A DNA stretch of 64,000 bases, taken from assembly GCA_030681675.1 (NCBI GenBank), contig JAUXRP010000017.1, positions 1 to 64,000 on the forward strand, given 5' to 3'. The position numbers and the translations under genes are program-made. The notes beneath the pieces are model-generated. The model was not told the origin of the DNA. It made no database searches and was given only the letters and a program-made list of their open reading frames with translations. Of the stretch, positions 1 through 64,000 are shown in pieces; position 1 is the stretch's first letter; each line of letters begins with the position of its first letter. The stretch comes from Candidatus Planktophila sp. (GTDB taxonomy: Bacteria > Actinomycetota > Actinomycetes > Nanopelagicales > Nanopelagicaceae).

Positions 1-2139
1 GTTGTGATCATTAATCCACCACCGACTAATCCACCACCGACTAATCCACCACCGACTAATCCACCACCGACTAATCCACCACCGACTAATCCACCACCGA
101 CTAATCCACCACCGACTAATCCACCACCGACTAATCCACCACCGACTAATCCACCACCAGTTGATGAAAATGTCACACCAGTAGAGGTCTCATCGACGTA
201 TTCAGTACTCTCAGATACAACGAATACGCGAATCACCTCTTCTTCAATCCCTAGCGGTTATTTATCGGCCATGGGAATTGCATCTACATCCGGTTCAACG
301 ATTTTTGACCACCCAAGTGGCTTGGCTTCCAATGGAGTTAATTTATTGTTGGCCGATCGTGGCAATAACCGGATATTAGTTTGGAACACGGCGCCAACCT
401 CTTCTTCAACTGCGCCAGATTTCGTTTTGTGTCAATCCTCAACTACCACGACCGCAAGTGGCTCTAGCCTAAATCAATGCAACTGGCCGAGCGATTTGAT
501 TGTTACAAGCACTGGCAAATTACTTGTTGCAGACACTGACAATAATCGCGTCCTCGTATGGAATACATTGCCAACAACGAGCGGGCAGAGTGCTAGTTAT
601 GCCATGGACCTTGGTGCTGATGCATGGCCATGGGGTGTCTGGTCCAATGGAACAAAAGTCGTCGTGAGTGCGACTGGAAAATCTCAACTAAAAATCTGGA
701 ACACTTTTCCCTCAACTGGAACTGAAGCCTCAGATATAACAATGATTGGGAATACAACAAATTGTCTGGGTACTCCGCGCGGAGTAACGAGCAACGGAAC
801 GGCAATCATCGTTGGTGACCATAATGGCAAGTGCGGGGTTGAACATGTAGCACATGTATTTTCCTCGTGGCCAGCCTCTTCCAGCGCCGCGGTTTCCTAC
901 GATATTGTCCCATCGGATACAAATGGCGCGTGGCCCTCCGGCTCTTTTGATCCAGCGACAGGCAAAATGTATCTGCTTGCAACCTGGCTTGTTGAATATT
1001 CTGGTGCGCCCGCAACCCAACCCACTGCGACAAGAATTGCGAGTGGAACTCCATTTGATGGTGGAGATGGCGGAGATGTAGAGATTATTAATGGGTATAC
1101 CTACGTATCTGAGTACAACGGTAATCGAATCGCAGTTTTCATGGGAATTCCAGGAGCGAGTGCGGCAGCGGATTTCTATCTTGGATCGACCGGTCCTAGT
1201 GGAGCTTCGAAGGTAGGAAATGGTGATTACGTGGGCCAGGCCATTGAAAATACTTTGCAGACAAATTATTTAATTACAAATCCACAAGTTGCAACCCTTG
1301 GCGGAGCGATGGCAATTAACAGCGACTTTGATCGCAAGATTTATGTTTGGAAATCAATCCCCGCCACCGACGGAGCTAAACCTGATTTAGTGTGGACAAC
1401 ACAAAACCAAAGAGCGAGTAATCCGCTCTTGGCGATGGATTTTCAACCCGACTCTTCTGCTGCAACAGTTGCAGCCGATGGCAATCCGCTTTACGCATTA
1501 GCAGGAGAGAAAACCTTTATCATCTGGCGCGGAATTCCTACAAAAACAACAGACCTACCGATACTAAATATCTCTAACTCAATAGGTAATGTGACTTTCG
1601 GTGGCGCGCTTCGAGTGGCAGCAGATAATAAGTATTTCTATATTCTAGATACTGACGCAAAGAAGATATTTGTATGGTCGGGTTATCCAACTGATAAAAA
1701 TGACAGCCCTGATTTTTCAATCAATGCGACACTTAATCGAATTCGATCTGATGGCACGTGGCTAACTGGAACAAGCCTCTACTCGAACCCACATGTATCA
1801 CTTTGGTCAGTTGCCTCACTCAGTCAAAACGCATCAACAAGTGGCACAGTAAGTGGTGTGGCAATGAATTTACCAAGTGATGCACTCGTTTCAAATGGAG
1901 CTCTTTTTGTTGCAGATACTTCTTTTCACCGAATACTTGTGTGGAATAGCCTGAGCTCGGCCTTGGCTGGCGGGTTACCTGATGCATATCTAGGCGCGAC
2001 ATCATCTTCCGATACGAGGGCGGCACAGTCAGCCACTGAAGTTCGCTGGCCAGCATCGCTTTGGGTAGCAAACGGCTATCTCTGGGTCGGTGAGCGTAAA
2101 TTCGGGCACCGTGTTTTGCGCTATGCCTTATCGCCCTAA
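1..2139 (+). CDS. NHL/beta-propeller-like surface protein, 5' end outside window
   Basis: The reading frame is open to the window edge, so the N-terminus, and any signal peptide, lie upstream. About 50 visible residues of PPPTN repeats form a proline-rich linker. The rest holds roughly ten blade-like units. The clearest contain a motif of the form G-x-L-x-V-A-D-x-x-N-N-R-[IV]-L-V-W-N (e.g. around residues 110-130, 170-190 and 635-650), typical of NHL-type six- or seven-bladed propellers. The protein ends with a blade rather than a cell-wall sorting signal. I infer an exported protein that displays a propeller on a proline-rich stalk; ligand and role are unknown. It is followed by the rplU promoter, so it is transcriptionally separate from the ribosomal genes. 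Confidence 0.7.
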   Translation, partial: VVIINPPPTNPPPTNPPPTNPPPTNPPPTNPPPTNPPPTNPPPTNPPPTNPPPVDENVTPVEVSSTYSVLSDTTNTRITSSSIPSGYLSAMGIASTSGSTIFDHPSGLASNGVNLLLADRGNNRILVWNTAPTSSSTAPDFVLCQSSTTTTASGSSLNQCNWPSDLIVTSTGKLLVADTDNNRVLVWNTLPTTSGQSASYAMDLGADAWPWGVWSNGTKVVVSATGKSQLKIWNTFPSTGTEASDITMIGNTTNCLGTPRGVTSNGTAIIVGDHNGKCGVEHVAHVFSSWPASSSAAVSYDIVPSDTNGAWPSGSFDPATGKMYLLATWLVEYSGAPATQPTATRIASGTPFDGGDGGDVEIINGYTYVSEYNGNRIAVFMGIPGASAAADFYLGSTGPSGASKVGNGDYVGQAIENTLQTNYLITNPQVATLGGAMAINSDFDRKIYVWKSIPATDGAKPDLVWTTQNQRASNPLLAMDFQPDSSAATVAADGNPLYALAGEKTFIIWRGIPTKTTDLPILNISNSIGNVTFGGALRVAADNKYFYILDTDAKKIFVWSGYPTDKNDSPDFSINATLNRIRSDGTWLTGTSLYSNPHVSLWSVASLSQNASTSGTVSGVAMNLPSDALVSNGALFVADTSFHRILVWNSLSSALAGGLPDAYLGATSSSDTRAAQSATEVRWPASLWVANGYLWVGERKFGHRVLRYALSP
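13..162 (+). repeat. 15-bp tandem repeat encoding PPPTN
   Basis: Nine perfect copies of the unit AATCCACCACCGACT (13-147) are followed by a tenth that diverges in its last four bases (148-162). The unit is five codons, so copy-number change alters linker length without changing frame. The perfect identity between copies indicates recent expansion or ongoing homogenisation. Confidence 0.95.
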
Positions 2140-2169
2140 TTGGGTTGAATTAGCTATTGATTGGGCAAT

Positions 2170-2199
2170 TTGACCGTATGGGGCGCGCATCCGTACTCT
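2170..2199 (+). promoter_or_regulatory. Probable rplU-rpmA promoter
   Basis: A TTGACC -35-like hexamer (2170-2175) and a TACTCT -10-like hexamer (2194-2199) are separated by 18 bp, about 50 bp before the rplU start. The resulting leader contains a 6-bp GC-rich hairpin (2208-2213 pairing with 2224-2229). This could be a site for autogenous control, but nothing in the sequence proves it. Confidence 0.4.
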
Positions 2200-2250
2200 T
2201 ATCCTCTGCCCGCCGCCATTTGAGCGGGCTTAATTGAACTGGAGTAACAC

Positions 2251-2565
2251 GTGTACGCAATCGTTAAAGCTGGTGGGCGCCAGGAGAAAGTCGCAGTTGG
2301 CGACACAGTAATCGTCGATCGTATGGCCGCTGCTGTTGGTGCAACCGTCTCATTTCCTGCCCTTCTCCTCGTCGATGGTGCAACTGTTACTACCGATGCC
2401 GCGGCCTTAGCTGCAGTGAAGGTAACTGGCGAAGTTCTTGAAGAGGTTAAGGGGCCAAAGATCGACATCTTGCGTTATAAGAACAAGACCGGTCACCGTC
2501 GTCGTCAAGGCTTTCGTGCCCAGCTCACACGCGTAAAAATTACCGCCATCAACGGCGCGAAGTAA
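2251..2565 (+). CDS. rplU: 50S ribosomal protein L21
   Basis: A 104-residue protein with the canonical L21 start ([11 protein letters not shown]) and the conserved central and C-terminal features [21 protein letters not shown]21 binds 23S rRNA in the large subunit. It starts with GTG, preceded by a GGAG ribosome site. rpmA follows after 14 bp. The rplU-rpmA-obg order is the usual bacterial arrangement and supports both calls. Confidence 0.97.
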
Positions 2566-2579
2566 GGGAGAGAGCGTAA

Positions 2580-2834
2580 ATGGCAAGTAAGAAGGGTGTC
2601 TCCTCGACACGTAACGGTCGCGACTCAAATCCACAGTACCTTGGCATCAAGCGCTTTGGTGGCCAGGAAGTTAACGCAGGCGAGATTTTAGTTCGTCAGC
2701 GCGGAACACATTTTCACCCAGGCAAGAACGTAGGACGTGGTAAAGATGACACGCTCTTTGCTCTTGCAGCAGGCGCCGTTGAATTCGGTCGCGCTCGTGG
2801 ACGTCGTGTAGTGAACGTGGTTCCGGCCGCTTAA
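2580..2834 (+). CDS. rpmA: 50S ribosomal protein L27
   Basis: 84 residues beginning [16 protein letters not shown], with the diagnostic L27 block around residues 20-50 ([10 protein letters not shown], then [10 protein letters not shown]). The basic N-terminus of L27 reaches the peptidyl-transferase centre. No N-terminal cleavage extension of the Firmicutes type is present, so it begins directly with the mature form. A GGGAGAG site precedes the ATG. It is cotranscribed with rplU and ends just before a strong terminator. Confidence 0.97.
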
Positions 2835-2853
2835 TTTAGGTTTCTCATAATAG

Positions 2854-2883
2854 AGCGAGCCGCGAATCGTGGCTCGCTTTTTT
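2854..2883 (+). terminator. Rho-independent terminator after rpmA
   Basis: An 11-bp stem (AGCGAGCC arm at 2854-2861 pairing with GGCTCGCT at 2871-2878, extended inward by three pairs including one G-U) has a three-base AAT loop and a run of six T. It separates rplU-rpmA from obgE. Confidence 0.9.
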
Positions 2884-2968
2884 ATTGCTGGTGATTAGGA
2901 AAAGTAATGAGTATCAATTAATAAGTAAAGATTGTGTAGAAACTATTAATGTGAAGGGAGTACATGAG

Positions 2969-4483
2969 ATGACAACTTTCGTCGATCGTGTAACTCTCTA
3001 TGCCATCGCTGGAAAAGGTGGCGATGGTTGTGTCTCTGTTAAGCGAGAAAAATTTAAACCACTGGGTGGACCAGATGGCGGAAATGGTGGACGAGGTGGA
3101 GATGTAGTTCTCGTCGTCGATCCATCGGTTACGACGCTTTTAGATTTTCACCATTCACCTCACCGCAAAGCAACTTCGGGTCATCAAGGATATGGTGATC
3201 GAAAAGATGGATATCAAGGCGAAGATTTAATTCTCCCAGTTCCAAACGGCACGGTAGTTTTCAATAGTAACGGCGAACAAATCGCAGATTTAATCGGTAA
3301 CGGAACCGTATTTATTGCAGCCCAAGGTGGACATGGTGGTCTTGGAAACTTGGCCCTTGCATCTTCCAAACGTCGAGCACCTGGCTTCGCACTTCTCGGT
3401 GAACCAGGTGAAGAGCGCACACTTTCCCTAGAACTTAAATCCGTAGCCGATATTGCACTCGTGGGTTATCCAAGTGCCGGCAAATCCTCTTTAATTGCCG
3501 CGATTTCTGCGGCACGTCCAAAGATTGCCGACTATCCATTTACAACCCTTGTTCCAAACTTAGGCGTTGTCCAAGCTGGTGAGACACGTTTTACTGTCGC
3601 CGATGTTCCAGGTTTGATTCCGGGGGCTAGCCAAGGCAAGGGTTTAGGTCTTGAATTTCTACGCCATGTCGAGCGCTGTGTTGCTTTAGTTCATGTGCTT
3701 GACTGTGGAACGCTAGAGACAGATCGCAACCCAGTTCATGATCTTGAGATTATTGAAAATGAACTTGCACTTTATGGTGGCCTTGAAGATCGAGTGCGAA
3801 TCATTGCGCTAAATAAAATAGATTTACCTGATGGCCAGGCGATGGCTGACATGGTGGCAGATGAACTTCGCGAAAAAGGTTATGAGGTTTATCCTGTATC
3901 GGCGGCCTCACGCGCTGGCTTGCAAGATCTCACCTATGCAATGGCGCGTTTGATTCAAAAGGATCGCGCCGCTGCAGTCGTCGAAGTACGTACTCGAATC
4001 GTTTTGCGACCAGTTGCAGTTGATGACTCTGGTTTTGCAGTTAAGGCAAATGCCGATGGTTCATTTACTGTTCGGGGTAAGAAAGTGGAGCGATGGGTAC
4101 GTCAAACTAACTTTAAAAATGCCGAGGCCATTGGCTACTTAGCTGATCGCTTAGCTCAATTAGGCGTTGAAAAAGAGCTCTTCAAAAAAGGCGCGGTCGC
4201 CGGAAGCGAAGTCCGAATCGGTGATGGAGCTACCGAAGTTGTATTTGATTGGGAGCCAACCATTGAGGCCGGGGCCGAGCAGTTAGCTGGCCATTTACAT
4301 CGCCGCGGCGAAGATTCGCGTCTTGAATCGACATGGGCGCAAAACGAGCGGGTAGAAGTTGAAGATGTCTTAAGCGATGATGAAATCGCCAAGCAGTGGG
4401 AGTACAAGGTAACCGACCCTCATACGCCTAAACTTTCACCACTCATCGCTGATGAAACAGCAGAAGTTGGAGATGCCAAGTGA
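2969..4483 (+). CDS. obgE: Obg-family GTPase (ribosome assembly)
   Basis: About 504 residues. The N-terminal glycine-rich Obg fold (GKGGDGCVS and [10 protein letters not shown]) comes first. A GTPase domain follows with G1 GYPSAGKSS, switch [11 protein letters not shown] and G4 NKID. A C-terminal OCT domain (about residues 340-420) is typical of Gram-positive and actinobacterial Obg. The protein acts in late 50S assembly and stress control. The frame is open 28 codons further upstream, but I place the start at the ATG of MTTFVDRV: an AGGGAG ribosome site lies 8 bp before it, and it matches the family's N-terminus. The tail after OCT is acidic and variable. Its last four bases overlap proB. 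Confidence 0.95.
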
Positions 4484-5595
4484 GCAGAGCGCAGATTACC
4501 TCTGCAAAACGCATTGTCATCAAGATCGGCTCATCCTCTCTCACTGGTAAGGCCGGATCCCAGTTAGATTCAGCGGCACTTGAAAAACTCGCTGACGTCG
4601 TCGCTGTATGTAAAGCGCGTGGTGCAGATGTTGTTATCGTCTCATCCGGTGCGATTGCCGCAGGACTTGCCCCACTTGGTCTGACATCGCGCCCTAAAGA
4701 TTTGGCTACCGCCCAAGCTGCAGCCTCGGTGGGTCAAGGTTTATTGATCGCTCACTACACGCAAAGTTTTGCCAAACATTCAATTACTGCCTCACAAGTA
4801 TTAATTACTACCGAAGATGTTGTGCGCCGTTCACATTATCAAAATGCTCAGCGTACCTTGTATCGCCTGCTTCAACTCGGCGTTGTACCAGTGATTAATG
4901 AAAATGACTCGGTCGGAACCCAAGAGATACGTTTCGGTGACAATGATCGCTTAGCCGCACTCGTTGCACTCCTTGTTGGTGCAGACTTATTAGTCCTTGT
5001 CTCAGATATCGATGCTTTATATGACGCGCCTCCGACTCAGCCAGGTGCTAAAGCAATCCATGAAGTTGTAGATATCTCCGATATCGAAAATGTCGTTCTC
5101 GGCGGTGCTGGCACTGCCGGAGTAGGTAGTGGAGGAATGATCACTAAGGTTGAAGCGGCTCGAATCGCCACTAACGCTGGAATCCCAATGCTTTTAACTT
5201 CATTGGCCGATGTTGATAAATCTATGAATGGCGCAGAGTTCGGAACGTATTTTCATGCTCATACAAGCAAAACTACTTCACGCTTATTGTGGTTAGCTCA
5301 TGCAACAACAACCCAAGGAAAACTCGTTCTAGATGCAGGGGCAGTTACAGCAATTTTGGAGCGCGGAACTTCGCTCTTGCCTGCAGGTGTTACGGCAGTT
5401 CATGGAGATTTCATTGCAGGAGATGCAGTTGAATTAGTTGGACCAGATGGGACAGTAATCGCGCGCGGATTAGTGGCATTTGATAGTGAAGAGATTCCAG
5501 TGATGCTGGGTCGATCGACTAAAGAGTTAGCCCAAGCACTAGGTCCAGAGTATGAGCGTGAATTAGTGCACCGAGACGATTTAGTCTTACTTTAA
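4480..5595 (+). CDS. proB: Glutamate 5-kinase
   Basis: 371 residues. The amino-acid kinase domain has KIGSSSL near the N-terminus, SSGAIAAG around residue 60, and NENDSV followed by FGDNDRLAA around residues 150-170. It is followed by a C-terminal PUA domain (from about residue 285), as in full-length ProB. It phosphorylates glutamate in the first step of proline synthesis in the cytoplasm. The GTG start overlaps the obgE stop by four bases, indicating translational coupling. proA lies 2.2 kb downstream, separated by two unrelated genes, so the usual proB-proA pair is split here. Confidence 0.95.
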
Positions 5596-5684
5596 ATATG
5601 GGCTGCCACTCTTAATTTGGATTCCTTAGAAGTAGAGAACTCATTAGAATTTTAGAGCATCCAAGATTGCTCTGAGGAGTGGCA

Positions 5685-6572
5685 ATGGAAAGTAACTCTG
5701 CCCACACACGTTCTGTCTTCACTATTGTTTTAATTCTGGCCGGCTTTAGCGGAATGAATTTTACGAACGCTGCACAAGTCAAATACACGGTGCCTTCAGC
5801 ACCGACCAATGTCTCTGTGACTGCCGGTCTAAATAGTGCAACTTTGAGATGGAAAGCACCTTCAAATAATGGAGGTAAGAAAATCACTTCGTATAGAGTC
5901 ACATACAACCCAGGTAAGAATATTTATCTTTGCAAAAAATCTGCCACAAGCTGTCAAGTTCCAATTGCAAACCCAAACAAGCCAAGTGCTAAGCCAGCAC
6001 CTGTTTGGTTCTATTTTACAGTAGCTGCCGTCAACTCAATTGGAACTGGTTCAGAATCTATAGTTGGAAATGCTCGCGTGCTTATTCGTTTTCGTGCCAC
6101 GAAGACCATCCCGTGGACTGTGCCAGACTCAACTTTGATGCCCACCCCTACGCCAACATCCAGCGCTTCACCATCACCTACAACGCAGGTTTCAACCCCT
6201 CCACTGCAGACAGGTATAAAGAATTTTGATGGAAAATATAGAGGCACCGCAGTCGTTTCCGTTACTCAAAATGAGCAAGTAATCTCATTTCTCTCCTCAA
6301 CCATCGACACCGTAGACACTGTATTGAATGGTGACATCACTGGGAGAGCTGGAATATGGAAAATTAATGGAATAGTCACTGATGCACTAGGTATTGCAAC
6401 AATTACGGCATCTAACTCTTTATTTGGAAGTATCTCTTTTACGCTAACTTTTGTCACTGATCCAATAACCAAAGTAGCTAAGGGTTCTGGTCAAGGAATC
6501 AGTACCGTTGATTACCCCGGTTTGGGTAGCATAAAAATAAGTTTTACCTTCAATATTTCAAGCGGTGCTTAA
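5685..6572 (+). CDS. Secreted fibronectin type III-domain protein
   Basis: 295 residues. An N-terminal hydrophobic segment (VFTIVLILAGFSGMNF) ends near an NAAQ cleavage-like site. An FnIII domain follows (about residues 35-130; VPSAPTNVSVTAG..ATLRWKAP.. and YRVTY). A Pro/Thr/Ser-rich linker (PTPTPTSSASPSPTT) and a beta-rich C-terminal domain of about 110 residues that I do not recognise complete it. I start at ATG 5685 rather than the GTG two codons earlier, because a GAGGAG site sits 5 bp upstream of the ATG. It is probably an exported adhesion or surface protein; its substrate is unknown. It lies between proB and a convergent hydrolase and looks like a single-gene insertion that splits proB from proA. 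Confidence 0.7.
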   Translation: MESNSAHTRSVFTIVLILAGFSGMNFTNAAQVKYTVPSAPTNVSVTAGLNSATLRWKAPSNNGGKKITSYRVTYNPGKNIYLCKKSATSCQVPIANPNKPSAKPAPVWFYFTVAAVNSIGTGSESIVGNARVLIRFRATKTIPWTVPDSTLMPTPTPTSSASPSPTTQVSTPPLQTGIKNFDGKYRGTAVVSVTQNEQVISFLSSTIDTVDTVLNGDITGRAGIWKINGIVTDALGIATITASNSLFGSISFTLTFVTDPITKVAKGSGQGISTVDYPGLGSIKISFTFNISSGA

Positions 6573-6591
6573 TACGGTAGAACTGTGCACT

Positions 6592-7734
6592 TTACTTATT
6601 TGAAATTAGGGCCAAAACAGGCGCTACACGCTCACTTCGCCCATCTGAGCTCGTTGGCTCATCACTGAGTTTTACGATGACAGTTTTATTGGCAGGATCC
6701 ATCCAGACAAATTGACCATGTAGCCCCAACATTAAGTTAATACCGGGATATGGATGCCAGACTTGGGCACCATATCCCCAGCCATAATCAAGAGTTACTG
6801 TGGGGGTAGAAATTCTGTTTCGCCAAGTGCTACTAATGATGCTTGATGTGGGTTTTATTAACTCAACTCCGACCAGAGCATAATCTCGAGCCGTGGCATT
6901 GAAACAACAGAAAGCTTTTTCAGTTCCTCCAATTCGATCAACGTTCCATGTTGCGATTTCTCTAGCTCCAACTTTTTGCCAGATACTTTCGCTGAAATAG
7001 TCGACCAAACTTCGGCCCGTAACTTTTTTAATTATCATTCCCAGCATCAGCGTATCAACTGAGCGATACTCAGCAAAGGTGCCAGGCTCTTCCTTCATCA
7101 TTCGGTTGTGCATCAAAAACCAGTCAACATCGGTGGATGCATACATTTGAGCAATAGCAACGCCCCATCCGCTTGGACCAGTGGGATAGTTATCGGAAAC
7201 TCCAACACCGGCCTTCATATCAAGTAAATCTTTGATGGTGACGTTATCAAAAGAAGTACCGGCCTTGAACTGAGGCAAAACGCCAACAAAAGTGTCGCTC
7301 TCTTTAATTGATCCCTCATCAATTAACTTTCCAATCATCAGCGAGGTCATTGTTTTGGCTACTGAATATGAAGGAAGTCGAGTTTGCGCACTCATCCCAT
7401 TCAAATACTTTTCATAGGTTAAAACACCATCACGAATGACTAAGAAAGCATTTGTGTGCGTTGATTCCAAGAACTCATCAAAAGTTATTTGTGAACCTTC
7501 AAAATCTACGGTTGCCGGCATATCTTCAGTTCCCGTGCTCCAGTTCGCAGGTACATCTGCCGCCTTGATCGTATGTGCCGGCATTAAATCCGGCGTCTTA
7601 GATGCAGGTGCTAGACCTAACTTTATGGCGGCAATCGGCTCGGGATATCTAATCGCCTTTGTTAAACCGAAAAGAGCAACATAAATAACCAAGATAACAA
7701 TGAAGGACCTGCGAATAAATCTAAGCACGCCCAT
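6592..7734 (-). CDS. Membrane-anchored serine hydrolase, beta-lactamase/NylB-like
   Basis: 380 residues from the ATG. An N-terminal membrane segment (about residues 9-25) is followed by a class C beta-lactamase-type fold. SVAK at about 124-127 supplies the SxxK nucleophile and base, an AEYRSVD segment lies where the Tyr motif is expected, and GLHGQ near the C-terminus replaces the KTG motif. This layout resembles 6-aminohexanoate-dimer hydrolases (NylB) and related esterases rather than true beta-lactamases. The substrate is unknown. A GTG two codons downstream (7728) is an alternative start. It sits 7 nt after a TAGGCT hexamer, exactly mirroring the proA start, and would give a leaderless mRNA. 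A second hydrolase of the same general class lies at 47108-48364. Confidence 0.75.
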   Translation of the reverse strand: MGVLRFIRRSFIVILVIYVALFGLTKAIRYPEPIAAIKLGLAPASKTPDLMPAHTIKAADVPANWSTGTEDMPATVDFEGSQITFDEFLESTHTNAFLVIRDGVLTYEKYLNGMSAQTRLPSYSVAKTMTSLMIGKLIDEGSIKESDTFVGVLPQFKAGTSFDNVTIKDLLDMKAGVGVSDNYPTGPSGWGVAIAQMYASTDVDWFLMHNRMMKEEPGTFAEYRSVDTLMLGMIIKKVTGRSLVDYFSESIWQKVGAREIATWNVDRIGGTEKAFCCFNATARDYALVGVELIKPTSSIISSTWRNRISTPTVTLDYGWGYGAQVWHPYPGINLMLGLHGQFVWMDPANKTVIVKLSDEPTSSDGRSERVAPVLALISNK

Positions 7735-7735
7735 G

Positions 7736-7754
7736 AGCCTAATCCCGATAGGCT
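7736..7754. promoter_or_regulatory. Mirror-image divergent -10 elements for the hydrolase and proA
   Basis: A perfect inverted repeat AGCCTA-N7-TAGGCT lies between the two divergent genes. Read in either direction it presents TAGGCT, with 7 nt to proA's ATG (7762) on one side and 7 nt to a GTG (7728) inside the hydrolase frame on the other. This fits two overlapping leaderless promoters. No convincing -35 is visible for either. Confidence 0.5.
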
Positions 7755-7761
7755 TGCCCGC

Positions 7762-9024
7762 ATGGATGCCACAGCGCTAATTTCCAAACTCGCTGGATCT
7801 GCGCGCACCGCCGCACGTACCTTGAACGTTGCCTCGGGGGCAGAGCGAAGTGCCGCCTTACTCTCTATCGCCGAGGCAATTGATCTCCGCAATTCTGAAA
7901 TTCTCGCCGCCAATGAAAAAGATATGGCACGGGGCCGTGCAACTGGATTAAATCCCTCCCTCTTAGATCGCTTGTTATTGACTCCAGCTCGAATTGCTGG
8001 AATTGCCGAGGGTGCACGCCAAGTCGCGGCTCTTGAAGATCCACTCGGTAAAACTCTTCGCCAATCAGTACTTGCTAATGGAATTGAGCTTCAACAAATT
8101 ACTGTTCCATTTGGTGTGATCGGAATGGTCTATGAAGCGCGCCCGAACGTCACTGTAGATGCGGCAGTTATTTTGCTCATGTCTGGAAATGCGGCACTGC
8201 TACGCGGATCATCAAACGCCGCTGAAAGCAACCAAATTCTCGTCACTGTAATGCGCGATGCATTAGCGACAACCTCTATCTCACCCGATGTAGTGCAATT
8301 AGTACCTTCCGATGATCGCGACACCGTAAAGGCACTACTGCATGCCCGAGGAAAAGTTGACCTTGTTATTCCACGTGGCAGTGCATCGCTCATTCGAATG
8401 GTGGTCGACGAATCTACAGTTCCCACAATTGAAACTGGTGCAGGTGTTTGCCATGTATTTATAGATGAGTTTGCCGATCTTTCTATCGCGCTGCCAATTA
8501 TTATTAACTCGAAAGTACAGCGCCCTAGTGTGTGTAATGCGGCAGAGACGCTTTTAGTTCATAAAAATATTGCACAAGAGTTTTTACCTGTTGCTATGGC
8601 CGCTCTCAATGAGGCCGGCGTAATTTTGCATTGTGATGCTCGCTCCCTAGCTTTGGCGAATTCAATTCCAGCCAGTTTGGCCACTGAAGAAAACTGGTCA
8701 ACTGAGTATGGGAGCCTTGAAATGAATGTGGCGATTGTGGATTCAGTTGATGCCGCAAGTGATCACATCGCTAAATACGGTACCCAACATACCGAGGCGA
8801 TAGTGACTGAAAATAAAGCTAATGCTGCGCGTTTTATAGCACTAAGCGATTGCGCTGCGGTAATGGTAAATACCTCGACTCGATTTACCGATGGTGAGCA
8901 GATGGGCTTTGGCGCTGAAATTGGGATATCAAATCAAAAACTCCATGCCCGCGGTCCTATGGGATTAGAAGCTATGACTACCACCACCTGGATCGTCACC
9001 GGCAATGGTCAAATTCGCAGTTAA
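7762..9024 (+). CDS. proA: Glutamate-5-semialdehyde dehydrogenase
   Basis: 420 residues of the ALDH superfamily, gamma-glutamyl phosphate reductase branch. Visible signatures are VIGMVYEARPNVTVDAA (about 115-131), LLRGSSNA, and the catalytic-cysteine region KVQRPSVCNAAETLL (about 250-265). It reduces glutamyl-5-phosphate with NADPH to the semialdehyde, the second step in proline synthesis. There is no ribosome site. A TAGGCT hexamer lies 7 nt before the ATG, so a leaderless transcript is likely. It is separated from proB by two genes. Confidence 0.95.
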   Translation: MDATALISKLAGSARTAARTLNVASGAERSAALLSIAEAIDLRNSEILAANEKDMARGRATGLNPSLLDRLLLTPARIAGIAEGARQVAALEDPLGKTLRQSVLANGIELQQITVPFGVIGMVYEARPNVTVDAAVILLMSGNAALLRGSSNAAESNQILVTVMRDALATTSISPDVVQLVPSDDRDTVKALLHARGKVDLVIPRGSASLIRMVVDESTVPTIETGAGVCHVFIDEFADLSIALPIIINSKVQRPSVCNAAETLLVHKNIAQEFLPVAMAALNEAGVILHCDARSLALANSIPASLATEENWSTEYGSLEMNVAIVDSVDAASDHIAKYGTQHTEAIVTENKANAARFIALSDCAAVMVNTSTRFTDGEQMGFGAEIGISNQKLHARGPMGLEAMTTTTWIVTGNGQIRS

Positions 9025-9037
9025 CCTGCAAATTAAT

Positions 9038-9043
9038 TAGACT
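9038..9043 (+). promoter_or_regulatory. -10-like hexamer before gatC
   Basis: TAGACT lies 8 nt upstream of the gatC ATG with no ribosome site between, so transcription probably begins at or just before the start codon and gatCAB can be made independently of proA. Confidence 0.35.
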
Positions 9044-9051
9044 CCACACCT

Positions 9052-9351
9052 ATGAGCAGCCTCTCACGCGATGATGTCGCAAACCTTGCACGCCTTGCAC
9101 GCATCGAAATGAGCGAAGAAGAACTCATCAACTTAACGAACGAGTTTACGGTTATTTTGGACGCAGTTGCTAGAGTGCAAGAGGTAGCCAGCGCTGATGT
9201 GGAGCCAACTTCTCATCCTTTGCCACTTCGAAATGTTTTTCGCCCCGATGGTGTTGTGACATCTCTGACTCCAGAAGCAGCATTGTCGGGTGCACCTGCA
9301 CAAGAGGATTCACGTTTTCGCGTGCCACAGATTTTGGGTGAAGAAGCATGA
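9052..9351 (+). CDS. gatC: Asp/Glu-tRNA amidotransferase subunit C
   Basis: 99 residues with the GatC pattern [21 protein letters not shown] at the N-terminus and [17 protein letters not shown] in the middle. GatC is the small clamp that holds GatA and GatB together in the complex converting mischarged Glu-tRNA(Gln) or Asp-tRNA(Asn) to the correct amide. It starts 27 bp after proA and overlaps gatA by four bases. Confidence 0.95.
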
Positions 9352-10841
9352 TCCATTTAACCGCCGCCCAGATGGCCTCAAAACTTATCGCTGGTGAAAC
9401 CACCTCAGTTGAATTAACGCAGGCGCATCTACATCGCATCGCCGAAGTTGATTCCGATGTGCATGCCTTTCTCTTTGTTGATTCAGTGGGCGCGCTCGAA
9501 CAGGCTGCTGCAGTTGATGATAAGCGTTCAGCCGGTGAAAAACTGGCGCCTTTAGCCGGAGTTCCACTTGCTCTTAAAGATGTCATGGTGCAAAAGGGCA
9601 TACCAACTACTGCAGGGTCAAAGATTCTTGAAGGCTGGCGTCCACCGTATGACTCAACCGTTGTTACAAACTTAAAAAATAATGGAATTATTATTTTAGG
9701 TAAGACAAATATGGATGAGTTTGCAATGGGCTCATCAACTGAAAACTCAGCTTATGGCCCAACCCACAACCCTTGGGATTTAACACGAATCCCTGGCGGC
9801 TCTGGCGGTGGATCGTCAGCGGCTTTAGCGGCATTTGAAGCACCACTTGCTATCGGAACCGATACGGGCGGATCGATTCGCCAACCTGCCGCAGTCACCG
9901 GAACGGTGGGTGTAAAGCCAACGTATGGTGGGGTTTCACGCTTTGGTCTGATCGCCTTTTCATCATCACTTGATCAAGCAGGACCATGTGCACGTACTGT
10001 TTTAGATGCCGCGCTCTTGCATGAGGCGATTGCCGGTCACGATCCAAAGGATTCAACGAGTATTAATGCACCCGTTCCGCAGGTTGTTGCTGCAGCAAAA
10101 ACTGGCGACGTTAAAGGAATGAAAATTGGTGTTGTTAAAGAGTTAAATGGCGATGGTTATCAAAGTGGAGTACGCATGCGTTTTGAGGAGTCATTAGAAC
10201 TTCTGGCTGAGGCTGGCGCTGAAATAGTTGAAGTATCTGCACCTAACTTTGAATACGCTTTAGCGGCATATTATTTAATTGCACCATCTGAGTGCTCATC
10301 TAACTTAGCTCGCTTCGATGCAATGCGCTATGGACTTCGTGTTGGGGATGTCGATGGAGCATCGGCCGAATCAGTAATGAATTTAACTCGCGAAGTTGGT
10401 TTTGGGCGCGAAGTTAAACGTCGAATTATTCTTGGAACGTATGCACTTTCATCCGGTTATTACGATGCGTATTACGGTAGTGCACAAAAAGTTCGCACGC
10501 TCATTACACAAGATTTCAATAAAGCCTTTGAAAAATGTGACGTAATGGTCTCACCAACCTGCCCAACAACGGCCTTTAAAATCGGCGAAAAATCAAATGA
10601 TCCAATTGCAATGTATTTAAATGACATCGCAACTATTCCAGTTAACATGGCTGGTATTGGTGGAATGTCGCTACCTGCAGGTTTAGCCCCTGAAGATGGC
10701 TTACCAGTTGGTTTCCAAATCATGGCACCTGCGATGCAAGATCAGCGTATGTACTTAGTTGGCGCTGCTCTAGAGGCCGCGCTTCTGACACGATGGGGTG
10801 CGCCTTTGCTTTCACAGGCACCTGAATTGGTAGGTAAATAA
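9348..10841 (+). CDS. gatA: Asp/Glu-tRNA amidotransferase subunit A
   Basis: 497 residues of the amidase-signature family. The catalytic Lys lies in PLALKDV (about residue 77). The Ser-rich signature [13 protein letters not shown] (about 150-162) and [12 protein letters not shown] (about 172-183) supply the cis-Ser and nucleophile Ser. GatA releases ammonia from glutamine for the GatB active site. The ATG overlaps the gatC stop, and gatB begins immediately after its stop, so the three genes form a tight operon. Confidence 0.96.
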
Positions 10842-12344
10842 GTGGCACTTACGTACGATCAGGTCATTTCAAAGTACGAACCAGTACTTGGCCTTGAAGT
10901 TCATGTTGAATTGAATACGCAGTCGAAGATGTTTTGTGGCTGTAGTACGATTTTTGGTGGCGCGCCAAATACGCAGACCTGTCCAGTTTGCTTGGCTCTG
11001 CCGGGTGCACTTCCGACGGTCAATGAAAAGGCGATTGAATCCACAATCAAAATCGGCTTAGCGCTGAACTGTTCAATTGCGCCTTTTTCTCGCTTTGCAC
11101 GTAAGAATTATTTTTATCCCGATATGCCTAAAAATTTCCAGATTTCACAGTATGACGAGCCAATCTGCACCAATGGATTCGTGGATGTTGAAATCGAAAC
11201 CGATGAAGGTCCCAAGAGCTTTCGTATCGACATCGAACGCGTACATATGGAGGAAGACACAGGTAAATCACTTCACGTAGGTGGCGCAACTGGACGTATC
11301 CATGGAGCTGAATACTCTTTACTCGACTACAACCGCGCGGGAATTCCTTTAGTTGAAATTGTGACGAAAATTGTTCCTGGCACAGGTAAATATGCGCCAG
11401 AGGTTGCAAAAGCCTATGTTGCCGAGCTCCGCGATATTTTGCGCTCACTGGGTGTCAGCGATGTAAAGATGGAGCAAGGCTCACTTCGCTGTGATGCCAA
11501 CGTCTCTCTCCGCTTAATTGGAGCCGAAACTTTAGGCGTTCGTAGCGAGACTAAAAATGTTAACTCGTTGCGCTCTGTTGAACGCGCGATTCGCGGAGAA
11601 ATGATTCGCCATGCCGAACTTTTAAATAAAGGGGAGCGAGTTGTCCAAGAGACTCGTCACTTCCAAGAGGAGTCTGGGCTAACACGCTCTGGTCGCTCAA
11701 AAGAGCAGGCCGAGGATTACCGCTATTTTCCAGAGCCAGATTTAGTACCAGTCGCACCAGATTCTGTATGGATTGAAACTCTGCGCCAATCACTTCCAGA
11801 GCGACCATCGATTCATCGCAAACGTTTACAAGAGGCATGGTCGGTGCCGGATAAAGAAATGGCGGCGATGATAAATGCCGACGTCTTGAATCTCGTTGAG
11901 GCAACGGTTAATGAAGGTGCAGATCCAACCAAGGCTCGCAGTTGGTGGCTCGGTGAGATTTCACGAATTGCAAACGACAAGGATGTCGCTATTTCTGATT
12001 TAGCGATCACACCCGCAGATGTCGCAGAGATTGTGGCTTTAGTGAATGCGGGCGAACTAACCGATAAGTTAGCCCGTCAAGTAATCGAGGGCGTAATTGC
12101 AGGTGAAGGTAAACCCGCTGCAGTGATCTCTGCGCGCGGAATTAAGGTTGTAAATGATGATGGCGCACTGATGGCCGCAATTGAAAAAGTCTGCGCAGAA
12201 CAACCTGAGACCGCTGAAAAAATTCGCAACGGCCACTTACCGGCAGCGGGGGCGTTAATTGGCGCAGTCATGAAAGAGACAAAGGGCCAAGCAGATGCCG
12301 CTCGCGTACGAGAGCTTCTACTTGGCCATTTGCTTCAAAGATGA
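10842..12344 (+). CDS. gatB: Asp/Glu-tRNA amidotransferase subunit B
   Basis: 500 residues. The N-terminal catalytic domain begins [21 protein letters not shown] and carries a four-cysteine zinc-type pattern (CGC at about 30, then CPVC at about 45). A C-terminal YqeY-like tail domain (about 350-500) binds the tRNA. It activates and amidates the tRNA-bound acidic residue. A GTG directly abuts the gatA stop. The complete gatCAB set implies that at least one of Gln-tRNA or Asn-tRNA is made by transamidation. It converges on the exporter gene with a 16-bp gap and no visible terminator. Confidence 0.96.
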
Positions 12345-12360
12345 TTTGGCTCAAACTTAA

Positions 12361-13824
12361 TTAGTGAACTAAAACCTCTTCACTTTCAACCACTGCCTCT
12401 TTTCCTATATTGATAAAGAAGAACAAGACCACTGCACCAATAAACAGCAACCCTGCACTAGCCTTAAAAGCAACGGTAAAGCCATGTGTCATTGCAAATG
12501 CCTGCGTTAGATCTCCAAGAGAACTATTGGCAGTTGCATATGTGGCCGTTGCTGTAGCTGCAACAGTATTGAGGAGTGCGGTACCAAGTGAGCCACCAAT
12601 TTGCTGACTTGTATTCACCATTGCACTGGCAACACCAGTGTCATGATGTGAAACGCCATGAAGTGAAGTCGAAGTAAGTGGAATAAATACGAGCGCCATT
12701 CCACTAGACATAATTAGGAGCGATGGCATCACATGAGTTAGGTATGAAGTGTCGGGAGTGATTCGTGCAAGAAGAAGCAAACCCAGACTAGATGCTATTA
12801 AACCCGGGATCATAAGTGGCTTTGGTCCCACCTTAGGCAAAAGTTGCGAAGCGATTCCGGCAAAAGCAATAATGCCGGCGGTGAAGGGCAAGAAAGCAAA
12901 GCCGGATTTCAAAGGACTGTATCCGAGAATTACTTGTAGGTAGAGACCTAAAAATAAGAACATTGAAAATAAACCTGCGCCTACTACTAATGATCCAAGG
13001 TAAGAGCCACCACGATTTCGCTCTGTAATAACGCGGAGGGGCATCATTGGATTTACAACTTTGCTTTCAATGATCACGAACATAACTAGAAGAACAATCG
13101 CAGTGATTAAGAAGCCAATAGTTAGACTATCTGACCAACCGGTCGTTGCTGCTTGGTTAAAACCATATGTAAGTGAAAAAAGACCTGCAGTTGCGGTGAT
13201 TACACCTGGGATATCATAAGTTCGATTTCCTTCGGCCTTAGATTCATGAACAAAACGTGTGGCCAATAGAAATGCAATAATCGCGATTGGAACGTTTACA
13301 CCTAAGCACCAACGCCATGAGAAAAACTCAGTTAAAGTTCCACCAACGATTAAGCCAATGGCCGCGCCTCCACCGGAGATTGCGCCCATGACACCAAAAG
13401 CCTTAGCGCGCTCAGCAGGTACTGTGAAAGTTACTGAGATGATTGCTAAAGCTGCAGGGGCAAGAAGTGCGGCGAAGACACCTTGCAGTGCGCGAGCACC
13501 AAATAACAAGCCTTGTGTTGTGGCAATTCCGCCCAGAGCAGATGCACCTGCAAAGCCTAATAAACCAATGAGAAATATACGTTTGCGGCCCATGAAATCT
13601 CCGATGCGACCACCGAGCAGTAAAAGTGATCCGAATGCTAATGTATAAGCGGTTATGACCCACTGCTGATTCGCGTCTGTAATTCCAAGGTCAACTTTGG
13701 CACTTGGGATTGCAATGTTTACGATGGAAGAGTCTAAAACAATCATGAGCTGCGCAATTGCAACTACAAAAAGTGTACGCCAGCGATCTGGGGCCTGACC
13801 TGCTGGATAGTTAGGGTTTGACAT
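12361..13824 (-). CDS. DHA2-family MFS drug exporter (EmrB/QacA type)
   Basis: 487 residues with about 14 predicted membrane helices, as in the DHA2 family. The motif VLDSSIVNIAIPS in TM1 and motif A GGRIGDFMGRKR after TM2 (about 57-68) are characteristic, as is motif C-like GAISGGGAAIGLIVGG. It should export cationic or hydrophobic compounds with proton antiport. A GGAGAG site precedes the ATG. It lies 11 bp downstream of a TetR-type gene in the same direction, a standard repressor-pump pair, so induction by the pump's substrates is likely. The actual substrate cannot be deduced. Confidence 0.88.
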   Translation of the reverse strand: MSNPNYPAGQAPDRWRTLFVVAIAQLMIVLDSSIVNIAIPSAKVDLGITDANQQWVITAYTLAFGSLLLLGGRIGDFMGRKRIFLIGLLGFAGASALGGIATTQGLLFGARALQGVFAALLAPAALAIISVTFTVPAERAKAFGVMGAISGGGAAIGLIVGGTLTEFFSWRWCLGVNVPIAIIAFLLATRFVHESKAEGNRTYDIPGVITATAGLFSLTYGFNQAATTGWSDSLTIGFLITAIVLLVMFVIIESKVVNPMMPLRVITERNRGGSYLGSLVVGAGLFSMFLFLGLYLQVILGYSPLKSGFAFLPFTAGIIAFAGIASQLLPKVGPKPLMIPGLIASSLGLLLLARITPDTSYLTHVMPSLLIMSSGMALVFIPLTSTSLHGVSHHDTGVASAMVNTSQQIGGSLGTALLNTVAATATATYATANSSLGDLTQAFAMTHGFTVAFKASAGLLFIGAVVLFFFINIGKEAVVESEEVLVH

Positions 13825-13835
13825 GTTCTCTCCTT

Positions 13836-14438
13836 TTATTTGTTACTTTTTCGAGCTGATGGAATTAAGACGTCATCGACTAAGGCTTCGATGAATTTTC
13901 GATTAACCGGCTGCTGTGACATAAAAATTCGGTAGGTCATAATTGCGGGAGTGATCTCAGCTAATAGTTCTAAGTTTGCATTAAGTGAGATTTCACCGCG
14001 CTTAATTGCTCGTTCAAGAATTACCTCATGTACTTGAATTTCGCCATCTCGGACTGAATGAGGAATAGCTTTTGCAAGCTCTGAATCCATTTTTGCCGCA
14101 CTCATGATCGATGCTATGACGGCACCATCTGGACCTTTCAAAACCTTCACTTTAGCCAATAGAAGTTCAACTAAGTCGTCGCGTAAATTTCCAGTATTAA
14201 TGGAAGGGGTTTGAGAAAAGGCGTGATGTGAAATAGCGTTTGCAATTACCTCTTGTTTGTTCTTCCAACGTCGATAAATTGTCGCCTTGCTAACACCGGC
14301 TTTAAGTGCAATCGCCTCTATAGTGCATCGCTCATATCCAACCTCTTGGATCAGGGAAATTGCAGCTTCGGCAATTGCATCTTCACGTTTGGAATCGCGA
14401 GGTCGCCCTTTAATGCATAGAGCATTTACTGGGCACAT
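13836..14438 (-). CDS. TetR-family transcriptional regulator
   Basis: 200 residues. The N-terminal helix-turn-helix (about residues 17-62) shows the TetR pattern TIEAIALKAGVSKATIYRRWKNKQEVI. The C-terminal ligand domain is divergent, as usual for the family. A strong AGGAGG site lies a few bases before the ATG. It is the first gene of a two-gene operon with the DHA2 exporter and most likely represses that operon through the palindrome at 14451-14477. The inducer is unknown. Confidence 0.88.
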   Translation of the reverse strand: MCPVNALCIKGRPRDSKREDAIAEAAISLIQEVGYERCTIEAIALKAGVSKATIYRRWKNKQEVIANAISHHAFSQTPSINTGNLRDDLVELLLAKVKVLKGPDGAVIASIMSAAKMDSELAKAIPHSVRDGEIQVHEVILERAIKRGEISLNANLELLAEITPAIMTYRIFMSQQPVNRKFIEALVDDVLIPSARKSNK

Positions 14439-14450
14439 ATCGACCTCCTA

Positions 14451-14477
14451 TACGAAACGGTACGGTTGCGTATCGTA
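14451..14477. promoter_or_regulatory. Candidate TetR operator
   Basis: An imperfect 27-bp palindrome has outer arms TACGAAACG and CGTATCGTA around ACGGTACGG. It lies 13 bp upstream of the regulator's start and about 45 bp upstream of ilvD. Arm sequence and position fit autoregulation of a TetR-pump pair. Confidence 0.5.
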
Positions 14478-14510
14478 AAGCAGTGAGGTGCATTCTGCAA
14501 CTTGAACGCC

Positions 14511-14516
14511 TACGAT
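14511..14516 (+). promoter_or_regulatory. -10-like hexamer before ilvD
   Basis: TACGAT ends 6 nt before ATG 14523, and no ribosome site is present. This spacing places the transcript start on the A of the start codon (leaderless). No good -35 is visible. Confidence 0.4.
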
Positions 14517-14522
14517 TACTCC

Positions 14523-16196
14523 ATGTCAACGATGAAGCCACGTTCAGGGTTAGTGACCGATGGAATGGAGCGTGCTCCGGCACGTGGAATGCTTCGCGCC
14601 GTTGGAATGGGAGATGAAGACTGGGTTAAACCCCAAATCGGTATCGCCTCGTCGTGGAATGAAATCACCCCATGCAACTTGTCCCTTGATCGCCTAGCCA
14701 AAGCTTCGCGCCAAGGCGTCATCGATGCCGGCGGATTTCCGATGCAGTTTGGCACGATCTCGGTTTCAGATGGAATATCTATGGGACACGAGGGAATGCA
14801 TTTTTCTCTCGTTTCGCGAGAAGTAATCGCCGATTCAGTGGAAACAGTTATGCAGGCCGAGCGTTTAGATGGAATGGTGACTTTTGCCGGTTGTGATAAA
14901 TCCTTACCGGGGATGATGATGGCCGCAGCGCGCATCGATGTTGCTAGCGTCTTTGTCTACGCCGGTTCAACGCTTCCAGGACAGGTCGATGGAAAAGATG
15001 TCACGATTATCGATGCCTTCGAAGCCGTAGGTGCATGTGCACGAGGCTTGATTACACAGGAGCGCGTAGATCAAATAGAGCGCGCTATTTGTCCGGGTGA
15101 AGGTGCATGCGGTGGAATGTATACGGCTAACACAATGGCCAGCATTGGCGAAGCGATTGGTTTATCTCTTCCAGGATCGGCTGCGCCTCCCGCCGTTGAT
15201 CGCCGGCGCGATGCCTTTGCCGTTAAATCCGGCGCAGCGGTCGTCGAATTAATCCGTGCAGGAATTACTACGCGCGATATTTTAACGAAGCAGGCATTTG
15301 AAAATGCAATTACAATTTTGATGGCATTGGGTGGCTCAACGAATGCGGTTCTGCATCTACTTGCAATTGCACATGAGGCTGACGTTGATTTAGAACTCAA
15401 TGACTTTCATCGCATCGGTTCAAAGATTCCGCTACTGGGAGATTTAAAACCTTTCGGACGATTTGTCATGAGTGATATGGATAAAATCGGGGGAGTTCCG
15501 GTAATTCTTAAAGCCCTCCTTGATGCCAAGTTGTTGCATGGCGATGTCTTAACTGTGACTGGAAAGACGATGGCCGAAAATTTAGCCGAGATAAATCCAC
15601 CAGATCCTGATGGAGAAATTCTGCGTGCGGCATCAAAACCACTCTCAACCGATATTGGAATCACAATTTTAGGCGGCACACTGGCACCCGATGGCGCAGT
15701 ATGTAAAACGGCCGGAATTGGAATTGAATCCTTTGAAGGTCCAGTTCGAGTATTCGAGCGTGAACAAGCGGCGATGGATGCACTCGAAAACGGAACTATT
15801 CAAGCAGGCGATGTCGTTGTTATTCGCTACGAAGGTCCAAAAGGTGGACCCGGAATGCGCGAAATGTTAATGATCACAGGTGCTATAAAGGGCGCCGGTC
15901 TTGGCAAATCCACTCTGCTGCTGACCGATGGACGTTTCTCTGGAGGATCAACGGGCTTATGTGTCGGTCACGTGGCCCCTGAGGCAGTAGATGGTGGCCC
16001 CATTGCATTTGTAAAAGATGGAGACATTGTTCGCATCGATATCACCAATAGAACCTTGGATTTACTGGTCGATGAGGCCGAACTCGCAGCCCGTAAAATT
16101 GGCTGGGCACCCCTGACCCATAAGTACACCCGCGGCGTCTTGCACAAATACTCCAAGCTGGTCGGCTCAGCATCTAAAGGCGCAGTCTGCGACTAA
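14523..16196 (+). CDS. ilvD: Dihydroxy-acid dehydratase
   Basis: 557 residues. Conserved Fe-S and active-site segments are [10 protein letters not shown] (about 50-59), [13 protein letters not shown] (about 122-134) and [14 protein letters not shown] (about 190-203), plus the C-terminal TDGRFSGG. It dehydrates dihydroxy-isovalerate and dihydroxy-methylvalerate to the 2-oxo acids in valine and isoleucine synthesis. I prefer ATG 14523 over a TTG seven codons upstream, because the conserved N-terminus [11 protein letters not shown] starts just after it and the spacing to a -10 hexamer fits. It is separated from ilvB by the attenuator region, so it is probably its own transcription unit. Confidence 0.95.
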
Positions 16197-16210
16197 AACT
16201 GTTCAGATTG

Positions 16211-16226
16211 TGAGATGTGCATCTCA
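16211..16226. promoter_or_regulatory. Perfect dyad (operator candidate) upstream of the ilv leader promoter
   Basis: TGAGATG-TG-CATCTCA is a perfect 7-bp inverted repeat with a two-base centre. It ends 4 bp before the -35 of the ilvB leader promoter. The minimal centre and absence of a T-run argue for a protein-binding DNA site rather than a terminator of ilvD. Confidence 0.45.
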
Positions 16227-16230
16227 TACC

Positions 16231-16259
16231 TTGACTCACATCAAAAGCTATTGGAGAAT
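16231..16259 (+). promoter_or_regulatory. Promoter of the ilvB-ilvN-ilvC leader transcript
   Basis: TTGACT (-35, 16231-16236), a 17-bp spacer and GAGAAT (-10, 16254-16259) put the transcript start about 6 nt later. That coincides with the ATG of the leader peptide at 16266. Confidence 0.5.
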
Positions 16260-16265
16260 ACATAC

Positions 16266-16295
16266 ATGTTTACAACAGTTGTTGTGGTGATTTAA
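16266..16295 (+). CDS. ilv operon leader peptide
   Basis: A nine-codon ORF encodes MFTTVVVVI and stops with TAA two bases before a stable hairpin. Four consecutive valine codons followed by isoleucine are the hallmark of a peptide that senses charged Val/Ile-tRNA in attenuation of branched-chain operons. A GGAG lies 9 bp upstream, but the -10 spacing suggests the mRNA may begin at the ATG itself. Confidence 0.8.
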   Translation: MFTTVVVVI

Positions 16296-16296
16296 A

Positions 16297-16353
16297 AGCG
16301 CGTGATCTAGCAGTTCGATCGCGCGCTACCCTCAGTTAATCTGGGGGTTTTTT
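16297..16353 (+). terminator. ilvB attenuator: pause hairpin plus intrinsic terminator
   Basis: The first stem pairs 16297-16307 with 16317-16327 (11 bp including one G-U). The second pairs 16328-16335 (ACCCTCAG) with 16341-16348 (CTGGGGGT), loop TTAAT, followed by six T. This is the typical 1:2 and 3:4 layout of transcription attenuation downstream of a leader peptide. I could not draw a convincing 2:3 antiterminator by eye. Confidence 0.8.
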
Positions 16354-16390
16354 CATTTATACACCACACCGAAGGCGAAAGGAGATGGAG

Positions 16391-18127
16391 ATGAGTGCAA
16401 TGAATGGAGCCAGTTCACTCGTGGCATCGCTGGAGGCCGCTGGCGTCGATGTGATGTTTGGAATTCCCGGTGGTGCGATCCTTCCAGCATATGATCCAAT
16501 TTTTTCTAGCTCTATCCGCCATATTCTTGTGCGCCACGAACAGGGTGCCGGCCATGCTGCAACTGGTTATGCCCAAGTAACAGGTCGTGTCGGAGTCTGT
16601 ATTGCAACATCTGGACCAGGGGCTACAAATCTTGTTACTCCACTTGCCGATGCGGCAATGGACTCAGTCCCAGTTGTGGCAATTACCGGCCAGGTTCCAT
16701 CGGTTGCAATCGGCACCGATGCATTTCAAGAGGCCGATATCCGTGGCATCACAATGCCATTTGCAAAACATAATTATCTCATTACCGACCCTGCCGATAT
16801 TCCACGTGCAATCGCCGAGGCCTTCCATATTGCAAGCACTGGTCGTCCTGGTCCAGTCCTTGTGGATATTGCAAAAGATGCTCTACAGAAGATGACGGAT
16901 TTTAACTATCCAACATCGGTTTCACTAAAGGGTTATCAACCGAGGACTATCACTTGCGCCGAATCGATAACCGATGCCGCTGATTTAATTGCGCAATCGA
17001 GCAAACCCGTCTTTTACGTTGGCGGCGGAGTCATCAAAGCAAATGCTTCGCGTGAACTATTAGAGCTCGCGCAGTTACTTGGTGCGCCAGTTGTTACAAC
17101 TCTCATGGCCCGCGGTGCTTTTCCAGACTCACATCCATTGAATTTAGGGATGCCAGGGATGCATGGCACCGTTGCCGCCGTTACCGCGCTGCAGAAGGCG
17201 GATCTATTAATAACTCTTGGCGCTCGCTTTGATGATCGCGTAACTGGAAAACTTTCAACCTTTGCCGTTAATGCAAAGGTAATTCATGCCGATGTGGATC
17301 CCGCTGAAATAGGTAAGAATAGATTTGCCGATGTGCCCGTGCTCGGAGATTTGAAACATACAATCACCGCGCTGATTCCAGCGTTGAAGGAATCCCTTGC
17401 AAAGAATCGTCCGGATTTAACACCGTGGCTTCGCCAGATGAACTCATTGAAAACAACATATCCAGTGGGCTATGACATACCCGCTGATGGTTCGCTCTCA
17501 CCTCAGTATGTAATCGAGCGCTTAGGAAAAATCTCTGGCCCGCAAACTATTTTTGCATCCGGTGTGGGCCAGCATCAGATGTGGGCATCTCAATTTATCT
17601 CATATGAAAACCCCCGCACATGGCTTAACTCTGGAGGCCTTGGCACGATGGGATATGCCGTACCGGCCGCGATGGGCGCAAAGGTCGGTGCACCAGATAC
17701 AACGGTGTGGGCGATCGATGGTGATGGTTGTTTCCAAATGACTAATCAAGAGCTAACAACGTGTGCACTTAATAACATTCCGATTAAAGTTGCGATAATT
17801 AACAATGAATCATTAGGAATGGTCCGACAGTGGCAGACGCTTTTTTATGAGGGCCGCTACTCAAATACCAATCTTGAATCAAAGCGAATTCCAAATTTTC
17901 CTATGTTGGCAGAGGCGATGGGCTGTGTAGGTTTAAGTTGTGATCGACCAGAAGATGTCGATGCAACAATTGAGAAGGCGATGAGCATTAATAATCAACC
18001 GGTGGTAGTTGATTTTAGAGTCAATCGAGATGCGATGGTCTGGCCAATGGTCGCCGCCGGAACATCAAATGATGAAATAATGATTGCGCGCGAGACTGCG
18101 CCCGACTGGGGTTCTCAGGAGTTATAA
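16391..18127 (+). CDS. ilvB: Acetolactate synthase, catalytic subunit
   Basis: About 578 residues of the TPP-dependent AHAS family. Visible segments are the N-terminal [14 protein letters not shown] and [15 protein letters not shown] (containing the catalytic Glu), TSGPGATN, and the C-terminal TPP/Mg motif GDGCFQM..ELTT (about 430-445) with [12 protein letters not shown]. It condenses two pyruvates, or pyruvate with 2-oxobutyrate. An AAGGAG site is 6 bp before ATG 16391, so I prefer it to the ATG two codons earlier, which overlaps that site. It is the first structural gene after the attenuator, and ilvN follows immediately. Confidence 0.96.
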
Positions 18128-18128
18128 A

Positions 18129-21049
<2,921 letters not shown>

Positions 21050-21050
<1 letters not shown>

Positions 21051-22084
21051 TGAAAACTATTAACTTAGCCGTCATCGCCGGAGATGGAATCGGACCAGAA
21101 GTTGTTAACGAAGGCTTGAAAGTTTTAGATGCCGTCTCTAAAAAGTACGACGTCGAATTCAAACAGAGTTCTTATGAATTAGGTGCGGCCAACTGGCATC
21201 GCACTGGCATCGCTCTTTCCGATGAAACAATGGTCGAGCTTGCAAAGGCCGATGTCATCCTTCTTGGAGCGGTCGGTGACCCAACGGTTCCCAGTGGAGT
21301 ATTAGAGCGTGGATTACTGCTCAAACTTCGCTTTGCCTTTGATCACTACGTTAATTTACGTCCAGCGAAATTAATGCCAGGCGTAACTGGCCCACTTGCA
21401 ACTAAGGCCGCAATAGATTTCCTCGTAGTCCGCGAAGGTACTGAAGGTCCTTACTCTGGTGCTGGTGGGGTTATGGCAATTGGCACCGAAGCAGAGATTG
21501 CCACCGAAGAGAGTCTTAATACTCGCCGCGGCGCCGAACGTGTAATACGCGATGCTTTTGAGCGCGCATTAAAACGCGATCGTAAAAAAATTACGATGGT
21601 GCATAAAAACAATGTTCTCGTCCACTCGGGCGATCTTTGGACCCGCACTTTTAATGAGGTCGCTAAAGATTACCCAGGCGTCACAACAGATTATTTACAT
21701 GCCGATGCCGCCGCAATGTTTCTTATTACTAACCCAGAACGCTTTGATATCATCGTTACCGACAACTTATTTGGTGACATCTTGACCGACATCGCCGCGG
21801 CGATCTGTGGTGGCATCGGTCTTGCAGCATCCGGCAATATCAATCCAACGGGTGAGTTTCCCTCAATGTTCGAGCCAGTACACGGATCAGCCCCTGACAT
21901 TGCCGGTAAAAATATCGCCGACCCAACGGCCACTGTAATGTCAGTTGCGATGATGCTAGAACACTTAGGTTTTGGCGATGCCGCGCGTGATGTTGAGCGG
22001 GCCGTTGCCGCCGATTTATTAGTTCGTGGAGATAAAAAGCGAAGCACTAGTGAAGTTGGAGATGCGCTGGTTGCAGCGTTATAA
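21050..22084 (+). CDS. leuB: 3-isopropylmalate dehydrogenase
   Basis: 344 residues. The N-terminal [14 protein letters not shown] and the family signature around [21 protein letters not shown] (about 240-260) identify a beta-decarboxylating dehydrogenase of the LeuB branch; YLHADAAAM provides active-site residues. It oxidatively decarboxylates 3-isopropylmalate in leucine synthesis. With cimA two genes downstream it may also act on 3-methylmalate for isoleucine, as LeuB does in other citramalate-pathway organisms (inference). The ATG overlaps the serA TGA by one base. leuA and leuCD are not in the window. Confidence 0.95.
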
Positions 22085-22088
22085 AACT

Positions 22089-23168
22089 ATGAAGACAACT
22101 ATCAATCCGCATATGAAAGATGATGCCACACGCAGCGCGCAGATTGCCGAAGGTGGCTTTGGCCGTCATTACACCGACCACATGATCACACGCGAGTGGA
22201 GTGAAAAAGATGGCTGGCAAGCGCCAGAGTTAGTTCCTTACGGACCCATCACACTAGATCCTGCGACCGCGGTTTTTCATTACGCCCAAGAAATCTTCGA
22301 AGGTATGAAGGCTTACCGCCAACCCGATGGTGGAGTCTCACTCTTTCGCCCCGAGCAAAACGCACAGCGCTTTGCTAAATCGGCGGCACGATTAGCTCTT
22401 CCGCAAATGTCGGTGGAAGCATTTATTGAAACTTTAGAGACGCTCATAAAGCAAGATTCGAAGTGGGTTCCCAATAATGTGGGGGAGTCGCTGTACATGC
22501 GCCCCTTTATGTTTGCTACCGAAGTTGGTTTAGGTGTGCGGCCATCAAATAAAGCGTTGTACATGCTCATTGCAACCCCTGCCAGTGGTTATTTTTCTAC
22601 TAACACGGCGGTCTCGGTATGGATTTCAACCGAATATGTCCGTGCCGCCCTTGGTGGAACAGGCGAAGCAAAGTGCGGTGGAAATTATGCAGCTTCTTTA
22701 GTTGCACAAAAAGCGGCCGCTAAACAAGGCTGTGATCAAGTGGTGTGGATTGATGCCGTTGAGCGAAAATGGATTGAAGAGATGGGTGGCATGAATCTGT
22801 ACTTCGTCAGAGGCAAGGGCGCAGATGCAACGTTGGTAACTCCTAAACTCACAGGCACGCTGCTACCCGGAATCACACGCGATTCGATTTTAACTGTTGC
22901 CAATGATTTAGGGTATAAAAGTGAAGAGGCGATGATCAGTATCGATGATTGGCATCACGGAGTTGAATCAGGTGAGATCACAGAGATATTTGCTTGCGGA
23001 ACCGCAGCGGTGATTACTCCAGTTGGATCTGCTAAGAGTGCCATGGGTACATGGGTTACAGGTGATGGCGAACCTGGTCCTATTACTGGACAAATTCGAG
23101 CACACCTACTTGGAATTCAGCATGGCACGATCGCAGATACGCATGGTTGGATGCATCGGGTTCTTTAA
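22089..23168 (+). CDS. ilvE: Branched-chain amino acid aminotransferase
   Basis: 359 residues, PLP fold type IV. The segment AKCGGNYAASLVAQ contains the PLP lysine, and GTAAVITPVG near residue 310 is the C-terminal cofactor-phosphate segment. HYAQEIFEGMKAYR is the typical N-terminal active-site loop. It transaminates the 2-oxo acids to Val, Leu and Ile. The open frame extends 21 codons into leuB, but the ATG 4 bp after the leuB stop gives the family N-terminus. The stop overlaps the cimA start (TAATG). Confidence 0.95.
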   Translation: MKTTINPHMKDDATRSAQIAEGGFGRHYTDHMITREWSEKDGWQAPELVPYGPITLDPATAVFHYAQEIFEGMKAYRQPDGGVSLFRPEQNAQRFAKSAARLALPQMSVEAFIETLETLIKQDSKWVPNNVGESLYMRPFMFATEVGLGVRPSNKALYMLIATPASGYFSTNTAVSVWISTEYVRAALGGTGEAKCGGNYAASLVAQKAAAKQGCDQVVWIDAVERKWIEEMGGMNLYFVRGKGADATLVTPKLTGTLLPGITRDSILTVANDLGYKSEEAMISIDDWHHGVESGEITEIFACGTAAVITPVGSAKSAMGTWVTGDGEPGPITGQIRAHLLGIQHGTIADTHGWMHRVL

Positions 23169-24745
23169 TGGCAATCGATGACGCTTTCCATATTTATGAC
23201 ACAACGCTGCGCGATGGTGCTCAGCAAGAAGGGCTTAGCCTCTCAGTTCATGACAAGTTAACTATCGCGCGACATTTAGATGATCTAGGCGTTGGCTTTA
23301 TCGAAGGCGGTTGGCCGGGTGCAAATCCTAAAGACACCGAGTTCTTTGCCCGGGCTAGAAAGGAACTTCACTTAAAGAATTCGACTTTTGTGGCCTTTGG
23401 AGCAACCCGTCGCCCTAATGTTAAAGCGGCCAATGATGTTTTACTAGGCGCACTTCGAGATAGCGGGGCACCAGTAGTAACGCTAGTTGCGAAAGCTTTT
23501 GATCGCCACGTTGATTTAGCGCTAAAAACAACCCTGGATGAAAACTTGGCGATGATTCGCGATTCAGTCACACATTTAATTCACGAGGGCCAACGCGTTT
23601 TCTTAGATGCCGAACATTTCTTTGACGGCTATCGAAATAACCGTGCCTACGCACTTGAAACCATTCGCGTTGCCGCCGAAGCCGGCGCAGATGTCATTGC
23701 GCTCTGTGATACCAATGGTGGAATGTTGCCCGATGAACTCTCCCAGATTGTTCACGATGTTTTGACGTCAACCTCAGCCCGCCTTGGTATCCACTGCCAC
23801 AATGACACTGGATGCGCCGTTGCAAATTCAATGGCGGCGATCGCCGCTGGTGCCACACATGTTCAAGGAACTTTAAATGGTTATGGCGAACGCACGGGCA
23901 ATGCCGATCTCGTAACGATTATCGCTAACTTAGAGTTAAAGAAGCACCAATTAGTTCTACCGCACAATACTTTGCAAGAGGCATTTAGAATTTCCCATGC
24001 CGTTGCAGAAGTAACGAATGTCTCATCAAGTTCACGCCAACCATATGTTGGTATTTCAGCTTTTGCCCATAAGGCTGGCCTTCATGCCAGTGCAATTAAA
24101 GTAGATCCCGCGCTCTACCAACATGAAGATCCCCAGTCAGTAGGAAACGATATGCGTATGTTGGTCTCTGATATGGCCGGACGGGCATCGATTGAATTAA
24201 AATCCCAAGAATTAGGTGTGGATTTAGGTGGCGATAACGAACTCATTAAGCGAATCGTGGGCCGCGTCAAAGATATGGAGTCACAAGGCTTCTCCTTTGA
24301 GGCCGCTGATGCCTCTTTCGAACTTTTAATCCATGAAGAAATTAGAGGAGAACGTCCCTCCTTTTTTACTATTGAACATTGGTTAACTACAGTTGAACGC
24401 GCCGAGGATCAAAGCATTCTGACCAAGGCCGAAGTCACAGTTATTGCCAGGGGAACGAAGATAGTCTGCATCGGCACTGGCAACGGTCCAGTGAACGCCT
24501 TTGATAACGCCCTTCGCTCAGGACTTATTCAATTCTATCCAGCACTTGAGAAATTAAAACTTATCGATTACAAAGTAAGAATCCTTGAGGGCCGCTTAGG
24601 TACTGGTGCAATCACTCGAGTTCTAGTTGAAACCAGCGATGGCACTAATGAGTGGAGCACGGTCGGCGTGCATGAAAACGTCATCGCTGCCTCTGCTATG
24701 GCGTTAGAAGATGCGATTAACTTTGGCCTATTGCGTCAAAAATAA
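23168..24745 (+). CDS. cimA: Citramalate synthase
   Basis: 525 residues, DRE-TIM metallolyase family. IYDTTLRDGAQQEG (about 8-21), the HCHNDTGCAVANS metal-binding segment (about 210) and NGYGERTGNADL follow the CimA/isopropylmalate synthase-like layout. The FIEGGWPGANPKD segment after the first barrel strands is characteristic of CimA rather than LeuA. It condenses acetyl-CoA with pyruvate to give citramalate, the threonine-independent route to 2-oxobutyrate and isoleucine. A regulatory domain occupies the last 150 residues. It is last in the ilv-ser-leu operon and starts at TAATG with the ilvE stop. Confidence 0.9.
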   Translation: MAIDDAFHIYDTTLRDGAQQEGLSLSVHDKLTIARHLDDLGVGFIEGGWPGANPKDTEFFARARKELHLKNSTFVAFGATRRPNVKAANDVLLGALRDSGAPVVTLVAKAFDRHVDLALKTTLDENLAMIRDSVTHLIHEGQRVFLDAEHFFDGYRNNRAYALETIRVAAEAGADVIALCDTNGGMLPDELSQIVHDVLTSTSARLGIHCHNDTGCAVANSMAAIAAGATHVQGTLNGYGERTGNADLVTIIANLELKKHQLVLPHNTLQEAFRISHAVAEVTNVSSSSRQPYVGISAFAHKAGLHASAIKVDPALYQHEDPQSVGNDMRMLVSDMAGRASIELKSQELGVDLGGDNELIKRIVGRVKDMESQGFSFEAADASFELLIHEEIRGERPSFFTIEHWLTTVERAEDQSILTKAEVTVIARGTKIVCIGTGNGPVNAFDNALRSGLIQFYPALEKLKLIDYKVRILEGRLGTGAITRVLVETSDGTNEWSTVGVHENVIAASAMALEDAINFGLLRQK

Positions 24746-24852
24746 TTTTTGCCAGGAGATTTCTCATACGGTGCTGGATCGAGACTGAGCTAATAAAAGG
24801 GCAACATAGGCCTTTAGCAGCCTCACGCTTCAAATTCTCGACAACATAAGGG

Positions 24853-24858
24853 TAGCCT
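24853..24858 (+). promoter_or_regulatory. -10-like hexamer before xerC
   Basis: TAGCCT ends 6 nt before the GTG start at 24865, with no ribosome site nearer than 13 nt. This fits a leaderless transcript. The 119-bp gap after cimA contains no T-tract terminator that I can see. Confidence 0.35.
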
Positions 24859-24864
24859 TAATTT

Positions 24865-25779
24865 GTGAATGAAGAGTTTGAAAACCTGATTAGTAATTTT
24901 GAGCGGCATCTTGGAGTCGAGCGAAATCTATCGGGCCACACAATTCGCGCATACATTGGTGATCTCTCATCACTGCTAGAGCATTTGGAAAAACTTGGGC
25001 TGACTAACATTGCAAAACTAGAGCTCTCACATCTTCGATCATGGCTGGCTAATCAGAGTGTAAAGGGCGCGGCGCGCACCACGATTTCGCGCCGTGCGGT
25101 TTCAGTGCGTTTATTTACAAAGTGGGCCTTCAAAAATAACTATCTTACCTCCGATGTCGGGGCCAGTCTGGCGACTCCGAAGGGACTTCGCACATTACCT
25201 GGAGTACTCGATATTAATAGCGCAGCGCTGGCGATGGATTCTTTGGCCGCTAGGGCAAGTGATGAAGAGACACCATTATCGCTTCGAGATGTTGCAATGG
25301 TTGAGCTTCTTTATGCAACTGGCGCAAGAGTGGGCGAACTCTGTGAATTAGATCTGGAGGATATTGATTTTAATCGCAACACGATTCGTGTGCTAGGAAA
25401 GGGCAATAAAGAGAGAACGATTCCCATGGGGAAACCGGCGGTTCATGCTTTAGAAGTTTGGTTGGCCAAAGGGCGAAAAGATTTAGCGACTGAGTTATCT
25501 GCTACAGCGGTTTTTCTTGGTGCCCGCGGGGGTCGCATAGATCAGCGCACAGTGCGCAGTGTTGTATATGAATCGCTGAGTGCGATTGAGGGAATTGAAC
25601 GCATGGGTCCGCACGGGCTGCGTCACTCTGCCGCCACGCATCTGCTTGAAGGTGGAGCGGATTTGCGTACGGTGCAAGAGATATTGGGGCATGCCTCTCT
25701 AGCAACAACTCAGATTTATACTCATGTATCAACGCAGCGTTTACACAAAGTATTTAAGAATGCGCACCCACGGGCATGA
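24865..25779 (+). CDS. xerC: Tyrosine recombinase XerC
   Basis: 304 residues. An N-terminal SAM-like core-binding domain (about 1-90) is followed by the catalytic domain with the full set R (ATGARVGELCEL), K (LGKGNKERTIP), H-x-x-R (HGLRHSAATHLLEGG), H (LGHASL) and the Tyr nucleophile in IYTHVS. It resolves chromosome dimers at dif with XerD. Its position near rpsB-tsf matches the actinobacterial xerC locus. The adjoining sequence shows no mobile-element genes, so I read it as the housekeeping recombinase. Confidence 0.9.
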   Translation: MNEEFENLISNFERHLGVERNLSGHTIRAYIGDLSSLLEHLEKLGLTNIAKLELSHLRSWLANQSVKGAARTTISRRAVSVRLFTKWAFKNNYLTSDVGASLATPKGLRTLPGVLDINSAALAMDSLAARASDEETPLSLRDVAMVELLYATGARVGELCELDLEDIDFNRNTIRVLGKGNKERTIPMGKPAVHALEVWLAKGRKDLATELSATAVFLGARGGRIDQRTVRSVVYESLSAIEGIERMGPHGLRHSAATHLLEGGADLRTVQEILGHASLATTQIYTHVSTQRLHKVFKNAHPRA

Positions 25780-26471
25780 ATGCGTCAATAGTAGTTATAC
25801 CAACTTATAACGAGCGTGAGAGCATCGCATCGCTACTCGATGCTTTAAAAAAACTACCTGTAGATGTTTTGGTAATCGATGATGGCTCACCCGATGGGAC
25901 GGCGCAGATTTGCAGAGCTCATGGAGTGGAAGTCTTTTCACGTACTGGGAAAATGGGTTTAGGTAGTGCCTACCGGACTGGTTTTGCCCTCGCCTTAAAG
26001 CGCGGTTATAAAAATATTATTCAAATGGATGCCGATGGCTCACATCAAGTTCGGGATTTAACGACAATGATGGAGTGGATCGGCAGTAGCGAACTACTTA
26101 TTGGCTCTCGCTGGGTAGCCGATGGGGCGATTGAGAATTGGAGCAAGTTCCGTGAATATCTTTCAAAAGGAGCCAACGCCTATGCAAATGTTCTTTTATC
26201 CCTTGGCGTTAGGGATACAACGTCGGGCTTTCGCATCTACGCCGCCGAGCTTTTACAGCGTATGGATATCGCCACAATCAAGAGTGATGGTTACTGCTTC
26301 CAAATTGAGATGACTCGCCGCGCCTTGGCTTGTGGAGCAACTGTCGGAGAAATCCCGATCACTTTTATCGAGCGCGCACTTGGAGTCAGCAAAATGTCCT
26401 TTTCGATCGCCCTCGAGGCGATGCTACGCATCACGGCATGGGGGTTTTTACGCTTATTTGGGCGCAGCTAG
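25776..26471 (+). CDS. Polyprenol monophosphomannose synthase (DPM1-like GT2)
   Basis: 231 residues of glycosyltransferase family 2. VVIPTYNERESIASLLDAL starts the nucleotide-binding fold; DDGSPDGTA and MDADGSHQ supply the metal/GDP-binding acids. There is no C-terminal membrane domain, as in Ppm1-type enzymes. It should transfer mannose from GDP-mannose to a polyprenyl phosphate lipid for cell-envelope glycans. The acyltransferase domain fused to this enzyme in mycobacteria is absent. The start overlaps the xerC stop by four bases. Confidence 0.85.
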   Translation: MNASIVVIPTYNERESIASLLDALKKLPVDVLVIDDGSPDGTAQICRAHGVEVFSRTGKMGLGSAYRTGFALALKRGYKNIIQMDADGSHQVRDLTTMMEWIGSSELLIGSRWVADGAIENWSKFREYLSKGANAYANVLLSLGVRDTTSGFRIYAAELLQRMDIATIKSDGYCFQIEMTRRALACGATVGEIPITFIERALGVSKMSFSIALEAMLRITAWGFLRLFGRS

Positions 26472-26500
26472 TTCGGTAAAAAGGGCTTCGTGGCTACAGG

Positions 26501-26707
26501 TAGAATCTGGCCTGCGCCGCGAGCTCCCAATCTTTGGGGATTTGCCGGTGACATCTCAGCACTGCCTTGGCCTTAAAACCAGGTGAATCATCTCGGTCCG
26601 TTTATTCGGTCGATGACTCTCAGTGCGACGGGCTCAACAAACGTTAAGCCATAACCGAGCGGGTTTTTTGCGCGTGCGCATTAAATCTATGAAGGAGTAA
26701 CCCTGCC
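26501..26707 (+). promoter_or_regulatory. rpsB-tsf promoter and structured leader
   Basis: TAGAAT (26501-26506) is a plausible -10, giving a leader of about 195 nt before rpsB. Its 3' part contains a hairpin at 26631-26650 (GGCT.AAC with GTT.AGCC, one mismatch). A short AACC/GGTT stem directly followed by T6 (26653-26669) looks like a weak terminator. The GAGC at 26657-26660 could alternatively pair with GCTC at 26632-26635, so a switch is conceivable. An AAGGAG site precedes the rpsB ATG. Confidence 0.35.
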
Positions 26708-27673
26708 ATGGCAGTTGTAACAATGCGAGAACTTCTCGACAGTGGAGTCCACTTCGGACACCAAACTCGTCGATGGAATCCAAAGATGAAGCGTTTTATT
26801 TTCACTGAGCGCAACGGAATTTACATTATCGATATTCAGCAGTCACTTGGACTAATCGATAATGCATATGAGTTTGTAAAGGATACGGTCGCTAAGGGCG
26901 GTCACATTTTATTTGTCGGTACAAAGAAGCAGGCACATGAGCCAATCATTCAGCAAGCTGCACGAGTTGGAATGCCAACTGTCACCGAGCGCTGGTTGGG
27001 CGGAATGCTTACTAACTTCCCAACGGTATACAAGCGTATTCAGCGACTAAAAGAGTTAGAAGCGTTAGAGAATACAAACGATCTTCTGCTTACAAAGAAA
27101 GAGCTATTGATGCTTCGCCGCGAGCGCGAGAAGCTTTTCAAGAACCTTGACGGTATTCGTCACATGACTAAGTTACCTTCAGCGATTTGGGTAGTAGATA
27201 CAAAGAAAGAACACCTTGCAGTACAAGAGGCTAAGAAACTTGGTATTCCTGTTATTGCGATCCTAGATACAAACTGTGATCCCGATGAAGTTGATTACAA
27301 GATTCCAGGCAATGATGATGCAATCCGTTCAATTGGATTACTCACTCGCGTTATTACCGATGCAATCGTTGCTGGCTTAGCCGCACGCTCTACGGTAGTT
27401 AAAGAAGAGACAAAGTCAGGTGCACCAACAGAAGTTGCCGCTGGTGAGCCAATGGCCGACTGGGAGAAAGAGATAGCAGGTTCGTCCGAATCCATGTCCG
27501 AGCCAACGGAGAATCTAGATGTGGCACCAGTTCCAGCTCAAGAATCGAGCACAGATGTAGTGGTTGAAACACCAGCTCAAGAATCGAGCACAGGTGTAGT
27601 GTCCGAACCAGTAGCTGACGTTACTGTGTCCGAGCCTGTCGTTGAAACACCAGCGCCAGTAGAAGGAGAGTAA
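26708..27673 (+). CDS. rpsB: 30S ribosomal protein S2 with acidic C-terminal extension
   Basis: 321 residues. Residues 1-230 are canonical S2 ([50 protein letters not shown]). The remaining 85 or so are acidic and rich in Glu, Pro, Ser, Thr and Val, with a duplicated ETPAQESST block. Extensions on S2 are common in actinobacteria but vary in sequence. S2 binds late to the 30S platform next to S1. It is cotranscribed with tsf, 5 bp downstream. Confidence 0.96.
27533..27601 (+). repeat. Short direct repeat in the rpsB tail
   Basis: A 30-bp segment at 27533-27562 recurs at 27572-27601 with a single A-to-G difference, a 39-bp period that encodes the repeated PAQESST block. It is a recent in-frame duplication. 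Confidence 0.9.
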
Positions 27674-27678
27674 TTATT

Positions 27679-28509
27679 ATGGCTGCATATACAGCTGCCG
27701 ATGTAAAAAGACTTCGCGAAGCTACCGCTGCGGGAATGCTCGATTGCAAGAAGGCACTCGATGAGGCAGATGGCGATTACGATAAGGCGATCGACATAAT
27801 CCGAGTTAAGGGCTTAAAGGGAGTCACTAAGCGCGAAGGTCGTCTAACCTCAAATGGCGCAGTTGTTGCAAAGGTTGAGGGCAACCTCGGCGTGATGCTC
27901 GAACTTAACTGCGAAACCGATTTCGTTGCAAAGGGTGATCGATTCATCGCCCTTGCCGATGAGTTGCTAAAGCATTTGCAAATTGTGCAATCGGATTCAG
28001 TTGAGGCATTCTTAACAACAACTATGCCTAATGGAAACACAGTCCAATCAGTCATCAATGAGGCCAATGCGATGCTTGGTGAAAAGATTGAAGTTCGCCG
28101 CATTGCCGTTCTTAAGGATTCACCAGTGGGCATCTATCTTCACCGTACAAGTCCAGATCTGCCACCGCAGGTCGGCGTGCTTGTGCAGTTAGTAAAAGAT
28201 GCCGGTGATGTTGGAAAAGACATCGCTCAGCACATCGCCGCCTTTGCACCACAGTTCGTTAATCGCGAAGATGTCCCTGCAGAGATGATTGAAAATGAGC
28301 GACGTATCGCCCACGAAACTGCAATTGAAGAGGGTAAGCCTGAGGCCTCCCTTTTGAAAATTGTAGAAGGTCGCGTTACTGGCTTTGTTAAAGAAGTCTC
28401 ACTTATTGAGCAGTCATTTGCTAAGGATGCTAAAAAGACCGTCAAGCAGATTCTCGATGAGGCAGGAACGGCCGTTAAGGCATTTCACCGCTTCCGCGTG
28501 GGTCAATAG
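27679..28509 (+). CDS. tsf: Elongation factor Ts
   Basis: 276 residues. The N-terminal UBA-like domain TAADVKRLREATAAGMLDCKKALDEA is followed by ELNCETDFVAKGD, which contains the TDFV motif that inserts into EF-Tu to expel GDP. Two core subdomains and a C-terminal helix complete the protein. It sits in the conserved rpsB-tsf-pyrH order and probably shares the rpsB promoter. Confidence 0.97.
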   Translation: MAAYTAADVKRLREATAAGMLDCKKALDEADGDYDKAIDIIRVKGLKGVTKREGRLTSNGAVVAKVEGNLGVMLELNCETDFVAKGDRFIALADELLKHLQIVQSDSVEAFLTTTMPNGNTVQSVINEANAMLGEKIEVRRIAVLKDSPVGIYLHRTSPDLPPQVGVLVQLVKDAGDVGKDIAQHIAAFAPQFVNREDVPAEMIENERRIAHETAIEEGKPEASLLKIVEGRVTGFVKEVSLIEQSFAKDAKKTVKQILDEAGTAVKAFHRFRVGQ

Positions 28510-28568
28510 GCTTTAGGGGAGTAACGCCTAAGATTTAACCATCGAATAACTAGTTAAAAGGAGCACTT

Positions 28569-29291
28569 ATGTCCGGTACACGAGGAACGTATCGGCGAGT
28601 GCTCCTTAAACTTTCTGGAGAGGTTTTTGGTGGAGCCAAAGGCATCGGTGTTGATCCCGATGTTGTACAAGATATTGCTAAGCAGATTGCCGACGTTGCA
28701 CGAACAGGTGTGCAGGTTGCAATTGTGGTTGGCGGCGGTAATTATTTCCGCGGAGCAGAACTACAGCAGCGCGGAATGGATCGCGCTCGCGCCGACTACA
28801 TGGGAATGCTCGGAACGGTCATGAACTGTTTGGCGCTTCAAGATTTTCTTGAAAAAGAGGGGATTCAAACCCGCGTCCAGACTGCAATAACTATGGGACA
28901 AGTTGCCGAACCATATGTTCCGCTGCGCGCGATCCGTCATTTAGAAAAAGGTCGCGTTGTCATCTTTGGCGCAGGTGCTGGAATGCCATATTTTACAACC
29001 GATACCGTCTCGGCCCAGCGTGCACTTGAAATTGGTGCTGAAGCTTTGCTCTTAGCTAAAAGTGGAGTGGATGGCGTCTATAGCGCCGACCCAAAGAAGG
29101 ATTCTAAGGCGGTCAAGTACGACAGCATCTCGTATGACGAGGTCTTAACTAAGTCGTTAGCCGTTGCCGATGCTGCAGCATTTGCCTTGTGCCGCGAAAA
29201 CAAGTTGCCCATAGTCGTCTTTGACTTATTGGAGAATGGAAATATCGGTCGTGCCGTTCGAGGCGAATTAATTGGAACTTTAGTCGATTAA
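28569..29291 (+). CDS. pyrH: UMP kinase
   Basis: 240 residues of the amino-acid-kinase fold, bacterial hexameric UMP kinase. The segments [10 protein letters not shown] (phosphate binding), GGGNYFRG (about 57-64), [11 protein letters not shown] and [17 protein letters not shown] are typical. It phosphorylates UMP with ATP and is usually activated by GTP. An AAAGGAG site precedes ATG. The 59-bp gap after tsf has only a short TTAGG/CCTAA stem, so it is probably read through from tsf. Confidence 0.96.
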
Positions 29292-29314
29292 ATTTCGCTG
29301 TAGCGAGATACAAA

Positions 29315-30934
29315 TTATTTATCGGGCACCATCATGATCGAGCTCGAGGGGCACTCTGAGACGCAAATTCCGCAGCCTTTACAGTAATCCAAATTAATCT
29401 CAAAGCCCTTACCGGGACCTAATTTTATAATGGCGTTATCGGGACAGACGCCAAAACAGTTATCGCACTCAAAGCAGTTGCCACATGACATACATCGGCG
29501 GGCCTCATACAAGGCGTTGCTCTCATCTAAACCCTTTACTACTTCTGAGAAATCCTTAGCCCGTCTGGTCGCCTCTAGGCGCTCGCGCACAATGTGCGGA
29601 GCATCGGTGTAGTACCACGTATTTAACTGCTCATAGGTAACTAGATCATTGTTGTCGATCTTTTCATAAACTGTTTTGCGCAGCCAAGCATCGATATTTC
29701 TAGCAGCCTTTTTACCGTGCCCGACGCCAGTTGTTACAGTGCGCTCTGCTGGAATCATGTCTCCGCCGGCAAAAATTCCTGGGTGAGTGGTCATCATTGT
29801 GGAATCAACTGGCATCACGCCATCTTTAGTATCTAAATCGGCGCTATTGCCCAACAGAGAAAAATCAACCTCTTGACCTAACGCCAAAATTAAAGAGTCG
29901 GCTTCAAGAGTTTCAAACTCACCAGTTGGTTGAGGATATCCATCAGCATCTAGCGCCATTTTTTCAATCTGCATACTTTTTTCATCGACGTGCTTAACGG
30001 TGGAGAGCCATTTAACTAAAATACCCTCTTCAAGCGCTTCAGTAATCTCTTCATCATTTGCCGGTGCTTTATCGCGGGTTCGACGATAGACAATAATCGC
30101 TTCTTCTGCGCCAAGTCTTTTAGCGGTGCGTGCGACATCCATCGCAGTATTGCCGCCACCATAGACAACGACTTTTCGTCCGAGTAATGGTTGATTGCCG
30201 TCTTCGACATCATGTAAGACTTTAATCGCATCTAATATGCGCGCAGCCTCACTTGCTGGAATGTAAGCGCGCTTGCTCAACTGGGCGCCAATTGCTAAGA
30301 AGACTGCGCTAAAGCCCTCGTTGAGCGCTTCGTGCACGTCATCAACTCGAGTATTCATTTCAAAGAGAACACCCATATCTTTGATGCGATTGATTTCAGC
30401 ATCGAGTACTTCACGAGGAAGGCGATATTTAGGAATTCCATAGCGCATCATTCCGCCTGGCGCATGCGTTGCATCTCGAACCGTGACGCTATGACCCATG
30501 CAACGTAAGTGATAAGCCGCGGATAATCCCGCTGGACCAGCTCCGATAACGAGAACTTTAAAGCCACTCTCTACCGTCGGCGGTGGAATACTCCAACCCT
30601 TTTCAATGGCGTGATCGCCTAGGAATCGCTCGACCGAATTAATTCCAACGGCCTCATCAAGTTCGGCTCGATTACAGACGCTTTGACATGGGTGATAGCA
30701 GACGCGCCCCATAATCGCCGGAAATGGATTTTCAAGAATTAATGCCCGCCAAGCCGCTTCATACGAGCCATCTTCTGCGATATATAACCAGTTTTGAATA
30801 TTCTCACCCGCTGGACATGCGTTGTTGCAGGGTGGCATGCGATGGACATACTCAGGTTTTTCTACACGCCATGATCCAGTGTGGTTAGCAAGGGATGAGT
30901 TCACTGAAAGCGTTATTGCAAATGGTTTTTCCAT
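29315..30934 (-). CDS. GltD-like flavoprotein fused to a PorD-type 2[4Fe-4S] domain
   Basis: 539 residues. An N-terminal Fe-S domain (PPCNNACPAGENIQNW and CYHPCQSVCNR) is followed by an FAD site (VIGAGPAGLSAAYHL, about 130) and an NAD(P) site (VVYGGGNTAMDVARTAKRLG, about 255), as in the glutamate synthase small subunit. The last 65 residues hold two [4Fe-4S] motifs (CMSCGNCFECDNC..CP and CKGCGICVSECP) resembling the delta subunit of pyruvate:ferredoxin oxidoreductase. Encoded directly after the beta subunit with a one-base overlap, it probably passes electrons between the oxidoreductase and NAD(P)H. A role as glutamate synthase is unlikely because no large subunit is adjacent. Confidence 0.82.
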   Translation of the reverse strand: MEKPFAITLSVNSSLANHTGSWRVEKPEYVHRMPPCNNACPAGENIQNWLYIAEDGSYEAAWRALILENPFPAIMGRVCYHPCQSVCNRAELDEAVGINSVERFLGDHAIEKGWSIPPPTVESGFKVLVIGAGPAGLSAAYHLRCMGHSVTVRDATHAPGGMMRYGIPKYRLPREVLDAEINRIKDMGVLFEMNTRVDDVHEALNEGFSAVFLAIGAQLSKRAYIPASEAARILDAIKVLHDVEDGNQPLLGRKVVVYGGGNTAMDVARTAKRLGAEEAIIVYRRTRDKAPANDEEITEALEEGILVKWLSTVKHVDEKSMQIEKMALDADGYPQPTGEFETLEADSLILALGQEVDFSLLGNSADLDTKDGVMPVDSTMMTTHPGIFAGGDMIPAERTVTTGVGHGKKAARNIDAWLRKTVYEKIDNNDLVTYEQLNTWYYTDAPHIVRERLEATRRAKDFSEVVKGLDESNALYEARRCMSCGNCFECDNCFGVCPDNAIIKLGPGKGFEINLDYCKGCGICVSECPSSSIMMVPDK

Positions 30935-31941
30935 TAGATGCTCGAACTTTCATCTGAGAGGAGGTTATAGCGGGATATATTTTTATTGGCCGTTTCTTGC
31001 AACAAATCGATAACATCATCGCGGCGGTTAGGTGAAAATAAGTGTGAATATCTAATTTGAAGTTTTAAATACTCTTCGACCATGACACGGTGGCGAATTG
31101 GAGTCGTGGAAGTTACTTCGCCGGATTCGGCCTCAAAGACTGGGAAAAGACCAGATTGCGTTGCAAGACGCGCGATTTTGATTGTGTCACAGGATTCTGA
31201 ACCCCACCCCAGTGGACATGGCACTAAAACATGAATATAACGCGCACCTCGAAAGGACATCGCCTTGATGACCTTTGCCTCTAGATCACGTAAATCTGCA
31301 ACGGTAGCCGTTGCGACATATGGAATCTCATGTGCCATTGCGATACGAGGAAGGTTTTTTCCTTGACCAAAAACATTTCCAGGGTTTTCACCAACGGCTT
31401 GAGTGGTGGCCGTACGCGCTGCTGGGGGAGTTGCACCTGAGCGCTGGACACCGGTATTCATGTAAGCCTCATTGTCATAACAGATGTATAAAACATCGTC
31501 ATTTCGCTCAAACATTCCAGAGAGTGCGCCGAATCCGATATCTACCGTTGCGCCATCTCCACCTTGACCAATGACGCGAATATCGTTTTTGCCTTGGGCC
31601 TTAAGGGCTGCTGCAACACCAGTTGCAACTGCTGGAGCGTTACCAAAAAGAGAGTGAAGCCAAGCGATTCTCCACGATGATTCAGGATACGGTGTCGAGA
31701 AAACCTCTAAACATCCCGTTGCATTAACTGCGATTATCTTGTCATCAGTTGCACGCATCGCAGCATCTAATGCATAACGTGCCCCTAACGCTTCACCGCA
31801 GCCCTGGCAGGCGCGATGGCCAGAAGTCAGAGCATTGGCGCGTTCAGGATCGGATTGAATCGAGCGATCCTCGGCCGATAGCAAGCGGTTACCGATTGCA
31901 AAACTGCCCACTTGATAAAACTTTATAGGTGTTGTTGGCAT
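30934..31941 (-). CDS. Pyruvate (2-oxoacid):ferredoxin oxidoreductase, beta subunit
   Basis: 335 residues. CQGCGE near residue 45, NATGCLEVFSTPYPESSWR, the TPP motif GDGATVDIGFGALSGMFERNDDV and NEAYMNTGVQRSGATPPAA are strongly PorB-like, and specifically of the pyruvate type. Together with a later Cys (ESCDT) they bind one [4Fe-4S] cluster and TPP. It catalyses oxidative decarboxylation of the 2-oxo acid to acyl-CoA, reversibly in many organisms. It lies 4 bp after the alpha gene. The substrate is inferred from similarity only. Confidence 0.88.
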   Translation of the reverse strand: MPTTPIKFYQVGSFAIGNRLLSAEDRSIQSDPERANALTSGHRACQGCGEALGARYALDAAMRATDDKIIAVNATGCLEVFSTPYPESSWRIAWLHSLFGNAPAVATGVAAALKAQGKNDIRVIGQGGDGATVDIGFGALSGMFERNDDVLYICYDNEAYMNTGVQRSGATPPAARTATTQAVGENPGNVFGQGKNLPRIAMAHEIPYVATATVADLRDLEAKVIKAMSFRGARYIHVLVPCPLGWGSESCDTIKIARLATQSGLFPVFEAESGEVTSTTPIRHRVMVEEYLKLQIRYSHLFSPNRRDDVIDLLQETANKNISRYNLLSDESSSI

Positions 31942-31945
31942 CTGA

Positions 31946-33130
31946 TTACCACACCTCTCGCAAAATTTCGCTATCTGCTAACTCTTGATCGAGATCTAGA
32001 AAAGTTAAATCTTCGACTCCATCAACACATGCGCGATCTAAATATTGTCGCAGCGAATCTTTAGTTATTGGGCGCCCGCCAAGGCCGGCAATGACGGTGT
32101 AATCCTTAGTCGAACTTCCGCGTAAGCTTGCGCGAACATTTTCAATCACGATTCCACCGATACCAACTTGGAATGCTTTCTCTAGAACAATAACGCGCTT
32201 AGCGTGTGATAAAGCGGCACGTACAACATCGGTCGGAAATGGCCTGAATGCGATTATTCCAAGAACTCCAATAGCAATATCGGCGGCAACCATTTCGTCG
32301 ACAACATCTTTTATTGTTCCGAGGACTGATCCCAACGCTATAACGACCGTGTCAGCGCCATCGAGTTTGTAGCCACGTACTAAGCCACCTGAGCTGCGAC
32401 CGAAAATCTCTTGAAAATCCCTCGCAACTTTGGGGATTACTTCTAAGGCCAGTTGGTTCTTCATGTGCGCCATGTACTTCACTTCTGTAAATGCCTCTGG
32501 CCCGACCATCGCACCGATAGATACTGGATTACTAGGATCTAAAATTTGGCGTGGCACAAATGGTGGTAAGAACTTATCAACTTGGGGCCGCTCCGGAACA
32601 TCTACCCGCTCGTAGGCGTGGGTCAGAATAAAGCCATCCATGCAGACCATAACTGGAAGTGAGAGATCTTCGGCGATTTTAAAGGCCTGGACATGTAGAT
32701 CTGCCGCCTCCTGATTTGTTTCGGCATAAATCTGTATCCAGCCACTATCACGTTGGGACATTGAATCACTGTGATCATTCCAAATATTTATCGGAGCACC
32801 TATCGCTCGATTTGCAACGGTCATAACGATTGGAAGACCTAACCCTGAAGCGTTGTAAACCGCCTCAACCATATAGAGAAGGCCTTGACTGGCCGTGGCC
32901 GTGTATGTGCGCGCACCTGTTGCGCTGGCTCCGATCGCCACCGACATCGCGGCAAATTCGGATTCTACGTTAATAAACTCGCAACCCACTAAAGAACCAT
33001 TTTTAACCAGCTGACTTAAACCTTCAACAATATGGGTTTGGGGCGAGATTGGATAAGCGCAAATTACCTGCGGACGACAGGCTGCTACCGTGTCGGCAAC
33101 GGCCTTAGAGCCCTCTACTTGTCTAAGCAT
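31946..33130 (-). CDS. Pyruvate (2-oxoacid):ferredoxin oxidoreductase, alpha subunit
   Basis: 394 residues. The N-terminus VEGSKAVADTVAACRPQVICAYPISPQT and the segment around PINIWNDHSDSMSQRDSGWIQ are characteristic of PorA (domains I and II of the multi-subunit enzyme), followed by the CoA-side domain III. It contributes the pyrimidine side of the TPP site with the beta subunit. It overlaps the gamma gene by eight bases. The absence of a fused gamma domain marks the four-part, not the two-part, enzyme type. Confidence 0.88.
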   Translation of the reverse strand: MLRQVEGSKAVADTVAACRPQVICAYPISPQTHIVEGLSQLVKNGSLVGCEFINVESEFAAMSVAIGASATGARTYTATASQGLLYMVEAVYNASGLGLPIVMTVANRAIGAPINIWNDHSDSMSQRDSGWIQIYAETNQEAADLHVQAFKIAEDLSLPVMVCMDGFILTHAYERVDVPERPQVDKFLPPFVPRQILDPSNPVSIGAMVGPEAFTEVKYMAHMKNQLALEVIPKVARDFQEIFGRSSGGLVRGYKLDGADTVVIALGSVLGTIKDVVDEMVAADIAIGVLGIIAFRPFPTDVVRAALSHAKRVIVLEKAFQVGIGGIVIENVRASLRGSSTKDYTVIAGLGGRPITKDSLRQYLDRACVDGVEDLTFLDLDQELADSEILREVW

Positions 33131-33692
33131 CTGCAGGCACCATCGCTAACACATATTCGTAAGCGGCCGTTGCTGCGGCACAGTTAGAGGCGGCGATTTT
33201 CGGTTTAAATTTTTCGCTGATCGCATGCGTTACGGAGTCCAGTGAAATCACTTTAGTAAGCGCAGCAAAGGCTCCAAGTAAAACAGCATTTGGCACTGGT
33301 CGACCTAAATGCTCCATCGCCATTGCAGTAGCTGGCACAGTAATTAATCGAGTGTGGGTATCGGCCAATTCTGAAATGCCTAACTGCTCAAAAGTACGAG
33401 TGGAATTAATAAGGGCATAGCCGTCACTCTTTAAACCGGCAAAGACATCGACTTGTTTTAAAAGTGTGGAATCTTGAATGATGAGTGCATCTGGAAACAT
33501 TATCGGTTCTCGAACACGAATTTCAGCATCGGCGATACGGCAAAAAGCAACTACAGGTGCACCAGTGCGTTCAGATCCAAAACTTGGAAAAGCTTGTGCG
33601 AATCGTTTTTCATCAAAAGCCGATTGTGCTAAGAGTTCGGCTGCAGTCACCACCCCTTGGCCACCACGGCCATGGAAACGTACTTGAAACAT
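33123..33692 (-). CDS. Pyruvate (2-oxoacid):ferredoxin oxidoreductase, gamma subunit
   Basis: 189 residues starting FQVRFHGRGGQGVVTAAELLAQSAF, the standard PorG signature, with FPSFGSERTGAPVVAFCRI in the middle. It is the CoA-binding accessory subunit. It is the first gene of the four-gene minus-strand operon gamma-alpha-beta-flavoprotein. A GGAGAGG site precedes the ATG. Its promoter must lie in the 215-bp gap shared with frr, but I cannot place it. Confidence 0.88.
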   Translation of the reverse strand: MFQVRFHGRGGQGVVTAAELLAQSAFDEKRFAQAFPSFGSERTGAPVVAFCRIADAEIRVREPIMFPDALIIQDSTLLKQVDVFAGLKSDGYALINSTRTFEQLGISELADTHTRLITVPATAMAMEHLGRPVPNAVLLGAFAALTKVISLDSVTHAISEKFKPKIAASNCAAATAAYEYVLAMVPADA

Positions 33693-33791
33693 ATGGACCT
33701 CTCCGTCGCATTTACTATGTAAAAACTACTCCTCAAGCTTGGCCGATTGAATGCATCTAGTGAGTGCCAGCGCCAATTTGAGTAAAAACCC

Positions 33792-33819
33792 TTGATTTAC
33801 GCTTAGTTTTTCATACGTA
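33792..33819 (+). promoter_or_regulatory. Possible frr promoter
   Basis: TTGATT (33792-33797), 16 bp, and TACGTA (33814-33819) lie about 90 bp before frr. A second -10-like TAATAT sits at 33837-33842. The leader has a 5-bp TCTCT/AGAGA stem before the AGAAGGAG ribosome site. Confidence 0.3.
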
Positions 33820-33907
33820 ATTTAAATCACTTTTCGTAATATACAATCGCCATCAGCGGTTTCTCTCCGCAACCAGAGAATTAGAACCACGTTAAGAAGG
33901 AGAACCG

Positions 33908-34471
33908 ATGTCAGATGTAGCAAGCGTCCTCAAGGATGCCGATACCAAGATGAGCAAGGCGGTAGAGGTTGCCAAAGATGATTTTGCTTCTATCCGCACA
34001 GGTCGTGCGCATCCATCGCTCTTTAACAAAATTATGGTCGATTACTACGGCACCTATACCGCACTCTCTCAGTTAGCATCGATTCAAGTTCCAGAGGCGC
34101 GCCTTGCCACAATTGCGCCATTTGATAAGAGTGCAATGGCAAACATTGAAAAGGCGATCCGTGACTCCGATTTAGGTGTTAACCCTTCAAGTGATGGTGT
34201 TCTTATCCGAATCAATTTTCCTCAGCTCACGGAAGAGCGACGGAAGGAGTACATCAAAGTTGTAAAAGGTAAGGCAGAGGATTCAAAGATTTCAATGCGC
34301 AATATTCGCCGAGCCGCAAAAGAGGCGATTGAAAAAATGGAAAAAGATGGCGATGTGGGTAAAGATGATGTTGCCCGCGGAGAAAAAGAGTTGGAAAAAA
34401 TTACATCAGATCATGTTGCTAAAGTCGATGAGCTTTTTAAGCACAAGGAGGCTGAACTCCTAGAAATATAA
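33908..34471 (+). CDS. frr: Ribosome recycling factor
   Basis: 187 residues, the expected length. DDFASIRTGRAHPSLFNKIMVDYYGT and the C-terminal RNIRRAAKEAIEKMEKDGDVGKDD are diagnostic of the long three-helix bundle that, with EF-G, splits post-termination ribosomes. In many actinobacteria frr follows pyrH directly. Here the oxidoreductase operon lies between them on the other strand, so frr has its own promoter region. cdsA follows after 15 bp. Confidence 0.96.
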   Translation: MSDVASVLKDADTKMSKAVEVAKDDFASIRTGRAHPSLFNKIMVDYYGTYTALSQLASIQVPEARLATIAPFDKSAMANIEKAIRDSDLGVNPSSDGVLIRINFPQLTEERRKEYIKVVKGKAEDSKISMRNIRRAAKEAIEKMEKDGDVGKDDVARGEKELEKITSDHVAKVDELFKHKEAELLEI

Positions 34472-34486
34472 GGGGTTGAGGTTCAG

Positions 34487-35332
34487 ATGTCTGACATTCA
34501 TTCAATAAACGAGGCAATCAATAAACGAGCTGGGCGAAAGCTGCTGCCGTCAATAGTCGTCTCTTTATCTTTGATTGCACTGATCTGGTTTGCTTTGGCT
34601 TACCAACGCGAAATCTTTGCTGTGGTTGTGGCCGTAGCCGTGCTTCTAGGAATTCGCGAAATCGTTCGCGCTTTTAACGCACGAGGCATCTATTTATCAC
34701 TGAGAGGATTAGTTTTCGCGTCCATTGCGCTCTCGTACGCAACATGGAACGGGGGAGTTGCAGGCCTTGCTGTTGCTACGGCGATAGCCATACCAATACT
34801 GCTGATTCAACTCTTGACCAAGGGCCCAGAAGGCTTTGTGGCAAGTGCAACGGCAACTACATTCTCTCTGCTATATCTGCCATTTTTAGGCGGTTTTTTA
34901 ATTCTTCTGGGTAGGACGAGCACTGGTTTTGAGCGTGTCATGACCTTTGTGATATTAGTTTCTTGCAACGATACTTTTGGCTACATCATGGGAGTTCTTT
35001 TCGGCAAACATCCTATGGCGCCTAAAATCTCGCCAAAAAAGAGTTGGGAGGGTTTGACCGGTTCCTTAATCTTTACTGTACTTGGTGGAACCCTAGCTTT
35101 TTACTACATCATGGATATGAAATGGTGGATCGGGGCCGTGGTTGGTTTGATGATTGTCTTTACCGCAACATGCGGAGATCTCATTGAAAGTGCGATGAAG
35201 CGTGATTTAGCGCTGAAGGATATGGGAACGCTTCTGCCCGGTCATGGTGGAATGCTCGATCGTTTGGACTCAGTTTTGATTTCTGCTCCAGCCCTGTGGC
35301 TAGCACTTGAGTTAGTAAAGAACTGGTTATGA
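34487..35332 (+). CDS. cdsA: Phosphatidate cytidylyltransferase
   Basis: 281 residues with about eight membrane segments. The C-terminal family signature spans [13 protein letters not shown] (about 182-194) and [34 protein letters not shown] (about 230-263), containing the metal-binding Asp residues. It makes CDP-diacylglycerol from phosphatidic acid and CTP, the entry point to phospholipids, in the cytoplasmic membrane. It overlaps rlmN by four bases in the order frr-cdsA-rlmN. Confidence 0.95.
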
Positions 35333-36450
35333 ATCCCCCAGAGATTAATTTAGTATTCGATGAGCCAGCCCAACGAAAAAAAGTACCTAAACATTTAGCT
35401 GACTATTCACCTGATGAGCGGCGCGAAACCGTAAAATCAATGGGCTTACCGGCCTTTCGAGCTTCGCAAGTTGCCACACATTATTTCTCTCATCTATCAG
35501 ATGATCCCCAAACGTGGAGCGATATTCCAGTTGAATTGCGCCACAGTTTGGCCGATCAATTAACACCAAAACTTATTGAATTGGTCCGATCAGTATCGTG
35601 TGATGAAGGTATGACACGTAAGGATTTGTGGAAGTTACACGATGGAGTATTAGTTGAAAGTGTTTTAATGCGTTATACCGATCGCGTGACCGTCTGTATC
35701 TCATCCCAAGCCGGGTGTGGAATGAACTGCCCCTTTTGTGCCACTGGTCAGGCTGGATTAACTCGGAATTTAAGTGCAGGTGAAATCACCGAGCAGATAG
35801 TTGCCGCCGCCCGAGCATGTTTTAATGGTGAGCTGCCCGGAGGTCCAACCCGTCTTTCTAATATAGTTTTTATGGGAATGGGTGAGCCTTTGGCTAACTA
35901 CAACGCAGTGATGCGTTCAGTTCGAAATATCACCGATTCACATCCAGATGGTCTAGGAATTAGTGCGCGCTCTGTCACGGTGTCAACCGTTGGGCTTGTC
36001 AATGGAATTGAAAAACTTACCGAAGAGGGTTTAGCACTAACGCTGGCCGTCTCCTTGCATACCCCAGATGATGAGCTTCGGAATACGTTAGTGCCGATAA
36101 ATTCGCGTTGGAATATTAAAGAGGTTTTAGCCGCCGCCGATAGGTATGAAAAGCGCACTGGACGCCGATATTCCATTGAATATGCCTTGATTCGTGACAT
36201 CAATGATCAGTCGTGGCGCGCGGATCTACTTGGCCGACTTCTTAAGAATCGCAACGCTCACGTGAATTTAATTCCGCTCAATCCAACCCCCGGTTCGAAG
36301 TGGACAGCTTCTCGCCGCGAAGATGAGGCCGAGTTCGTTCGCATTTTGGAAAGTTACGGGGTGCCCGTCACGGTACGGGATACTCGGGGGCGTGAAATCG
36401 ATGGTGCATGTGGACAGTTAGCGGCCGCTGAAAAAACTCGAACCGACTAG
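35329..36450 (+). CDS. rlmN: 23S rRNA/tRNA adenine-C2 methyltransferase RlmN
   Basis: 373 residues, radical SAM. The cluster motif is in [14 protein letters not shown] (CxxxCxxC, about 129-136). The GEP-like segment [13 protein letters not shown] and the late cysteine region around DGACGQL, carrying the resolving Cys, are all present. It methylates C2 of A2503 in 23S rRNA and A37 in some tRNAs. The Cfr-type resistance variant is not suggested by the neighbourhood. The ATG overlaps the cdsA stop. Confidence 0.95.
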
Positions 36451-36470
36451 TTACCTTTTACCTCAGTTGG

Positions 36471-36476
36471 TAGGCT
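36471..36476 (+). promoter_or_regulatory. -10-like hexamer before the aldehyde dehydrogenase
   Basis: TAGGCT lies 7 nt before the ATG at 36484, the same hexamer and spacing as at proA. It probably drives the polyamine operon as a leaderless transcript. Confidence 0.4.
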
Positions 36477-36483
36477 CAATCCC

Positions 36484-37908
36484 ATGGAAAAGTTAACGAA
36501 CTTTATTAATGGCAGCGCCGTAGACAGCACTTCCGGTGAAACAAGCTCTCTTATAAATCCATCTACAGGAGCGGCATATGCAACTGCGCCGAAATCAAAT
36601 GCAGCCGATATCGATACCGCATTTCGCGCAGCAAGTGATGCATTTCCTGGGTGGCGCGACTCAACACCATCGCAACGGCAACGAGCACTATTAAAAATTG
36701 CAGATGCAATTGAAGATCGCCAGAGCGAAATAATTGCAATTGAATGTCGAAATACAGGTAAGCCAATTTCCTTAACTACGACGGAGGAAGTTCCACCAAT
36801 GGTCGATCAAATTCGATTCTTCGCTGGAGCTGCAAGAAACCTTGAAGGTAAATCTGCCGGCGAATACATGCCGGGTATGACATCGATGATTCGCCGCGAA
36901 CCTGTCGGTGTCATCGGCCAAGTAACGCCATGGAACTATCCGATGATGATGGCCGTGTGGAAATGGGCACCTGCAATTGCAGCTGGCAATACCGTTGTCT
37001 TAAAGCCAAGTGATACGACACCGGCATCAACTGTATGGATGGCATCACTGATGGCCGAGTATTTACCTGACGGAGTCTTCAATGTAGTTTGTGGCGAGCG
37101 CGAAACTGGACGTGCAATGGTTGAACACAAGCGTCCTGACATGGTTTCAATAACAGGTTCAGTTGGAGCTGGAATTCAAGTTGCCCAATCTGCAGCTGCC
37201 CAACTTAAGCGTGTTCATTTAGAGTTAGGTGGCAAAGCTCCCGTCGTTGTATTTGCCGATGCCGACTTAGAGGCCGCAGCCGAAGCTATTGCGATCGCTG
37301 GATATTTCAATGCTGGCCAGGACTGCACCGCCGCAACTCGCGTGATTGTTCAAGCGAACGTGTATGAGGATTTTGTAGCACTTTTGAGCGCGCAAGCTAA
37401 GGCAGTTGCCATCGGTGCACCAGATGAAGATGTCTTCCTCGGTCCAGTAAATAACGCCAACCAATTAGCGCGAGTTTCGGGCTTTCTTGATCGCCTACCA
37501 ACACATGCCAGCGTCATGAGTGGAGGAAGCGCCCTAGACCGACCAGGATTTTTCTTCCCAGCAACCGTTGTCGCCGGCCTGCACCAAGATGACGAGATGA
37601 TTCAAAATGAAATTTTCGGACCCGTTATCACGGTCCAGAGTTTTAGCGATGAGGCCGAGGCGGTATCTATGGCAAATGGTGTTGACTATGGCCTTGCATC
37701 AAGCATCTGGACTAAGGATCATGGCCGTGCAATGCGTATGGCCAAGGCCTTTGACTTTGGTTGTGTATGGATCAATACACATATCCCCGTCGTCGCTGAA
37801 ATGCCACATGGTGGCTTTAAACGTTCAGGCTACGGTAAAGATTTATCGGCCTATGGTTTTGAAGATTACACACGGATTAAGCATGTAATGACCAATCTTG
37901 GGGCATAG
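36484..37908 (+). CDS. Aldehyde dehydrogenase, likely gamma-aminobutyraldehyde dehydrogenase
   Basis: 474 residues of the NAD(P)-dependent ALDH family. QVTPWNYPMMMAVWK (about 140-155), the catalytic Glu in LELGGKAP and the catalytic Cys in GQDCTAATR (about 280) are intact. Sequence style and immediate linkage to a polyamine importer suggest oxidation of 4-aminobutyraldehyde to GABA, as with PatD/PuuC. Betaine-aldehyde or another aminoaldehyde are alternatives. It has no ribosome site, consistent with leaderless translation. It heads the cluster that continues with the substrate-binding protein 40 bp downstream. Confidence 0.8.
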   Translation: MEKLTNFINGSAVDSTSGETSSLINPSTGAAYATAPKSNAADIDTAFRAASDAFPGWRDSTPSQRQRALLKIADAIEDRQSEIIAIECRNTGKPISLTTTEEVPPMVDQIRFFAGAARNLEGKSAGEYMPGMTSMIRREPVGVIGQVTPWNYPMMMAVWKWAPAIAAGNTVVLKPSDTTPASTVWMASLMAEYLPDGVFNVVCGERETGRAMVEHKRPDMVSITGSVGAGIQVAQSAAAQLKRVHLELGGKAPVVVFADADLEAAAEAIAIAGYFNAGQDCTAATRVIVQANVYEDFVALLSAQAKAVAIGAPDEDVFLGPVNNANQLARVSGFLDRLPTHASVMSGGSALDRPGFFFPATVVAGLHQDDEMIQNEIFGPVITVQSFSDEAEAVSMANGVDYGLASSIWTKDHGRAMRMAKAFDFGCVWINTHIPVVAEMPHGGFKRSGYGKDLSAYGFEDYTRIKHVMTNLGA

Positions 37909-37948
37909 AATTTGCGCCAGAACCTCACTTTCTAAGGAGTAAATCAGA

Positions 37949-39121
37949 ATGGCAACAGAGCGATCAATCTCACCAGAGGCACGTTCAATTCTTGGCGCTC
38001 GCATTTCGCGCAGAAGCGTTCTTGCAGGCGCAGGCGGATTAGGAGCTGTCGGCTTACTAGCAGCATGTGGTGGTGGCGGTGATTCAGCTACTGAAAACAC
38101 AGTGAGATGGGGCAACTGGCCTTTGTATTTAGATTTTGATGAGGCAACCAAAACCTATCCAACTCTCGTTAAATTCTCTGAGTCAACTGGAATCGATGCA
38201 CAGTACTTTGAAGATTACAACGACAACGATGAGTTCTTTGGAAAAGTACAGGCACAGCTCAAGCTCGGCGAAGACATTGGCTATGACGTAGTCACACCAA
38301 CTGACTGGATGGCGGCGCGATGGATGCGCCTTGGATATACACAGAAATTTGATTTAGCAAATATTCCAAATGCAGGAAATATTTTGGACTCTCTTAAATC
38401 TCCATCGTATGACCCTATGCGCGAATCATCACTAACGTGGCAGGGCATCATGGCTGGCTTTGGTTGGAATACTGAAAAGAATCCAAAGGGCATACGTACT
38501 CTCGATGAACTCTTTGCACCACAGAACAAAGGCAAGATCGTTGTACTCACTGAAATGCGTGACACGATTGGAGTAATTCTTCTTGCTCAAGGCGTAGATA
38601 TTACAACGGTCACTGAAGATCAATTTATGAACGCAGTTGATTTCATGGCCGGAAAGATTTCCGATGGTTGGATTCGTGGAGTTAAAGGCAATGAATATGC
38701 TGAAGATTTAACTTCAGGTGATGCAACCGCAGTTATCGGCTGGTCAGGGGATATGTTCATTCTCGCAAATGAGAATGAGGGTAAGTTCGACTTTGCAATT
38801 CCAGAGTCGGGCGGCACAATCTCAGGTGATAACTTGATGATTCCATCCACGGCCTCACCAACAGGTAAAGCAAATGGCGAAAAATTAATTAATTATTACT
38901 ACGATCCTGTAGTGGCCGCCGAAGTTGCCGCTTATGTTAATTACGTATGTCCAGTTCAGGGAGCTCAGGCTGAGATGGAGAAAATCGCTCCAGAGCTTGC
39001 AACGAGTGAGTTCATTTTCCCTAGCGAAAATACTTCTTCTCGCCTCCATGTATTCCGCTCATTGACTCCAGCAGAAGAGACAACTTGGGCCGAGGCCTTT
39101 CAGCAGGCTCAAGGCAATTAG
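37949..39121 (+). CDS. Polyamine ABC importer 1, Tat-exported lipoprotein receptor (PotD-like)
   Basis: 390 residues. The signal region has a twin-arginine-type SRRSVLAGAGG (residues 20-30) followed by a lipobox ending LAAC with Cys40, so the protein is probably folded before export and lipid-anchored. The mature part has the PotD/PotF layout: VRWGNWPLYLDFDE, DVVTPTDWMAARW and VIGWSGDMFI. These resemble polyamine receptors; which polyamine cannot be told. An AAGGAG site precedes the ATG. The ATPase gene begins on its stop codon (TAGTG). Confidence 0.85.
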   Translation: MATERSISPEARSILGARISRRSVLAGAGGLGAVGLLAACGGGGDSATENTVRWGNWPLYLDFDEATKTYPTLVKFSESTGIDAQYFEDYNDNDEFFGKVQAQLKLGEDIGYDVVTPTDWMAARWMRLGYTQKFDLANIPNAGNILDSLKSPSYDPMRESSLTWQGIMAGFGWNTEKNPKGIRTLDELFAPQNKGKIVVLTEMRDTIGVILLAQGVDITTVTEDQFMNAVDFMAGKISDGWIRGVKGNEYAEDLTSGDATAVIGWSGDMFILANENEGKFDFAIPESGGTISGDNLMIPSTASPTGKANGEKLINYYYDPVVAAEVAAYVNYVCPVQGAQAEMEKIAPELATSEFIFPSENTSSRLHVFRSLTPAEETTWAEAFQQAQGN

Positions 39122-40266
39122 TGGCAATTGATCCAATTGCCGCACGTGGGGATTTACAGTTAACACGAATCACTAAGTCTTACGGTGATTTCAAAGCCGT
39201 TGATGATTTAACGTTAACGATTCCTAAAGGCTCTTTTTTCGCACTTCTTGGACCTTCGGGCTGTGGCAAAACAACGACGCTGCGCATGGTTGCCGGACTT
39301 GAAGAGCCAACGGTTGGAAGTATTTACTTAGGTGATACTGACATAACTACGACTCGCCCCTATCAACGTCCTATCAATACCGTTTTTCAAAATTATGCAC
39401 TATTTCCACATTTAACTATCTTTGAAAATATCGCTTTTGGTTTACGCCGCCGTGGAGTTAAAGATGTTAACGAGCAGGTCGATAAAGTGCTCAACCTAGT
39501 TGAGCTTCCGCATCTTGCCGAGCGCAAGCCAACACAGTTATCCGGTGGACAGCAACAGCGCATTGCACTTGCCCGTGCAATTGTTAATCGACCAGCGCTC
39601 TTACTATTGGATGAGCCACTTGGTGCACTTGATTTAAAACTGCGCCGTCAGATGCAGATTGAACTCAAGTGGATTCAACGCGAAGTCGGCCTGACTTTTG
39701 TGCACGTGACTCACGATCAAGAAGAGGCTATGACAATGGCCGACACAATCGCAGTTATGAACGAAGGCAAGATTGAGCAGATGGGCTCACCAGTTGATTT
39801 ATATGATGATCCAGAGACTGCATTTGTTGCAAACTTTCTTGGACAGTCAAATCTGATTAAAGGAAAGATTGAAGGAAATGATGGTGATAATTTAGTTATC
39901 GATCTCTTTGGCCAAAAGATATCTATGCCCAAGTCGCGCTCTCATGCCGTCGATAACTCCCTCTATGCCGGAATTCGTCCAGAGAAGTTCCGTATTTCAC
40001 GCACAGGTTCGGATGTGCGTGGCAACTTTCTCACTGGTGGGCGAATCGAAGATGTTTCATATATCGGCGTGAGTACGCAGTATGTGGTTGCAATGCCATG
40101 GGGACAAGAGTTGATGGTCTTTGAACAAAACGATGATGGGGTACCTCCATTTAATAAAGGTGAAGATGTTGTCATCTCGTGGGAACCAAGCTTTACTTTT
40201 GGTCTTCGCGGAGATGAAGATATTGAAGCAGGTACTGAGGTAGATCTAGAGCAGTTAGATGAATAA
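39121..40266 (+). CDS. Polyamine ABC importer 1, ATPase (PotA-like)
   Basis: 381 residues. Walker A GPSGCGKTT, signature LSGGQQQRIALARA, Walker B LLLLDEPLGALD, and the switch His in VTHDQEEAMTMAD are all intact. The C-terminal TOBE-type domain (from about residue 255) is typical of PotA/CysA-like subunits. The GTG start shares a base with the preceding stop. I reject a start 12 codons upstream because it lies inside the receptor gene and lacks a ribosome site. Confidence 0.9.
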   Translation: MAIDPIAARGDLQLTRITKSYGDFKAVDDLTLTIPKGSFFALLGPSGCGKTTTLRMVAGLEEPTVGSIYLGDTDITTTRPYQRPINTVFQNYALFPHLTIFENIAFGLRRRGVKDVNEQVDKVLNLVELPHLAERKPTQLSGGQQQRIALARAIVNRPALLLLDEPLGALDLKLRRQMQIELKWIQREVGLTFVHVTHDQEEAMTMADTIAVMNEGKIEQMGSPVDLYDDPETAFVANFLGQSNLIKGKIEGNDGDNLVIDLFGQKISMPKSRSHAVDNSLYAGIRPEKFRISRTGSDVRGNFLTGGRIEDVSYIGVSTQYVVAMPWGQELMVFEQNDDGVPPFNKGEDVVISWEPSFTFGLRGDEDIEAGTEVDLEQLDE

Positions 40267-40272
40267 AGAGTA

Positions 40273-41133
40273 ATGAGCATGACCTTACCAAAGGTGCGTG
40301 TTCCTTACCTGTTGTTATTTCCAGGTTTTGCATTTCTCTTCACTTTCTTCATCCTTCCAATTGCTAACTTAGCTCAGACATCAACCCAAACTCCTATTGT
40401 TGGGGGTGATACAGGTCAAAATGAGCAGACATTTGCTTTTAGCAATTACATCAATGCCTTTCTCGAAAATAAAGAGCAGTTTGGCCGCTCATTTATTTAC
40501 GCCTCCCTTGCAACTATTTTTGCTTTGGCTATCGCCTATCCACTTGCCTACGCAATTGCATTTAAGTCAGGCAAATTTAAGAATATTTTGTTGGTTTTAG
40601 TTGTTGCGCCATTCTTTACATCGTTTTTGCTCCGTACAGTTGCCTGGAAACAAATCCTTGGTGAAGAGGGTTTTCTAGTTCCAACACTTCGAAGCCTGAA
40701 CTTAATGGGCGAGCAGACCACGATAACTTCCACTGCCGTAGCAGTAGTGGCCGGTATGACGTATAACTTTCTTCCCTTTATGACCCTACCTTTATATGCC
40801 TCTCTTGAGCGCATAGATCCGCGCACTATTGAGGCCTCGGGAGATCTTTATGCCAATGCGATCACAACTTTCCGCAAAGTTACGGTCCCGCTTTCGATGC
40901 CCGGAGTTGTCGCCGGCACTTTGCTTACATTTATTCCAGCAGCCGGTGACTATGTAAATGCCGCTATTCTCGGAAGCCCGAACACAAAGATGATCGGAAA
41001 TGTTATTGAGTCACGCTATTTCAAGATTGTTGACTATCCAACGGCCGCGGCACTCTCATTTACTCTGATGGCCGCAATCTTAATTCTTGTAACGCTCTAT
41101 ATTCGAAAAGCCGGGACGGATGAGTTGGTATGA
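40273..41133 (+). CDS. Polyamine ABC importer 1, permease (PotB-like)
   Basis: 286 residues, about six membrane helices. The ABC permease coupling loop is visible as TIEASGDLYANAITTFRKVTVPLSMPGVVAG (EAA-type, about 190-220). The large extracytoplasmic segment after TM1 is typical of PotB-class subunits. It starts 6 bp after the ATPase stop and overlaps the next permease by four bases. Confidence 0.88.
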   Translation: MSMTLPKVRVPYLLLFPGFAFLFTFFILPIANLAQTSTQTPIVGGDTGQNEQTFAFSNYINAFLENKEQFGRSFIYASLATIFALAIAYPLAYAIAFKSGKFKNILLVLVVAPFFTSFLLRTVAWKQILGEEGFLVPTLRSLNLMGEQTTITSTAVAVVAGMTYNFLPFMTLPLYASLERIDPRTIEASGDLYANAITTFRKVTVPLSMPGVVAGTLLTFIPAAGDYVNAAILGSPNTKMIGNVIESRYFKIVDYPTAAALSFTLMAAILILVTLYIRKAGTDELV

Positions 41134-41966
41134 GTACTAAAACCATAGCTCCCAGTATTCCTACAATTCCATACAAAGCTCGCCTCGCGCGTTGGTTTGG
41201 GCGTAACCTTCTTCGCATTTACATGGTCTTTGGTTTTAGCTACCTCTTTATTCCAGTTGCATATACCTTCGCATTTTCATTTAATGATTCAGGCAAAAGC
41301 AATTTAATTTGGAAGGGTTTTACCTTAAACAACTGGCAAAACCCTTGTGGCGCTCCACAAATTTGTAACGCGCTTGGCAACTCAATAAAGATTGGCTTAC
41401 TAGCCACCATTTTTTCAACGATTCTTGGCACGATGATTGCCTTTGCGATTGGCCGATATCACTTCGCGGGACGCTCAAGCTCTAACCTTCTAATTTTCTT
41501 ACCAATGGCTACCCCAGAAATCGTTTTAGGTGCATCTTTACTCTCTCTGTTCTTAGTATTTAAAGTTAATCCAGGCTTCTGGCCTACTGTTATTGCACAT
41601 GTAATGTTTTGTATCTCATTTGTAGTAGTCACCGTTAAGGCCCGTATCGCCAGTTTAGATCCGCGCCTTGAACAAGCGGCAATGGATTTATATGCCAATG
41701 AAGTTGAAACTTTCCGCCGTGTAACTCTTCCACTTGTAGCCCCAGGAATTGCCGCTGCTGCCTTACTTGCATTCTCACTCTCGTTCGATGATTTTATTAT
41801 CACAAACTTTAATTCAGGAACAATGACGACTTTTCCAAAGTTTGTCTATGTCTCGGCCGCGCGTGGCATACCTGCTCAGGCAAATGTCATTGGATCGTCG
41901 ATGTTTTTCTTGGCTTTAGCTATTGTTATAGCGGGGCAGTTAGTAAACCGTAAAAAAGCACGCTAA
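41130..41966 (+). CDS. Polyamine ABC importer 1, permease (PotC-like)
   Basis: 278 residues, about six membrane helices, with the coupling loop LEQAAMDLYANEVETFRRVTLPLVAPG (about 172-200) and the conserved SFDDFIITNF before the last helices. It completes a receptor-ATPase-permease-permease set. A fragment of a close paralogue of this gene's 3' end lies at 48423-48613. The stop is followed within 15 bp by the broken copy of the amine-oxidase start. Confidence 0.88.
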   Translation: MSTKTIAPSIPTIPYKARLARWFGRNLLRIYMVFGFSYLFIPVAYTFAFSFNDSGKSNLIWKGFTLNNWQNPCGAPQICNALGNSIKIGLLATIFSTILGTMIAFAIGRYHFAGRSSSNLLIFLPMATPEIVLGASLLSLFLVFKVNPGFWPTVIAHVMFCISFVVVTVKARIASLDPRLEQAAMDLYANEVETFRRVTLPLVAPGIAAAALLAFSLSFDDFIITNFNSGTMTTFPKFVYVSAARGIPAQANVIGSSMFFLALAIVIAGQLVNRKKAR

Positions 41967-42080
41967 AGGCCGGATAGCACGATGGCCACCATCGATCCCT
42001 CTATTCTTAAACATCTCATCTATATGCAGTCAGCTTTGTACTGACTAGATGAAGATCCACTAGAACCTTTGCCACATCCA
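41785..42080 (+). repeat. Left direct repeat bracketing the 6.35-kb polyamine module
   Basis: This segment (end of the PotC-like gene plus start of the oxidase) recurs at 48432-48614 plus 48731-48845. The permease part is about 85% identical (27 differences counted over about 183 bp). The oxidase part is about 93% identical (8 over 115 bp). The right copy is split by a 116-bp insertion. Confidence 0.9.
41982..42080 (+). pseudogene. Truncated 5' fragment of the FAD amine oxidase
   Basis: It matches the first 33 codons of the intact oxidase at 48747 (MATIDPSILKHLIYMQ.ALY). Trp21 is changed to a stop (TGA at 42042-42044), and homology ends at about 42080. The upstream 15 bases (AGGCCGGATAGC.CG) are also shared. 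It cannot encode a working enzyme and marks one edge of the inserted module. Confidence 0.92.
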
Positions 42081-42164
42081 GCTTTGAACTTTGCATAGTG
42101 CCGTCATCAGGTGGATCTTCTCTTCCGTGTTTAAAGCGTACTCACTTCTTGGCTAAAAGTGACG

Positions 42165-43163
42165 CTATTTATCTATAGATGATGTTTTACGGCCCGAGCG
42201 TTTAAAAGCTTCAATTAAAATATAACTATAGAGTTGCGTAATTCCTTCGACGACATTACCTATATTTTCAAGATAGGCATTCAGTAATTTTCTACTTGTC
42301 ATTGCGACTTCAAATAGAATTTGGTAATCGCCAGAAATTGTTGCCAAATATCTAACATGGTTATCAAGTATTAACTTTTCTGCAATTATTGAAACGTCTC
42401 GGGGCGCGCATTTAATCCACATCCAACACTCAACAGGGAAACCAATCACCGCTGGATTTACAACAGCATGAATTGAGAGCGCGCCAGAATCAAGAAGTTG
42501 AGTAGTTTTCCTACGAGCCGTTGCTTCTGTGAGTCCGCAAGCCCGCGAAATTTGGTCAAAGGTAGCTCGTCCATTCTTAGAAAGAATCTCAAGGATGAGT
42601 TGATCATCGGGTAGCAACTCAATTTCTTCAATTGGACGTGGAAGAAGCTCCATCGAAATCTTTTCACGCTCTTCATGTGTAAGAATACCAGGGTTCCACT
42701 GCGCGGCAGTTCGATAATATTTTAAACAGCTCGAGGAGTTTACAGCGATGACTCCAGGAATTCCTGGGATGAAGTTGAGCAAAATATCGGATAACAAGGA
42801 AGGACTTCCAAATATTTCGCTGATACATTCATTTGTCCCGGTAGTTAAGTAGACGAAGATTGTTTCAGGTAGATTTGCTAGAGCAGTCGCCACAATTGTG
42901 TTAGCTCCGGGTGCGCACGTAACACGAACAATCATGGCCTCCTTGCGTGCCATGGCCCCTCTTTCAATGAGACCCGTGACCTGAATAACGCCTCGTGCGA
43001 GCAGCTCTTGACCTCGGCGCGAGACTGTGCGATCGGGCAGTTGGAGCACCTCGGCGATAGTAGTAAAAGCCGCTCGCCCATCTACCTGCAGATAACCAAT
43101 GATCCTTCGATTGATCTCGTCCAATTCTTCATACATGGCCATAAGTTTGGCGATTTCCGTCAC
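42165..43163 (-). CDS. Double-domain Lrp/AsnC-family regulator
   Basis: 332 residues, twice the usual Lrp length. It reads as two HTH units (EINRRIIGYLQVDGRAAFTTIAEVLQLPDRTVSRR at about 15-50; DDQLILEILSKNGRATFDQISRACGLTEATARRK at about 185-220), each followed by a RAM-like ligand domain. Such tandem Lrp proteins are known in actinobacteria. It is divergent from the second polyamine importer, so control of that operon by an amino acid or polyamine is a reasonable inference. The start is uncertain: a GTG gives this length, and ATG codons 7 and 9 codons later are alternatives; none has a clear ribosome site. Confidence 0.75.
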   Translation of the reverse strand: MTEIAKLMAMYEELDEINRRIIGYLQVDGRAAFTTIAEVLQLPDRTVSRRGQELLARGVIQVTGLIERGAMARKEAMIVRVTCAPGANTIVATALANLPETIFVYLTTGTNECISEIFGSPSLLSDILLNFIPGIPGVIAVNSSSCLKYYRTAAQWNPGILTHEEREKISMELLPRPIEEIELLPDDQLILEILSKNGRATFDQISRACGLTEATARRKTTQLLDSGALSIHAVVNPAVIGFPVECWMWIKCAPRDVSIIAEKLILDNHVRYLATISGDYQILFEVAMTSRKLLNAYLENIGNVVEGITQLYSYILIEAFKRSGRKTSSIDK

Positions 43164-43244
43164 TTCGTGTCAAGTATTGATATTTGTGGCGCAATATGTG
43201 AATCTCCTCTCACACAATGAAGTATCTAGCCAAAGGTGGGCCAT

Positions 43245-44315
43245 ATGGCCAAAGATGTAGGGTGGGCAGATCTGACCATCGCCGGAGTTTCGAAGAGTTT
43301 TCGCGATCCTAGGGGCGCTGAAGTTAAGGCATTAGATGGCGTGAACCTTGATATTCCAACAGGGGAGTTTGTCGTCCTACTTGGGCCATCCGGTTGTGGA
43401 AAGACTACCTTGCTACGAAGCATCGCGGGTTTTGAAAAAATCGATGCCGGCTCGATTAATTTGGGTGGAAAGCGAATAGACCAACTGCCACCTCATAAGC
43501 GCCCTGTCAATACCGTCTTTCAAAGTTACGCGCTTTTCCCTCACATGAGCGTTGCGCAAAACATTGCATTTGGCCTGGAGAATGAAAAAATTGAAAAAAA
43601 CGAGGTTAATTCTCGAGTTGCTCAAGTATTGGAGCTTGTTGAGATGAGTGCGCTCGCCGAACGTAAGCCATCCCAGATGTCGGGAGGACAGCAACAGCGT
43701 GCTGCACTTGCGCGCGCACTTGCTAAAAAACCTAAAGTGCTTCTCCTTGATGAACCTTTGGCCGCGTTGGATTTGAAACTACGTAAATCAATGCAGATTG
43801 AACTTAAAAGAATTCACCGCGCCACTGGAACTACCTTCCTCTTTGTGACCCACGATCAGAATGAAGCAATGGCACTTGGCGATCGAATTGCAGTATTTAG
43901 CAATGGTCAACTTCAACAAGTAGGTACCCCGTATGAAATTTACACGGCTCCGAAAAGTGAGTTTGTTGCAAACTTCATAGGTGAATCAACGGTTCTACAT
44001 GGTGAAGTAAATAAGAGTTCTTTTAATGGCGATGGATTGACCATCCATGAATTGCCAGATTCCATAAAAGAGAGTCGCAACGGTAAATTGATTATTCGTC
44101 CGGAAGCACTTTCATTGATAACCGGAACAAATAATTGTGGCCAGGCCGAGCTGAAAGAGGTCATCTTTGCTGGTGATGCTCTTGAGGTTTTGCTATTAAC
44201 GTCAACTAGGTGCGAAGTAAAAGTTAAATCCGATGTATCTCTTTTGGCGCAACTCAAAATCGGTGATAGCTATGAACTCTTTGTCGATACACATCAAATT
44301 GGCCAGCTGGCTTAA
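43245..44315 (+). CDS. Polyamine ABC importer 2, ATPase (PotA-like)
   Basis: 356 residues. Walker A GPSGCGKTT, signature MSGGQQQRAALARAL, Walker B LLLDEPLAALD, and VTHDQNEAMALGD are intact, followed by a shorter TOBE-type domain. It resembles the importer 1 ATPase but is clearly diverged, and gene order differs (ATPase first, receptor last), so it is not a tandem copy. ATG 43245 has an AAAGG site 8 bp upstream and is preferred to the GTG three codons earlier, which overlaps that site. Confidence 0.9.
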   Translation: MAKDVGWADLTIAGVSKSFRDPRGAEVKALDGVNLDIPTGEFVVLLGPSGCGKTTLLRSIAGFEKIDAGSINLGGKRIDQLPPHKRPVNTVFQSYALFPHMSVAQNIAFGLENEKIEKNEVNSRVAQVLELVEMSALAERKPSQMSGGQQQRAALARALAKKPKVLLLDEPLAALDLKLRKSMQIELKRIHRATGTTFLFVTHDQNEAMALGDRIAVFSNGQLQQVGTPYEIYTAPKSEFVANFIGESTVLHGEVNKSSFNGDGLTIHELPDSIKESRNGKLIIRPEALSLITGTNNCGQAELKEVIFAGDALEVLLLTSTRCEVKVKSDVSLLAQLKIGDSYELFVDTHQIGQLA

Positions 44316-45194
44316 ATGAAGATAAGCGCGCGTCGTGAACGTGCTCCTGGATTTTATGGTCCTAGCTCCGTTTCAATTCCAGCCTATGTAACTGGAATCC
44401 TGTTGGTTGGCTGCCCACTCATTGTTATAACAATATTCTCATTTCTCCAGCGCGGAGATTTTGGTTCAGGGGTAATTCATAAATTCACTCTCGACGCTTA
44501 CCGAACCGTATTCTTCGAGACCGATCTGATGGGCGTTAAATCCTTCAACTTCTCATTTCTTTCCATCATTTTGAGATCGGTTATTTTAGCTTTTACTGTC
44601 ACAGTAATCTGTTTAATTGTTGGTATTCCAACCGCAATTTGGATAGCCCTTCAGAAGAAATCAACGCAACGACTCTTAATAGCTTTAGTTACGATTCCAT
44701 TTTGGGTTAATGTTTTAGCTCGCACCTATGCATGGATGCTTCTTTTAGCCGATGGTGGACTATTTAATCAATTAGGTGCACCAGTCTTGCTTTATACATC
44801 TTGGGCCACCTTTATCGGGCTGACATACGCCTTTTTGCCCTTCATGGTTCTACCAATATATGCATCGGCAGAAAAGCTAGATAGAAGTATTTTGGAGGCC
44901 GCCTTTGATCTTGGGGCTTCCGGGTGGCGAGTACTGCTTCGAATCGTAATCCCGATGATTAAGTTTGGAATTTTCGCTGGAGTTGCCATTGTCTTTATCC
45001 CAGCACTTGGTGCCTATGTTCAGCCAGCTTTACTCGGTGGTAATAAGACAATGCTCATTGGAAGCTTAATTAATGATCAATTTGGTGAATCTCGTAACTG
45101 GCCAGTCGGTTCGGCCTTGGCGGTACTTCTCCTTGCTATGACAGGAATTATTCTTCTTTCTACGCGCAAACGTAAGTTGGAGTTTGCACGATGA
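44316..45194 (+). CDS. Polyamine ABC importer 2, permease (PotB-like)
   Basis: 292 residues with about six membrane helices. The coupling loop SILEAAFDLGASGWRVLLRIVIPMIKFGIFAG (about 192-222) is typical. ILRSVILAFTVTVICLIVGIPTAIW and the C-terminal helices fit the PotB/HydroxyMP-type inner-membrane subunit. It abuts the ATPase stop directly and overlaps the next permease by four bases. Confidence 0.87.
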   Translation: MKISARRERAPGFYGPSSVSIPAYVTGILLVGCPLIVITIFSFLQRGDFGSGVIHKFTLDAYRTVFFETDLMGVKSFNFSFLSIILRSVILAFTVTVICLIVGIPTAIWIALQKKSTQRLLIALVTIPFWVNVLARTYAWMLLLADGGLFNQLGAPVLLYTSWATFIGLTYAFLPFMVLPIYASAEKLDRSILEAAFDLGASGWRVLLRIVIPMIKFGIFAGVAIVFIPALGAYVQPALLGGNKTMLIGSLINDQFGESRNWPVGSALAVLLLAMTGIILLSTRKRKLEFAR

Positions 45195-46006
45195 GGCAGA
45201 GACAGTGGAGCGTGGCAAACTTGCCGCTCATTCGACCAATCTGCATTGCGAGTTTAGTTTTCCTATATCTCCCACTCTTGACGGTCTTAGTTTTCTCCTT
45301 CAATACGTCTGAAGATGCAACAGTGTGGAGTGGATTTTCGACACGGTGGTACAGCACAATTCTAGAGAACACAGATTTAATTCGAGCTGCAAAAGTCTCT
45401 CTTTCGATTGCAATTCCATGTGCCATTATCGCCGCGCTTATTGCAACTGGATTGGCAATTGGAATGGGTATTGCAACTGGCAAATTCCAGAACGCTCTCC
45501 GCGCATTAGTTAACGCACCTCTCGTGCTTCCAGAAATTGTTACTGCTGTCGGAACGCTTGCACTATTTTCATTAGTTGGGGTTCCTCTTCATTATTTCTC
45601 ACTCTTATTTGCTCACGTGGTAATGTGTGTGCCTTTTGCATTCTTGCCTATTCGCTCTCGTCTACGCGATTTCGACCAAAACATATTTGAAGCAGCCCGT
45701 GATTTAGGAGCAAGTTCGGTACGAGTAATGATGAAGATTACTGTTCCTCTGCTAATTCCGGCGTTGCTTTCAAGCGGCTTACTTTCATTCATTATCAGTA
45801 TGGATGACTTTCTCACTTCTCTCTTTGTATCGGGCCCAGAAACTACAACGTTGCCTATCTATATTTTCGGACTTTTGAAACTGGGAGCAACTCCAGAAGT
45901 AAATGTAATAGCCGCACTATTGCTAATCATCCCAACTCTGGGGTTATTAGCAGGAATCACATGGAGCACAACAAGGAGGAGAAGCAATGAAGCTAGGAAT
46001 AAGTAA
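45191..46006 (+). CDS. Polyamine ABC importer 2, permease (PotC-like)
   Basis: 271 residues, about six helices. The coupling loop is FEAARDLGASSVRVMMKITVPLLIPALLSSG (about 165-195), followed by SMDDFLTSLFVSGP, the PotC-type equivalent of the SFDDFIITNF segment in importer 1. Its last 20 bases overlap the receptor gene, which carries its own AGGAGG site inside this gene. Confidence 0.87.
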   Translation: MRQRQWSVANLPLIRPICIASLVFLYLPLLTVLVFSFNTSEDATVWSGFSTRWYSTILENTDLIRAAKVSLSIAIPCAIIAALIATGLAIGMGIATGKFQNALRALVNAPLVLPEIVTAVGTLALFSLVGVPLHYFSLLFAHVVMCVPFAFLPIRSRLRDFDQNIFEAARDLGASSVRVMMKITVPLLIPALLSSGLLSFIISMDDFLTSLFVSGPETTTLPIYIFGLLKLGATPEVNVIAALLLIIPTLGLLAGITWSTTRRRSNEARNK

Positions 46007-47096
46007 GTTAACTATGGGGCATCGAAAGCGCTTAGCGCTGGCGAGTGTCGCAACTGCCGTCTCGTTACTTGTCGGAATCGGGATTCCACAAGCAGGTGCA
46101 GCAGGTCTGTATCCAAGCAAGCCAAAGGGGACCGAACTCAATCTCTACAATTGGAGTAATTACATTGATCCAGCTCTACTGAAGCGCTTTACTGTTGAGA
46201 CTGGAATCAACGTAAATCTCGGCGTTTACGACAGCAATGCTCAAATGCTTGCAAAGCTAGAGGCTGGCGCACGTGGATACGACATTATCGTGCCAACTGA
46301 TTACATGGTTCAGATCATGAAGAAAAAAGGTTTGCTACAACGCATTCACCGTAGTTCATATCCAAATGGCGGAAATCTAAAGTCCGAGTTTTTAAACCCA
46401 TACTTTGATCGTGGACGCTTCTATACGGTGCCTTATCTTCATGGTCTAACTGGATTTGGATACCTGAAGGACAAAGTAACAACAGAGCCGAGCACTTGGA
46501 AAGAGTTCTTTGCTGCTATCCCATCATATCCAGGCAAGACAACTATCTTTGATGACAAGAAAGAAGTTATCGATGCTGCACTACGTTCAATGGGGTACAA
46601 GCCTTGTACTAAAAATGTAGCTCAACTTCAAAAGGCCCAGGATTTAATTAAGTCGATTAAGCCAAATCTAAACACGATTGCTAGCTCGGGAAACATTGGA
46701 CGTTTATCAGGCGGAACGTCGGTTCTCTTGATGATGTATAACGGCGCTACCTATAAGGCGAAGCTTGCCAATCCAAATGTTGTTTTCGTCTATCCAAAAG
46801 ATGGAATGCCCTTATGGCAAGACAACTTTGCAATACCAGTTGGCGCTAAGAACATTGATAACGCCAAGATCTTCCTTAATTGGATGATGGATCCAAAAAA
46901 CATCGCCCAAGCATCCAACTGGGCTGCTTACAACAACGGTATTGCAGGATCTGAGAAATACTTATTACCTGCAATGCAAGCAGACACAGCATTCTCGCCA
47001 ACAGCTGCACAGATGGCTTTGGGCGTTGCAATGGCTCCATGCTCAACAGAGGTAAATGATCTATACACAAAAGTATGGACTGCGTTTAAGGGATAA
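45987..47096 (+). CDS. Polyamine ABC importer 2, substrate-binding protein (PotD-like)
   Basis: 369 residues. A long Sec-type signal region (KRLALASVATAVSLLVGIGIPQAGAAG) has no lipobox cysteine, unlike the receptor of importer 1. The mature part starts ELNLYNWSNYIDPALLKRFTVETGI, close to the PotD/PotF start, and contains DIIVPTDYMVQIM. It could bind putrescine, spermidine or a related cation. Retention at the cell surface must depend on an uncleaved anchor or on the permeases. An AGGAGG site lies before the ATG. Confidence 0.85.
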   Translation: MKLGISKLTMGHRKRLALASVATAVSLLVGIGIPQAGAAGLYPSKPKGTELNLYNWSNYIDPALLKRFTVETGINVNLGVYDSNAQMLAKLEAGARGYDIIVPTDYMVQIMKKKGLLQRIHRSSYPNGGNLKSEFLNPYFDRGRFYTVPYLHGLTGFGYLKDKVTTEPSTWKEFFAAIPSYPGKTTIFDDKKEVIDAALRSMGYKPCTKNVAQLQKAQDLIKSIKPNLNTIASSGNIGRLSGGTSVLLMMYNGATYKAKLANPNVVFVYPKDGMPLWQDNFAIPVGAKNIDNAKIFLNWMMDPKNIAQASNWAAYNNGIAGSEKYLLPAMQADTAFSPTAAQMALGVAMAPCSTEVNDLYTKVWTAFKG

Positions 47097-47107
47097 CTAG
47101 AGAGTGC

Positions 47108-48364
47108 GTGGCACCTCACTTCGAGGGTCTTGGTGCCGCGCACGATCTATCTCATTTAAATCGGAAGAACTTAATGGAAGAGAGAGTTGAATTTGTGTTG
47201 AAAAATATTGGGAATCAATTCAATAGTGCAGATATTAATCTGGACAATTGGAAGGACTTTCCTTATAGTGCATATACATTTCAAAATGTGGCAGAACTGA
47301 TTCCAGTCCATGAAATAAGTGGCCCGGGGAGTGCAGCAATTCCAAAGGAGATAGATTTTTCGCTATTGGCAAGTAGCTACGACATTTCTGGGAAGATGCA
47401 AACAGGTGCTGACTTTCTGCGCGATAGTTACACAGATGCACTTTTAGTTGTAAGAAATGGCACAATTGTGGCTGAGTATTTTGCTAATGACATGAATCTT
47501 CATACTCCCCACTTAACTTTTTCGGTCAGCAAGTCAATCACTGGAATCATTGCAGGAATAGTTTTGAAGAAGTTTGGCATTAGTTCAGATGTAAAGGTCT
47601 CAACAATCATTGATGGAACAAGCGGCGGAGCTTATGCCGATGCCTCAATTCGAAACCTGCTCGATATGAGTGTTAGTTTGGATTTTGATGAGAGTTATGC
47701 CAGTAAAGAGGGTGTGTATGCTAGATATCGCCAAGCGATGCTATGGATGTCGCGAGAAAAGGGTTCTGAGTACTCTGAAGAAGATTTAGAGAAATTCATT
47801 CTCTCGCTTCCAAAGGCGCAGGGCGAACATGGTTACCGATTCTCTTACAAATCACCCAATGCAGATCTTCTCGGATTGGTAGTGCAAAAAATTTCGGGTA
47901 AGCCATTGGCTCAATTGATTTCCCAAGAATTATGGCAACCATTGGGATGCGGTCCAGCAACGATAACGATTGATAGAAAAGAGATGGCCCGAACTGCCGG
48001 AGGCTTGAGTTGTTCAATTAGCGACCTAGCACTTGTCGGTGAATTAATGCGACGTAGCGGAAAAGATGGTGAAGAGAGTTTAATTGATCCGATCTGGGTC
48101 GTTGATACCTTTGCCCATGGTGACGCACAAGCCTGGACACGTGGCGAGTTTTATTCTAGTTTTCCTAAGGGCGCCTATCGAAATCAGTGGTACTCGATTG
48201 GTGAGGGAGAGCTTTGCGCCATTGGAATCCACGGCCAGTGGATTTACATCAACACAGTTAAAAAAATAGTAATTACGAAGTTCTCCTGCCAACCGACGGC
48301 AGATGATGATGAGCTTGACCGAAAGAGCCTGGATTTCTTTAGGGCGGTTTCCAACAGGCTTTAA
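47108..48364 (+). CDS. Serine hydrolase, class C beta-lactamase/NylB-like
   Basis: 418 residues from the GTG. SVSK at about 139-142 is the SxxK catalytic pair, YKSPN at about 245-249 supplies the Tyr motif, and GIHGQ near residue 378 is the third motif. No signal peptide is evident, so it is probably cytoplasmic, unlike the membrane-anchored relative at 6592-7734. It lies 11 bp after the second receptor and is likely cotranscribed. I infer an amidase or esterase acting on an imported amide or ester; the substrate is unknown. ATG 22 codons later (47174) is an alternative start, since homology to the family begins well after it. Confidence 0.72.
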   Translation: MAPHFEGLGAAHDLSHLNRKNLMEERVEFVLKNIGNQFNSADINLDNWKDFPYSAYTFQNVAELIPVHEISGPGSAAIPKEIDFSLLASSYDISGKMQTGADFLRDSYTDALLVVRNGTIVAEYFANDMNLHTPHLTFSVSKSITGIIAGIVLKKFGISSDVKVSTIIDGTSGGAYADASIRNLLDMSVSLDFDESYASKEGVYARYRQAMLWMSREKGSEYSEEDLEKFILSLPKAQGEHGYRFSYKSPNADLLGLVVQKISGKPLAQLISQELWQPLGCGPATITIDRKEMARTAGGLSCSISDLALVGELMRRSGKDGEESLIDPIWVVDTFAHGDAQAWTRGEFYSSFPKGAYRNQWYSIGEGELCAIGIHGQWIYINTVKKIVITKFSCQPTADDDELDRKSLDFFRAVSNRL

Positions 48365-48746
48365 AGTCCTAACGCAAACTTTAGCTCACTGGAATCTTCG
48401 GCTTTAATAAACACTGGAAATTCATTCTCAATCGATGACTTCATTATTACTAACTTTAATTCGGGCACCATGGTGACATTTCCGAAGTTTGTCTATGTTG
48501 CCGCCGATCGCGGAATACCAGCTCAGGGAATTGTCATCGGATCGTCGATGTTTTTCTTAGCTTTAGCCATTGTAATAGCGGGGCAGTTAGTAAATTGTAA
48601 AAAAGCACGCTAAAGTATCCTTTGTATCCATGACGAACTACAGGGCATTACAAGAAAACCTGCGTTATGGGGTTAGGTTCCGGAGGACCCGGGCCAGCTC
48701 ATAGTTATGATTGAAGGGGTGATTCCGGTCAAGGCCGGATAGCGCG
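48365..48746 (+). other. Intergenic stretch before the amine oxidase
   Basis: This gap of about 380 bp holds a 58-bp segment without recognisable content, the permease fragment (48423-48613), a 116-bp insertion (48615-48730) and the 15-bp conserved lead-in to the oxidase. The insertion contains possible stems (GGGTT with GACCC around 48679-48699; CCGG-TCAAGG-CCGG at its 3' edge) and a 24-codon ATG ORF of no recognisable family. Confidence 0.6.
48423..48613 (+). pseudogene. 3' fragment of a PotC-like permease gene
   Basis: About 60 codons, in frame and ending in TAA, match the C-terminus of the importer 1 permease (DDFIITNFNSGTM.TFPKFVYV and IAGQLVN.KKAR). There is a 6-9 bp gap near its 5' edge and no start codon or upstream domains. 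It is the right-hand half of the duplicated junction. Its divergence from the intact gene is larger than that of the adjacent oxidase start. Confidence 0.9.
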
Positions 48747-48845
48747 ATGGCAACCATCGATCCCTCAATTCTTAAACATCTCATCTATATGCAGCCAGCT
48801 TTGTACTGGCTAGATGAGGATCCACTAGAACCTCTGCCGCATCCA
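48731..48845 (+). repeat. Right direct repeat, oxidase part
   Basis: Matches 41966-42080 with eight differences. The first half of the right repeat is at 48432-48614. These two segments define the right boundary of the 6.35-kb module. Confidence 0.9.
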
Positions 48846-50159
48846 ACGTTAATCGGTGATGCCACAACTGATTTATGCATTGTCGGGGCTGGTTATACCG
48901 GTCTCTGGACCGCGCTTCTGGCAAAAGAGCAGAACCCAGAACGTGAAGTGATTCTGCTCGAGCGACTCGAAACGGGCGCTGGCGCATCAGGGCGAAACGG
49001 TGGTTTCTGTAGCTACTCACTTACACATGGATTTATGAATGGTTACAACCGTTTTAAAGATGAGATGGCGATTATCGAAGGCATGGGACGTGAAAATTTA
49101 GATGGTATCGAAGCAACAATTAAGAAATACGGCATTGAGTGCGATTTTGAATTCAATGGCGAACTCCGTGTTGCAATTGAAGCGTGGCAGATGGAGTCGA
49201 TGATAGAAGAAGCAGGTCTGCGAAACTCTTTCGGCGATAATGTTGAAATTTTGGATCAAAACCAAATTCAAGCTCGCGTTAAATCTCCACTGTACCAGGG
49301 AGCGTTGTGGGATCCAGATGGCACCGCACTCGTTGATCCAGCACGTTTAGTCTGGGGTTTAGAGCGAGTGTGCATAAAACTTGGAGTAAAGATTTTTGAA
49401 AATACTCATGTGGAATGGCTAGAGCGAACTAATAGCGGAATGATTGTTCATACACCATACGGAAGTGTGTACGCTCAGAAAGTTGCACTTGCAACTAATG
49501 TATTTAAATCACTTGTAAGGCGTGCCCATAAGTATGTAGTGCCTGTATATGATTTTCAATTAGTAACAGAGCCTTTGACGCGCGAACAGTTAGATTCAAT
49601 TGGTTGGAAAGGTCGAGAGGGTTTATCTGATGCTGGTAATCAGTTCCACTATTATCGACTGACGAAAGATAATGAGATTTTGTGGGGCGGTTATGATGCA
49701 ATTTATAATTTCCGAGGAAAAGTGCGGCAAGAGTATGAATCTGATGCAGAAACCTACGCCCACCTGGCGGCGGCTTTTCTAGAAACTTTCCCGCAGCTCA
49801 AAGGAATTAAATTCACACATGGTTGGGGCGGTGCTATTGATACCTGCTCACGCTTTTCACCTTTTTGGGGCAAGGCATATCGGGGCCGCGTTGCCTATGT
49901 ATTGGGATATACGGGTCTTGGAGTAGCTTCAACACGTTTTGGAGCACAAGTAATGCTCGACCTCTTAGATGGCATCGATAATGAACGAACACGTCTTGCT
50001 ATGGTTCGCAAAAAACCATGGCCTTTCCCACCTGAGCCATTTAGATTTATCTTTATTCGCCTTACGCAATGGTCCATAAATAGAGCCGATGAAAAGGGCG
50101 GCAAACGCAACTTATGGCTTAAGCTTCTGGATTTATTGGGTTTAGGGTTCGATTCCTAA
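48747..50159 (+). CDS. FAD-dependent amine oxidase (DAO/PuuB-like)
   Basis: 470 residues. The dinucleotide motif LCIVGAGYTGLWTALLAKEQ (about 43-62) and ATG-like GASGRNGGFCSYS are typical of the D-amino-acid-oxidase fold and of gamma-glutamylputrescine oxidase-type proteins. The C-terminal GYTGLGVASTRFGAQ closes the FAD site. It likely oxidises putrescine or a gamma-glutamyl derivative to the aldehyde used by the dehydrogenase at 36484. PuuA and PuuD are not in the window, so the exact substrate is open. A broken copy of its 5' end is at 41982. Confidence 0.8.
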   Translation: MATIDPSILKHLIYMQPALYWLDEDPLEPLPHPTLIGDATTDLCIVGAGYTGLWTALLAKEQNPEREVILLERLETGAGASGRNGGFCSYSLTHGFMNGYNRFKDEMAIIEGMGRENLDGIEATIKKYGIECDFEFNGELRVAIEAWQMESMIEEAGLRNSFGDNVEILDQNQIQARVKSPLYQGALWDPDGTALVDPARLVWGLERVCIKLGVKIFENTHVEWLERTNSGMIVHTPYGSVYAQKVALATNVFKSLVRRAHKYVVPVYDFQLVTEPLTREQLDSIGWKGREGLSDAGNQFHYYRLTKDNEILWGGYDAIYNFRGKVRQEYESDAETYAHLAAAFLETFPQLKGIKFTHGWGGAIDTCSRFSPFWGKAYRGRVAYVLGYTGLGVASTRFGAQVMLDLLDGIDNERTRLAMVRKKPWPFPPEPFRFIFIRLTQWSINRADEKGGKRNLWLKLLDLLGLGFDS

Positions 50160-50170
50160 AGTTTTACGCC

Positions 50171-50176
50171 TATTCT
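50171..50176 (+). promoter_or_regulatory. -10-like hexamer before the ureohydrolase
   Basis: TATTCT ends 6 nt before ATG 50183. TTCGAT lies 17 bp upstream as a weak -35. It fits a leaderless promoter inside the polyamine island. Confidence 0.4.
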
Positions 50177-50182
50177 TAAGCA

Positions 50183-51181
50183 ATGACCAACCACGGCAAC
50201 ATGTATGGCCCTGACTTTACCTTTCTTGGAATCGAAAGGTGTGATCTAGATATTGAATCTACTTTCGCCGATGCCGATGTAGTAATTGTTGGCGCTCCAA
50301 TTGATAGCGGAACATCACATCGCTCTGGTGCAAAGTTCGGTCCACAAGCGATTCGTGGAGGAGATTATCTTCCGCACGATGGCGAACGCCCACATCTTGC
50401 GCTTCGAATCGATGCATTGAACACGATGAAAGTCGTCGATGCCGGGGATTTAAGGATGCCTGGCGGTGACCTAGTCGCATCCCTTGAAGTGTTAGCTCAA
50501 GCTACCGAAAAAATCTCTCGAGCCGGTGCAATTCCAGTAATTCTCGGAGGCGACCATTCAATAGCTTCGGCCGATGTCGCAGGAATTGCACGACACCGAG
50601 GTCTAGGGACTATCTCAATGATTCACTTTGATGCCCATGCTGACACAGGTGAAGATCAATGGGGTGCATTGATTGGACATGGAACTCCGATGCGCCGTTT
50701 AATTGAAAGTGGAGCGGTGCGTGGTGATCGTTTTTTACAACTTGGACTTCGTGGATATTGGCCAGGTCCAAAGACCTTGGATTGGATGCGCGATCAAGGA
50801 ATGCGCTCATATGAAATGACCGAAATACATCACCGGGGATTAATTTCGGTTTTAGATGAATCTTTTGCCACACTCACCGATGGCTGCGAGGGAGTTTTCT
50901 TATCCGTTGATATTGATGTAGTGGATCCCGGAATGGCGCCAGGTACAGGAACACCTGAACCCGGTGGAATGACTAGCCGCGAACTTCTTGAATCAATCCG
51001 CCGAATCTGTCTTGAACTACCAGTAGTCGGAATGGATGTCGTAGAAGTGGCACCGGCCTTTGATAACGCCGATATAACCGCGATCCTGGCTAACCGGGTC
51101 GTACTTGAGGCGTTGAGTGCGATTGCCAAGCGTCGTTCGGGTGAGAGGTATTCACCTACACAAAACCTTCTGGATCGCTAA
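50183..51181 (+). CDS. speB: Ureohydrolase, probably agmatinase
   Basis: 332 residues of the arginase/agmatinase fold. All metal-binding motifs are intact: GGDHSIAS (about 116), HFDAHADTGED (about 149-159) and SVDIDVVDPG (about 246-255). The length and N-terminal region match agmatinases, which release urea from agmatine to give putrescine. Linkage to polyamine uptake and oxidation genes supports this, but guanidinobutyrase or a related guanidino hydrolase remains possible. Expression is probably from the adjacent leaderless promoter, and dxr begins directly after its stop. Confidence 0.78.
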   Translation: MTNHGNMYGPDFTFLGIERCDLDIESTFADADVVIVGAPIDSGTSHRSGAKFGPQAIRGGDYLPHDGERPHLALRIDALNTMKVVDAGDLRMPGGDLVASLEVLAQATEKISRAGAIPVILGGDHSIASADVAGIARHRGLGTISMIHFDAHADTGEDQWGALIGHGTPMRRLIESGAVRGDRFLQLGLRGYWPGPKTLDWMRDQGMRSYEMTEIHHRGLISVLDESFATLTDGCEGVFLSVDIDVVDPGMAPGTGTPEPGGMTSRELLESIRRICLELPVVGMDVVEVAPAFDNADITAILANRVVLEALSAIAKRRSGERYSPTQNLLDR

Positions 51182-52327
51182 ATGCGTGAAGTAGTAATTC
51201 TTGGTTCGACGGGTTCGATCGGCAGACAGGCATTAGAGATTGTTGCAACACATACAGATTCCTTTCGAGTTATCGCTATTTCATCGGCCGGCGGTAATCC
51301 AGCGCGCGTTATCGAGCAGGCGAAGGCATTTAACGTCAAATTTATTGGTGTAGTAAAAAATGCCGAAGAGATTCGCCGCGCACTTCCAGGTGTCACAGTA
51401 ATTGGTGGACCACTTGCCTCAACCGAGATCGCAGCTATCGACTGCGATGTTGTCCTCAACGCAATAACCGGCTCTATCGGGCTTGGACCAACGCTAGCCG
51501 CACTCGATGCTGGAAATACTCTGGCCCTTGCTAATAAAGAATCACTCGTAGCCGCAGGTGAATTAGTGATGTCGAAGGCAAAAGCGCATCAGATTATTCC
51601 AGTTGACTCGGAGCACTCGGCGATTTGGCAGTCCTCACTGGCTGGAAAAAAAGATGAAGTACGAAGATTAATTTTAACGGCAAGCGGTGGCCCTTTTATA
51701 GATCGAAGTGATTTGCAGGCAGTTAGCGTGGCCGATGCACTCAAACACCCCACGTGGAAAATGGGCGCAGTTGTCACTATTAACTCGGCTACGTTGGTAA
51801 ATAAAGGTCTTGAAATTATTGAGGCGCATTTTTTATTTGATGTGCCGTATCACTCAATTGATGCCGTCATTCATCGACAATCTGTTGTGCACTCAATGGT
51901 TGAGTATGTAGATGGTTCAACAATTGCACAGGCAAGTCCGCCGAATATGAAGGGTGCAATTGCATATGCCCTTAACTTTCCTCGTCGATTAGAAAATGCC
52001 ACTGGCACAATCGATTGGAGTATCAAACATAGTTGGAGCTTTGAACCGATTGACTTTGTGAAATTTCCTGCCGTTGCACTTGCTAGAGCGTGTGGAGAGC
52101 TAGGTGGAGCAATGCCTGCGATCTTCAATGCCGCTAATGAAGTTGCCGTGGAAGCATTTATTTCGCAAAAGATTGGTTTTACTTCGATTCTTCCCCTTGT
52201 TCAGGAAGTCATTGAGGCGAGTCAGAGCCACGCGACATCGACGCTGCGGGATTTAGCCGATGTCAGCGGCATAGAAGAGAATGCACGAACCAGAGCCCAT
52301 GAACTTCTATTACGATTGGCCCCATAA
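51182..52327 (+). CDS. dxr: 1-deoxy-D-xylulose-5-phosphate reductoisomerase
   Basis: 381 residues. The NADPH motif ILGSTGSIGRQALEI is at the N-terminus, with NKESLVAAGELV, PVDSEHSAIWQ (metal and substrate) and LTASGGPF in the catalytic domain. It converts DXP to MEP in the methylerythritol isoprenoid route. ispG is two genes downstream. The ATG abuts the ureohydrolase stop, so the MEP genes may be partly transcribed from the polyamine side. Confidence 0.96.
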   Translation: MREVVILGSTGSIGRQALEIVATHTDSFRVIAISSAGGNPARVIEQAKAFNVKFIGVVKNAEEIRRALPGVTVIGGPLASTEIAAIDCDVVLNAITGSIGLGPTLAALDAGNTLALANKESLVAAGELVMSKAKAHQIIPVDSEHSAIWQSSLAGKKDEVRRLILTASGGPFIDRSDLQAVSVADALKHPTWKMGAVVTINSATLVNKGLEIIEAHFLFDVPYHSIDAVIHRQSVVHSMVEYVDGSTIAQASPPNMKGAIAYALNFPRRLENATGTIDWSIKHSWSFEPIDFVKFPAVALARACGELGGAMPAIFNAANEVAVEAFISQKIGFTSILPLVQEVIEASQSHATSTLRDLADVSGIEENARTRAHELLLRLAP

Positions 52328-53472
52328 TGCAGATACTCGGAATCCTCGCCTTTGTTGTAGCTCTTCTTCTCTCAGTGATGATTCATGAGTTTGGGCATTA
52401 CTTGACCGCTAAACGTTTTGGCATGAAAGTCTCCGAGTTTTTTGTTGGCTTTGGACGACGCATCTGGTCACAGCAACATGGTGAAACCGAGTTTGGAATT
52501 AAAGCGATCCCTGCAGGTGGCTACTGCAAAATCGAAGGCATGACCCCCGGCGACGAGATGCCGATAGGTCAGGAGGATCGAGCATTTTACAAAGCCAGCT
52601 CTGGCAAAAAATTGATTGTTTTAGGTGCAGGCTCCTTTCTTCACTTTGTTATTGGTTACGTACTTCTCTTTACGTTATTTGCTGGGATCGGAACCACACA
52701 AGTTCTACCAATTATTAGCGAGGTCATGAAAGGAACGGCTGCACATTCCGCCGGAATAATGGTCGGAGATGAAGTGACCTCAATTAATGGAAAGCCAGTT
52801 ACTAACTGGTATAAAGATGTTAATGCCATTCGTGAATCACATGGCAAAGAGTTAACTCTTGGAATCAATCGCAATGGCGAGGATTTAATTATCTCCGCTA
52901 CACCAACGTTGGAAACTATTGATGGTAAGACGCGATATTTACTCGGAATTATTAATGAGACAGGTCTTAAGCGAACCGGGGTGCTCACCTCGTTGAAAGA
53001 TGCAGGAATAGTTACAAAGGATTTCCTGGTTGCTAGTATTAAGTCTTTAGCAAAACTTCCATCTAAAGTCCCAGCGTTGTGGGGACAAACCGTCAGCGGA
53101 CAAGAGCGCGATGCAAATGGTCTAGTGGGTGTAGTCGGTGTCGCTCGTGTTTCTGGTCAAGCGATAAGTAGCGATAATTTGAGTGCATTGGAGCGTTTTG
53201 GAACCTTTATCTTAATTATTGCGAGCTTAAATATCTTTGTAGGTCTCTTTAATCTTTTACCTATCCTGCCTTTAGATGGCGGACATATGGCAGTTGCTAT
53301 CGCCGATGAAGTTCGTGCATTTTTTGCCCGCCTTCGAGGGCGCCCGAGACCAGCTGCTATCGATGTCACAGTTCTGACGCCGATTACGATGGTGGTTTTT
53401 GTAATTTTGGCGGCATTAACACTACTTCTCCTAGTCGCAGATATTGTTAATCCTGTCGTTCTTAATCTTTAG
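52327..53472 (+). CDS. rseP: Site-2 intramembrane metalloprotease RseP/Rip1-like
   Basis: 381 residues. Zinc-binding HEFGH in the first helix (residues 20-24), a PDZ domain (about 130-205) and the second catalytic motif [11 protein letters not shown] (about 310-320) with flanking membrane segments define the M50B family. It releases regulatory fragments, often of anti-sigma factors, from the membrane. The order dxr-rseP-ispG is conserved in actinobacteria. The start overlaps the dxr stop (TAATG). Confidence 0.95.
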
Positions 53473-53504
53473 CGGTTAGCCGTTTCTTACGGCAGAATAG
53501 CGCC

Positions 53505-54656
53505 ATGGTTGATTTAGGAATTCCGAGCGCTCCTCCACCTACTCTTTCGCCACGTCGAAAGACCAAGCAGATGATGGTGGGAAAAGTTGGAGTGGGTAGT
53601 GAATCTCAAGTGAGCGTTCAATCTATGTGCACGACGTTAACATCTGATGTAGATGCAACGCTGCAGCAAATAGCAGAGCTAACTGCCTCTGGCTGTGAGA
53701 TTGTCAGAGTTGCAGTCCCAAGCCAAGATGATGCCGATGCTTTAGCTCAGATAGCTAAGAAATCTCAAATACCAGTGATTGCCGATATTCACTTTCAACC
53801 CAAATATATCTTCGCTGCAATCGATGCGGGTTGCGCGGCGGTCCGCGTGAACCCTGGAAATATTAAGCAGTTCGACGATAAAGTCAAAGAGGTTGCAAAA
53901 GCGGCCGGAGATGCGGGCATTCCGATTCGTATTGGAGTAAATGCCGGTTCACTTGACCCTCGATTGCTTGCAAAATACGGCAAAGCGACCCCAGAAGCCT
54001 TAGCTGAATCGGCATTGTGGGAGGCATCATTATTTGAGGAGCATGGCTTTTCAGATATCAAGATTTCGGTTAAGCACCATGATCCAGTGACGATGGTTAA
54101 GGCTTACAGACTTTTGGCCGCACAATGTGACTATCCATTACACCTTGGAGTCACAGAAGCTGGACCGATTTTTCAAGGAACAATTAAATCGGCAACAGCT
54201 TTTGGAATTTTGTTGGCAGAAGGCATTGGCGACACAATTCGAGTTTCATTATCGGCTCCGCCGGTTGAAGAGGTAAAAGTTGGAATCTCTATTTTGGAAT
54301 CACTCAATCTTCGTCAGCGCAAACTCGAAATAGTTTCCTGTCCATCATGTGGCCGTGCCCAAGTAGATGTCTATACATTGGCCGAAAAAGTTCAAGCAGG
54401 GTTACAGGGAATGACTGTGCCATTGCGTGTTGCAGTAATGGGTTGTGTTGTTAATGGACCAGGGGAGGCACGCGAGGCAGATCTTGGTGTCGCATCTGGA
54501 AATGGTAAAGGTCAGATTTTTGTGAAGGGCGAGGTAATTAAAACCGTTCCTGAATCGATGATCGTTGAAACTTTAATCGAAGAAGCGATGCGATTGGCCG
54601 AGGAAATGGAAGCAGCGGGCGTTGCATCAGGCAGGCCAACCGTTGATATTAGATAG
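53505..54656 (+). CDS. ispG: 4-hydroxy-3-methylbut-2-enyl-diphosphate synthase
   Basis: 383 residues. The TIM-barrel N-terminal half starts with the [14 protein letters not shown] segment. The Fe-S domain has [12 protein letters not shown] and [13 protein letters not shown] (the three cluster cysteines). It reduces MEcPP to HMBPP using ferredoxin or flavodoxin. Lack of a ribosome site and a CAGAAT hexamer 6 nt before the ATG (53493-53498) suggest a leaderless start, though the hexamer is weak. Confidence 0.95.
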
Positions 54657-54665
54657 GCTCACCTC

Positions 54666-56390
54666 ATGTTGAAAATGTCGACGCTATTTTTGCGTACGTT
54701 ACGCGATGACCCAGCAGATGCTGAAGTCACAAGCCATCGCCTGCTTGTACGTGCTGGATATATTCGCAGAGTCGCCGCGGGAATTTACTCCTGGTTACCG
54801 CTAGGTGTGATCACGCTTCGCAACATCGAAAATGTAGTTCGTCAAGAGATGGATAAAGCTGGATTTCAAGAGGTTCATTTCCCTGCACTTTTGCCACGGG
54901 AGGCATATGAAGTAACTCATCGCTGGGAAGAGTACGGACCTTCACTTTTTCGTCTGCAAGATCGCAAAGGTGGAGATTACTTACTAGGGCCAACTCATGA
55001 AGAGATGTTTACATTGATGGTTAAAAGTGAGTACTCATCATATAAAGATTTGCCACTGTCTATCTATCAAATTCAAACTAAGTATCGTGATGAAGCTCGT
55101 CCTCGCAGCGGAATTATTCGAGGCCGCGAATTTGTGATGAAGGATTCGTACTCATTTGATATTGATGATGCAGGTCTGGATATTTCATATCAAAAGCACC
55201 GTGATGCATACATCAAGTGCTTTGACCGCCTTGGAATGAAGTACAACATCGTTAAAGCCGTGTCAGGTGCGATGGGTGGATCTAAGTCTGAAGAGTTTTT
55301 GGCACCATGTTCAACGGGAGAGGACACATATGTCTTATGCCCTAGCTGTGGTTATGCCGCCAATGTCGAAGCCATGGTTACTAAAGTCGCCGCCTCTGAT
55401 CCTTCCGGAATTCCCGCTCTAGAGGAGTTAGATACTCCTAATACTCCGACGATTGATTTATTGGTGGCCGTTATGAATGAAAAATTCGATGGCGGATACA
55501 CCGCGGCCGATACTCTGAAAAACATTATGGTTATCGCAGATGGTCGCGCTCTTGCTGTATTGGTTCCGGGAGATCGTGAAGTTGATTTAAAACGCATGCA
55601 AGAGAATTTAAGTGGAGTGCATGAGCTTCGTGTCTTTGAAGAGGCGGATTTTGCTAAATATCCTCAGCTTGTTAAAGGCTATATCGGACCGCAAGATGTG
55701 AAGGCGTTTGGAATAACTCTGTATGCAGATCCGCGTGTAGCACCTGGTACATCCTGGATTAGTGGGGCAAATAAGAAAGATCTCCATGCTCGATTTGTTG
55801 TTAGCGGGCGTGACTTTATTCCTGATGCATATATTGAGGCGGCCGAAGTACGCGCGGGGGATTCATGTCCAGAGTGCGCAACCGAGATTGTCATTGATAG
55901 GGCGATAGAGATAGGTCATATATTTCAGTTAGGTCGAAAATATGCCGAAGCGCTTAACCTGACTGTTTTAGATCAGAATGGTAAATCACAAGTAGTAACA
56001 ATGGGTTCGTATGGAATCGGTGTATCGCGAGCGGTAGCGGCAATTGCCGAGCAGACATCTGATGAGATTGGTCTTAACTGGCCAGCTGAAATCGCTCCCG
56101 CAAAGGTGCATATTGTCGCCACTGGTAAAGATGACCTGCCCTTTGATACTGCACTCCAACTTGGATTGGATTTAGAAGCGATAGGTATTTCTGTCATGCT
56201 CGATGATCGCCGAGATGCAAGCCCAGGAGTTAAGTTCAAAGATGCCGAACTCATTGGCAATCCTATTATCGTGGTAGTTGGCAAAGCCCTTGCCGACGGA
56301 AACGTTGAAGTACGTGTTCGCAAAAGCGCAGATAAGAGCGAAGTTGCTCTCTCACAGGCGGTACCGGCAATCGCATTACTGCTTACGTAG
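54666..56390 (+). CDS. proS: Prolyl-tRNA synthetase (bacterial type)
   Basis: 574 residues. Class II motifs 1 to 3 are visible: the region around AGIYSWLPLGV, motif 2 QTKYRDEARPRSGIIRGREFVMKDSYSF (about 135-162), and motif 3 near MGSYGIGVSRAVAAI. The long insertion between motifs 2 and 3 (about 225-385) is the editing domain of the bacterial form. A C-terminal anticodon-binding domain follows. It starts 9 bp after ispG. Confidence 0.96.
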   Translation: MLKMSTLFLRTLRDDPADAEVTSHRLLVRAGYIRRVAAGIYSWLPLGVITLRNIENVVRQEMDKAGFQEVHFPALLPREAYEVTHRWEEYGPSLFRLQDRKGGDYLLGPTHEEMFTLMVKSEYSSYKDLPLSIYQIQTKYRDEARPRSGIIRGREFVMKDSYSFDIDDAGLDISYQKHRDAYIKCFDRLGMKYNIVKAVSGAMGGSKSEEFLAPCSTGEDTYVLCPSCGYAANVEAMVTKVAASDPSGIPALEELDTPNTPTIDLLVAVMNEKFDGGYTAADTLKNIMVIADGRALAVLVPGDREVDLKRMQENLSGVHELRVFEEADFAKYPQLVKGYIGPQDVKAFGITLYADPRVAPGTSWISGANKKDLHARFVVSGRDFIPDAYIEAAEVRAGDSCPECATEIVIDRAIEIGHIFQLGRKYAEALNLTVLDQNGKSQVVTMGSYGIGVSRAVAAIAEQTSDEIGLNWPAEIAPAKVHIVATGKDDLPFDTALQLGLDLEAIGISVMLDDRRDASPGVKFKDAELIGNPIIVVVGKALADGNVEVRVRKSADKSEVALSQAVPAIALLLT

Positions 56391-56399
56391 GTTTTATTG

Positions 56400-57179
56400 A
56401 TGGGTGATATTGCAGTTACCACTGGGATATTTCTTATAGCTGCATCATTTTTCGCCGGTTTTGTTGACTCCATTGCAGGCGGCGGTGGTTTAATTCAACT
56501 TCCAGCGCTTTTAATCGGTTTGCCTAAAACTGAAACAGTTACTGTTCTGGGAACTAATAAGTTGGCCTCGGTTTTTGGTACGGCAACGGCGGCAGGATTA
56601 TATCGCCGCCAAATAAAACCCGAGCCTAAAGTTTTGATTGCAATGGCACTACCAGCTTTTATTGGTTCGGCAGCTGGTGCATCTCTTGCCTCTCGAATTC
56701 CAACTGCAAGTATGCGACCCATTGTTTTAATTTTATTAATTCTCGTTGCAATCTATACATGGTTGAAACCAGATTTAGGAGAGATCGAACTTTTGCGCCA
56801 CCACTCAACTCGCAGAGTTCAAATCGCCGCCTTCTCTGGAATTGTGATCGGTTTCTACGATGGGATCTTTGGTCCTGGCACTGGTTCATTTTTGATGCTT
56901 GTCTTAGTGGCATCACTTGGCTATGCATTCATCACAGCCTCTGCGATTGCTAAAGTAGTTAATGTTTCTACAAACTTTGGCGCACTTGTTATCTTTGGCA
57001 TACATGGTGCAATTATCTGGCAGATAGGTCTGGCCCTTGGTGTTGCAAATGTAACGGGAGCTATTCTCGGTTCTCGTTTGGCAATTCGGGGCGGATCGAC
57101 GTTGGTTCGTAGGGTCTTCCTTCTCGTAACTATTGCGCTGATTATTAAAGTGGGAATTGATACTTTTCAAAGTTTTTAG
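56400..57179 (+). CDS. TauE/SafE-family membrane permease
   Basis: 259 residues with about eight predicted membrane helices. AGGGGLIQLPALLI near the N-terminus and the internal repeat GPGTGSFLMLVLVA around residue 160 are the two conserved loops of the family. Members are linked to export or uptake of sulfonates, sulfite or organic acids; the substrate here is unknown. I prefer the ATG to the TTG one codon earlier. It is an extra gene between proS and rimP, which are usually near neighbours in actinobacteria. Confidence 0.8.
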   Translation: MGDIAVTTGIFLIAASFFAGFVDSIAGGGGLIQLPALLIGLPKTETVTVLGTNKLASVFGTATAAGLYRRQIKPEPKVLIAMALPAFIGSAAGASLASRIPTASMRPIVLILLILVAIYTWLKPDLGEIELLRHHSTRRVQIAAFSGIVIGFYDGIFGPGTGSFLMLVLVASLGYAFITASAIAKVVNVSTNFGALVIFGIHGAIIWQIGLALGVANVTGAILGSRLAIRGGSTLVRRVFLLVTIALIIKVGIDTFQSF

Positions 57180-57186
57180 ATAGGAT
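57157..57186 (+). promoter_or_regulatory. Probable rimP-nusA-infB promoter
   Basis: TTGATA (57157-57162), an 18-bp spacer and TAGGAT (57181-57186) precede a leader of about 27 nt carrying an AAGAAGG ribosome site. The -35 lies inside the end of the permease gene. Confidence 0.55.
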
Positions 57187-57219
57187 TAACGTCACAACTT
57201 AATAAGAAGGTAGCTACTT

Positions 57220-57690
57220 ATGTCGCTTCAGGAATCACTTACTGAATTACTCACACCTGCTGTAGAAAACGCGGGATTCTTCCTTGAGCAAGTTCTTATT
57301 TCAAAACCTGGCAATCATCAAATCCTCACCTGTGTCATCGATGGAGCCAAACCACTCAATCTTGATGAGGTAACAATTGTCTCTCGACTAATATCTGATC
57401 TTTTAGATGAAACTGAGCTCATTGATGGGGCATTCACTCTCGAAGTAACCTCTCCTGGTGTTGATCGCCCACTAACGCAGCGCCGCCACTGGGAAAAGAA
57501 CGTCTCTCGGCTTATATCAATGGTGATGCATGACGGTTCGTTGTTGACTGGGCGCCTTACCGAACTTCGCGATGTTGATGCTGTTTTTATTGAAAACATC
57601 AAGGGTCGCATGAAAACCCACATAATTGCACTTGCCGATATAAAGAAGGCTCACGTTGAAGTTGAATTTAGCCGCAAGGATGATAATTAA
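57220..57690 (+). CDS. rimP: Ribosome maturation factor RimP
   Basis: 156 residues. The conserved core DETELIDGAFTLEVTSPGVDRPLTQRRHW lies about residues 65-93, as expected, followed by the C-terminal SH3-like domain. It assists 30S assembly. It heads the nusA-infB operon with its own ribosome site, and nusA follows without a gap. Confidence 0.93.
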   Translation: MSLQESLTELLTPAVENAGFFLEQVLISKPGNHQILTCVIDGAKPLNLDEVTIVSRLISDLLDETELIDGAFTLEVTSPGVDRPLTQRRHWEKNVSRLISMVMHDGSLLTGRLTELRDVDAVFIENIKGRMKTHIIALADIKKAHVEVEFSRKDDN

Positions 57691-58662
57691 ATGCATGTCG
57701 AGATGAGTGCATTAGTTGCGCTTACAACAGAAAAAGAGATTCCGCTTGAGCAGTTAATTCAAGCTATTGAAATTGGAGTACTCACTGCTTACAACCAGAC
57801 CGAAGAGGCTAAGCGACATGCACGCGCCCACTTAGATCGTGAAACTGGAGAGATCTCAATATTAATTGCGCAGTTCAATGAGCTTGGGGAGAGAATTGGC
57901 GAGGAACCAGATGTTCCGGATGGTTTTTCACGAGTTGCAACTTCGACGGCCCGTCAAATTATTAAGCTAAAAATGCGCGAAACAAATGATGCATCCATTG
58001 TTGTGGAGTTCACGGGAAATGTTGGCGATGTAATCTCGGGTGTGGTTCAGCAAGGTCGCGATCCAAAGATGATTAACGTTAATTTAGGTCGCACTGAGGG
58101 TCGCATTCCTCCTCAAGAACAAGTTCCGGGGGAGGTTTATAACCATGGTGATCGCATAAAATGTTTTGTAGTTGAGGTTAAACAGGGATTGAAAGGCCCT
58201 GAGATTATGTTGTCTCGATCTCACCCGGCGTTAGTGAAACAGCTTTTTGCATTTGAAGTCCCTGAGATTAACGATCGCATCGTTGAGATTATGGCCGTTG
58301 CACGCGAGGCAGGGCATCGCACGAAAGTCGCCGTAAAATCTCACCGCGCGGGAGTAAGCCCTAAAGGATCTTTAATCGGACCCATGGGCTCTCGTGCCCG
58401 AGCTGTCATGGATGAGCTTCATGGCGAAAAAATAGATATCGTCGACTGGTCAGAGGATCCAGCGGTATTTGTCGCTCACGCTCTTGCCCCGGCAAAGGTG
58501 GTTTCAGTTGAAATTACCGACTTGGCTGGACGATGCGCCAGAGTTGTTGTTCCGGACTACCAATTATCCCTGGCAATTGGAAAAGATGGACAGAATGCAC
58601 GCTTAGCCGCCCGATTAACAGGCTGGCGAATCGATATTCATCCCGATAATCCCATTATGTAA
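57691..58662 (+). CDS. nusA: Transcription termination/antitermination factor NusA
   Basis: 323 residues. An N-terminal RNA-polymerase-binding domain (about 1-105), an S1 domain (about 110-180) and two KH domains (GSLIGPMGSRARAV and SLAIGKDGQNARLAARLTGW) are present. There are no C-terminal acidic repeats, the normal short actinobacterial form. It controls pausing and termination and helps rRNA antitermination. The ATG abuts the rimP stop. The ylxR gene that usually follows is absent. Confidence 0.95.
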   Translation: MHVEMSALVALTTEKEIPLEQLIQAIEIGVLTAYNQTEEAKRHARAHLDRETGEISILIAQFNELGERIGEEPDVPDGFSRVATSTARQIIKLKMRETNDASIVVEFTGNVGDVISGVVQQGRDPKMINVNLGRTEGRIPPQEQVPGEVYNHGDRIKCFVVEVKQGLKGPEIMLSRSHPALVKQLFAFEVPEINDRIVEIMAVAREAGHRTKVAVKSHRAGVSPKGSLIGPMGSRARAVMDELHGEKIDIVDWSEDPAVFVAHALAPAKVVSVEITDLAGRCARVVVPDYQLSLAIGKDGQNARLAARLTGWRIDIHPDNPIM

Positions 58663-58810
58663 AGAGGGTAATCATTAGATACGATGGCCCCCTGCACTAC
58701 AAATGAAATGGATATGAAAGATATGAAACTCACATGAGCTCGCTACAACTATGAGGTCGAACAACTAGGGCTTGCATGTGCAGAATATGCGGGCCAAGAC
58801 AGGGGAAAAT

Positions 58811-61483
58811 GTGTCAAAGGTCCGTGTACACGAGTTAGCAAAACAACTCGGTATGGAGAGCAAGGAAGTTCTTGCAAAACTCCAAGATATGGGAGAGTTT
58901 GTAAAATCAGCATCATCGACGGTAGAAGCACCAGTTGTGCGAAAACTTGTCGAAATGTTTCCCGATGCTAAACCACTTGATGAAAAAAAGCCGGTAAAGA
59001 AAGCTGCCGCGAAAAAAACTGCAGCTAAACCAAAGGATGAAGTCAGTGCTGAACAGGCAGCTGAGTTAGCCGCTGAACTCGGCGTCGATTTGGCGGCGAT
59101 AAAAGCTGAAGCAGCGCGTGCCGAACTACATAAGGCCGAACTTCATGCAAAGGCCGAGGCAGTGCGCGCTCTAGAGGATGTCCCGGCAGTTGATCTACCA
59201 AAGCCAGCGCCACGTCCAGGAAATAATCCATTCTCATCTGGCATTTCTGCAGTGCCGCGTCCACCGCGTCCAGGTAACAATCCATTTTCAACTGGAGGCG
59301 CAGTTCCACGTCCACCACAACGCCCAATGGGAGCGCCCCGTCCAGGCATGGCAGGTGCGCGTCCAGGTTCAGTACGCCCCGGTTTTGCTGCTCGTCCACC
59401 AGGTCAACGTCCACCGGCAGGTGCGGGTTTTCCACCACGTACAGGTAGTGCACCATCTACTGGAACTCCTTATAAGAGCAATGGTCCTGCAGGTGCGCCG
59501 ACAACTGGCGCTCCAACTCGTCCAGGTGGCGGTCGTCCACCTCAACGAGGCGGTGCAGGTGGAGCATTTGGTAAAAATGCAAGCAAGAAATCAGGTCGCA
59601 AAACTAAGTCACGAAAGGCGTTGCGCGATGAGTTCGACAATATGCAGGCGCCACAACTCGGTGGCGCTGTTATTCCTCACGGCGATGGAAAAACTCCGAT
59701 TCGTATGCGACGTGGATCTTCATTGGCCGACTTCGCCGACAAGATTGGTGCAGATCCAGCAGCGCTAGTTTCAGCACTCTTTCACTTAGGTGAAATGGTT
59801 ACTGCGACGCAATCCGTCGATGCAGATACATTTGAAATTCTCGGCGTACAACTTGGTTATGTAATCCAGATTGTTAGTCCAGAGGATGAGGATCGTGAGC
59901 TTCTACAAGGCTTTGATATTGACTTAGCTGACGAGCTCGCAGAACTTGATCCAGAGATGCTTGTTGCGCGTCCACCCGTTGTCACTGTCATGGGTCACGT
60001 TGACCATGGTAAAACCTCGCTTCTGGATGCAATTCGAAAGAGTGAAGTTATGAAATCCGAAGCTGGTGGAATCACACAGCACATCGGCGCATATCAAATT
60101 CACCATGACCACAACGGCACTAATCGCGCGATTACATTTATCGATACACCAGGTCACGAGGCATTTACTGCGATGCGTGCACGTGGTGCCAAGGTAACTG
60201 ACATCGCAGTGCTTGTAGTTGCTGCAGATGATGGAATTATGCCGCAGACAATTGAGGCATTAAACCATGCACAAGCCGCCGATGTTCCAATCGTTGTGGC
60301 CGTAAACAAGATGGATAAAGAAGGCGCTAACGCCGACAAAGTTCGCCAACAATTAACGGAATACAATTTAATCGCTGAAGAGTATGGTGGAGAGACAATC
60401 TTCGTTAACGTCTCGGCAAAATCTGGTCTAGGAGTCGATGCGTTAATAGAGTCAATTCTCTTGACAGCCGATGCAGCCATTGATCTTCGGGCAATTGCCG
60501 AAGATAGTGCGCGTGGTGTGGCCATCGAAGCCCACTTAGATCGTGGCCGAGGCCCCGTTACGACAGTGCTGGTTCAGCGCGGAACATTAAAGATTGGTGA
60601 TGCAATCGTTGCCGGTGGTGCCTTTGGACGCGTGCGTGCAATGCTTGATGAGAACGGCGACAACGTTTTAACTGCCGGTCCGTCTCGCCCAGTTCAAGTC
60701 CTTGGATTTACATCAGTGCCAAGTGCAGGAGATACATTCTTAGTAGCCGATGAAGATCGCACTGCGCGACAAATCGCTGAAAAGCGCCAAGCGGCAGAGC
60801 GAAATGCTCAACTTGCAAAGGCGCGCAAGAAGGTATCTCTTGAAGACTTCATGGAGCAGTCCAAGGTTTCTACGCTTAACTTAATCCTCAAGGGTGACGT
60901 AAGCGGATCTGTTGAAGCTCTCGAAGAGGCGCTTATGGCCCTGGATGTTGGCGACGAAGTCGATCTTCGCGTTATTCACCGCGGTGTAGGTGCGATTACG
61001 AAGAGCGATATTACGTTGGCATCGGCATCGACCGCAGTTGTGATTGGCTTTAATGTTAAACCCGAACCTCAGACTGCAATTTTCGCCGATCAAGAGGGCG
61101 TTGAAGTTCGCTTCTACTCCGTTATTTATCAAGCAATCGATGATGTCGAACTCTCACTCAAGGGTCTGCTCAAGCCGATCTACGAGGAGTTCGTTGTGGG
61201 TAATGCTGAAGTTCGAGAGATCTTCAAATCCTCTAAGGCCGGAAACATTGCTGGATCGATCGTTAAAGATGGAATCATCAGGCGTAATGCCAAAGCGCGC
61301 ATTCTGCGAGGTGACAAAGTACTTGTTGATGATCTGACTATCGATTCACTCAAGCGATTTAAAGATGATGCAACTGAAGTTAAAGAGGGCTTCGAGTGCG
61401 GAATTGGCCTTGGCAATATGAAGGAAATTGCCGTGGGAGACATGATTCAGGTATTTGAGATGCGCGAGAAAAAGAGGGTATAA
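58811..61483 (+). CDS. infB: Translation initiation factor IF-2
   Basis: About 890 residues. A small N-terminal domain ([21 protein letters not shown]) is followed by about 230 residues rich in Pro, Gly, Ala and Arg with a repeated RPGNNPFS motif. The GTPase domain follows with G1 [10 protein letters not shown]3 DTPGHEAF and G4 NKMD, then domains II to IV. It brings initiator tRNA to the ribosome. I place the start at GTG 58811, six bases after AGGGG, because the conserved N-terminus VRVHELAK begins there; the upstream open frame has no such signal. Confidence 0.95.
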
Positions 61484-61486
61484 AAA

Positions 61487-61921
61487 ATGAACCCATCACA
61501 CCGTACATTAAAAGTTGCCGACCGCATCAAAGTGGTAGTGGCACAACTGCTCGAAACTAAGATTAAAGATCCACGTCTTGGCTTTGTCACTGTCACTGAT
61601 GCGCGAGTCACTGGTGATTTACAAATGGCCTCGGTTTTTTATACAGTTCTAGGCGATGATGATGCCCGAGCATCAACTGCGGCAGCGTTAGAGAGTGCAA
61701 AGGGCGCGATTCGTTCGGCCTTGGGCCGCGAACTGGGTCTGCGAATTACTCCATCCATTGAGTTCTTTGAAGATGGCCTTCCGGAGAGCGCTAAAGCCCT
61801 TGATTCCCTGCTTGCTCGTGTTCATGAACAAGATGCCGAAGTTGCTGCCCTGCGTAAAAACGCAACGTATGCCGGGGGAGAAGATCCTTATAAAGCTCCA
61901 CGCATAATCGAGTCGGAGTAA
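61487..61921 (+). CDS. rbfA: Ribosome-binding factor A
   Basis: 144 residues. [45 protein letters not shown]-type KH fold at the N-terminus is diagnostic. The variable C-terminal tail is about 35 residues. It aids 16S processing and cold adaptation. It starts 3 bp after infB. Its TAA stop overlaps the probable truB start as TAATC. Confidence 0.93.
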
Positions 61922-62799
61922 TCATCGAGCACGGCTTTCTGGTTGTAGATAAAGAGCCAGGAATGACAAGTCATGACGTTGTTGCCGTGGCCCGCCGTGC
62001 ACTGGGGACAAAAAAAGTTGGCCATGCCGGCACATTGGATCCAATGGCGACAGGCATTTTGGTACTTGGTTTTAACAATGGAACTCGTTTATTGCAGTAC
62101 ATCACCGATGGAGATAAGACGTATCAAGCAACAGTAGTTCTAGGCATCGCAACAGTGAGTGATGATGCAGATGGCCAAATTATTTCTCGCAGTGATGTCT
62201 CGCAGATTACTGATTTCCAGATTGAAGTTGAGCTAGCAAAAATGCGCGGGGTCATCATGCAGCGTCCTAGTTCGGTTTCAGCGGTAAAAGTCGATGGTGA
62301 ACGAGCATACGATCGCGTTCGGGCAGGTGAAATCGTCGAACTTACATCGCGCCAAGTCACGATCTCCCAACTCGATATTCTGGTTATTCGTCATTTAGAA
62401 GCGACAATTGAAATCGATATCGAAGTGACATGTTCTGCCGGAACTTACATCCGTGCGATTGCTCGAGATTGCGGGATTGCGTTGAACGTTGGTGGGCATT
62501 TATCATCACTTCGCCGAAGCAGAGTTGCTGGATTTACACTTGAAGGTGCGGCTTCATTGGAGCAGTTAAAGCGTGGTGAGTTCAGGACACTTGCTCTGGC
62601 TGACGTTGCACGTACAGTTTTTGTAGTTCGAGAGTTAGCGTTAGATGAGCGGCAAGAGCTCTCATTCGGTCGTCCATTATCGGCTAATCCAACGGATGAA
62701 ATTTATGCCGCCATGAGCGGCAACAATGATTTGATTGCACTGCTGGCCAATAAAGATGGTTTAGCTAAACCAATTGCAGTGTTCGCGGCAGCGAATTAA
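61921..62799 (+). CDS. truB: tRNA pseudouridine-55 synthase with an apparent ATC start
   Basis: 292 residues if read from 61921. The catalytic Asp is in GHAGTLDPMATG, and RPSSVSAVKVDGERAYDRVRAGE and AGTYIRAIARDCG follow the family order. The conserved N-terminal segment GFLVVDKEPGMTSHDVV requires translation upstream of the first ATG (61963). An in-frame stop lies at 61891-61893, and no ATG, GTG or TTG occurs between it and 61963. The only plausible starts are ATC at 61921 (overlapping the rbfA stop as TAATC) or ATC at 61924, with GGAG at 61915-61918. A shortened protein from 61963 is the alternative. Confidence 0.88.
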   Translation: MIEHGFLVVDKEPGMTSHDVVAVARRALGTKKVGHAGTLDPMATGILVLGFNNGTRLLQYITDGDKTYQATVVLGIATVSDDADGQIISRSDVSQITDFQIEVELAKMRGVIMQRPSSVSAVKVDGERAYDRVRAGEIVELTSRQVTISQLDILVIRHLEATIEIDIEVTCSAGTYIRAIARDCGIALNVGGHLSSLRRSRVAGFTLEGAASLEQLKRGEFRTLALADVARTVFVVRELALDERQELSFGRPLSANPTDEIYAAMSGNNDLIALLANKDGLAKPIAVFAAAN

Positions 62800-62817
62800 C
62801 TAGGTAATAATAATCCA

Positions 62818-63690
62818 ATGAGCGTTGTCGTAATCGGAGTATTTGACGGAGTCCATAAGGGACATCAAGATGTGCTCAATCGCGCTAAGGCAATTGCAGG
62901 GGACGAAAAAATAATAGCTCTTACTTTTGATCCCCATCCAGTCAGCGTTTTTGCACCAGAACGGGCACCAACGTTGTTAACAATTCTCACCGACCGGATA
63001 GAGCTTTTAAAGATTCACAATGCCGATCAAGTTGCGGTTATGAAGTTCACGCCAGAGTTTGCCTCAATGGTTCCAGAGGATTTTGTTAATAAAATCCTTG
63101 TTCAGCAGTTACATGCAACTACCGTTGTTGTCGGAAAAAACTTTACGTACGGTCATAAAGCTGCCGGAAATATTGAGACATTGAAGGCTCACTCGGAGTT
63201 TGAGACTATCGTTTTAGATTTAGCACCGGATGATGGAGAAGTTGTCTCTTCTACTCGCATCAGAAAACTCATCGTTGAAGGAAATGTTGAAAAAGCTCGC
63301 GAACTTCTAACTCGCCCACACCGCTTAGATGGGATCGTTGTCCACGGTGAAAAGCGCGGCCGTGAAATTGGATATCCGACGGCAAATCTGGGCGATCTTG
63401 AGCACCAAACAATTCCAGCCGATGGAGTGTATGCAGGCTGGTTAACCGTTGGGATAGATCGCTGGCCCGCAGCGATTTCAATCGGCACTAATCCAACTTT
63501 TGCCGGTATTCGTGGGCGTCAAGTCGAGGCCTATGCTCTGGATCAAGTGGGATTAGATCTCTATACAAAGGCGGCCACGATTGAGTTCGGTTGGCGCCTT
63601 CGAGATACGTTGACCTTTGATGGGCTTGAGCCCTTGCTCGTTCAAATGGCCAAAGACTGCGCGAAGGCCCGCGAGTTAACCGAGCTCTAA
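62818..63690 (+). CDS. ribF: Bifunctional riboflavin kinase / FAD synthetase
   Basis: 290 residues. The N-terminal nucleotidyl-transferase domain has the GVFDGVHKGHQ motif and later STRIRKLIVEGNV. The C-terminal kinase domain starts near HRLDGIVVHGEKRGREIGYPTANL, a diagnostic segment, and ends with the usual LRDTLTFDGLEPL. It makes FMN and FAD, the cofactors needed by the flavoproteins elsewhere in the window. It starts 18 bp after truB, in the conserved truB-ribF order; rpsO, which often follows, is not next. Confidence 0.95.
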   Translation: MSVVVIGVFDGVHKGHQDVLNRAKAIAGDEKIIALTFDPHPVSVFAPERAPTLLTILTDRIELLKIHNADQVAVMKFTPEFASMVPEDFVNKILVQQLHATTVVVGKNFTYGHKAAGNIETLKAHSEFETIVLDLAPDDGEVVSSTRIRKLIVEGNVEKARELLTRPHRLDGIVVHGEKRGREIGYPTANLGDLEHQTIPADGVYAGWLTVGIDRWPAAISIGTNPTFAGIRGRQVEAYALDQVGLDLYTKAATIEFGWRLRDTLTFDGLEPLLVQMAKDCAKARELTEL

Positions 63691-63744
63691 GAGATACTCG
63701 CCAGGGTCAGTATTTAGAACCGGTTCGGCAGTTGATTTTATGAC

Positions 63745-63750
63745 TAATGT
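63745..63750 (+). promoter_or_regulatory. -10-like hexamer before the thiolase
   Basis: TAATGT ends exactly 6 nt before ATG 63757 with no ribosome site, again suggesting a leaderless transcript. Confidence 0.4.
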
Positions 63751-63756
63751 ATTGGT

Positions 63757-64000
63757 ATGAAAACTTCAGTAATCGTGGCTGGCGCACGGACTCCGATTGG
63801 CCGATTTAATGGTGCACTAAAGAACCTAAGCGCAACCGACTTGGGTGGACTGGCAATAAAAGCTGCGATAGAGCGCGCAGGTATTGCACCAGATCAAGTT
63901 CAATATCTGATTATGGGACAGGTACTACAGGCAGGAGCGGGACAGGGTCCAGCACGCCAAGCGGCAATAAAAGCCGGCATACCTTTGGATGTTCCTTCAA
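63757..64000 (+). CDS. Acetyl-CoA acetyltransferase (thiolase), 3' end outside window
   Basis: The first 81 residues are visible: [28 protein letters not shown] and the later [22 protein letters not shown] match biosynthetic or degradative thiolase II. The active-site Cys (expected near residue 90, in the NKVCGSG region) lies just beyond the window. It would condense or cleave acetoacetyl-CoA. A promoter of its own is likely, so it begins a new transcription unit after the ribF operon. Confidence 0.85.

Follow-up and report, generated by a model that had tools for sequence, protein, structure and literature searches.

A direct duplication of the permease-oxidase junction flanks an accessory importer-amidase cassette, and a conserved candidate RNA leader precedes the oxidase, in a Candidatus Planktophila operon

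Nanopelagicaceae-type actinobacteria are among the most abundant freshwater bacterial groups. In one such genome, the stretch of DNA analysed here (the window, 64,000 nucleotides) holds a polyamine-type operon in which a block of six genes lies between the permease gene potC1 and an oxidase gene, with pieces of both genes on either side. This raises the question of how the block came to lie there with both neighbours still whole, and of what the junction contained before. The features concerned are as follows.

36484-37908, forward strand: aldehyde dehydrogenase of the aminobutyraldehyde dehydrogenase type, first gene of the native operon (NCBIfam NF010000 above cut-off; same place in relatives)
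37949-41966, forward strand: native polyamine-type importer 1 (family matches; position in relatives), with potD1 (37949-39121), potA1 (39085-40266), potB1 (40273-41133) and potC1 (41130-41966; intact, 278 aa)
41785-41966, forward strand: left permease tail, within the intact potC1; sister species G240 is its sister in the tree
41967-41981, forward strand: left junction, which has lost the RNA leader and is 118 nt shorter than its right counterpart, with a shared AAG at the join
41982-42080, forward strand: broken oxidase start
42081-48431, no strand: inserted segment, with the conserved module proper at 42166-48364; missing at the junction of 62 relatives
42165-43163, reverse strand: regulator with two Lrp/AsnC-type HTH regions (Pfam PF13404 in two stretches, PF01037)
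43236-47096, forward strand: importer 2, complete and of the PotABCD type (family matches), with potA2 (43236-44315), potB2 (44316-45194), potC2 (45191-46006) and potD2 (45987-47096)
47108-48364, forward strand: beta-lactamase-fold serine hydrolase of the NylB (6-aminohexanoate-dimer hydrolase) type (PF00144)
48432-48613, forward strand: right permease tail, a diverged potC fragment
48747-50159, forward strand: FAD-dependent oxidase of the DAO family (PF01266; intact, 470 aa)
50183-51181, forward strand: ureohydrolase of the agmatinase/guanidinobutyrase type (TIGR01230 above cut-off)

In terms of function, the closest solved structures to potD2 are putrescine/spermidine-binding proteins, and the module hydrolase matches the NylB structure 1wyb over 360 residues (E 1.9e-46). 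The likeness to NylB consists of this match; the module hydrolase differs in being linked to a polyamine-type importer, and its NylB-like assignment comes from homology. Host operon and module together would serve the use of polyamines or their amides. The two-HTH regulator is divergent from the importer operon, a layout shared with at least three other congeners.

Two gene pieces, the 3' end of potC1 and the first part of the oxidase gene, are present on either side of 42081-48431 in direct orientation. A mechanical repeat search paired 41775-41968 with 48422-48615 (85% identity over 194 nt) and 41961-42085 with 48726-48850 (90% over 125 nt; 93% over 115 nt by BLAST). Searched against their own genome, these repeats give E-values of 3e-56 for the permease and 3e-43 for the oxidase, far beyond chance. 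Both lie where an earlier, sequence-only reading of this DNA had placed them, and its comparison of permease tails (85%) as more diverged than oxidase starts (93%) is correct. The left oxidase copy is broken, as had been claimed, by a TGA at codon 21, with homology running out at about 42080, and the right permease copy is indeed a tail of just the last ~60 codons. The same reading described the right copy as two pieces; the pieces are real, but it passed over the ~118 nt between them (48616-48733), which the left copy lacks and which form part of an RNA leader.

The scar was seen in one genome only. There is no tRNA gene in the 64-kb window, and the absence of transposase and terminal repeats noted earlier holds; none of the ORFs around the insert encodes a transposase or integrase, and 38-52 kb contains no inverted repeats of 30 nt or longer. 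A 10-nt inverted repeat at 42051/42111 was rejected as a structure, its folding being no better than that of shuffles. Pattern scans for an intrinsic terminator in the left scar or the leader likewise gave no more than shuffles, and the flanks 42081-42170 and 48360-48440 matched no other sequence compared.

Related genomes show the junction without the insert. In all 62 relatives in which both genes are readable (47 of the same genus and 15 from other genera of the family), potC and the oxidase are 13-134 nt apart with nothing inserted. In eleven congeners the operon could be followed for most or all of its length and has no module, and the genomes lacking it at the junction include G240, G223, G195, G199, G193, G260 and G024. 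The sister species G240 has 92-98% protein identity to the window operon; neither it nor G223 has the module anywhere in the genome. Thus the uninterrupted junction and the strains without the module, both proposed as checks, do exist.

The module itself was found elsewhere. A potD2 search of 296 genomes of the order gave close relatives in five only: G251, G193, G260 and G253 at 87-92%, and G290 at 73%. Three of them (G193, G260 and G251) carry the six genes in the same order as the window, aligned over essentially the full 42166-48364, as a 6.2-kb unit with 72-74% DNA identity; G253 is only partly collinear. In these three genomes the module adjoins yaaA and/or recA, and in G199, G024 and G195 yaaA and recA are adjacent, with the module site empty. 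Since the intact module adjoins these genes elsewhere and that site is empty in relatives, the module is, judging from the loci compared, an accessory cassette that has been inserted at two sites.

Furthermore, the window module is 72% identical to that of G193 and G260 while core genes are at 80%; between G193 and G260 the values are 87% for the module and 85% for the core. As module and core thus change at similar rates in that pair, the window module is too distant for vertical descent, which argues that it was not inherited along with the core genes. Absence at the site from close relatives (62/62), the same unit at a second site and a divergence at odds with core genes are all traits of an accessory cassette. 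As for a carrier, cargo of a phage or plasmid was rejected, with no module on viral contigs and all plasmid relatives of potD2 below 60% identity.

These observations probably reflect the arrival of the 6.2-kb cassette at the potC-oxidase junction by recombination with DNA of a related lineage. A horizontally moving cassette (Lrp-type regulator, PotABCD-type importer, NylB-like amidase) would have entered the junction on incoming DNA in which it was followed by a diverged potC 3' end. On the left this would leave a complete potC and a dead oxidase start, on the right a potC tail, the RNA leader and a complete oxidase, and the redundant pieces alone would decay. Both neighbour genes stay whole, since what was duplicated runs from the end of potC into the start of the oxidase gene. 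Physically, the event may have been either a template switch during replication or an integration guided by short homology. A cassette joined to a potC tail was found neither in the five genomes of the order that carry the module nor on viral contigs, and the donor is possibly unsampled. In addition, the two nearest relatives are without the leader, which calls for at least one additional loss or recombination.

The ancestry of the two copies bears directly on this reading. In a tree of 63 permease tails (182 columns) the topology is (RIGHT,(LEFT,G240)), with support of 99/83 and 99/92. Right and left tails differ by 18 synonymous and 6 non-synonymous codon changes, and third codon positions hold 20 of the 27 changes (p = 2e-5). 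Since the changes are mainly synonymous, unlike decay after a recent duplication, the right tail would have diverged mostly while it still belonged to a functional potC. Four of the six replacements (A25D, A32G, N33I and R55C) alter residues constant in G240, G223, G195 and G199, as would be expected from later decay. The proposal that the right permease tail came from a donor is backed by its position in the tree and by the synonymous-rich changes, and its import from a related lineage is supported by this comparison. In the oxidase-start tree (104 columns) LEFT, RIGHT and G240 form one clade (100/88), with LEFT, the copy with the stop codon, on a longer branch.

The left side is not untouched. 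Identity to G240 falls to 82-93% over the left flank (40.1-41.7 kb), while that between G240 and G223 stays at its usual 85-92%. The stretch 40084-41700 of the window is a mosaic patch against G240. As the left flank is mosaic too, recombination touched both sides; the claim of a foreign right side therefore stands for the right tail, but foreign DNA is present in the left flank as well.

A template switch within the lineage, where the fork jumps into module DNA and back upstream, duplicating the genome's own sequence, with the right tail diverging later, is an unlikely account of the same data. Template switching typically leaves a direct duplication flanking the insert, the 118-nt deletion of the left junction lies at a 3-nt shared AAG, and the two oxidase starts group with G240 in one clade. 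The permease tails speak against it, in that the right one branches outside LEFT and G240 and its mostly synonymous changes are not those of unconstrained decay after duplication; the module sequence is itself foreign.

Two further accounts have still less in their favour. It is very improbable that the assembly joined contigs of two strains at similar sequence: the scar is interior to a 191-kb contig, the two copies are mismatched at 7-15% of sites, the sequence at each module joint is unique, each neighbour gene is intact on its proper side and the left oxidase copy shows a stop codon and decay. Such an artefact would fit the occurrence in one genome only, the relatives being mostly metagenome assemblies, and the short identical runs common to both copies. 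Least probable is a site-specific mobile element, be it a transposon, an integron cassette or an integrase island, although such an element would fit a cassette whose gene content is the same at two different sites in the genus. The marks of a transposon or integrase island (a recombinase gene, long terminal inverted repeats or a tRNA site) were not found, target-site duplications are far shorter than the hundreds of bases repeated here, and no relative occurs on viral contigs or, at 60% identity or above, on plasmids.

Import of the cassette together with a foreign potC end, the reading preferred here, resembles known routes of gene gain. Direct repeats of the target junction flank the insert, and the neighbour genes are whole, as in insertion-duplication (Campbell-type) integration; in contrast to that process, no circular carrier is known here and the repeats are 85-93% alike rather than identical. 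The cassette is also like flexible genomic islands gained by homologous recombination in aquatic bacteria, in its absence from most relatives, varied sites, mosaic flanks and lack of a recombinase, but differs from them in that the host junction can still be read as a direct duplication on both sides, with a dead gene start. The scar would be an example of streamlined freshwater actinobacteria acquiring a whole catabolic cassette with host genes unbroken and no recombinase involved. As a type of event it is ordinary, and the RNA leader is the part of greater interest.

The leader occupies the spacer between permease and oxidase, which is ~130 nt long in most relatives and 83-85% conserved, against 75-79% in flanking coding DNA. 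Its parts in the window are listed below.

48616-48758, forward strand: structured RNA leader of the oxidase (model match 133 bits; covariation)
48628-48635/48663-48670, forward strand: helix P1
48641-48644/48659-48662, forward strand: helix P1b
48680-48693, forward strand: almost invariant core CCGGAGGACCCGGG
48714-48722, forward strand: Shine-Dalgarno-like AAGGGGTGA, 3' of the core
48724-48728/48735-48739, forward strand: last hairpin, between the Shine-Dalgarno-like AAGGGGTGA and the ATG

The case for a structure rests on covariation, the folding energy of the single window copy being unremarkable (z -1.6). Among 35 diverse copies aligned, 94% of cells are paired and 15 of 23 pairs show double changes; none of 500 shuffles reaches any of these measures, and slid controls are 31-47% paired. 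A structure-fitted alignment of 94 copies agrees on covariation. The leader thus shows compensatory changes beyond chance, as a structured cis-regulatory RNA should. RNAalifold adds the long-range pairs CCGG/CCGG and ACCC/GGGU, whose columns are invariant, so that no covariation signal is possible there. A small ORF in the leader was rejected, since the ATG at the leader start in the window is missing in most relatives.

No Rfam family matched the leader, with E-values up to 1 allowed for the window and up to 5 for 10 diverse relatives, and a known riboswitch or leader class for 48616-48746 was rejected at these permissive thresholds. The few weak Rfam matches in those relatives fell near a single terminator in L111; they involved leader/terminator models and did not reach the gathering scores. 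On its sequence conservation, the leader is an uncatalogued, strongly conserved candidate cis-regulatory RNA, new with respect to Rfam.

A pattern scan of 84,980 genomes returned 111 stretches. Among the 80 matches listed, all but one chance match come from freshwater-type actinobacterial records, and the oxidase is downstream in 74; the other six are the chance match, four at contig ends and one with its start masked by N. The gene upstream varies, and is apparently divergent in L126. Since the upstream neighbour varies and the oxidase is constant, the leader belongs to the oxidase, holding the constant place before one gene that is expected of a cis-regulatory RNA. There is one copy per genome. 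Five weak class-wide matches outside the family (E 0.002-0.008) were treated as chance, as was a pattern match in Acidobacteriota (L196) with no model support.

The leader is sometimes lost. In G240 and G223 the junction is an unrelated 18 nt with no leader, and in G228 it is 16 nt long. G206, G012, G006 and G001 (61-64 nt) have kept no more of it than the Shine-Dalgarno part and the final hairpin; hence the upstream domain can disappear as a whole. At the left scar junction it was removed by a deletion of 118 nt between two AAG triplets. The sequence-only reading had assumed a contiguous ancestral operon; uninterrupted it was, as the relatives show, but as permease, ~130-nt leader and oxidase rather than in tight contact. 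As the ancestral junction had the leader, it is the right copy that is complete, and the left one has undergone a deletion.

In terms of role, the leader most likely governs the start of oxidase translation, and it is possibly a riboswitch. It resembles translational riboswitch leaders in that a covarying leader with an invariant core is followed by a Shine-Dalgarno and the start of a nitrogen-metabolism gene; it differs from them in having no Rfam match, in being confined to one bacterial family and in being known from sequence alone. To our knowledge, natural polyamine-sensing RNAs are very few. Guanidine-II and -III are translational riboswitch leaders (PMC12186494), and the spermidine riboswitch class is a SAM-I variant acting on transcription, whose authors expect more polyamine-sensing RNAs (PMC10853860). 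A riboswitch survey of the first complete acI genomes covered thiamine, FMN and cobalamin models only (PMC5301498). In the open-access literature we found no paper joining Nanopelagicales with a riboswitch, and the Planktophila paper omits the leader. We tentatively suggest that the ~130-nt leader could be a new riboswitch class of Nanopelagicaceae only, sensing a compound of the polyamine pathway and controlling oxidase translation, and that the cassette put a second importer and an amidase directly upstream of it. Strongly conserved, present once per genome and tied to one gene in an abundant freshwater group, the leader is noteworthy.

The insertion may also have changed the transcription of the downstream genes. 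The intact oxidase starts 383 nt past the cassette hydrolase, and a pattern scan found no promoter or terminator beyond chance between them, so the oxidase and ureohydrolase may now be under the cassette promoter and cotranscribed with it.

Lastly, three minor observations concern the same operon in other records. In G010 (L094, C219, 2284-6298) potDABC1 is swapped for a far more diverged importer, with 60-78% protein identity, that sits between the conserved dehydrogenase and oxidase, which is another replacement at this operon. G223 (L085, 6961-8631) has ~1.7 kb extra between oxidase and ureohydrolase, a further insertion. Six metagenome records titled Bifidobacterium breve or Streptomyces griseus (L185, L193, L201, L211, L213 and L241) hold the freshwater actinobacterial locus, and their organism labels look wrong.
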